Below are positions 1 through 37,736 of a DNA stretch of 37,736 bases, piece by piece. The notes beneath the pieces are model-generated. The model searched no databases and was not told the DNA's origin. It saw only the letters and a list, made by a program, of their open reading frames with translations. This stretch comes from a virus. The translations under genes and the position numbers were made by a program. How positions within the stretch are numbered: the first letter of the stretch is position 1; every line of letters starts with the position of its first letter. The DNA is taken from positions 1 to 37,736 of the IMG/VR virus record IMGVR_UViG_3300034104_005880. The stretch is one strand, 5' to 3'.

Positions 1-1
1 G

Positions 2-574
2 ATAAATTATTACTTATCTAATAATAATTCAGAAAGATACGCAAGATACAGTTCTACTCCAAGTTATATAAATTTATACCAATATGTTGTCAATAGATCT
101 ACTCAAGGTAAATATTTATTAACATTCTTTAATGACGGCTTAGATTGGATCGAGGGCTCAACAAATAGGGCAGAAGTAAAAATGTCTGCAAACTTTGATG
201 GACCTAACCTAAAGGTTATTGGAGCATTGGGGCCAAATAAAGGTAAGATTAGATATAAGATTGTAAAAAAATCTCAACAATCTCAAACAGATACAATATC
301 AACAACAGAATATATTGAACAAGTAGTTGTTGATTGGACAGAGGTAGACTGCTATTCTTCTTCAATTGCAGAGACATCAATAATACAAATTGACGATTTA
401 GATTACGCAGAATACAGTATAGAAATTGAAACTTTATCAGAAAGTAATCAATTGTCTAGTGGAACAAATATCTACATTAAAGAAATACAGTTTTTAAGAT
501 TTTTTGATTTATCATTAAGTGAAGAAACAATTAATCCTAATCTTTCTTTTATATCAATAGGCGGAATAAGATAA
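2..574 (+). CDS. Tail/adsorption protein, 5' truncated
   Basis: The frame is open from base 2, so the gene begins before the window; the ATG at 182 is internal because uninterrupted coding sequence precedes it. About 190 residues are visible. They are rich in Asn, Ser, Thr, Ile and Tyr with alternating hydrophobic residues, as in beta-rich tail proteins. The stop TAA at 572-574 overlaps the ATG of the next gene (TAATG), indicating translational coupling with a fibre protein. I recognise no catalytic motif. By position next to an S74-chaperone fibre it is probably a baseplate, fibre or receptor-binding component. The real start and full domain layout lie outside the window. Confidence 0.7.
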   Translation: MNYYLSNNNSERYARYSSTPSYINLYQYVVNRSTQGKYLLTFFNDGLDWIEGSTNRAEVKMSANFDGPNLKVIGALGPNKGKIRYKIVKKSQQSQTDTISTTEYIEQVVVDWTEVDCYSSSIAETSIIQIDDLDYAEYSIEIETLSESNQLSSGTNIYIKEIQFLRFFDLSLSEETINPNLSFISIGGIR

Positions 575-2926
575 TGGCAATTATTAAAAAGACAATACAG
601 AACTTAAAACCACGGTAAACAATATTTACTAAGCGTTAGGCCAAAAGACGCAGACCTCAACGCTACGTTAGATCCTACTGCAATTGTAAGATTTGCTGTT
701 CCAGCTGACTTAACTCAACCATCACCTCTTGGTAATTTAATTATTTCAACTAGCTATAAGTCTATTATGATTTCTTTTAATCCTTCAACAGAAGCCGATT
801 TAAGAGGCTATGAATATAAGGTCTATAAACACTCTCAGATTCAACAAGTAGGACTTCAATATTTGCCACTTGACGAAAACTCTTATGAGCTATCAGGATT
901 CTCTCCATCAAATGTTATCACCCTAGATATAGAAGAAACATCAACAGTAGAATCTGGTTTAGCTTCAGAGGATTTTGAGAACGAAGAAGTGATAGTTCCA
1001 CTTGTTACTAATCAAGTTTTTTATTATGCCAAAGTTAGATCAGTGGATACATCTGGAAACTATTCTGCTTGGACTTCTATAGTTAGATCTGGACAGATAC
1101 CCTTAATTGAATCAGCCCACATCAGAGAGCTAAGTGCTTCAAAAATTACTTCTGGTTATATTGGTTCAGAGCAAATAGTATTAAATGGACTTAACTCAGT
1201 TATTAAATCTTCTACATATAAGCCAGAAGTCAGAAATCTTCAAGCGATACTTGAGCAAGGCTCTACTACAATTTCATTAATAATTGGAACTACAGCAAAT
1301 CTTTATGAAGGAATGTATGTATATGAAATTAGGGATAACCCATTAGATCCAGAAGGTAAATGGCCTGGAACACTAAGTGCAAATACAAGAATCACTTCAA
1401 TAGTTTCAAGTACAGATTTTGTAGTCAGCTCTCCTCACTCTGAAGGTGGTTCAATTAAATTAGGAGCTTATACTAAAGGTTGGTCAATAGACGGTGCAGG
1501 TAATGTTAACTTTGGTGGAAGCAGAGGAATTACTTATGACGGAGCAAATGTAGTAATTGGTTCTGACGTAATAATAAATGCAGTGGCTCCAGAGTCTGGC
1601 GGTTTGTTGATTTCAAACGGTGCAAATCAAAGTTTGGCCATTAGTAGCACGGGTGCTGGAATTGGATTAAAAATTAATGACACCATAAATAATAATGGAC
1701 ATAACTATTGGTATGTTGATGGTTCTTTTAAAGTTGGAAAAACTGATAAGCATATAGCATTTAATGCGGGAACTGGTCAGCTGTTAATACATGGTGGAGT
1801 CGAAATATCTTCAGACGTTATTATTGGAAGTACTTCAGCAACTACATTAATCAACAATGCAAATCTTGGCGCTCAAAATCCAGCTACTAGAATAAATGCA
1901 GGAACTACTACAATTAGCGGAGACAGAATAAGAACAGGTGTAGTTTCCAGTAATGATGGAACATCTGTTATAAACTTAAATGATGGAAGTTTAAACTTTA
2001 AGAATAAGTTTGTTGTTGACAATTTAGGTAACGCTACTTTTTCAGGTGCAGTCTCAGGAGGATCCATATCTTCAAATACTACTATTAATGGAGCTTCAGG
2101 TTTTGTTTCAGCAGGTTTTGAAATTGGAGCATCTTGTAAGATTGGAAATAACTTAAGGGTTAATACAGGCACTTATGGAGACGGCGCAACTAGCGTTGTT
2201 TTAATTAAGGGAGATGACACTAGAGCTGATAGATTTGGAATTAGAATTGTAGATTCAAACAATGATCAAGTAATGCGTATATCTAATTCTGGTATTTTAA
2301 CAGTGAAAAGCGATGTAGTTGTTGGTACAAAGTCGGTTTCGGTCGATGGTCACACTCACTCCTATGCTCCTACAGTACACACTCATAGCTATCTTCCATT
2401 AGCTGGTGGAACTATAGCTACAAATTTAATTGTCAATGGAAATTTTCAAACAAAAGGATATCTTACATTAGATAAAACTGGAACAAGTGCAGGTATTAGA
2501 GTTACTACCAATTCACCGGTAGGACTTCTATGTTTTAGTGGTACCGATTTAGTTGGAGCAGGAAAAGATCCAGCAGAATTTATTTATTGGAAATCAGGTA
2601 CGGGATCAAGTATTAGATTTAAAGAAAATATTGAACCAATTGCACAAACGCTCGACAACCTGAAAAATTTTTGGGATTTAGAACCAATATTGTTTGAATA
2701 TAAATCAGAATATGGTGGATTAATGAATGAAGAACGTCCTTATGGTTTTAGAAAGCACTATGGTTTTATAGCAGAAGAAGTTGAACAACTAGCACCTTAT
2801 CTGGTATCATATGACGATGACTCGTTAGCAGATGACGTTAAATACGATTCTGTTTTTACGGTTTTGTATAGCGAAGTTAAAAAAATGAGACAATGGTTAA
2901 TAGATAATTATAATTATCCAGGATAG
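574..2926 (+). CDS. Tail fibre/adhesin with FN3-like start and C-terminal S74 chaperone; contains +1 CGG shift
   Basis: Reading starts at ATG 574. The zero frame hits CGG (613) and then TAA; dropping one base restores a continuous frame of 783 residues. The N-terminus (I-Q-N-L-K-P-G-K-Q-Y with the restored Gly14) matches the fibronectin-III strand motif L-x-P-G-x-x-Y. The middle is beta-rich, Gly/Asn/Ser repetitive fibre sequence, with an HTH/HTHS histidine pair and L-A-G-G-T before the end. The last ~105 residues look like the intramolecular chaperone of endosialidase (Peptidase_S74): S-S-I-R-F-K-E-N-I (Ser678 as likely self-cleavage nucleophile), then Y-G-F-I-A-E-E-V-E. In that family the domain trimerises the fibre and is then cut off. 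The start overlaps the upstream stop by one base. The shift is unlikely to be a pseudogene scar, since the downstream frame is intact for 2.3 kb. Confidence 0.85.
613..616 (+). other. +1 recoding site 1 (CGGT)
   Basis: Codon 14 of the gene at 574. Zero frame reads CCA CGG TAA, an immediate stop. Reading CGGT as one codon, or skipping C613, gives CCA-GGT-AAA-CAA (P-G-K-Q) and joins the 2.3-kb downstream frame. The glycine falls at the conserved position of an FN3-like L-K-P-G-x-x-Y motif. The frame change is visible in the sequence; the decoding mechanism is inferred. Confidence 0.85.
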
Positions 2927-2931
2927 GTAAA

Positions 2932-3117
2932 ATGCAAGAATCAAATTTAGACGTTAATTTAATAATTCAAGCTTTTCAAGAAAAAGTTTCACAATTAACT
3001 ACAGATCTTGTAGTTAAAGAAGCTACAATTAAGCAACTTACTGCAATTGTAGCTCAACTTCAAAATCATACACATGAAGAAGATTTTACAGTAAACACAA
3101 ATAAAAAGGATAAGTAA
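2932..3117 (+). CDS. Small coiled-coil protein
   Basis: 61 residues starting 5 bases after the fibre gene's stop. Residues about 8-45 have heptad-like spacing of Ile, Leu and Val (QAFQEKVSQL, KEATIKQL, IVAQL), predicting an amphipathic helix or coiled coil, followed by a polar tail with N-H-T-H-E-E. Function is not recognised. Its place just downstream of a trimeric fibre suggests an accessory virion or fibre-assembly factor, but that is inference from position only. Confidence 0.6.
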   Translation: MQESNLDVNLIIQAFQEKVSQLTTDLVVKEATIKQLTAIVAQLQNHTHEEDFTVNTNKKDK

Positions 3118-3119
3118 AA

Positions 3120-3314
3120 ATGTCAGAAGAGACAACAGTAGAAACACCAGCAGAAGCTCCAAAAGAATTTAATATTGGAATCAATATTTCAGATAAGAAT
3201 CTTGCCTACAAGAGTGACTTTAATGAAGCAGAAACAATTTTTTGGCTAGAAGCTGTAAAAAATCTAATTATTCAAAAAACATTTGAAGCCGTAGGCATGC
3301 AAGATAAGAGCTAA
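3120..3314 (+). CDS. Small acidic protein of unknown function
   Basis: 64 residues, starting 2 bases after the preceding stop, so it is co-transcribed with it. The N-terminal ~17 residues are Glu/Thr/Ala/Pro-rich and probably disordered; the C-terminal half (A-E-T-I-F-W-L-E-A-V-K-N-L) looks helical and amphipathic. No family recognised. It is the last gene before a promoter-like intergenic stretch and the portal gene. Confidence 0.55.
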   Translation: MSEETTVETPAEAPKEFNIGINISDKNLAYKSDFNEAETIFWLEAVKNLIIQKTFEAVGMQDKS

Positions 3315-3340
3315 TTTAGTTAGCATATATAAAAAAACGC

Positions 3341-3346
3341 TACTAT
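3341..3346 (+). promoter_or_regulatory. Candidate promoter element TACTAT upstream of portal
   Basis: The 66-base gap 3315-3380 contains an A-run followed by CGCTACTATTTAAC. A near-identical string (CACTACTATTAAC after an A-run) lies upstream of the gene at 23557. TACTAT begins 40 bases before the portal ATG. Its repeated use at similar distances suggests a -10-like or phage-specific late promoter element, but TACTAT also occurs by chance inside AT-rich genes. Confidence 0.4.
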
Positions 3347-3380
3347 TTAACTTACGGTTAAGTTATATATAGGAAATAAA

Positions 3381-5066
3381 ATGGCATTCAAAGATTACCT
3401 TCCCTTTCAAAGAGTCGAAGAAGAAAACAATTTTGTAGCCAGAACTTTAGAGCCAGAAGACTTCAATTCTTTAAGTAGGACTATGAAGGTGGCAACTATA
3501 GCTCTGGGCTTTAGAGGCATTGCCTTATACACAAATTCAAGAACTACATTTGAGCCATCTCCATATGACTTTGAGAGAATAATACAAGCAGTAGATACTG
3601 ACTCTTATGTTAAGCAGTCTATTTCAAAGTATAAAGAATTATTTTGGAAAGAAGGCTGGGATATAGTGTCCGAAAATAAAGAAGCAGTATCATATCTCTA
3701 TCAAAGAATAGACTATTTAGAAATAGCTATGAAGAGACCTTTTATAGATTTTCTTATGGAGGTTATAGATCAGCTAATTAAGTTTGGCAATGCTTTTATT
3801 GTTAAAGCTAGAGCTGATATTAACGAATACTTTCCTATAAACTTAACCCCAGTATCTGGAGAGCAACCCATTGCTGGCTATTATCTTATACCAACCGAAC
3901 AGGTTAGAATATTAAGAGATAAGCACAACAAGCCAAAGGCTTATAAGCAGCAAACAAATCCTTACACATTTGCTCCAAGCACTACTGCTCCAATTTGGCC
4001 AGCAGATAGAGTTATTCATCTTCATTTTGATAGAAAAACAGGAAGAGCATTTGGCACCCCTTTTGTCGCAAATGCTATAGATGACATTGTTGCTTTAAGA
4101 CAAATGGAAGAGGATATCCAAAACCTTGTTCATAGAGAGTTGTTTCCTCTTTATAAATATAAAATTGGAACACCAGATCAACCAGCTGAGCCTGATGAAA
4201 TTGAAAGAGCTGCAGTAGAGATCGAGAACCTTAGAGCAGAAGGTGGTTTAATACTTCCTAACAGACATGATGTTGAGGTTATAGGTGGACAGGGTAATTC
4301 GTTAGACGCTTCAAAGTATCTAGATCACTTTAAGGAAAGAGTAGCAATAGGTTTAGGAGTTGCTCCTCACCATTTAGGTATGACATTAAATGGTGGTAAT
4401 AGATCTGTGACAGAAAGATTAGATACTGCCCTCTATGATAGAGTCAAAAACTATCAAAGACTTTTTGCAGAAATGATCAGATTTAATATATTTAATGAGC
4501 TGTTATTTGAAGGTGGATTTGATCCGATTCAAAATCCTTCAGAAGAAGGTCAATCTGATCGTTGTTACTTTAAGTTTAGAGAAATAGACGTTGATACTCA
4601 GGTTAAAAAAGAAACTCACATTATTCAAAAGTATACGAATAATGTTACTTCTCTTGAAGAGACTCGTTTGGCATTAGGTCTTGAGAGAGATGTTGAAATA
4701 GAAGAACTGTTTGCCGCAATGCAAGGAAAAGTCCAAATAGCTATAAGTGCAGCTCAAGCTGAGTTGGCTTCTTCAAAACAAGAAGATCAAGGTAGTGATC
4801 AAAACACCCAACAGCCTACTAAGCAAAATTCTGATACTCAAGAGCCAGCTAAAAAAGGTCAAGTAAATCTACCTAATAATAGAAGAGGCGTTGGAAACGT
4901 TATTAGACCAGCAAATCAAAATGGTAGAAGAAACTCTCCAAATATAAAAAGAATGGACAATCAATTGTTGAATACGATTGAAAAACTGTTGGATGAAGAG
5001 TATACTATTGTGCAAGATGATATTATCGATGTAAATGAAAAAGAGGATAACTCAAATGTCAAATAG
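3381..5066 (+). CDS. Portal protein
   Basis: 561 residues, within the usual size of phage portals. The dodecameric portal sits at one capsid vertex, nucleates head assembly and is the DNA channel. The recognisable part is residues ~50-370: substitution-poor helical and beta segments (e.g. E-L-F-W-K-E-G-W-D-I-V), and the central block V-A-I-G-L-G-V-A-P-H-H-L-G with N-G-G-N-R-S-V-T-E-R typical of portals. The C-terminal ~110 residues are Gln/Asn/Glu-rich and low complexity, as in other portals. GGAAATAAA precedes the ATG. It is followed by a small acidic protein overlapping its last 11 bases and then by the protease and capsid genes, the standard head-module order. Confidence 0.85.
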   Translation: MAFKDYLPFQRVEEENNFVARTLEPEDFNSLSRTMKVATIALGFRGIALYTNSRTTFEPSPYDFERIIQAVDTDSYVKQSISKYKELFWKEGWDIVSENKEAVSYLYQRIDYLEIAMKRPFIDFLMEVIDQLIKFGNAFIVKARADINEYFPINLTPVSGEQPIAGYYLIPTEQVRILRDKHNKPKAYKQQTNPYTFAPSTTAPIWPADRVIHLHFDRKTGRAFGTPFVANAIDDIVALRQMEEDIQNLVHRELFPLYKYKIGTPDQPAEPDEIERAAVEIENLRAEGGLILPNRHDVEVIGGQGNSLDASKYLDHFKERVAIGLGVAPHHLGMTLNGGNRSVTERLDTALYDRVKNYQRLFAEMIRFNIFNELLFEGGFDPIQNPSEEGQSDRCYFKFREIDVDTQVKKETHIIQKYTNNVTSLEETRLALGLERDVEIEELFAAMQGKVQIAISAAQAELASSKQEDQGSDQNTQQPTKQNSDTQEPAKKGQVNLPNNRRGVGNVIRPANQNGRRNSPNIKRMDNQLLNTIEKLLDEEYTIVQDDIIDVNEKEDNSNVK

Positions 5067-5346
5067 TTATGAAGAATTTTTTAATAGTTTTGAAGATTTT
5101 AAGCTCGCAGTTTATAATGGTCAGGTAAGACTAGCTCTAGAGCATTTAGTTCCAGTTCTTGAAACAATGGTTGATATTCTGTCTGACGACGAACAGCAAG
5201 AAGAAGAAAAGACAGAACAAAATGTAGTCACTCAAACACCAGCTCCTATTGTAAAAGAAGAAGTCGCTTCTGTAGAAGAAGTTAAGGTCGAGGATGTAAA
5301 GAGTGAAAAAGCTCCTGCGAAAAAGAATACAAAAGAACAAGAATAA
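5056..5346 (+). CDS. Small acidic protein downstream of portal
   Basis: Start chosen at ATG 5056 because GAGG lies about nine bases upstream; an ATG at 5035 has no such site. This gives 96 residues. The first ~45 residues look helical (F-E-D-F-K-L-A-V-Y-N-G-Q-V-R-L-A-L-E-H-L-V-P); the rest is Glu/Lys/Val-rich and probably disordered. It overlaps the portal gene's end by 11 bases, so translation is likely coupled. Function unknown; position suggests a head-assembly accessory factor. Confidence 0.6.
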   Translation: MSNSYEEFFNSFEDFKLAVYNGQVRLALEHLVPVLETMVDILSDDEQQEEEKTEQNVVTQTPAPIVKEEVASVEEVKVEDVKSEKAPAKKNTKEQE

Positions 5347-5362
5347 AAAATATATAGATAAA

Positions 5363-6130
5363 ATGGAATTGATAATTGGCTGTCCAATCTATAAAAGAAA
5401 TTGGATATTTCCTTACTGGATCTCTTGCATTGAAAACCAAGGCATTGATATGTCAAAGATTGGTTTTATATTTGAAGCTTCAAGAGAAGACGAAGCTACT
5501 CTAGAAATGTTAAAAAGATATAGAGAAAATAATCAAAAGTCTCCTTTGTTTGAAATAAATTTTAGAGATGATATAACTCATCACGAACACGCAGAGAACT
5601 CTAGAATGTGGACTCTCTCGAAGTATGAGAACATGGCTTCTATGAGAAACTCTTTATTGAAAAGAGTAAGAGAAATTCAGCCAAACTATTATTATAGTTT
5701 AGACTCTGATATCTTATTGACCAATCCTAATACAATCACATTATTAACCAGTCACATTAAACAAGGCGCAGATGCTGTAAGTACTCTCATGTTCATGACT
5801 CCAGTATCAACTATGTATCCAGGTGTAATGAACTGGGTAGATAGTGAAACCGATAAAGCCTTTAGAAAAGAAGAATACCCGTTAGGAACTTATTTTAAGT
5901 CTGACATAATAATGGGAGCTAAGATGATGTCTAAGCAAATCTATAATAATGTTGACTATAAAATCCACGCCCAAGGAGAAGATCTTGGCTGGTCGGCAAA
6001 CGCCAGAGAGTTAGATTATAACTTATACTGTGCATCTTACATATACACTCCTCATATCATGAATAGAACAATGTTGTCCGAATTCTTGAAATCTGGTGAT
6101 GATAGAGGTAAACTATGTACAGCTGTTTAA
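5363..6130 (+). CDS. Putative GT-A type glycosyltransferase
   Basis: 255 residues. Start taken at ATG 5363 (M-E-L-I-I-G-C-P-I-Y), since a beta-strand start is typical of these enzymes and the longer reading runs back through the preceding gene. A D-S-D motif at residues 114-116 (Y-S-L-D-S-D-I-L-L) fits the DxD metal/nucleotide-sugar site of GT-A enzymes, and H-A-Q-G-E-D-L-G-W near the end fits the distal acidic/His motif. It would transfer a sugar to an unknown acceptor, such as a virion protein, host surface glycan or modified DNA base. Its location between portal and prohead protease makes virion glycosylation an attractive but unproven idea. Substrate cannot be read from sequence. Confidence 0.6.
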   Translation: MELIIGCPIYKRNWIFPYWISCIENQGIDMSKIGFIFEASREDEATLEMLKRYRENNQKSPLFEINFRDDITHHEHAENSRMWTLSKYENMASMRNSLLKRVREIQPNYYYSLDSDILLTNPNTITLLTSHIKQGADAVSTLMFMTPVSTMYPGVMNWVDSETDKAFRKEEYPLGTYFKSDIIMGAKMMSKQIYNNVDYKIHAQGEDLGWSANARELDYNLYCASYIYTPHIMNRTMLSEFLKSGDDRGKLCTAV

Positions 6131-6148
6131 GCTAACTATATATTTTTG

Positions 6149-6170
6149 TATAAGATTGTTCAATCTTATA
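6149..6170 (+). terminator. Stem-loop after glycosyltransferase gene
   Basis: TATAAGATTG and CAATCTTATA are perfect inverted repeats around TT, flanked by a T-run upstream and an A-run downstream. The stem is AT-rich and no T-run follows on the + strand, so it is at best a weak terminator or a processing/structural element. Confidence 0.4.
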
Positions 6171-6180
6171 AAAAGTAATT

Positions 6181-6186
6181 TACTAT
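6181..6186 (+). promoter_or_regulatory. Candidate promoter element TACTAT upstream of prohead protease
   Basis: TACTATAG begins 39 bases before the start codon at 6220, almost the same spacing as the element before the portal gene. A GGAG ribosome site lies between. Placed after a stem-loop, it could start a transcript for the protease-capsid block. Confidence 0.4.
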
Positions 6187-6219
6187 AGTTTTGAATTTAA
6201 AATACTTGGAGCACGTGCA

Positions 6220-8284
6220 ATGGCATATGATTTTATAGAAAACTTTACAGTTGAGCTTCCAAATTTATCAGAAGCTGAATATAACTTTTCTGAGGGTTTT
6301 AGTGAAAACTACGGTTTGATTATTGAAGTAGCCGCAATCCACGAACGGACTAACAGCTAACTATAACAACTACTCAGCTGCAGAGCTTGAAAAAGCCTTG
6401 CAATCTTGGGTTGATCCTTATCCAAAGCCAATCATATTAAATCATGACTTAAACTCTGAACCAATTGGTAGAGTAATCGCTGCTAAGATGGATAAAGAAG
6501 AAGATGGCTCCCCTTACGTTCGTTTGCAGATTGCTATCACAGACCCTGTAGCAGCACAAAAGGTATCAGACAAGAGATATCTTACTGGTTCAGTTGGAGG
6601 AAGAGCTTCTAAGGCCGTATGTTCTATTACAGGAGAAGATCTCGCTTCAACAGATTCTGCTGGAAGACCAAAAGCTCCTAAATATAAAAGAGGAACAGTT
6701 CATAAGGGCAAACTAGCTTTTATCGACATGCAAGATATCTCCTTTAAAGAATATTCATTTGTAAATCAGCCAGCAGACCAAAGATCAAGTGTTAGATCAA
6801 AGAAACAATCAGACGGAAAAGTCACAGTTACTGATTCCGAAGGTTGGGTAGCTAAGAGTAAGGCTTTTGTTCTTCATATGAATGAAGAAGATATTTATTC
6901 TATAGAAGAGCATGAGTCAATTTTGACTAACATGAAGAAAAAAGAGTCCAGACCATTATACCTTCATATGAAAGGCGCTTTTTTATCAGCTATAGCTATC
7001 CAAGAAAGCGAAAACAGCAACAATATAAACAATTCATTACTATCTAATGAGAATGACGTTAACAGTAACCATGAGGAGAATTCTGGTATGGAAAAAAATG
7101 TTGAACAAGAAGACATTTTGGCTGCTATTGAAAATCTAAGTCAAGATTTGAGCGATATAGCCAATGCTTCTAGTGAGGTTTCTGAAGAAGAAGAAACCCC
7201 AGAAGAGCCTGAGGCAGAAGAAAAGCCAGAGGCATCTGAAGAACCTGAGGTTTCAGAAGAATCAGAAAAAGTTGAAGAGTCAGCTCATACAGCAGCTGCC
7301 TCAGTCCAAAAAGTTCTTAACGAAATGATTGTTCTTGGCTTTGTAGCGCAAAGAGCACATTGGAATGTTACTGGAACTGATTTTGAAGAATATCACGCAC
7401 TCTTTGGTGCTATCTATGAAGATATCTTTGATTCAGTTGATTCGGTTGCAGAAGAAATTCGTAAAATGAACGTTATGGTAGAGAATTTAACCAATATGGT
7501 CATGAGCTCATCATTTAAGGACGATGCAACAGCATCTGATCCAAGAACTCTTACTCAAGACCTTTTGAGTAAGAATATGATGCTAAATGAGTCAATTTTA
7601 GCAGCGTTTAATTTATGCTCAGAATCAAATGAGCAAGGAACCGCTGATCTTTTGGCTTCACGTGACGGAATGCACAAGAAGTGGTCATGGCAATTAAGAT
7701 CTTCTCTCGGTGAAGAAGCTGGAGAACCAGCTGATGAATCATGGAGAGAAATAAGCTCTAAGAAAGTTGAAGAGTCTTCTGAAGAACTAGTAGAAAATAC
7801 AGTTGATTCAGAAAGCACTGAGAGTGAATTAGAAAGTGGAGAGAATGGAAATTCCGAGGCAAACCTCACTGGCGATAGTTTAGCCTCTGAGCAAGATGCC
7901 AAGGAAGCTAGTAAAATCCAAACTCTCCAAGAAGAAAACGCAAAGCTCAAAGAGGCATTACACCGTACTTTAGCTGAGAGAGTTGTTGACACTAAGATTT
8001 CTTTAGGAGTTGAATCTTCAGATAGTAGAGATGATCTTATTAAGGATCACGTTGGAAGATCTGCAAGTTCTTTGGCTGATAGCCTTAGAGATCTTGCTAA
8101 GATGCCAGCGGCAAAGAAGAGTATTCACTCTTTAAGCGAGTCTATTATTGAAAATGATGTTGTTTCTGAATCAGAAGACAATGTTATTGATGAAATGAAT
8201 GAAGAAGTTGAAAAGCCAATCGAGAAAAAGCCCTCAGTTGAAGAACTTTTCGTTGATGCCCTAATGGGTCGTCGTAAGCTTTAA
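6220..8284 (+). CDS. Prohead protease-scaffold polyprotein with embedded Dps-like ferroxidase domain; contains +1 CGG shift
   Basis: ATG 6220 (after TTGGAG) reads to CGG at 6346 and stops three codons later; dropping one base gives one 687-residue protein. Residues ~30-165 resemble prohead maturation proteases: H-E-G-L-T-A-N-Y, candidate catalytic His75 (L-N-H-D) and Ser124 (Y-L-T-G-S-V-G-G), then Y-S-F-V-N-Q-P-A-D. After an acidic linker, residues ~353-495 match the Dps/ferritin-like family: A-H-W-N-V-T-G...Y-H-A-L-F...V-D-S-V-A-E-E-I. His380, His392, Asp407 and Glu411 have exactly the spacing (12, 27 and 31 residues after the first His) of the Dps ferroxidase ligands. The C-terminal ~190 residues are acidic and helical with a coiled coil, scaffold-like. 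The protein presumably lines and matures the prohead. The ferritin-like insert is unusual. Confidence 0.85.
6346..6349 (+). other. +1 recoding site 2 (CGGA)
   Basis: Codon 43 of the protease gene. Zero frame: GAA CGG ACT AAC AGC TAA. With one base skipped: GAA-GGA-CTA-ACA, giving I-H-E-G-L-T-A-N-Y, where E-G is typical of the first strand of prohead proteases. Without the shift no protease or scaffold is made from this start. Confidence 0.85.
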
Positions 8285-8318
8285 TATAAAAATATTAATA
8301 ATAAGGAGAAAATAAGAA

Positions 8319-9074
8319 ATGAGTTTAGCAAAATTTCGTAAAGTAGGCACTAAGACTGGTTCAGGCCGTTTTCTTGTCTCACAGGGTGTAGCACCTGCTG
8401 CTTACATTCTTCCTAGTGTCGCTCTTCCAACCTGGTACTCAGATACAGAAGACGATCGCTTTGAAGTTGTAATTCCAAAGGGCACAATCCTTTCAGTCGT
8501 AGCCGACGCTAATGGAGATTCACGTTTCGTCCCAGCTAATGGTAGCGGTTCATCTGTTACTTGGGGTGACACAATCTCAGGATGGAATCCACTAGCAGGT
8601 GCAACTCCAGTTGCAGGTGCAGCTGGTGACACACAAGCAGTAGCAGCACGTACCGTTCCAGTCGGTGTTGCTCAGTATGATCTTTACAGACCATTTGACA
8701 AGGGAACCTCACAAGGTGCTGGTTTCATTACAAGTGGTTACGTAGAGTACCCAATGGTAACCAATGTTAATGCAGACATCGTTGCTGGTGATCTCGTCGC
8801 CCCAGACTTTATGGGACGTCCAAGAGTTCTTTCAGCATCGGACGCAGGCACATACCCATGGTTGCAGGTTGGTAAGGTAATTGAAGTAGAAACATTCGCC
8901 ACCAATTTTGATGATGGCTTACTTTCCTACATGCAGTTGCCCTCTGATCCTGGCGCATTAAAGACAGTTTTTGAATTAACAAGATCTGGCGCTTATCAGG
9001 GTAAGCTTGGCATCCGTTCAAACCTAGATGTCACAAACGTAGTTGGCGCATTCCGTGTCAACCTATCATTGTAA
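8319..9074 (+). CDS. Capsid decoration/stabilisation-like protein
   Basis: 251 residues rich in Gly, Ala, Val and Thr with short beta segments and few charged helices, lying directly between the protease/scaffold and the major capsid protein. That position and composition fit head decoration or cement proteins, though I cannot name a family. A strong AAGGAG ribosome site precedes ATG 8319 by about 14 bases. Codon use is richer in C/G-ending codons (TTC, ATC, CGT) than the surrounding accessory genes and resembles that of the capsid gene, implying abundant expression. Confidence 0.6.
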   Translation: MSLAKFRKVGTKTGSGRFLVSQGVAPAAYILPSVALPTWYSDTEDDRFEVVIPKGTILSVVADANGDSRFVPANGSGSSVTWGDTISGWNPLAGATPVAGAAGDTQAVAARTVPVGVAQYDLYRPFDKGTSQGAGFITSGYVEYPMVTNVNADIVAGDLVAPDFMGRPRVLSASDAGTYPWLQVGKVIEVETFATNFDDGLLSYMQLPSDPGALKTVFELTRSGAYQGKLGIRSNLDVTNVVGAFRVNLSL

Positions 9075-9097
9075 TAATAAAAGAAAGATAAAACAGG

Positions 9098-9109
9098 AGG
9101 ATTAATCCT
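9098..9109 (+). promoter_or_regulatory. Palindrome overlapping the capsid ribosome-binding site
   Basis: AGGATTAATCCT is a perfect 12-base palindrome whose left half forms part of the GGAGG ribosome site, three bases before the capsid ATG at 9113. In RNA it could form only a four-pair hairpin with a UUAA loop, so any control effect would be mild; in DNA it could be a protein-binding site. Confidence 0.35.
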
Positions 9110-9112
9110 AAG

Positions 9113-10171
9113 ATGAGTAAGACAATCCAAGAACTCCTCTCAGGTCTCCCAGCTTGGGAAGCCGCATTAGCTGAGGATGGGTACATCGATTCAGATAACA
9201 GAGTAACTATTAAGGAAGCATTTTCGTCACCAGACGCAGCTGCACTTTTCCCTAAGGTCATCTCTCGCACTCTAAGAGAGGCAGCTGAACCACAGTTGCT
9301 CGTAACCCCTCTACTTTCAGTAGTTCGCCTTGGAAAAGGCCGTTCACTGGAATTCCCAGCAGTTAATGCTATTCAAGCAGCTGAGATCCCTGAAGGACAA
9401 GAATATCCAGAGCAAGCACTCGCTTTTGCAAAGCAGATTGAAGGCAAAGTCTCGAAGAAGGGCGTAAAGCTCTCCTTCACCGAAGAAGTCATCGCTGACT
9501 CACTTTGGGACATTGTTGGTCTTCATGTCCGCGCTGCAGGTCGTGCTATGGCTCGCCTTAAGGAACAAATTGCACTAAGTCGTTTTAAGGATGCAGCTAC
9601 TGTTGTATTCGATAATGACAGCGGTTCATACGACGACACAACTGGTCGTGACATTACAGGTGCCTTCAATGACACCGTCACCTGGGACGACGTTGTAGAC
9701 ATGGCAGCAGTCTTAATGGCTGAAAAGCACGTTCCAACAGACTTTATCCTACACCCACTTATGTGGTCAGTGTTCTTGAAGAACAGCATCTTCCATTACA
9801 ATGGCGCTGCCTCTGCAGTTAACACTAGCTGGGGATATCGTCCACAGAACGCTGATGGTGCACTCAACGCAACAGCTCCAATGGGTCTTAACGTAATTGT
9901 TTCCCCATTCGTTAGCTTCACTGCAAAGAGCGGAAACACAGCAGCTAAGTCTGACCTTTTCCTAATCGACCGTAATGAAGTCGGTACCCTTCTCGTCAAG
10001 GATGACATGAGCACAGATCAGTTCGATGATATGAGCCGTGACATTCGTCAAATGAAGATGAAGGAACGCTATGACATCGTAATGCTTGGTGACGGTGAAG
10101 GTATCACAGTTGCTAAGAATGTCAGCCTCGCTCGTAACTACGAGGTTCTCGTTACCAACGAGACAGCTTGA
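9113..10171 (+). CDS. Major capsid protein (HK97-fold)
   Basis: 352 residues, in the usual range. Features of the HK97-fold capsid family: a helical N-terminal stretch (~1-60), an E-loop/P-domain region (L-E-F-P-A-V-N, E-I-P-E-G-Q-E-Y-P), the long spine helix (L-H-V-R-A-A-G-R-A-M-A-R-L-K-E-Q-I-A), and a late A-domain segment (F-L-I-D-R-N-E-V-G-T, R-Y-D-I-V-M-L-G-D-G). It follows the protease/scaffold and decoration genes and is closed by two stem-loops, as expected for the most highly expressed phage gene. Ribosome site AGGAGG. Arg is mostly CGT/CGC and codon choice is more C-rich than in neighbours; no CGG is used. The N-terminal ~50 residues may be removed by the protease. Confidence 0.88.
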   Translation: MSKTIQELLSGLPAWEAALAEDGYIDSDNRVTIKEAFSSPDAAALFPKVISRTLREAAEPQLLVTPLLSVVRLGKGRSLEFPAVNAIQAAEIPEGQEYPEQALAFAKQIEGKVSKKGVKLSFTEEVIADSLWDIVGLHVRAAGRAMARLKEQIALSRFKDAATVVFDNDSGSYDDTTGRDITGAFNDTVTWDDVVDMAAVLMAEKHVPTDFILHPLMWSVFLKNSIFHYNGAASAVNTSWGYRPQNADGALNATAPMGLNVIVSPFVSFTAKSGNTAAKSDLFLIDRNEVGTLLVKDDMSTDQFDDMSRDIRQMKMKERYDIVMLGDGEGITVAKNVSLARNYEVLVTNETA

Positions 10172-10179
10172 TAAAAGCC

Positions 10180-10207
10180 TTGGGATTGTTATAGTTGCGA
10201 ATCCCAA
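10180..10207 (+). terminator. First stem-loop after capsid gene
   Basis: TTGGGATT and AATCCCAA pair perfectly (8 bp) around a 12-base loop, starting nine bases after the capsid stop. No T-run follows. It may stabilise the capsid mRNA or add to the terminator just downstream. Confidence 0.45.
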
Positions 10208-10213
10208 TTTGGG

Positions 10214-10250
10214 AGAGGGCGGTGGTTTTAGGATCACCGCCCTCTTTCTA
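10214..10250 (+). terminator. Intrinsic terminator of the capsid operon
   Basis: AGAGGGCGGTG pairs over 11 bp with CACCGCCCTCT around a 10-base loop, followed by TTTCTATTT. A GC-rich stem with a T-rich tail is a classical Rho-independent terminator. It ends the head module. The CGG inside the stem is non-coding. Confidence 0.85.
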
Positions 10251-10306
10251 TTTATACAATTGTTAGTTACTAATATATACATACGCATGTTATCAGGAGA
10301 ATCGTA

Positions 10307-11075
10307 GTGGCCTTAAATCTTATAGAATATGCAACAGTTGGTGTTGACGTCGTTGTAATAAAATTTGCTAGAACAGTAAAAATTAGTTCTCTTATTAATT
10401 CTAATTTTATTGTACAAACAACATCCGCAACTCCATCGCAAGTTGCTAATCCTTTTAAAACAATAAATACAATAAATGATTATAATCAAATTTCTAGAGT
10501 TTTAAAGCTTTATTGGAATACTGTATTACGGTCAACAAGAGTTCTTTATTAGAGCAGTTAATTTAGTTGACGCAGCCAATCAAATAATTCCAGAAGAAAA
10601 AATTAAATTTACTATTGCACAGTCTGCAACGCCTAGTTCAATAGCGGATCCAGTTCCGCCTGTAATCGAACAAATTTTAATTGAAGATAAATCAATCCTA
10701 GCAGAACCGTATGTTTCTTATCAGATAATAGCAAAGAATCCAGATTTTTATATTTCTTCAGTAGATCCTGTTAATGGAGATTTCTACTTAGAAAATGATT
10801 ATAATAATGGAAGAGTTGTAATAAACTTTAATGAAAGACCCGCCTCAAACTTTTTATCATCATCTTATTTTAAAGCTCAAAGAAAGAAGATACAAAGATC
10901 TCCATCAAGATGGGAAACTTTACCATGTTTAGTTTCTATGCATTCTTGGAAACCAGAAGTTTATGTAGATTTTCCATCTTTAGATTCAACACCTGCCTAC
11001 AATACAGATGGCAAAGATTATTTTGAATCAAACTATAAATATAGAATTATAGTTTCTAAAGATGTAGGAATATAA
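10307..11075 (+). CDS. Probable baseplate/tail structural protein; contains +1 CGG shift
   Basis: Start GTG 10307, preceded by AGGAGA. Zero frame runs to CGG (10529) and stops seven codons on; skipping one base yields a 255-residue protein ending in TAA at 11073-11075, which overlaps the next ATG. The protein is beta-rich: about residues 5-100 look Ig/FN3-like (F-F-I-R-A-V-N-L-V-D-A-A-N), and the C-terminal part (W-K-P-E-V-Y-V-D-F) is also strand-rich. No specific family recognised. It opens the fibre gene cluster after the capsid terminator, so a fibre, baseplate or head-decoration role is likely. Confidence 0.75.
10529..10532 (+). other. +1 recoding site 3 (CGGT)
   Basis: Codon 75 of the gene at 10307. 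Zero frame: TTA CGG TCA ACA AGA GTT CTT TAT TAG. With one base skipped: TTA-GGT-CAA-CAA-GAG (L-G-Q-Q-E), continuing for 180 more residues. Confidence 0.85.
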
Positions 11076-11488
11076 TGGCAAACTTTATTTATGGCAAAGC
11101 AAAAGAAGCTTTATTTAACGGTCTTTTTTCAATCCAAAATAATTCATTTAAAATATTATTAGTTAATAACTCATATGTTCCAAATGAATTGTCTGATACA
11201 TTTGTTTCAGATATAAATAGCAGCTTTATTAAAAATAGATCACAAAATATAACAAACTTAAATAATAGTTACGGAGTCATCGACGCAGATGATGTGACTA
11301 TTGCAAGTCATGACGGCAGTGCTTTTAATGCAGTAATCATATATCAGGTTGGTTTTTCAGATTCAAACTCAAGACTTCTTGCATACATAGACACTGCCAC
11401 TGGAATTCCTTATTCTGGGAGTAATGCTACAGATATACCAATTACTATAGTGTGGAGTAATGGTCCAAATAAAATTATTAGAATATAG
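11075..11488 (+). CDS. Conserved phage virion protein, small
   Basis: 137 residues, start overlapping the preceding stop by one base (TAATG). The opening (M-A-N-F-I-Y-G-K-A-K-E-A-L-F-N-G) followed by F-K-I-L-L-V-N-N-S resembles a widespread group of small phage tail-fibre-associated proteins that begin 'xYgKAKea.l.g' and then have 'lkv.lvd'. The rest is beta-rich with several Asn/Ser turns. The biochemical role is unknown. It lies among fibre genes and is probably a virion component. Confidence 0.6.
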   Translation: MANFIYGKAKEALFNGLFSIQNNSFKILLVNNSYVPNELSDTFVSDINSSFIKNRSQNITNLNNSYGVIDADDVTIASHDGSAFNAVIIYQVGFSDSNSRLLAYIDTATGIPYSGSNATDIPITIVWSNGPNKIIRI

Positions 11489-11496
11489 GTAAAATA

Positions 11497-11835
11497 ATGG
11501 CTACAAATTATCCAAATTCTTTAGATATATTACAAAATCCATCTGCAACAGACGCTTTAAATTCATCACTAGTACCACATCATCTCCAGCACGCCAATGC
11601 AAACGATGCAATAGAGGCATTACAAACAGTTTTGGGCATTAACCCAGCAGGTTCACATTTAACTGTAAAAGATAGAATTATAGCCTCTGAACAGACTATA
11701 TCTAATCAGTCAGTTTTAAATGGTTTGACAGATGTTACTATAACTCAAGCAAGTAGTGGCAATATATTACGTTATAACGGCTCTCAGTGGGTTAATTACG
11801 CTGAAGGCAATCTTACCGATGGAGGAAACTTTTAA
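11497..11835 (+). CDS. Fibre-associated protein
   Basis: 112 residues, eight bases after the previous stop. The N-terminus is helical (H-H-L-Q-H-A-N-A-N-D-A-I-E-A-L-Q); the C-terminus has the phage-fibre motif N-I-L-R-Y-N-G-S-Q-W-V-N, similar to [10 protein letters not shown] in the collagen-like fibre at 15053. It ends two bases before the large fibre gene. Likely a fibre connector or short fibre segment; no enzymatic motif. Confidence 0.6.
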   Translation: MATNYPNSLDILQNPSATDALNSSLVPHHLQHANANDAIEALQTVLGINPAGSHLTVKDRIIASEQTISNQSVLNGLTDVTITQASSGNILRYNGSQWVNYAEGNLTDGGNF

Positions 11836-11837
11836 AA

Positions 11838-14645
11838 ATGGCTAATACAATCAGAATCAAGAGAAGAGCTTCTGGTGATCCCGGTGCTCCAGCGAGTCTA
11901 CAGAACGCAGAATTAGCATACAATGAAGTCAACGATGTTCTTTATTATGGTAAAGGAACAGGCGGAGCAGGCGGAACCGCAACTACCGCTGAAGCCATTG
12001 GTGGTTCAGGCGCTTTTTTAACATTAACTGGAAATGGTCAAACAGTCTCTGGAAATAAAACATTCTCAGGCACGCTTACAATAGCTGCTCCTTCATCGGA
12101 CATGCACGCTGCTACAAAAAAATATGTTGACGATTCAATTATTTCAGCAGGGTCATACTCTGGTTTTACTATTACTGGAGATTCAGGCAGTGCACAAACA
12201 GTAGATAGTGGAAATATTGTCACTATTTCTGGTGGAACAGGACTTTCTTCTGTAGCTGGATCTACAGATACTATAACAATTAATCTTGATAATACATCAG
12301 TAACAGCTGGATCCTATGGTTCATCTAACTCTATTCCTACTTTTACTGTAGACGCCCAAGGTCGTTTAACTGCAGCAGGTTCTGCGTCAATTTCAACTTC
12401 ATTTACACTCGCAGCCGATAGTGGAAGTAATCAAACAATTTCAGGTGGAGATACATTTACAGTAGTTGGTGGCACAGGTATTGATACAGCTACTAGTGCA
12501 ACAGATACTTTGACTATTAGCATTGACAGTACAGTGGCTACACTAACTGGAACTCAAGAATTAACAAATAAAACAATCACAAGCCCAACAGTATCTGGCC
12601 TAAGCTTATCTGACTCAAGTATTATTTTTGAAGGATCATCAGCAGATGATTACGAAACAACTTTAACAGTAACTAATCCAACTGCAGATAGAACAATAAC
12701 TTTACCAAATGCATCAACAACATTAATTGGTGCAGATACACAAAATACACTAACTAATAAAACTTTTGATACAGCAGGAACTGGAAATAGTTTTAGCGTA
12801 AACGGAAACCAAATTACTTCTTATGTTGGTAGTGGTGGCAATGTCGTATTGTCATCGAGCCCAACAATTACAAATCTTTTTGCTAACGGATTTACTGTTA
12901 CTGGAGCAAGTATTGTCTTTGAAGGCGCAACAAATGATGACTACCAAACAACACTTACAGTTACTGACCCTACAGCAGATCGCACTCTCACCCTGCCTAA
13001 TGCAACAGGAACAGTAGCTCTAACCAGCGATATTACCACTGCTATAAATGGAGTAGCTACAACATTTACTGCAGCAGGCGATTCTGGAACTGTTACAATT
13101 ACATCAGGTACAGATACTCTTACAATTGCTGGCGGAACTGGACTTACTTCTTCGGCAGGAGCAACTGATACTGTCACTATCAACCTTGATAACACCGCCG
13201 TAACAGCTGGATCATACGGTTCGTCTTCAGCAGTTGGATCATTTACCGTAGATGCCCAAGGTCGTTTAACCGCAGCAAGCTCTACAAGCATTAGAGAAGC
13301 CACTACTTCCCAAACTGGTTTAGCAAGCTTTGCTTCAGCAGATTTTGCGGTTAGTGCTGGTGAAGTAACAATTAAATCAGGTGGTGTCGACAACGCCCAA
13401 CTTGCTAATTCGACAATAACTCTTGGTTCTTCAACTTTAACTCTTGGATCTACTACAACTTCAGTTGCAGGTATAACAGAATTAACTGTTGATAATCTTA
13501 ACTTTAATGGAAACTCAATAACATCAACAGATTCCAATGGAAATATAACATTAAGCCCAAATGGAACTGGAGTAGTTGATGTAGCTTCTTCTAGAATTAC
13601 AGGACTTTCAGATCCAACTGGACCACAAGACGCAGCAACAAAATCTTACGTTGATTCCGTTGCAGAAGGTCTGCACATTCACGAATCAGTACACGCAATA
13701 ACAACAACTCCGCTAGCAACAATTACTGGAGATACCGTAACTTATAACAATGGAACCGATGGCGTTGGCGCAACCCTTACACTTTCTACAGCTTTAGACC
13801 TGAGTGGTGGAGATATTGATGGCGATACTGACTTAGCTGTTACGGATAGAATCATAGTTGCTGGACAGGCAAATGCAGCACACAACGGCATTTATGTTAT
13901 AACTTCTACTACAGTTTTAACACGTGCATCTGACTTTAACACATCGACCGAAATGGCTGGTGGTGACTTTGTATTCGTAACTCACGGTACCAACTATGCT
14001 AATACTGGTTGGGTGATGTCCGAAGCCGTGACTACAGTCGGAAGTGATCCAGTGCCGTTTATTCAATTCTCTGGCGCTGGAACCTATCTAGCTGGTAATG
14101 GATTAGATTTAACTGGAAGCACTTTCTCTGTTAACGTTGCAGCTACTGGTGGAATTGAAATATCATCTGATGCTCTTCAACTAAAGTCAACTGTTGCCGG
14201 TGATGGCCTAACTCTTAGTTCTGGAGTATTAGCAGTTGGTGGAACGGCAGATAGAATTACTGTTGGCACAGACTCTGTAGACATTGCTTCAACGTACGCT
14301 GGTCAAAATACAATTACAACTGTAGGAACAATTGCTACAGGTACATGGAATGCTACTGCAATTGCAGTAGCAAAAGGTGGAACAGGGGCAACCTCAGCAG
14401 AAGATGCAAGAACTAATCTTGGATTAGCTATAGGCACGAATGTACAGGCTTATAGTGCAAACCTTGCAGCAATTGCAGGTCTAACTTCAGCAGCAGATGC
14501 TCTTCCGTATTTTACTGGATCTGGAACTGCATCAGTCACAACATTAACATCCTTTATTAGGGGACTGCTTGATGACGCAGATGCAGCAACTGCTAGAACC
14601 ACTCTTGGTGTTGATACTTATACAATTGATGGTGGAACATTCTAA
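11838..14645 (+). CDS. Large repetitive tail fibre protein
   Basis: 935 residues, Gly/Ser/Thr/Asn/Asp-rich with few charged helices. Residues 1-40 (N-T-I-R-I-K-R-R-A-S-G...L-A-Y-N-E-V-N-D-V-L-Y-Y-G-K-G) share the N-terminal domain of the collagen-like fibre at 15053. A-T-K-K-Y-V-D-D and A-A-T-K-S-Y-V-D are fibre repeat signatures. Internal duplications: one ~49-residue segment recurs exactly 300 residues apart, and an F-E-G-x-x-x-D-D-Y segment recurs 97 residues apart. The region after G-L-H-I-H-E-S-V resembles aquatic-phage distal fibre sequence. Probably a trimeric receptor-binding or whisker-like fibre. No chaperone domain is present in cis. Confidence 0.75.
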   Translation: MANTIRIKRRASGDPGAPASLQNAELAYNEVNDVLYYGKGTGGAGGTATTAEAIGGSGAFLTLTGNGQTVSGNKTFSGTLTIAAPSSDMHAATKKYVDDSIISAGSYSGFTITGDSGSAQTVDSGNIVTISGGTGLSSVAGSTDTITINLDNTSVTAGSYGSSNSIPTFTVDAQGRLTAAGSASISTSFTLAADSGSNQTISGGDTFTVVGGTGIDTATSATDTLTISIDSTVATLTGTQELTNKTITSPTVSGLSLSDSSIIFEGSSADDYETTLTVTNPTADRTITLPNASTTLIGADTQNTLTNKTFDTAGTGNSFSVNGNQITSYVGSGGNVVLSSSPTITNLFANGFTVTGASIVFEGATNDDYQTTLTVTDPTADRTLTLPNATGTVALTSDITTAINGVATTFTAAGDSGTVTITSGTDTLTIAGGTGLTSSAGATDTVTINLDNTAVTAGSYGSSSAVGSFTVDAQGRLTAASSTSIREATTSQTGLASFASADFAVSAGEVTIKSGGVDNAQLANSTITLGSSTLTLGSTTTSVAGITELTVDNLNFNGNSITSTDSNGNITLSPNGTGVVDVASSRITGLSDPTGPQDAATKSYVDSVAEGLHIHESVHAITTTPLATITGDTVTYNNGTDGVGATLTLSTALDLSGGDIDGDTDLAVTDRIIVAGQANAAHNGIYVITSTTVLTRASDFNTSTEMAGGDFVFVTHGTNYANTGWVMSEAVTTVGSDPVPFIQFSGAGTYLAGNGLDLTGSTFSVNVAATGGIEISSDALQLKSTVAGDGLTLSSGVLAVGGTADRITVGTDSVDIASTYAGQNTITTVGTIATGTWNATAIAVAKGGTGATSAEDARTNLGLAIGTNVQAYSANLAAIAGLTSAADALPYFTGSGTASVTTLTSFIRGLLDDADAATARTTLGVDTYTIDGGTF
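12231..12378 (+). repeat. Intragenic repeat, copy A
   Basis: Encodes G-G-T-G-L-S-S...T-I-N-L-D-N-T...T-A-G-S-Y-G-S-S...T-V-D-A-Q-G-R-L-T-A-A. The same segment recurs 900 bases downstream at equal length, a duplicated fibre module. Divergence is mostly in third positions. Confidence 0.75.
13131..13278 (+). repeat. Intragenic repeat, copy B
   Basis: Second copy of the 148-base module, exactly 900 bases after copy A, in frame. Preserved protein and drifted codons suggest an old duplication under selection. Confidence 0.75.
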
Positions 14646-14652
14646 TTAATAG

Positions 14653-14661
14653 TGGTATAAT
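14653..14661 (+). promoter_or_regulatory. Extended -10 promoter candidate TGGTATAAT
   Basis: Matches the extended -10 consensus TGnTATAAT, 24 bases before ATG 14686, with TTGGAG between. No clear -35 was seen; extended -10 promoters often lack one. Confidence 0.55.
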
Positions 14662-14685
14662 TTACCATTTAACCTTGGAGTAAAT

Positions 14686-15046
14686 ATGGCCATTAATAGT
14701 GGAAATTCATCAGGACCAAGAAAAAATGATGTTCCAAATATTGTTGGAGATTCACAAACCGCTGCAGACGCAAAATTAACTGCAGCTGAATTTGATAAAC
14801 GGAACAGTAACTAATATTAATTTAGATGATCCTTCAGGTGGGCTTCTGTCTTTATTGGATTCAGTAACGTCGCAGACTCCAGTTGCAAATACGGTGTATC
14901 CAAGAAAAGAGGATGTCGATTACAGTAAATATTCTCCATACTTTCCACCATATTTTCCACCATATTTTCCACCATATTTTCCACCTTACTTTCCTCCATA
15001 TTTTCCACCGTACTTTCCACCGTACTTTCCGCCACTATTTAAGTAG
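14686..15046 (+). CDS. PASTA-like protein with C-terminal YFPP repeats; contains +1 CGG shift
   Basis: ATG 14686 follows TTGGAGTAAAT. Zero frame reaches CGG (14800) and stops three codons later; skipping one base gives 119 residues. Residues ~16-70 resemble a PASTA domain (V-P-N-I-V-G...A-D-A-K-L-T-A-A-E-F-D-K-G-T-V-T), with the restored Gly39 at the usual glycine before T-V-T. PASTA domains bind cell-wall muropeptides or beta-lactams in bacterial kinases and penicillin-binding proteins; in a phage fibre a wall-binding role is conceivable. Residues 85-116 are eight perfect Y-F-P-P repeats, then L-F-K. The start overlaps no gene and a promoter-like site precedes it. The next gene, a collagen-like fibre, starts six bases after its stop. 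Confidence 0.75.
14800..14803 (+). other. +1 recoding site 4 (CGGA)
   Basis: Codon 39. Zero frame: AAA CGG AAC AGT AAC TAA. With one base skipped: AAA-GGA-ACA-GTA-ACT (K-G-T-V-T), matching the PASTA pattern in which Gly precedes T-V-T. The downstream frame carries the YFPP repeats. Confidence 0.85.
14939..15034 (+). repeat. Eight tandem 12-base units encoding Tyr-Phe-Pro-Pro
   Basis: Units are TAY-TTT-CCN-CCN with silent variation (TAC/TAT, CCA/CCT/CCG), so the protein repeat is exact while the DNA has drifted, indicating selection on the amino acids rather than recent slippage. Located at the C-terminus of the PASTA-like protein. Confidence 0.9.
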
Positions 15047-15052
15047 GACACA

Positions 15053-16336
15053 ATGCCAAATACTATAAAGTTAAAAAATAGCGGGACATCATCAAATACT
15101 CCTACCTCTTTAGAATATGGTGAATTGGCATTAAACTATGCTGATGGAAAACTTTATTATAAAAACAGCTCTAACAATATTGTTGAATTTACTAGTTCAG
15201 TTAATTTGGCTGGAACTGTCTACAATGCAACTATAGGAGACGGTACAAGCACTTCTTATACTATTACTCACAATTTTGGCAGTAGAGACGTAAGTGTTAC
15301 GATTAGAGAAGCTGCTTCTCCATATGGTTTAATTTTAACCTCTTGGGAAGCAACTTCTGGTAATGCAATAACTGTTTACTTTGATTCTGCTCCTTCTTCT
15401 AATTCTATTAGAGTCTCTGTTTATATCGCCGTAGCAGGCCTTGAGGTGGGTCCTACGGGACCTACAGGCCCTACAGGCCCAACTGGACCCACAGGTCCAA
15501 CTGGCCCCACAGGACCAACATCAACCGTTCCAGGTCCTACGGGACCCACAGGTCCTACAGGACCCACAGGCTCTCCAGGGCCAACGGGAGACACAGGTGC
15601 AGCAGGCGCTGATGGCAAAACTGTTCTAAGCGGTGATGGAGTTCCTTTTTCGGGATTAGGGGTTATTGGAGATTTCTATATTGATACTTCTGCAAACTTA
15701 ATCTATGGTCCCAAAGGTCCAGGTGGAGGAGGATGGGGAACTCCAATAAGCCTTATAGGTCCCACTGGTCCAACAGGACCAACTGGCCCAACAGGCCCTC
15801 CTGGGACATTAGGCTCTGCAACATTAGATGATCTTTCTAATGTAACAGTTCCTTCTCCTAATGCAGGGGAATACTTAGCGTTTAATGGAACAAACTGGGT
15901 TAATTCAAGCATTTACATGATTGATGTATATGATTTTGATACTAGTAGCTTTACAAATGGAGATCTTGTTACCTATAATTCAACAAGTAATCTTTATACT
16001 TCAGTAGATAGAGATACTTTTTCTCTTAGTAATTTGTCCTTTAATTCCCAAACTGCTTCTTATACTTTAGTTCTTTCAGATAAGGATAAAATGGTTGAAA
16101 TGAACGTAGGATCGGCAAATAACTTAACTATTCCACCTGAAGGTTCTGTGAATTTTCCAGTTGGTACACAAATAAATATACTTCAAACAGGAACTGGTCA
16201 GACAACACTTGTTGCAGGTTCAGGTGTTACGGTTAATGCAACGCCAGGTTTAAAGCTTAGAGCAAGATGGTCTTCTGTAACATTGGTTAAAAGAGCATCG
16301 AATACTTGGGTTGCGCTAGGTGACCTTCAAGCTTAA
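15053..16336 (+). CDS. Collagen-like tail fibre protein
   Basis: 427 residues. N-terminal ~40 residues (N-T-I-K-L-K-N-S-G...[15 protein letters not shown]) are paralogous to the start of the large fibre at 11838 and probably form the attachment domain. Two collagen-like blocks of Gly-Pro-Thr triplets follow (residues ~133-189 and ~236-251), separated by a G-D-F-Y-I-D-T-S motif common in phage fibres. The C-terminal ~110 residues are a beta-rich knob ending in W-V-A-L-G-D-L. Collagen-like phage fibres form triple helices. The Pro-rich triplets are potential substrates of the neighbouring oxygenases, although here the proline is in the X position (G-P-T) whereas vertebrate prolyl-4-hydroxylase acts mainly at Y. 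Confidence 0.82.
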
Positions 16337-16339
16337 AGG

Positions 16340-16969
16340 TTATAATACTTTTGTTATAGAATAAAAAGACGGAGTTGTAAATCTTTCTCCAGAAATTATT
16401 TTCTTTACTCCATGCAAATAATTAATATCTCCTGGATGAGCTACAGCAAGACCAGGTTTTGGTTCAATAACCAAATCAAATTCAGGATAATATAACTGCC
16501 CGCCTTCAAAGTCATCATTGTAGTAAAATAATGAATTAATATCATAATTTGGAAATGGGTTAGGCGATCCATCAGTAAGCTGCTTATCAGCATGAGGCAT
16601 CTGCTCTGTTCCAGGGATCCATTTTATTATTACTGGAGGTCTTTGAAATAATTCAACATTAAATTTATTTTCAAGTAATAATTTCATTTTTAGTATATAT
16701 TTATCAATTAAATCATAGATATTTGGATCTAAAGATTTTATTATCTCACCACTACATTGTCTATCCGCCCAATAGGAGGCATCATAAATGCAGGTACCAT
16801 CGTCTGCATACTGATTTTCTCCGGTGTCAACCCATTTATTTATTTTTAAACAAAAATCTTGAATTGTTTTTAAATCTTGTTTATCAATAAAGTTTTCTAC
16901 TATAATAATGTTGTCTTGATTAGATCCAAAATAACCAGGTGTAACTAGTGATTTTTCTTGATTAAACAT
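16340..16969 (-). CDS. Fe(II)/2-oxoglutarate oxygenase, prolyl-hydroxylase-like (1 of 5)
   Basis: The only minus-strand gene, 209 residues, converging on the collagen-like fibre gene with a 3-base gap. The double-stranded beta-helix ligand set is complete: His126-x-Asp128 (M-P-H-A-D), distal His186 (Y-L-H-G-V) and Arg196 (G-E-R-F-T) for 2-oxoglutarate. F-E-G-G-Q-L-Y-Y-P matches the strand before the distal His in P4H-like enzymes. Such enzymes hydroxylate protein or small-molecule substrates using O2 and 2-oxoglutarate. It diverges from the next oxygenase gene, with a ~68-base shared promoter region. Substrate unknown. Confidence 0.82.
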   Translation of the reverse strand: MFNQEKSLVTPGYFGSNQDNIIIVENFIDKQDLKTIQDFCLKINKWVDTGENQYADDGTCIYDASYWADRQCSGEIIKSLDPNIYDLIDKYILKMKLLLENKFNVELFQRPPVIIKWIPGTEQMPHADKQLTDGSPNPFPNYDINSLFYYNDDFEGGQLYYPEFDLVIEPKPGLAVAHPGDINYLHGVKKIISGERFTTPSFYSITKVL

Positions 16970-16984
16970 ACTACTCTTTTCATG

Positions 16985-17011
16985 TTGTCATAAGATCTTT
17001 TGTGATATAGT
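16985..17011 (+). promoter_or_regulatory. Promoter candidate between divergent oxygenase genes
   Basis: TTGTCA, 15 bases, then TATAGT preceded by TG (TGATATAGT, extended -10), 26 bases before ATG 17038 with GGAG between. It drives the + strand gene; a reverse promoter for the minus gene is not obvious. Confidence 0.5.
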
Positions 17012-17037
17012 ATATCATTCTAATAATTGGAGTAAAA

Positions 17038-17703
17038 ATGGAAATTTACAACATCGAAGAACCTAAATTAGGAATTATTCTTTATAGAAAAGCAATACCC
17101 GATGATCTTAATATCCCAGAAAGATTAGAATCTACACTAGAAAATAGTACTCATGATTTGTTTAAGTGGAAAAAAGCTATGGTGGGTTATAGTGAAGAAA
17201 AAATTGATTATAGGGATTGTGTAGACTTAAAAGTAGGACCAGATCACTGGAAACACCTTAGTGAAGATTTTGAAGAAGTTAAAAATATCTATGATGACTA
17301 TAATTCAATTTTACAGTTTTGTCTTAATGACTATGAGAAAAGATTTAATTTTAAGATGGAATATATGGAGGCAATTAATTTCGTTAGATATGGCGAAGGT
17401 CAACATTTTTCTGTTCATACAGACTCTGGTTTTTCTTATTTTTGCACTCTATCTTCTGTAGGTTACTTTAATGACAACTATGATGGAGGGGAACTGTGGT
17501 TTCCTTACATGAATCTTAAATTTAAACCGCAAAAAGGCGATATAGTATTTTTTCCATCAACATACATTTTTGCCCACGCTTCACTGCCAGTTTCCAATGG
17601 AATTAAATATAGTGCAGTAACAATGTTTAATTACGATGACATAAATTCTTTAAAGAATAAGGAGATAGAAAATGAGCCAGAACTCAGAAGAATCGACAGT
17701 TGA
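17038..17703 (+). CDS. Fe(II)/2-oxoglutarate oxygenase (2 of 5)
   Basis: 221 residues. Metal ligands His127-x-Asp129 (F-S-V-H-T-D) and His180 (F-A-H-A-S); the 2-oxoglutarate-binding basic residue is Lys190 rather than Arg. Y-D-G-G-E-L-W-F-P and P-Q-K-G-D-I-V-F-F-P-S are typical P4H-like strands. Strong ribosome site TTGGAGTAAAA. Its last 32 bases overlap the peroxidase-like gene in another frame, so the two are co-expressed. Likely a soluble hydroxylase of a virion or host protein; substrate unknown. Confidence 0.82.
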   Translation: MEIYNIEEPKLGIILYRKAIPDDLNIPERLESTLENSTHDLFKWKKAMVGYSEEKIDYRDCVDLKVGPDHWKHLSEDFEEVKNIYDDYNSILQFCLNDYEKRFNFKMEYMEAINFVRYGEGQHFSVHTDSGFSYFCTLSSVGYFNDNYDGGELWFPYMNLKFKPQKGDIVFFPSTYIFAHASLPVSNGIKYSAVTMFNYDDINSLKNKEIENEPELRRIDS

Positions 17704-18280
17704 AATTCTTAATAATAATATATATACAATACCAATTGAGTCTTTAGATGGTGATCAAAACATGCTTGAGAGTTACAAGGGTAAAGTAACTATGATAGTT
17801 AATGTTACTGGCGAATGTGCAAATTCAGCTCAGTATAATATTATTCAAGATTTGTATGATGAATACAAAGAAAAAGGTTTTGAAGTAATAGCTACGCCAA
17901 GTACTGATTTTTGCCAAGATGCCTATGGAGAATTTCAAAGCTCTAATGCCAGTGCAGAGAATATGAGATCGCATATGAAGAAAAAATATGGAACTGATTT
18001 ATTTTTTTCAGAAATGGTAGATATAAAAATAACAGATCAAAAAGAACCTCACCCACTATATGAAGAACTTCAAAAAGGTGGAGGTCCAGTTCAGGGTAAT
18101 TTTGAAAAATTTATCATATCTAAAGACGGTAAAAGAATGAAAAGATTTTGTAACTCAGATTTATTAGATCTTGGTTTTAATTCTGGAAATAGAACGATAG
18201 ATTCTGCAACAGCTTTATCAAATATTAAAAAAGCAATAGAAGACTTTTTAGAAGAAAATGACCAAAATAACACTAACTAA
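17672..18280 (+). CDS. Glutathione-peroxidase-like (thioredoxin-fold) protein
   Basis: 202 residues. The order of motifs follows the glutathione peroxidase family: L-E-S-Y-K-G-K-V-T-M-I-V-N-V, then candidate peroxidatic Cys49 (V-T-G-E-C-A-N-S-A-Q-Y), L-Y-D-E-Y-K-E-K-G-F-E-V-I-A, P-L-Y-E-E-L and G-N-F-E-K-F-I-I-S-K-D-G. The usual N-Q-F-G block is changed (S-T-D-F-C, adding Cys81) and the Trp of W-N-F is replaced, so activity may be altered or thioredoxin-linked. It would reduce peroxides in the infected cell. AAGGAG lies upstream of ATG 17672. It overlaps the oxygenase before it and the DUF6065-like gene after it. Rare for a phage. Confidence 0.72.
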   Translation: MSQNSEESTVEILNNNIYTIPIESLDGDQNMLESYKGKVTMIVNVTGECANSAQYNIIQDLYDEYKEKGFEVIATPSTDFCQDAYGEFQSSNASAENMRSHMKKKYGTDLFFSEMVDIKITDQKEPHPLYEELQKGGGPVQGNFEKFIISKDGKRMKRFCNSDLLDLGFNSGNRTIDSATALSNIKKAIEDFLEENDQNNTN

Positions 18281-18959
18281 AACTCATCAAAATCCACCAG
18301 AAATTAAGCAATCGAGACTTAAAAGAGACTGGATGGATGAAACCTATAAAAAACATGCTTACAAGTGCATGCCTATGACAGCAGCAAATGTAAATGGTTG
18401 GGAATTAATTCTGCAGCAAGATGTAGTTGTTCAATGGGATGGAGGTAATACTCCGCCAAAAGTTTTAGAAGGTGAGTTTTTAAATGGAAGACCTGTTGTT
18501 ATACCATCTATTATAGGTATAATATCCTTTGCAACTGGATGGGCAATAAATACAGAAGAAGGATATGATACTTGGATAACTGGATCTCCTAATTATTTCA
18601 TTGATGGAGCAGCCCCTTTGTCAGCAACAATACCTAGCCACTGGTGGCCCGATGAGTTTAATATGAATTGGAAAATAACAAAGATAGGCGAACCAGTAAT
18701 ATTTAAGGCTGGAGAACCTTTTATGTTTTTCAATATATACCCAAATACTTTAATGCCTAGCGTAGATTTTTCTGTAGAAAATCTTTGGGACAAAAAAGAG
18801 CTCATGGATTCTAGACAATCCTACGGCAACGCTAAAATGGAAAAAGTAAAGAATGAACCTTGGACTTGGATGAACGGTATAAGAACAGGTCTAGACGAAA
18901 AAGGTAATGTGATTGGTCCAGTTACTTTAGGGTTAAATAGGCTTAATGAGCCAAAATGA
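18258..18959 (+). CDS. DUF6065-like protein
   Basis: 233 residues. The N-terminal pattern R-D-W-M-D-E-T...K-C-M-P-M-T-A-A-N-V-N-G-W-E...V-Q-W-D-G-G, with later S-H-W-W-P, is what I recall for the DUF6065 family; the family call is from memory. Function unknown. Its start overlaps the peroxidase-like gene by 23 bases. Its company with 2OG oxygenases suggests a modification or metabolic role, but nothing in the sequence gives a reaction. Confidence 0.6.
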   Translation: MTKITLTKTHQNPPEIKQSRLKRDWMDETYKKHAYKCMPMTAANVNGWELILQQDVVVQWDGGNTPPKVLEGEFLNGRPVVIPSIIGIISFATGWAINTEEGYDTWITGSPNYFIDGAAPLSATIPSHWWPDEFNMNWKITKIGEPVIFKAGEPFMFFNIYPNTLMPSVDFSVENLWDKKELMDSRQSYGNAKMEKVKNEPWTWMNGIRTGLDEKGNVIGPVTLGLNRLNEPK

Positions 18960-18982
18960 CTTAGGCTGTTCTCTATTTTGAT

Positions 18983-18988
18983 TACTAT
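18983..18988 (+). promoter_or_regulatory. Candidate promoter element TACTAT upstream of 19015
   Basis: ATTACTATATAT lies 32 bases before the GTG start at 19015, with AAAGGATT in between as ribosome site. Same hexamer as before 3381, 6220 and 23557. Confidence 0.35.
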
Positions 18989-19014
18989 ATATAAAAAGTA
19001 TTAAAGGATTTTGT

Positions 19015-19269
19015 GTGATTTTTAACAATTTAAATTCAGAAAAGAAAAGAGAATTATTAGAGCTTTCTAGGCCGTTTCATGAACAAGTTTTGTATGAAGC
19101 TTTGATAAGACTTGGTATAGACCCACTTACATTTGATCCCGACTCTTTTAATGAAAACGACCCATCATTTCCACCCAATCTAGATGAAGTTATAGAAAAT
19201 GCAGCCAAAGCAATTAATTCTTTAAAGATTATTGAAAGAGAACTAGGCAGTATTGAAGATGAAGTTTAA
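19015..19269 (+). CDS. Small acidic protein, paralogue of next gene
   Basis: 84 residues from GTG 19015, behind AAAGGA. A helical segment leads into L-G-I-D-P-L-T-F-D-P-D-S-F, then a second helix. The neighbour downstream has the matching N-I-D-P-E-D-F-D-E-D-T-F, so the pair looks like a tandem duplication. Acidic and soluble, no known family. It overlaps the next gene by about 11 bases. Confidence 0.55.
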   Translation: MIFNNLNSEKKRELLELSRPFHEQVLYEALIRLGIDPLTFDPDSFNENDPSFPPNLDEVIENAAKAINSLKIIERELGSIEDEV

Positions 19270-19480
19270 TATAACAGACGAAAAAAAGAAAGAAGCTTTT
19301 CAGTATGTAATATTTGAGCTGGAGAAAGAATTGATGTTAAGATTATATGTTCTTAATATTGACCCAGAAGATTTTGATGAAGACACTTTTCAACCAAGAG
19401 AAGATAGCACCGCTGAAAAAGATTTATATAATTTAATAATAAAAATTAAAGATATTACAGAAAAAATGAACTCTATTTAG
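19259..19480 (+). CDS. Small acidic protein, paralogue of previous gene
   Basis: 73 residues from ATG 19259 (a TTG two codons earlier is possible). Shares I-D-P-x-x-F-D-x-D-x-F and the flanking helices with the gene before it. Its start is nested in the end of that gene (coupled translation). Function unknown; the two could form a heterodimer. Confidence 0.55.
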   Translation: MKFNITDEKKKEAFQYVIFELEKELMLRLYVLNIDPEDFDEDTFQPREDSTAEKDLYNLIIKIKDITEKMNSI

Positions 19481-19488
19481 AAGAAAAA

Positions 19489-20556
19489 ATGTTAAAAGAA
19501 ATAAACAATTTTGATCCATTAATTTATGAAAGCTATTTTGTTGTAGGAACAACAGAAGATATAAGTATAGAATATTTTACTTCTAATGGATACATTGTCT
19601 TTGAAGACTACGATTTATACAAAATGCCCGAGGGCACGCTTATTGCATTTAAAGATATAAAAGATAATTATTGGATCACAAACTATAGGGTAAGATACGA
19701 AAGTGAATCTTTAATTCTTCAAAGTCAATATTATGAAAAAATTTTAGATATACTAAACGAAGAAAATCTTTACCCAAATTCAGTTCACGCATTCGCTAAT
19801 TCTGTTGAGCTTTTTAATAATAATAATTTAAACTCAACAATTTATAATCCAGAAGAAAGATGTGACTTTAACAAGTATGGGCCAAGTGCATTTTATGCTG
19901 CAGCTCCTAATAGAAAAATTGGAAAAATATTACAGTATAGAAGCATATTATCAGTTACAGGAATAGCCCATCTAAATAGAATTGATATAGAAGATTTGTC
20001 AGAAGCATATAATGATAATTCTGGAAATCAATCTATGAATCAAACCGCTAGAACATTAAGTGGTTCATTAAAACAAATAGATGAGTGGAAACAAGTTAAT
20101 GAAGAACCATGGAATAATACTGAGTTAATTTCTATAAAAGCTAAACAATTTTTAGAAGCTTTAAATATTCCGCAAGAAACAATTAAAGATGTAGTATCAA
20201 ATCAAATAGATATGAGAGTATTTAAATATCTTCAAGGAGAGTTAGACATACATAAGCCACTAAATGAGGCTGACGTTATGCCTGAATCTTTTAAGAAATA
20301 TTTAATGGATCATTATAGATATAAAAGTATTAAAAATTTAAGATTATTTCATTCTAATGGTAATTTAATAGATGAAAGTATTGAGCAAAAAGAATTTGAA
20401 ATACTAGACGAATCAGTGTCTTTTTATTGCATGTTAAATAATCTAGATAGAATCACCATGTCTTTGCAAGAAATATCTGACCATGCCTATCAAATGACTC
20501 ATTACATAGATCACAATAATTCAATTACGGATGTAATAAGAAAATTGACAATGTAA
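19489..20556 (+). CDS. Unknown 355-residue protein
   Basis: Starts eight bases after the previous stop, ATG 19489. Mixed alpha/beta, Asn/Glu/Ile-rich, no signal peptide or membrane segment. The N-terminal ~90 residues are strand-rich (N-Y-W-I-T-N-Y-R-V-R-Y); the C-terminal half is helical, ending with H-A-Y-Q-M-T-H-Y-I-D-H-N-N. I recognise no family. It closes the run begun at 19015 and precedes a cluster of three oxygenases that appears to have its own promoter. Confidence 0.6.
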   Translation: MLKEINNFDPLIYESYFVVGTTEDISIEYFTSNGYIVFEDYDLYKMPEGTLIAFKDIKDNYWITNYRVRYESESLILQSQYYEKILDILNEENLYPNSVHAFANSVELFNNNNLNSTIYNPEERCDFNKYGPSAFYAAAPNRKIGKILQYRSILSVTGIAHLNRIDIEDLSEAYNDNSGNQSMNQTARTLSGSLKQIDEWKQVNEEPWNNTELISIKAKQFLEALNIPQETIKDVVSNQIDMRVFKYLQGELDIHKPLNEADVMPESFKKYLMDHYRYKSIKNLRLFHSNGNLIDESIEQKEFEILDESVSFYCMLNNLDRITMSLQEISDHAYQMTHYIDHNNSITDVIRKLTM

Positions 20557-20570
20557 TTTCATGATATAAT
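20545..20570 (+). promoter_or_regulatory. Promoter with TTGACA and extended -10, giving a leaderless start
   Basis: Consensus -35 TTGACA (20545-20550) and TGATATAAT (20562-20570), spacer 14 bases. The predicted start of transcription falls at about 20576-20578, on the ATG at 20578, and no ribosome site is visible. The oxygenase mRNA would therefore be leaderless or nearly so. Confidence 0.6.
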
Positions 20571-20577
20571 AATCATT

Positions 20578-21498
20578 ATGAATTTAAATCAAATAAAAAC
20601 AAAACATTTAGGAATGGGTATAGTTTTATTTGAAAATGCAATTAATGTAAATGAACCTTTAATTATACCTTTTTTACAATCTTTAAAGGATGAAGCATTA
20701 AAACAAGATTATACTTTTATTTATGACGACGAAAAAAAACCACTCTATGCGATTAACAGAAGTGGACACAGATACTCATTAGAGGATATAGATAAGTCAT
20801 GCAATCATATTATGGCTTTTTTAAATGAAGAAGTTAATGAAGACATAAAGTTATTTTTCCAAAACTGCGAAGATACAATGTATCAATGTCTCATTAGATA
20901 CGTTGAGATTTTTCCAATGGTTCTCCCATGCCTATGGTGGAGGACACAGGGGCATGTAGTAGCCTACGGCCCAGGTGCTACATTTGGCTTGCATTGCGAT
21001 AATGACATTAATTACAGCCCAGGTGCTGAACCAGATCAACAGCTTGCTATAAGAAATGTAGTAGGTTGTCTAATATATCTAAACTCTTCTGTAGATAAAG
21101 AATCTGAAATAATAGAATATGAATACATTGGTGGTCAAATAAATTTCCCTTATGCCGAAGTGGAGTACACTCCTAAATCAGGAGATGTTATTATGTTTCC
21201 TTCAAACTATTTAGCAACACACGAAGTTAAAGAATCAAAAATTAATAACAGATACGCATACGTAGGCTACTTTGCTCAAGGTTCAGAAGATCCAGATAAG
21301 GGTGTTAAAATTAGACAGCCGTCTAATGTTATTGATAGTGGACAAGTATGGATGCCAGAAATTTTTAAAGATTACACTTCATATATAAAAAATAAATACT
21401 CTAATCAAAAAGACATAGATAGGTTGTTAAAACCAACAAGAAGAGATATGACTAGTCACGGTACAAATAAGGAGCTAAAAAAACATGATAGACAATAA
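20578..21498 (+). CDS. Fe(II)/2-oxoglutarate oxygenase (3 of 5)
   Basis: 306 residues. Ligands His139-x-Asp141 (F-G-L-H-C-D), His215 (A-T-H-E-V) and Arg225 (N-N-R-Y-A). I-G-G-Q-I-N-F-P and K-S-G-D-V-I-M-F-P-S-N are the P4H-like strands. It shares with the next two genes an N-terminal domain (H-L-G-x-G-I-V-L-F-E-N-A-I-N, then I-N-R/K-S-G) and C-x-W-W before the core, so all three come from tandem duplication. An ~80-residue C-terminal tail is extra. It overlaps the next gene by 14 bases. Confidence 0.85.
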   Translation: MNLNQIKTKHLGMGIVLFENAINVNEPLIIPFLQSLKDEALKQDYTFIYDDEKKPLYAINRSGHRYSLEDIDKSCNHIMAFLNEEVNEDIKLFFQNCEDTMYQCLIRYVEIFPMVLPCLWWRTQGHVVAYGPGATFGLHCDNDINYSPGAEPDQQLAIRNVVGCLIYLNSSVDKESEIIEYEYIGGQINFPYAEVEYTPKSGDVIMFPSNYLATHEVKESKINNRYAYVGYFAQGSEDPDKGVKIRQPSNVIDSGQVWMPEIFKDYTSYIKNKYSNQKDIDRLLKPTRRDMTSHGTNKELKKHDRQ

Positions 21499-22360
21499 TG
21501 TAAAAGCTCAACACTTAGGCGGAGGTGTAATCTTATTTGAAAACGCTATTAATCTTGATTGGAAGGTTCTTCTTAATTTTTCATCTCAGGCAATTGAAAA
21601 AGAATGGTCAGATATGTATCAAGAGGCTATTCACCCTGAAACAAAAGAAGAAGTTTATATAAACAAAAGTGGTTACTTTTACTCAAAAGACAGTGTTAAC
21701 CTCATGCCCAAAAGAGCAGGGGCAATACATTATAATTCTAATAAAAATTTTGATGAAATGTTAAATTTTATAGAAAAAGTAAAAGATAATTATTTACTAA
21801 AGTATTTTGAACTTTTTCCTTTGGCATATAAATGTGTGTGGTGGAAAGTAAAAGGTCACATACTCGAATATCCCAAAGGTGTGTATCTGGGATCTCATTC
21901 AGATACCAGCGTAGATTACTCCTATGGAATTGATCATCCAGCTGATCAGTTGGCATTAAGAAATACATTGACTTCTTTAGTCTATTTTAATGACAGTGTT
22001 GAAGACGAAGAAGATCTAAATGATAATAATTTTATTGGTGGTCATCATTATTTTAATTATTTGGATATAACATATAAGCCCAAAAAGGGAGACATACTTA
22101 TGTTTCCATCTAATTTTATAGCTGCTCATGAAGTTAAACCAGTTACATCTGGTTTTAGGTATAGTTACTTAGGTTGGTATAGTCAAGGAACTCCAAATCC
22201 AAAAGTTCATGAAAATGTTTCAGATCCCATACTAGAATCAGAACTTTCATTAACATCAACGAATGTTTACATGCCACATTTAAAGAGAGATTTTAGGGAA
22301 TATTTATTAAAAAATGGATATTCACAAAATAGTTATCATTATCAATTAACCCAACCATAA
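21485..22360 (+). CDS. Fe(II)/2-oxoglutarate oxygenase (4 of 5)
   Basis: 291 residues, start behind AAGGAG inside the end of the previous gene. Ligands His138-x-Asp140 (L-G-S-H-S-D), His215 (A-A-H-E-V) and Arg225 (G-F-R-Y-S). N-terminal H-L-G-G-G-V-I-L-F-E-N-A-I-N is nearly identical to its upstream neighbour, showing recent tandem duplication. All catalytic ligands are kept, so each copy is probably active, perhaps on different substrates. Confidence 0.85.
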   Translation: MIDNNVKAQHLGGGVILFENAINLDWKVLLNFSSQAIEKEWSDMYQEAIHPETKEEVYINKSGYFYSKDSVNLMPKRAGAIHYNSNKNFDEMLNFIEKVKDNYLLKYFELFPLAYKCVWWKVKGHILEYPKGVYLGSHSDTSVDYSYGIDHPADQLALRNTLTSLVYFNDSVEDEEDLNDNNFIGGHHYFNYLDITYKPKKGDILMFPSNFIAAHEVKPVTSGFRYSYLGWYSQGTPNPKVHENVSDPILESELSLTSTNVYMPHLKRDFREYLLKNGYSQNSYHYQLTQP

Positions 22361-22368
22361 ACGCAAAA

Positions 22369-23097
22369 ATGCAAGTAATAAAACATTTAAATGGAATTGT
22401 AGAATTTAAAAATGTTCTAGATATAGATCAAAAAATATTATTTGACTATATAGAATATTTGTCAGATATAAACGAAAAGCCTTTTGAATACATCAAAGAT
22501 GGTGATCAAGAGTATGCGATAAACAAAAGTGGTTTTAAATTTAATATAGAAGATATTAAAAAAGCCCCTTCTAGATATAATGTTTTGTCTGATAAAAATA
22601 TAAAAAAAGAACATAAAGAAATGATTGAGTCATTTCAAAACTGTTTACAAATATGTTTATTGGAATATTTTAAGATTTATCCTGACGCAGCAACGACTGT
22701 TTGGTGGAAATCCAATGGCCACATTGCGGGCTATACAAAAGAGCAATGGATAGGTCCACATTGTGATAATCAGATACCTTATGTAAAGGGACAAAAATTA
22801 TTAAATCAACTACCAATGCATAACACAATAAGCTGTGGTTTGTATCTAAACAACTGTGTTAAATCAGAAAAAGAACTTAATCAGTATAATTACATGGGTG
22901 GAGAAATGATCTTTCCTCATTCTAAGTTAACTTACACACCTTCTTCTGGCGGAGTAATAATGTACCCATCAAACTATATTGGAAGGCATCAGGTTGAGCC
23001 AGTTATTGATGGATCTAGGTACGTTTTTCTTCAATTTTATGGCTATGGAATTCCAGATGGAGTTGAATATGATTCTTTGGATTTAATTAATTATTAA
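22369..23097 (+). CDS. Fe(II)/2-oxoglutarate oxygenase (5 of 5)
   Basis: 242 residues, eight bases after the previous stop; no clear ribosome site. Ligands His131-x-Asp133 (G-P-H-C-D), His207 (G-R-H-Q-V) and Arg217 (G-S-R-Y-V). Shares I-N-K-S-G, V-W-W-K and Y-P-S-N-Y-I with copies 3 and 4 but lacks the C-terminal tail. Third member of the tandem array. Confidence 0.85.
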   Translation: MQVIKHLNGIVEFKNVLDIDQKILFDYIEYLSDINEKPFEYIKDGDQEYAINKSGFKFNIEDIKKAPSRYNVLSDKNIKKEHKEMIESFQNCLQICLLEYFKIYPDAATTVWWKSNGHIAGYTKEQWIGPHCDNQIPYVKGQKLLNQLPMHNTISCGLYLNNCVKSEKELNQYNYMGGEMIFPHSKLTYTPSSGGVIMYPSNYIGRHQVEPVIDGSRYVFLQFYGYGIPDGVEYDSLDLINY

Positions 23098-23102
23098 ACC
23101 AT

Positions 23103-23108
23103 TACTAT
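23103..23108 (+). promoter_or_regulatory. TACTAT element giving a leaderless start at 23115
   Basis: CCATTACTATTAA ends just before ATG 23115: only six bases separate TACTAT from the ATG, the usual distance from a -10 box to the transcription start. No ribosome site is present. A similar CCATTACTAT lies upstream of the sheath gene. Confidence 0.4.
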
Positions 23109-23114
23109 TAAAGT

Positions 23115-23492
23115 ATGACTGCATATAACTCTTCCTTAACCTATAATGAGCAACATTTCATATACAATGGGTCACTAGTAATAAGTGCCCCAAGTCTCCC
23201 CTATCCAATATCCATAGGGGGTGTCACGGTACTAATAAACCCTACAGAAGATTATTCTAATTTTACAAGTGTAGGAATTGTTAGTTATGACTTTGTTCCC
23301 AGTGGAGTTATATCGATTCAGGCAACAGATAGTCAATACCAAGCTATCACTAATTCAAATGTTTTAATTTTAAATACATATTCTGGAGAGTTGTCAGTAC
23401 AAAAAACAAATGCCGAGGAGTCTACAATATCAATCGTAAACGGTCATTCGTCAAATTCCTTTATAGGGGAAATAACTTTAGAAGCAATTTAA
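23115..23492 (+). CDS. Small beta-rich protein, possibly virion
   Basis: 125 residues of almost pure beta pattern (I-Y-N-G-S-L-V-I-S, V-T-V-L-I-N-P, G-V-I-S-I-Q-A), Ser/Asn/Thr-rich, with no charged helices. No family recognised. The fold type suits a small fibre or decoration protein. It has its own promoter-like element and sits at the border between the oxygenase cluster and the neck genes. Confidence 0.55.
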   Translation: MTAYNSSLTYNEQHFIYNGSLVISAPSLPYPISIGGVTVLINPTEDYSNFTSVGIVSYDFVPSGVISIQATDSQYQAITNSNVLILNTYSGELSVQKTNAEESTISIVNGHSSNSFIGEITLEAI

Positions 23493-23518
23493 GTCTTCTA
23501 GTTAAATCAAAAAAACAC

Positions 23519-23524
23519 TACTAT
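23519..23524 (+). promoter_or_regulatory. Candidate promoter element TACTAT upstream of neck genes
   Basis: An A-run, then CACTACTATTAAC, 38 bases before ATG 23557. It closely matches the element 40 bases before the portal gene (A-run, CGCTACTATTTAAC). Two such similar strings at equal spacing make a shared promoter likely. Confidence 0.45.
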
Positions 23525-23556
23525 TAACGTATATTTCTTTTTAAATTGGAGCAATT

Positions 23557-24489
23557 ATGACAGTAGGCAACGTCCTAGTTAATGATACGGTTAGAATTAA
23601 AGTCCATTTTGTTGACATTAATTCAACTACAGGAGATCAGGTTGACATAAGTCCTGCTTCAGTAACTATAGCCATTACAGATTCTAACAACGCCCAAGTT
23701 TTTAGTGGTCCAGCCACTGCAGAGTCAGGTTCAACTTCAAAATATTACTATGACTATACTCCAACCGTAGCTGGTCAGTTTAAGATTAAATTTATAGGCA
23801 TATTATCAGATTCAACAGCAATAACTGTAGAACAGCAAATATATGTAAGCACTTCTTCTGATTATTACAGGCCAACAATAACCTTAAAAGATTCCGAGAC
23901 TATTTATTTTGCTCCAGATTTAGAACCTTTGTACCTAGATCCAGAACAACTTTTGCCCATCTTTCCAGACGCTTCTTTATTAGAAATAGGCGAACTAATT
24001 CACCTATATTCTCATGAAGTTAATCAGATGTACTCAATTACATTTCTTCCTGGAACAGAAGAGGATCCTCTTGCTCAACTTTATAAATTTACAACTTCTA
24101 CTTTTTCAATACTAGAATATATCAGAGCAGCAGTGTGCTGTGAATTAAGTAGAACTTACGGTTTTGGTGGAGATGACGAATTGAGCGTTCAAATTGGTGA
24201 TCTTAGAGTAACAAACAAAGCAATGCCTAGAGACAATGTAACTAGAGCAAATGCAACCACTTGGTGTCAAATTTCTGCAGCATTAAGAAAAGAAATATTA
24301 ACCAAAAAAGTTGGAATGCGAGGAGTTCAACCAAAGGGAATTCCAGGAAAAAGAATTTCACCAACCACAATTGATCCAATTACAGGAACTGCAGTTTATC
24401 TTTCTGATACAACATATTTGTCACCAGTTGATATTGGAGAAATTGTAGATTCAGATAGTCCAGACAGAAGACTGAAGAAATATGATTGA
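23557..24489 (+). CDS. Neck/connector protein with N-terminal Ig-like domain
   Basis: 310 residues behind TTGGAG. Residues ~5-95 look like an immunoglobulin-like beta domain (V-R-I-K-V-H-F-V-D...Y-Y-Y-D-Y-T-P-T-V-A-G-Q-F-K-I-K-F). The C-terminal half is helical (C-C-E-L-S-R-T-Y-G-F-G-G-D-D-E, L-R-V-T-N-K-A) and resembles head-completion/adaptor proteins. It opens the neck-tail module and overlaps the next small gene by eight bases, the usual place of head-tail connectors. The exact connector class is not certain. Confidence 0.6.
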   Translation: MTVGNVLVNDTVRIKVHFVDINSTTGDQVDISPASVTIAITDSNNAQVFSGPATAESGSTSKYYYDYTPTVAGQFKIKFIGILSDSTAITVEQQIYVSTSSDYYRPTITLKDSETIYFAPDLEPLYLDPEQLLPIFPDASLLEIGELIHLYSHEVNQMYSITFLPGTEEDPLAQLYKFTTSTFSILEYIRAAVCCELSRTYGFGGDDELSVQIGDLRVTNKAMPRDNVTRANATTWCQISAALRKEILTKKVGMRGVQPKGIPGKRISPTTIDPITGTAVYLSDTTYLSPVDIGEIVDSDSPDRRLKKYD

Positions 24490-24847
24490 TCTAGAAAGAG
24501 TTTTTAGAAGAACTTTAAGACAATGGGGTCATGATATACTCTTACAAAGAAGAATTAATGACGATATGAAATATTCTTCTAAAGTTGAAAAAATAACAAC
24601 AAGAAGATCAGCTCCATCTTCAGCTTCCCAATCAAATATGATGAGTGAAGATCCAGAAGGTTTAACTGTAAATTCTGAAATGATTTATTATTTTGAATCA
24701 ATAGTTAATCCAAAAAGTGGTGATAGAATATATGAGAATTATCCTACTGGTCAACAGGTTTTTTTAATAGATGAAGCAGTTCCTGTTATGGGCAGGTATG
24801 GAAAAGTTGTATACTGGGTAACTGGAGTAACTAGAGAGAATACGTAA
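24482..24847 (+). CDS. Head-closure/stopper-like protein
   Basis: 121 residues, start nested in the end of the connector gene. A basic N-terminal helix (R-V-F-R-R-T-L-R-Q-W-G) is followed by a beta-barrel-like part (G-D-R-I-Y-E-N...V-F-L-I-D-E-A-V-P...V-V-Y-W-V-T-G-V-T-R). Size, order and fold pattern fit the small stopper proteins that plug the portal and receive the tail. Family assignment is from context more than from motif. Confidence 0.5.
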   Translation: MIDLERVFRRTLRQWGHDILLQRRINDDMKYSSKVEKITTRRSAPSSASQSNMMSEDPEGLTVNSEMIYYFESIVNPKSGDRIYENYPTGQQVFLIDEAVPVMGRYGKVVYWVTGVTRENT

Positions 24848-24848
24848 T

Positions 24849-26934
24849 ATGATATTAGCAAAAAAAGGGCAAACCGTAAGATTTAGATTCGGTTTTAATA
24901 ATGGCCTTTCTTATTATGATCCAATAAAACAAAGTCCAGTTAAAGATATTTATGTATCTGTAATCAGGGGCTTAAACGGCTATGGCAATATAATAGAAAA
25001 CGCTGTATCTTATATAAATTCAACCTATAGAATTATTTCAATTACCCCACGGTTCTTTTGATTCAGAAAGCTATATACGTCCAACATTTACTTTTGATAC
25101 ACCTCATACATTATCTGTTGGTGATCAAGTAATAATCTCTGGTGTTGGGGGAAACTACGATGGACAGTATGAGGTTGAAAGTAAAACGTCAAATAGTATA
25201 GTCGCTAAAGCAAAAAAAACAGTTAGTTTATCTTTGCAAGATTTTGATTCATCAAAATACATTTCAAGAGTAACTAAAAAAACTGAAAGTTATATTGAAA
25301 GAATATCTGATTCTGAATATAACTTTATTTATACAATACCGCAAAATTTATTTGCAGGAAACTATACAATTTTAGTAAAAACAGAATATCAATCTACTGA
25401 ACAACTTATAGAGCTTAACTTTCAAGTTTCAGAAGAGGTAAATAACATCACGTATAAGGTTGATGCTTTTAGGGTTCAGAATAACACTGCTACTCTGTAT
25501 TTAACTTCAAGTCATCCTTTTATATTAGGGGATTACATATCTGTACAAGGTGTATCCTCACTGCTTGATGGAAATTACTATATACAATCAAACTCTAACG
25601 CTGATCAAATATCTTATAAACTTTCTGTTCCAAATATAGATTACAATTTATTATCTTCTTTTGGAAATGTTTCTTTAATAAACAATGAGGGCATATCACC
25701 AGTTCTTTCTGGTCCAAATCAACCAACAAAAATTAGTTACAAACCAAACTATAATAGACTTCAGCAGTATAGTACGAATTCAATTCTTCTTGTAGGTCAT
25801 GCAGATAATATTGAATTAAATGATGTCATTAGAATAAATTCAATTCAAGAAGCAGTAAACTTATTGGGAGCAGATGGTAAATCACCTCTTCTTAGAGGAG
25901 TTCTTGAAGCTTATGGTTCTGGGGCTAGAGATATATACATTTGTGCAAGCGCTCCAATGAGTGAATATGTTGATTTTACAGAAAATAGAAATCAACAATT
26001 GGCTCACCTTCTATCTCAAAGTGCAACACCAAGTAGGAGAACATTTTATCAAAAGTATTTTGAAAGATTAGCTGTTACTTATTCTGTAGTAAAATATTAT
26101 GAATTTATTGATATAATAGTTCCTCTAGAAGCCAGTATTATTAATACTGGGTCTGTTGATTTTGTTACTCAGTTAGCACAATATTGTTCTGAATTCCATA
26201 ACGAAACTGGATTTGTTCAACTAGGTGTTATAGGTTCTAGATCAGGCGGCATTAAAGATTCGGATATAGATATTCTAGAGAGTAGATTAATATTTAAAAC
26301 TAAATTTACTGTACTAGATAAAAATAAAGAAATTGTTTCTGATAGTGGAAGATTTATTATTCCAGTATATGGAGAAATTAACTTTAATCATGTAGGATTT
26401 CCAGTAGCATATTCAGGAACAGCAGCGGCGGCATTTGCTGGAACAATGTCTACAACTCCTGTTTATTCTGGAATGATAAGAAAAAGACTTCCAGCTGGAT
26501 ATTCGCTTTATGGATCAAATCTTTCTCCTGATTCTTTATCTAGACTAGATAACCTCGGTGTAAATACTGTATATAGAAGTAGAAGGGCTAATAGAGGAAA
26601 TCCTTTTGAAATCTACATTTCAAACGACTACACAATGGCAAGCAAAGATAGTGCATTCTATAAAACTCCTCAAATAAGACTAGCAGCTATGGTTATTAAT
26701 GAAATTAAATCAATAGGTTATGATTCAATAGGAAAGTTTGCCTACGAAACAGTAACGGCAAAAGTTAGAGCAATGTTAAATATCCTTGTTGCAACAAAGG
26801 CAATTAGAGATTATAGCCTCGATGCCTATGCCGATAGGTATGTTAAAGGTTCTTTGATATATCAAATTACTTTAGTTTCATCATTAAGTTTAAAAACTAT
26901 AAAATTCTCAGTATCTGCGGGACCAGGAGCTTAA
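24849..26934 (+). CDS. Sheath-like tail protein with N-terminal beta domains; contains +1 CGG shift
   Basis: ATG 24849 is one base after the previous stop. Zero frame meets CGG (25050) then TGA two codons on; skipping one base gives 694 residues. The N-terminal ~300 residues are beta-rich Ig-like domains. The C-terminal ~380 have tail-sheath features: a Rossmann-like part (R-D-I-Y-I-C-A-S-A-P), V-G-F-P-V-A-Y-S-G-T-A-A-A-A-F-A-G-T-M, T-V-Y-R-S-R-R-A-N-R-G, and a final domain with I-Y-Q-I-T-L-V-S-S-L. It differs from the shorter main sheath at 27773 and may be a specialised collar or sheath-initiating protein. It ends one base before the terminator-like gene. Confidence 0.72.
25050..25053 (+). 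other. +1 recoding site 5 (CGGT)
   Basis: Codon 68 of the sheath-like gene. Zero frame: CCA CGG TTC TTT TGA. With one base skipped: CCA-GGT-TCT-TTT-GAT-TCA (P-G-S-F-D-S), leading into more than 600 further residues. Confidence 0.85.
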
Positions 26935-26935
26935 T

Positions 26936-27694
26936 ATGCAAAGACCAATACCATTTCCTCAACCAGGCATTAATGACAGCTGGCCAGATAAACTTTTTGG
27001 AGAGCCATTAAAAGCAGCTGGCAATATGTCCTATGCAGAGTTTATTGACATATTACAAATATTATGGAACAGAATATATCCAGATATAGATATAGTTCCA
27101 GTTTCAAGTGGCAAATATGCTAAGTACCCTTGTATATCTTATGGAATAGAATTGAGAAAAGCTCATAATAATGAACCTAAGCCAAAAACTAGACAATTTA
27201 TAAAAGAAGTTTCTCAATATATATATGGTCAAAGATTTCAAAATATAGTTGCATTTACCGTAATGACTAGAGCAGATGCAGGCAGTATAGATTCTAATGC
27301 AAGTCAAGAGCAACAGCAGTCTGAGCTGATGTATGTTGGAGCAGAAGTAGCAGATAAAATTATTGATATTTTTGAAGATTTTATGTTGGAATATACACCT
27401 GTTTTTAAAGCACTTGGAGCCTCGGAATTTGTGTATGCAAGAAGACTCTCCGATGAAGAAATTAATAAAGATCAAACAGATATCGTTAAAAGAACAGTAA
27501 CATATATGTTAACAACAGAAAAATTAATGGCTGCTAGTGTGGATAAGATCGAAAAAATAGCCCTTGATGTAAGAACCTATTATGCGTATGAAAAGAGCCT
27601 AGTAGAGCAGTCTCAAAGAATGGCAACCCCTAACTTAGATAATACAGAAATTAACATTGTAGACCTATATCAATCTGCTACTCCAAATCAATAA
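26936..27694 (+). CDS. Tail terminator/completion-like protein
   Basis: 252 residues, directly after the sheath-like gene and before the main sheath. The middle (Y-P-C-I-S-Y-G-I-E-L-R, then F-Q-N-I-V-A-F-T-V-M-T-R-A, then a long helix D-K-I-I-D-I-F-E-D-F-M) follows the alpha/beta pattern of tail terminator proteins that cap the tube and sheath at the neck. The C-terminal ~60 residues are polar and probably extended. Assignment rests on order and pattern, so it is tentative. Confidence 0.5.
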   Translation: MQRPIPFPQPGINDSWPDKLFGEPLKAAGNMSYAEFIDILQILWNRIYPDIDIVPVSSGKYAKYPCISYGIELRKAHNNEPKPKTRQFIKEVSQYIYGQRFQNIVAFTVMTRADAGSIDSNASQEQQQSELMYVGAEVADKIIDIFEDFMLEYTPVFKALGASEFVYARRLSDEEINKDQTDIVKRTVTYMLTTEKLMAASVDKIEKIALDVRTYYAYEKSLVEQSQRMATPNLDNTEINIVDLYQSATPNQ

Positions 27695-27720
27695 TGTAGT
27701 TGTTTTTATAAGTTGTCCAT

Positions 27721-27726
27721 TACTAT
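27721..27726 (+). promoter_or_regulatory. Candidate promoter element TACTAT upstream of sheath
   Basis: GTCCATTACTATAAG lies 52 bases before the sheath ATG; AAGCGGAGG follows as ribosome site (this CGG is non-coding). CCATTACTAT matches the string before 23115. The gap of 78 bases is the longest in the tail module. Confidence 0.4.
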
Positions 27727-27772
27727 AAGTTCTGAATTAGTCCCATGTCCGTAAGCGGAGGTTAAAATTTAA

Positions 27773-29068
27773 ATGGCTCTACCTGGTGTAAAAACAATAT
27801 TAAAAGACCGCTTTTATAGCATTTCTCGTCAGGATACACCTGTCGGGCCTAGAATAGTGGTTATAGCAAAGCGTAATACAGCTAATAAGATTGGCAACAT
27901 TGCTGACTTAGACGTTGTCCAAGTTACTAAAGAAGAAGATGTGATCACTGCTTTCGGTGCTAACTCTGACTGCCATAAGGCATATGTTGAGTTAGTTGCT
28001 GGCGGTGCTGACAGAATCTATATGGTTCCACTTCCAAGCACTGCAGTTATTCAAGCTGGAACAGCTTTAGCAGCAGCAGATGTGTTGGACACAACTGGTG
28101 GTGTTAGTATCTTCAATGATGCATTCATCGCTGCAGAAGCAGCAAACCCTGACATCATCATCCCTTGGGGTCGTGGTGGACACCCATTGGAATGGGACTC
28201 AACAGACGTTTACGAAACTGGTTCTGCAACTCCAAACTCAGCAACAACTGACACTAACTTTGGTTTCTATGCAGATGATACAACAACAGTTGCAAACAGC
28301 ATGATGTACAAAGTCGCCAATGCTGTTAAGTCAATTAACGAGAATACTCATCCTTGCTATGCTATCATGGGTATTAAGCCATATGTTAGTGGAACAGCAA
28401 CTTCTGATGTAATGACACCAGCTCAAGTTGCAAGCCATCTTGGTCTTTCAAACTTGCCTTCAAATGCTTCAGACTCTCTTCTTAAAGAAGTCGCTCGTCA
28501 TATAATCGTAATTGCTACAGAGCTCAAGACATCTGGATATCCAGACGCATGGGGTTATGCTAACGGTGCATGTGCAATGGGTGCTGCTTTGAGCAGAATG
28601 GCATCTTATGCCTCACCTGTTAACAAGGTTGTATTTAACGTTGCAAAGATGAGATATAACGGTTCAAGAACTACTTTGAACACACTTTCAGACAAGTCTG
28701 TAAATAGCGTTATTCTTAACTTCAACAGAGCTCCAATCTTCAGTGATGGACTCACCTATGCAAACTCAACATCAGACTTTACAAGACTTTCAACATTAAG
28801 AATTGTTAATGAAGTAACCCTTCTTGTTCGTCAAGTATGTCAGAAATTTGTTGGAGAAGCTTCAACAATTCAGACAAGAAACTCAATGGAAACAGCAATC
28901 ACTTCTGCTCTCAGAGGTATGATGCAGCTCGGTGCCCTTCTTGATGGAGACTTTGCTGTTAGCTACATCCCAGCAGAAAATAAAGCACTCATTGACCTAG
29001 TTGTTACTCCAGCTTTCGAGCTTAAGAGTATCGAAGTTCAAGTATCAATCAGCCTCGGTGCTGGCTGA
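27773..29068 (+). CDS. Tail sheath protein
   Basis: 431 residues. Features of contractile sheaths: an N-terminal G-V-K-T-I-L-K-D with R-D-T/Q-D-T-P-V-G-P-R-I-V-V-I-A-K-R, then A-F-G-A-N-S-D-C-H-K-A-Y-V-E-L-V-A-G-G-A-D-R-I-Y-M-V-P-L (patch typical of sheath domain I), a long central domain, and a C-terminal V-R-Q-V-C-Q-K-F-V-G-E-A...V-Q-V-S-I-S-L-G-A-G. The sheath forms the contracting outer tube around the tail tube. Codon use is C-rich like that of the capsid gene, fitting an abundant protein. A strong GGAGG site precedes the ATG. The tube gene follows after 58 bases. Confidence 0.8.
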   Translation: MALPGVKTILKDRFYSISRQDTPVGPRIVVIAKRNTANKIGNIADLDVVQVTKEEDVITAFGANSDCHKAYVELVAGGADRIYMVPLPSTAVIQAGTALAAADVLDTTGGVSIFNDAFIAAEAANPDIIIPWGRGGHPLEWDSTDVYETGSATPNSATTDTNFGFYADDTTTVANSMMYKVANAVKSINENTHPCYAIMGIKPYVSGTATSDVMTPAQVASHLGLSNLPSNASDSLLKEVARHIIVIATELKTSGYPDAWGYANGACAMGAALSRMASYASPVNKVVFNVAKMRYNGSRTTLNTLSDKSVNSVILNFNRAPIFSDGLTYANSTSDFTRLSTLRIVNEVTLLVRQVCQKFVGEASTIQTRNSMETAITSALRGMMQLGALLDGDFAVSYIPAENKALIDLVVTPAFELKSIEVQVSISLGAG

Positions 29069-29126
29069 TCTTCTTGATTATAAATTAACATTACATATAT
29101 AAAAATACCGAATTGGAGGGTATAAT

Positions 29127-29816
29127 ATGGCTAGTGAATACTACGACGGACCAGTAAATAAGTATCTTCAAACTTATACTACATTTTCTGGTGCAGACAT
29201 TGTTGCTACATTTGGTGGCGTTGAAATTGGTGCTCTTTCAGGAATCACTTTCTCAGTAACAAGAGAAAAAGCCCCAATCTATACAATGGGATCACCAAAC
29301 CCACGCTCATTCTCAAGAGGTAAGCGTGGTATCGCTGGATCATTGATCTTTACAGTCTTTGACCGCCCAGCACTCTACACAATGCTTGAAGAAAACTACA
29401 AGACACCAAACAGACAAGTCTTCTACACCAGGGCACATAACACCCTTCCAGGAGACTCAGGTCACAAGCGCGGTATCGCTGAAGTTTCAAGCACTGTAAG
29501 AGACGTTACTGACAAGATTCCATTCTATGCAGACCAGATTCCACCGTTTGACATCACAATTACCTTTGCAAACGAATATGGCCAAGCAGCTGTTAGATCC
29601 ATCTATGGTGTTGAACTTCTTAATGAGGGTTCAGGAGCATCAATGGATGACATCGTAATCGAAGAAACTATGACTTACGTTGCTCGTGAAATTGGTCCAA
29701 TGTACAGAATTGCAACAGATCAATTGCACAGATTTAATGATCAGGATCTCTCTTCTTTGATCAGTAAAGATGCAGTATCTTCTTCTAAGTTAAACAGCGA
29801 CATTATTCGTCCATAA
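29127..29816 (+). CDS. Tail tube protein
   Basis: 229 residues immediately after the sheath, the usual sheath-tube pair. Core motifs F-S-G-A-D-I-V-A-T-F, R-E-K-A-P-I-Y-T-M-G, G-I-A-G-S-L-I-F-T-V-F and P-P-F-D-I-T-I-T-F-A-N-E-Y-G recur in the next two genes. Hexameric rings of such proteins stack to form the tube. Codon use matches the sheath and capsid genes, implying high expression. TTGGAGGGT ribosome site. A 15-bp terminator follows, so tube and sheath can be made in excess of downstream genes. Confidence 0.82.
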   Translation: MASEYYDGPVNKYLQTYTTFSGADIVATFGGVEIGALSGITFSVTREKAPIYTMGSPNPRSFSRGKRGIAGSLIFTVFDRPALYTMLEENYKTPNRQVFYTRAHNTLPGDSGHKRGIAEVSSTVRDVTDKIPFYADQIPPFDITITFANEYGQAAVRSIYGVELLNEGSGASMDDIVIEETMTYVAREIGPMYRIATDQLHRFNDQDLSSLISKDAVSSSKLNSDIIRP

Positions 29817-29835
29817 TTTAGTACAGATTAAAAGT

Positions 29836-29885
29836 AAAGGTAATGGAGGATGGGCTAGTCTTGTCCTCCATTACCTTTTTTTATT
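29836..29885 (+). terminator. Intrinsic terminator after tail tube gene
   Basis: AAAGGTAATGGAGGA pairs perfectly (15 bp) with TCCTCCATTACCTTT around a 13-base loop and is followed by a T-run. Clear Rho-independent terminator, which may be partial since downstream tail genes continue on the same strand. Confidence 0.88.
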
Positions 29886-29897
29886 ATAGGAGTAAAA

Positions 29898-30755
29898 ATG
29901 GCCTCTAACGAATTTCCCTCTAATCCATCTACAGACACAATTTACACAATTAATGGAAGAACTTGGAGATGGGATGGTTACGATTGGGTTTTGGCAAATG
30001 GCTTAAGTCCTGACCTAGATACGCTAACCACAGTTACTAATCAAACCCAAAAGGGAACTAGGTATCAAGATACAATTAAGCAGTTTAGATCACAAAATGG
30101 ACTTCCTGATCCATTTTCTGATATGTCATTTTCTGGTGCTGATATTCATGCAACAATGGTTATTCCTAAGATAGGTCAAAATGGATTGATTCAAGATGAC
30201 GGAGAAGTCTTAGAATTAGCAGAACTTCAAACAATATCTTATTCAATGCACAGAGAAAATTCTCCAATAAGAACATTAGGACATGTAAATCCTAGGGGTT
30301 TTGTAAAGGGAGCAAGAACCATAGCTGGTTCAATGATATTTACAGTATTTAACGAGTACGCCTTTTATAGAATATCTAATTATAAAAAACAATTAGCTAA
30401 CACAAATGGTTTATATTCTCCATTGGCAGACATGCTACCACCTTTTGATGTTGTTTTAAGTTTCTTTAATGAATACGGATTAGCTGCAAAAATGAAGATA
30501 TATGGCATTACTATAGTTGACGAAGGTCAAACGATGTCTATAGACGACCTTATAACTGAACAGACTTACACTTTTATGGCTAGAGGAATTCAGCCATTAA
30601 TACATCTAGATCCAGCTGATGATGAATCTAGATATCCTCAGCAATTAGCTACTGAAAGAAGTGAGAGACTAAAGGCTACACAAAATGCTTTTGGAGATTC
30701 TGTTGTTTCTGATTATAGAAACTTTATTGATATAATTAATAGACTTCCTCAATAA
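29898..30755 (+). CDS. Second tail-tube-fold protein
   Basis: 285 residues. The N-terminal ~40 residues (Y-T-I-N-G-R-T-W-R-W-D-G-Y-D-W-V) are an added phage-structural motif. The remainder repeats the tube core: F-S-G-A-D-I-H-A-T-M, R-E-N-S-P-I-R-T-L-G-H-V-N-P-R-G, I-A-G-S-M-I-F-T-V-F and P-P-F-D-V-V-L-S-F-F-N-E-Y-G. Codon use is AT-rich, unlike the main tube, so it is probably made in smaller amounts, e.g. as a tube initiator, baseplate hub ring or tail-end ring. TAGGAGTAAAA ribosome site, just after the terminator. Confidence 0.72.
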   Translation: MASNEFPSNPSTDTIYTINGRTWRWDGYDWVLANGLSPDLDTLTTVTNQTQKGTRYQDTIKQFRSQNGLPDPFSDMSFSGADIHATMVIPKIGQNGLIQDDGEVLELAELQTISYSMHRENSPIRTLGHVNPRGFVKGARTIAGSMIFTVFNEYAFYRISNYKKQLANTNGLYSPLADMLPPFDVVLSFFNEYGLAAKMKIYGITIVDEGQTMSIDDLITEQTYTFMARGIQPLIHLDPADDESRYPQQLATERSERLKATQNAFGDSVVSDYRNFIDIINRLPQ

Positions 30756-30768
30756 TACTGGAGTAAAA

Positions 30769-31770
30769 ATGACTACACCTTATAGACCATTTAGTGGTTA
30801 TATACCATATGGAGATTATGTTGGGGCTAATAAATTAGTCGGATCTGGAAATACTTTTGATCCATTATCAGCAGACATAGATCTTGTTTGGGGTGGTGGC
30901 AAAAGCACCAATGACGCTAGATTTAGTAACTATTATGACTACTACTTTTCTGGTGAAGATATTAAGGTTTATATTGACGGTCTTTTTGATCCAAAAGACG
31001 AGCTTGATATAGAAAGTTTTTCTTTTTCAATCAGGCAAGAAAAAGCGCCCGTCTATGGTTTTTGGTCTTATAATTACGATGCCATGATGATGGGAACAAG
31101 GTTAATTGCAGGTTCACTTTCAATTTATACAAGATATCCAAGACGAATGACAGAGCTGCTGGAAAAAGCAGCAGAGCAAAGAGTTAATTCCGCATCAAAT
31201 AAATCAAATTCAAGTAGTGTTATTTCTTTAATGAGATCTCAATCAGAGTCTTTGATAGATGAAGAAAACATAGAAAGATATTGGGGATATAGTCAATTAG
31301 ACAGGGTCACCACAGATCCAGCAGCACTATCAGCCAGCGACAGAAACATTTTCAGTGCTCACCCACCTTTTAATTTAATTATAAATTATGGAGTTCAAGA
31401 TTCAAGTTTAACTCCAATTACTGTTACAAAAAATGATAGTTCTGGCACTGCTCAGCAAATGGATAATCTAGATAGAATTATGGCTACAGACATAAATCAA
31501 AGAACAGTTAAATTTAATTCAGATGGTAGCCCTATGAAAGTAGTTTTACAAAATGTTCACCTAACTGGAATGTCTGCAGCCTTTGCTGCAGGAGGAGTGC
31601 CTTTAGTTGAAACATATTCATTTTTAGCTAGAGACTATTACTTTACTGAGGCAACATTAGAAACAGATCCATATAAAGCAACTAGAGCATCAGTAGCAAA
31701 TCAACAAAATACCGTAAGTCAAAGTAGGCAGAATGCAATATCTGAAGTAATATATAAAAATGTTAATTAA
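30769..31770 (+). CDS. Third tail-tube-fold protein
   Basis: 333 residues. More diverged copy of the tube core: F-S-G-E-D-I-K-V-Y-I, R-Q-E-K-A-P-V-Y-G-F, I-A-G-S-L-S-I-Y-T-R and H-P-P-F-N-L-I-I-N-Y-G, with an insertion of ~70 residues (Ser/Asn-rich) in the middle and an extra C-terminal helix. ACTGGAGTAAAA ribosome site. Likely a low-copy ring protein of the tail or baseplate. Confidence 0.68.
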   Translation: MTTPYRPFSGYIPYGDYVGANKLVGSGNTFDPLSADIDLVWGGGKSTNDARFSNYYDYYFSGEDIKVYIDGLFDPKDELDIESFSFSIRQEKAPVYGFWSYNYDAMMMGTRLIAGSLSIYTRYPRRMTELLEKAAEQRVNSASNKSNSSSVISLMRSQSESLIDEENIERYWGYSQLDRVTTDPAALSASDRNIFSAHPPFNLIINYGVQDSSLTPITVTKNDSSGTAQQMDNLDRIMATDINQRTVKFNSDGSPMKVVLQNVHLTGMSAAFAAGGVPLVETYSFLARDYYFTEATLETDPYKATRASVANQQNTVSQSRQNAISEVIYKNVN

Positions 31771-31772
31771 TG

Positions 31773-31781
31773 TGATATAAT
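31773..31781 (+). promoter_or_regulatory. Extended -10 promoter candidate TGATATAAT
   Basis: Three bases after the stop of the third tube-like gene and 27 bases before ATG 31809; AAAAGGAG lies between. Matches TGnTATAAT exactly. It would drive the chaperone and large 3' genes. Confidence 0.5.
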
Positions 31782-31808
31782 GAATTGTAAAAATAAAAGG
31801 AGTTTTAA

Positions 31809-32348
31809 ATGACACAGAATAGAAAAGTTGTTGTAAAAACAGAAGATAGTGAACTCAAAGAAATGAGTGGAGCTGATTCGGTAGAGGTTTTTTCTGTAAC
31901 AGATCAACCAGAGGAAAATGAAGAAGTTGTAATTAGAGATGAATTATTGGTAGACCCTTCTGAAGCAACAAGTGTTGAACAATTAGAAGATGATGTAGAA
32001 ATATTTGATAATGGCCCAACAGCTGGCCTTATTAAGATGTGGAAAAGAGAATATGGAGAAGTCTATGTAACCTCTGTTTCTTTCGATAAGCATATTGTTT
32101 GGCGAGTTCTTTCTAGAATTGAATACAAGCATCTTGTCAAAAAAATGGAACAACTTATGCAGGCTGGCCAAATGTCAACAGCAGAAGCAAACATGTGGAA
32201 CGAAGAAGCGATAGCAGAACTTTGCATTCTATTCCCAAGTTATGACAAGAGATCATTAACAGAAGACATGGCAGGATTACCTTCACTCATTGCACAGGAA
32301 GTATTGGAAGCTTCAGGATTCGTAGCACTTGAGGTAAGACAGTTATAA
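31809..32348 (+). CDS. Tail assembly chaperone-like protein
   Basis: 179 residues, acidic N-terminus (~60 residues, probably disordered) followed by a helical domain (W-R-V-L-S-R-I-E-Y-K-H-L-V-K-K-M-E, I-A-E-L-C-I-L-F-P). Position between tube genes and the tape-measure-sized gene, and the helical C-terminal core with 'lsr.Ey..l' then 'lCil.P', fit tail assembly chaperones, which bind the tape measure during tail building. The stop TAA ends one base before the next ATG. I saw no slippery heptamer for the -1 shift often found at this locus. Confidence 0.6.
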   Translation: MTQNRKVVVKTEDSELKEMSGADSVEVFSVTDQPEENEEVVIRDELLVDPSEATSVEQLEDDVEIFDNGPTAGLIKMWKREYGEVYVTSVSFDKHIVWRVLSRIEYKHLVKKMEQLMQAGQMSTAEANMWNEEAIAELCILFPSYDKRSLTEDMAGLPSLIAQEVLEASGFVALEVRQL

Positions 32349-32349
32349 T

Positions 32350-37736: not shown

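What the first reader, a model, noticed from the sequence alone, without database searches (positions are those of the whole stretch)
7276..7705. Complete Dps ferroxidase centre embedded in the prohead protease-scaffold protein
Residues ~353-495 of the protein match Dps. His380, His392, Asp407 and Glu411 reproduce exactly the spacing of the E. coli Dps ferroxidase ligands (His51, His63, Asp78, Glu82), in the contexts AHWN, YHALF and VDSVAEE. Dps proteins oxidise Fe(II) with peroxide and protect or compact DNA. Inside a prohead polyprotein the domain could be cut free by the adjoining protease and retained in the capsid with the DNA, or act as a 12-mer scaffold core. Its production also depends on recoding site 2.
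Basis: partly seen in the sequence, partly recalled or inferred. Interest (0 to 1): 0.8.

Follow-up and report, generated by a model that had tools for sequence, protein, structure and literature searches.

The report
Ferritin-like Dps domain in phage scaffold
An uncultured phage carries an iron-oxidising, ferritin-like (Dps) domain inside the protein that scaffolds its head, and the same domain is wired into head-building genes of many unrelated phages, which suggests that some phage heads are built around, and may carry, a ferritin-like cage.

Summary
Window 7277-7705 encodes a Dps domain by sequence profile, PDB homology and predicted fold. It lies in frame between a prohead-protease region and a coiled-coil scaffold tail. 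His380, His392, Asp407 and Glu411 match E. coli H51, H63, D78 and E82. They are invariant in 61 non-redundant viral Dps domains. The centre is not fully "complete": the fifth E. coli ligand (D67) is Gly here and is mostly lost in this viral clade.

Two corrections. First, a start (ATG 7088) with AGGAG exactly 9 nt upstream is conserved in 78 of 80 relatives, with or without Dps, and in the window. A lambda Nu3-like scaffold of 398 aa carrying Dps should therefore be made without the +1 frameshift. Second, Dps is optional: 23 of 80 relatives carry it, 10 keep only its C-terminal half and 47 lack it. It is exchanged as a module, yet its dN/dS is about 0.12.

The same Dps clade recurs in at least seven other head-gene architectures, mostly fused to protease, scaffold or portal, or standing right after the portal gene. 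I found no published description.

Best reading: an active or near-active ferroxidase carried into the procapsid on the scaffold. Retention in virions is unproven.

The parts
3381..5066 (+). portal protein gene (context)
   Evidence: PHROG 9232 portal E=2.5e-55
6220..6345 (+). first frame of the prohead protease gene (42 aa, ends HE before CGG)
   Evidence: translation; in-frame relatives L013-L017, L024 and L119 encode the same N-terminus without a shift
6346..6348 (+). CGG codon at the +1 frameshift joining the two protease frames
   Evidence: CGG is absent from 10,821 sense codons of the window's ORFs and conserved at the shift in frameshifted relatives
6347..7087 (+). rest of the protease region, with NHD, GSVGG and SFVNQPAD motifs
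   Evidence: PHROG 18299 head maturation protease E=4e-4 with the full-length relative; colinear weak profile match to an S78 protease
7074..7078 (+). AGGAG Shine-Dalgarno for the internal scaffold start
   Evidence: exactly 9 nt before ATG in the window and 78 of 80 relatives
7088..8284 (+). predicted separately translated scaffold form, 398 aa, 44 kDa, pI 4.3, carrying Dps
   Evidence: conserved SD and ATG; composition
7169..7273 (+). acidic disordered linker before Dps (net charge -15)
   Evidence: pLDDT <50 over most of it in the full-length model; charge; dN/dS 0.45
7277..7705 (+). Dps (ferritin-like) domain
7358..7360 (+). His380 = E. coli Dps H51
   Evidence: invariant 61/61 viral
7394..7396 (+). 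His392 = H63
7406..7408 (+). Gly396 at the D67 position (fifth ligand missing)
7439..7441 (+). Asp407 = D78
7451..7453 (+). Glu411 = E82
7709..7906 (+). acidic disordered linker after Dps
7907..8281 (+). C-terminal coiled-coil scaffold region
   Evidence: helix 523-557 and following, pLDDT about 85; conserved in relatives with or without Dps
9113..10171 (+). major capsid protein, HK97 fold (context)
   Evidence: PF25209 E=4.8e-17; PHROG 3922 E=1.3e-28

Best explanation
The Dps domain is an optional, interchangeable cargo module carried on the phage's internal head scaffold. The gene is read in two ways. A +1 frameshift gives the full-length protease-Dps-scaffold protein. An internal start at 7088 gives the scaffold form with Dps in its middle. 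The scaffold tail carries Dps into the procapsid, where local concentration lets it pair, and probably form Dps cages. Paired subunits bring H51/H63 of one next to D78/E82 of the other. The site binds Fe(II) and oxidises it with peroxide or oxygen, keeping Fenton chemistry away from the DNA being packaged. On maturation the protease probably cuts the disordered acidic linkers, and a folded cage (about 9 nm) would be too large to leave. SHOWN by computation: domain, fold, conserved ligands, fusion, internal start signal, strong purifying selection, modular exchange, recurrence in unrelated head modules. INFERRED: oligomerisation, activity, cleavage, retention.
For: Dps fold and homology. H51, W52, H63, D78 and E82 invariant in 61 of 61 non-redundant viral domains. 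Dps dN/dS 0.117, close to the protease (0.104) and below the linkers (0.45-0.60) and scaffold tail (0.24). Internal AGGAG-9nt-ATG in the window and 78 of 80 relatives, although the peptide encoded there varies. Dps swapped independently of its flanks: L006/L020 are 96.5% identical in Dps against 59-71% outside, and L015/L016 are 78.6% in Dps against 96-99.9% outside. The same Dps clade (97/97 support, apart from cellular Dps) recurs between protease and scaffold (L132, L137, L144, L163), as a separate Dps-scaffold ORF between protease-like and capsid genes (L122, L177), before the protease (L195, L225, L233, L239), after portal/protease sequences in one giant ORF (L211), and directly after the portal gene (L198, L229). 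In the DUF6321 architecture another internal AAGGAG-ATG lies 32-38 codons before H51 in most members.
Against: No protein evidence: virion content, cleavage and iron are unknown. The fifth ligand (D67) is Gly, and R83, nearly invariant in cellular relatives, is Asn or Glu, so site B or the cage may differ. Most close relatives assemble heads without Dps (57 of 80 loci lack a full domain), so any benefit is conditional. Some clade members (L199, L224, L227) are standalone genes with only the terminase recognisable nearby. Only a monomer could be modelled, so ligand convergence across the dimer is untested.
Confidence: 0.5

Rival explanations
1. Structural role only: Dps is an oligomerisation module (dimer or 12-mer) that sets the scaffold core and is removed with the scaffold; metal binding merely stabilises the dimer.
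For: It sits in the scaffold form in several architectures; four-helix bundle with the ligands at the presumed dimer interface; fifth ligand lost; a C-terminal half-domain persists in 10 relatives.
Against: 47 of 80 relatives have neither Dps nor a clear remnant and 10 more keep only half, so head assembly does not need it; strict invariance of all four primary ligands in 61 domains is more than a structural role requires.
Confidence: 0.25
2. Cytosolic protection: the Dps-scaffold pool acts in the infected cell as an auxiliary Dps, limiting iron and peroxide stress before assembly, and is discarded on maturation.
For: Standalone phage Dps genes away from head genes exist in GenBank phages, and gut-phage Dps has been proposed to act in the host (PMC8008677).
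Against: Does not explain repeated fusion or linkage to protease, scaffold and portal in diverse phages.
Confidence: 0.17
3. Internal DNA-binding or DNA-compacting head protein.
For: Dps proteins of some bacteria bind DNA (established knowledge); the location would be inside the head. No tool result speaks for it.
Against: Domain pI 4.6 and net -11, flanked by linkers of net -15 and -18, with no Lys-rich tail.
Confidence: 0.05
4. Chance fusion or assembly chimera without function.
For: Metagenomic contigs; one relative (L030) has a broken Dps frame.
Against: Eighteen distinct in-frame fusions in the window's own family, low dN/dS, invariant ligands, recurrence in other architectures.
Confidence: 0.01

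Closest known systems
Bacterial Dps / mini-ferritin (E. coli Dps; P. aeruginosa PA0962, PDB 8ff9; V. cholerae Dps, 3iq1)
   Same: Fold with BC helix, H51/W52/H63/D78/E82 with exact spacing, significant sequence homology.
   Different: Embedded in a phage scaffold protein, not a free gene product; D67 replaced by Gly; R83 replaced; acidic linkers at both ends; separate viral clade.
Lambda gpC / Nu3 protease with nested scaffold (own knowledge)
   Same: Scaffold start in frame inside the protease gene.
   Different: Protease read through a +1 frameshift in most relatives; an enzyme-like ferritin domain is inserted in the scaffold.
Standalone phage Dps (S-SRM01, Privateer, Evy, gut 'Gratiaviridae' PMC8008677)
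   Same: Same Dps superfamily, found by tblastn with the window's domain.
   Different: Free genes away from head genes in the four records read; the two placed on the tree lie outside the head-module clade on long branches.
Ferritin-loaded encapsulins (PMC8346489, PMC11202242; abstracts)
   Same: An HK97-fold shell with a ferritin-like protein inside would be the same principle; the shell gene here is HK97-fold.
   Different: Here the carrier is a scaffold fusion in a real phage that also packages DNA; no targeting peptide was looked for; encapsulation is inferred.
UniProt entries of uncultured Caudovirales phages, e.g. A0A6J7WIS1 'Prohead protease' (432 aa), A0A6J5N5R9 'Ferritin/DPS domain containing' (679 aa)
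   Same: Long proteins with the same Dps fold by structure search.
   Different: Named after one half or the other; no study of the fusion was found.

Membership tests
Dps-like ferritins | significant profile match to PF00210 / phage Dps | tested here: met
Dps-like ferritins | four-helix bundle with short BC helix and no fifth C-terminal helix | tested here: met
   AF2 helices and Foldseek/VIA matches to Dps
Dps-like ferritins | H51, H63, D78, E82 at intersubunit ferroxidase site | tested here: met
   presence, spacing and invariance; geometry in a dimer not modelled
Dps-like ferritins | 12-mer (or dimer) assembly | not testable with these tools
   only monomer prediction available
Dps-like ferritins | ferroxidase activity and iron storage | not testable with these tools
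   needs protein
Canonical E. coli-type five-ligand ferroxidase centre | Asp (or Glu) at position 67 | tested here: not met
   Gly396 in the window; G/S/A in 18 of 18 family members; E in only 9 of 61 viral domains
DNA-binding Dps | Lys/Arg-rich N- or C-terminal tail | tested here: not met
   acidic linkers on both sides
Lambda C/Nu3-type protease with nested scaffold | in-frame internal ribosome-binding site and start for the scaffold | tested here: met
   AGGAG-9nt-ATG in the window and 78 of 80 relatives; translation itself not shown
Caudovirus prohead protease (S78-like) | profile match and catalytic motifs in order | tested here: inconclusive
   PHROG 18299 E=4e-4; weak colinear hhalign match, probability 9.7%; no Pfam hit
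Ferritin-cargo encapsulin | cargo shown inside an HK97-fold shell through a targeting peptide | not tested
   HK97-fold capsid gene nearby; no targeting peptide searched for, encapsulation not shown

The most novel reading that the evidence does not exclude
Many environmental tailed phages build their heads around ferritin-like cages delivered by the scaffold. The cages stay in the virion and carry iron, so the particle is a natural DNA-packaging counterpart of ferritin-loaded encapsulins, protecting its genome from oxidation and carrying an iron load into the next host.
Probability: 0.25. Interest if true: 0.9.

Novelty: new variant of a known kind. Interest (0 to 1): 0.72.

Why it matters
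Phage scaffolds are usually seen as structural proteins that are removed on maturation. Here a ligand-conserved ferritin-like enzyme domain is built into the scaffold. The same viral Dps clade is found in at least seven other head-gene architectures, so it looks like a general solution rather than a curiosity. If the cage stays in the particle, it makes the open question of whether phage particles carry iron (Ferrojan horse hypothesis, cited in PMC10892097) directly testable, and it offers a natural link between phage heads and ferritin-loaded encapsulins. It is also a ready-made example of loading an enzyme into a phage head by scaffold fusion.

Tried and rejected
Dependence of Dps on the frameshift: rejected as a requirement, because of the conserved internal start. 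A complete five-ligand centre: rejected. DNA compaction: disfavoured by charge. Dps moved elsewhere in the Dps-less relatives: PF00210 finds none in 17 such records, though these may be fragments. Close cellular source: the first genome-contig scan gave nothing; the second gave three MAG contigs at 45-54% identity (two of them long fusion ORFs, so probably phage DNA binned with bacteria) and then cellular Dps at 27-36%. Full-length model: the protease part folded badly (pLDDT about 30-45), so nothing rests on it. Profile comparison of the protease with other S78 proteases was weak. No model coordinates were available in the Python box and only monomers can be predicted, so ligand convergence in the dimer was not tested. 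Literature searches for a Dps/prohead protease or scaffold fusion found none. tRNA and Rfam scans of the window found nothing. Host not determined. One search translated the scaffold segments in a wrong frame and is superseded.

Full report
WHAT IS THERE. The ORF 6332-8284 (+) is the second frame of a prohead protease-scaffold gene. Its first frame starts at ATG 6220 and ends shortly after CGG 6346. Residues encoded by about 7277-7705 match Dps: PF00210 E=1.5e-9, PHROG 3636 E=1.1e-22, solved Dps chains down to E=4e-13. AlphaFold2 on an alignment of 18 homologues gives a confident Dps topology with the BC helix. The Foldseek hits shown are Dps chains, and VIA Z is about 19. In the full-length model the Dps domain is an island of high confidence between disordered acidic linkers and a C-terminal coiled coil.

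THE FERROXIDASE CENTRE. Aligned with E. coli Dps taken from the MG1655 genome, the ligands H51, H63, D78 and E82 and W52 are present with identical spacing. They are invariant in all 18 domains of the family, in 61 non-redundant viral domains and in 45 cellular relatives. Position 67, the fifth ligand (Asp in E. coli, Glu in 39 of 45 cellular relatives found here), is Gly in the window and Glu in only 9 of 61 viral domains. R83, Arg in 43 of 45 cellular relatives, is Glu here and Asn in most viral domains. So the main iron site is kept, while the second site and part of the subunit surface have changed. 'Complete' is too strong. The dimer was not modelled.

EXPRESSION. The sequence argues otherwise. 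ATG 7088 is preceded by AGGAG at 7074-7078 with a 9-nt gap. In the window and in 78 of 80 relatives from IMG/VR the same AGGAG lies exactly 9 nt before the same Met, although the encoded residues vary (EENSN, QENSN, KEIRS, EENLE); of the other two loci one is cut by the contig end and one was missed by my pattern. This is the lambda C/Nu3 arrangement (own knowledge): a scaffold read from inside the protease gene. The predicted scaffold form has 398 aa, 44 kDa and pI 4.3 and contains the Dps domain. In the DUF6321-containing architecture another internal start with AAGGAG lies 32-38 codons before H51 in most members, which puts Dps at the N-terminus of that scaffold form; a few loci with a different local sequence lack it. 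In a further lineage Dps-scaffold is a separate ORF with GGAGG.

A MODULE, NOT A FIXED PART. Of 80 relatives found with the whole protein, 23 carry Dps at the same place, 10 keep only its C-terminal half (profile E about 1e-17, without the ferroxidase helices) and 47 have neither. The Dps-less relatives that could be searched have no PF00210 elsewhere in their records. The domain is exchanged independently of its surroundings: L006 and L020 are 96.5% identical in Dps DNA but 59-71% outside; L015 and L016 are 96-99.9% identical outside but 78.6% in Dps; L002 and L005 are about 79-85% outside but 56% in Dps. Yet where present it is under strong purifying selection: median dN/dS 0.117, against 0.104 for the protease, 0.24 for the scaffold tail and 0.45-0.60 for the linkers (few pairs below saturation, so approximate).

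RECURRENCE. The viral Dps fall in one clade (97/97) separated from cellular Dps by a long branch, and the window's family is one subclade (99/93). The clade is found in many head-gene architectures: window family (protease-Dps-scaffold); S78 protease-DUF6321-Dps-scaffold (L132, L137, L144, L163); other S78-like-Dps proteins (L157, L228, L235); Dps before the protease (L195, L225, L233, L239); separate Dps-scaffold ORF between a protease-like ORF and the capsid gene (L122, L177); a 1766-aa ORF with portal/protease profile matches and Dps (L211); fusions with a PHROG 2859 domain (L190); and a free Dps directly after the portal gene (L198, L229). A few members are free genes near the terminase with other neighbours unrecognised (L199, L227). 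By contrast, the four GenBank phage Dps genes inspected are free genes away from head genes. Several UniProt entries of uncultured Caudovirales phages have the same fold in long proteins named either 'Prohead protease' or 'Dps', so the fusion is deposited but, as far as these searches show, not described.

HOW IT MOST LIKELY WORKS. The scaffold carries Dps into the procapsid. There it pairs and probably forms cages, and its conserved site oxidises iron, protecting the DNA during packaging or in the particle. When the protease cuts the linkers, an assembled 12-mer of about 9 nm (established size of Dps cages) would be trapped. Recurrent linkage to protease, scaffold and portal in unrelated phages argues for action at the head. 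Optional presence argues against an essential structural core and for a conditional benefit such as iron or oxidative stress. The low pI and acidic linkers argue against DNA compaction. Cage formation, activity, cleavage and retention are inferred. Ferritin has been reported in the proteome of a Vi01-like phage (PMC10892097), and encapsulins load ferritin-like cargo into HK97-fold shells (PMC8346489, PMC11202242), so the principle is plausible.

VERDICT. Observation confirmed, interpretation partly supported, with two corrections (internal start; four of five ligands) and one large extension (recurrent head-module Dps clade). Each part is a known kind; their recurrent combination is a new variant.

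Noticed in passing
window 6346, 10529, 14800, 25050: CGG is absent from 10,821 sense codons of the window's ORFs but occurs at four places a few codons before a stop; at each the +1 frame opens with Gly (C|GGN) and stays open for the 80 codons read (GLTANYNN, GQQEFFIR, GTVTNINL, GSFDSESY). It looks like a CGG-dependent programmed +1 frameshift used several times per genome.
   Followed up: partly
L007, L008, L010, L011, L012 (protease gene); L013-L017, L024, L119: In some relatives the CGG +1 site has moved a few codons (ACA CGG A instead of GAA CGG A); in others the protease is in frame and no CGG is present.
   Followed up: partly
L031-L034, L037, L038, L057, L059-L061: Half of the Dps domain (C-terminal helices) survives while the ferroxidase half is deleted; several other relatives have a different short helical segment at the same place.
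   Followed up: partly
L132, L137, L144, L163 (and L122, L190, L211, L239): DUF6321 and PHROG 2859 domains sit beside Dps in head polyproteins, so these proteins look like arrays of exchangeable modules of unknown role.
   Followed up: no
window 5303-6130: An Anp1-like glycosyltransferase-type ORF (E=1.8e-6, just under the family cut-off) lies between the portal and protease genes.
   Followed up: no
L239 (Actinomycetota MAG contig), L240 (Betaproteobacteria MAG contig): Dps fusion ORFs of 572 aa (with a head protease) and 527 aa in contigs binned with bacterial genomes, perhaps prophages or binned phage contigs; could point to hosts.
   Followed up: no
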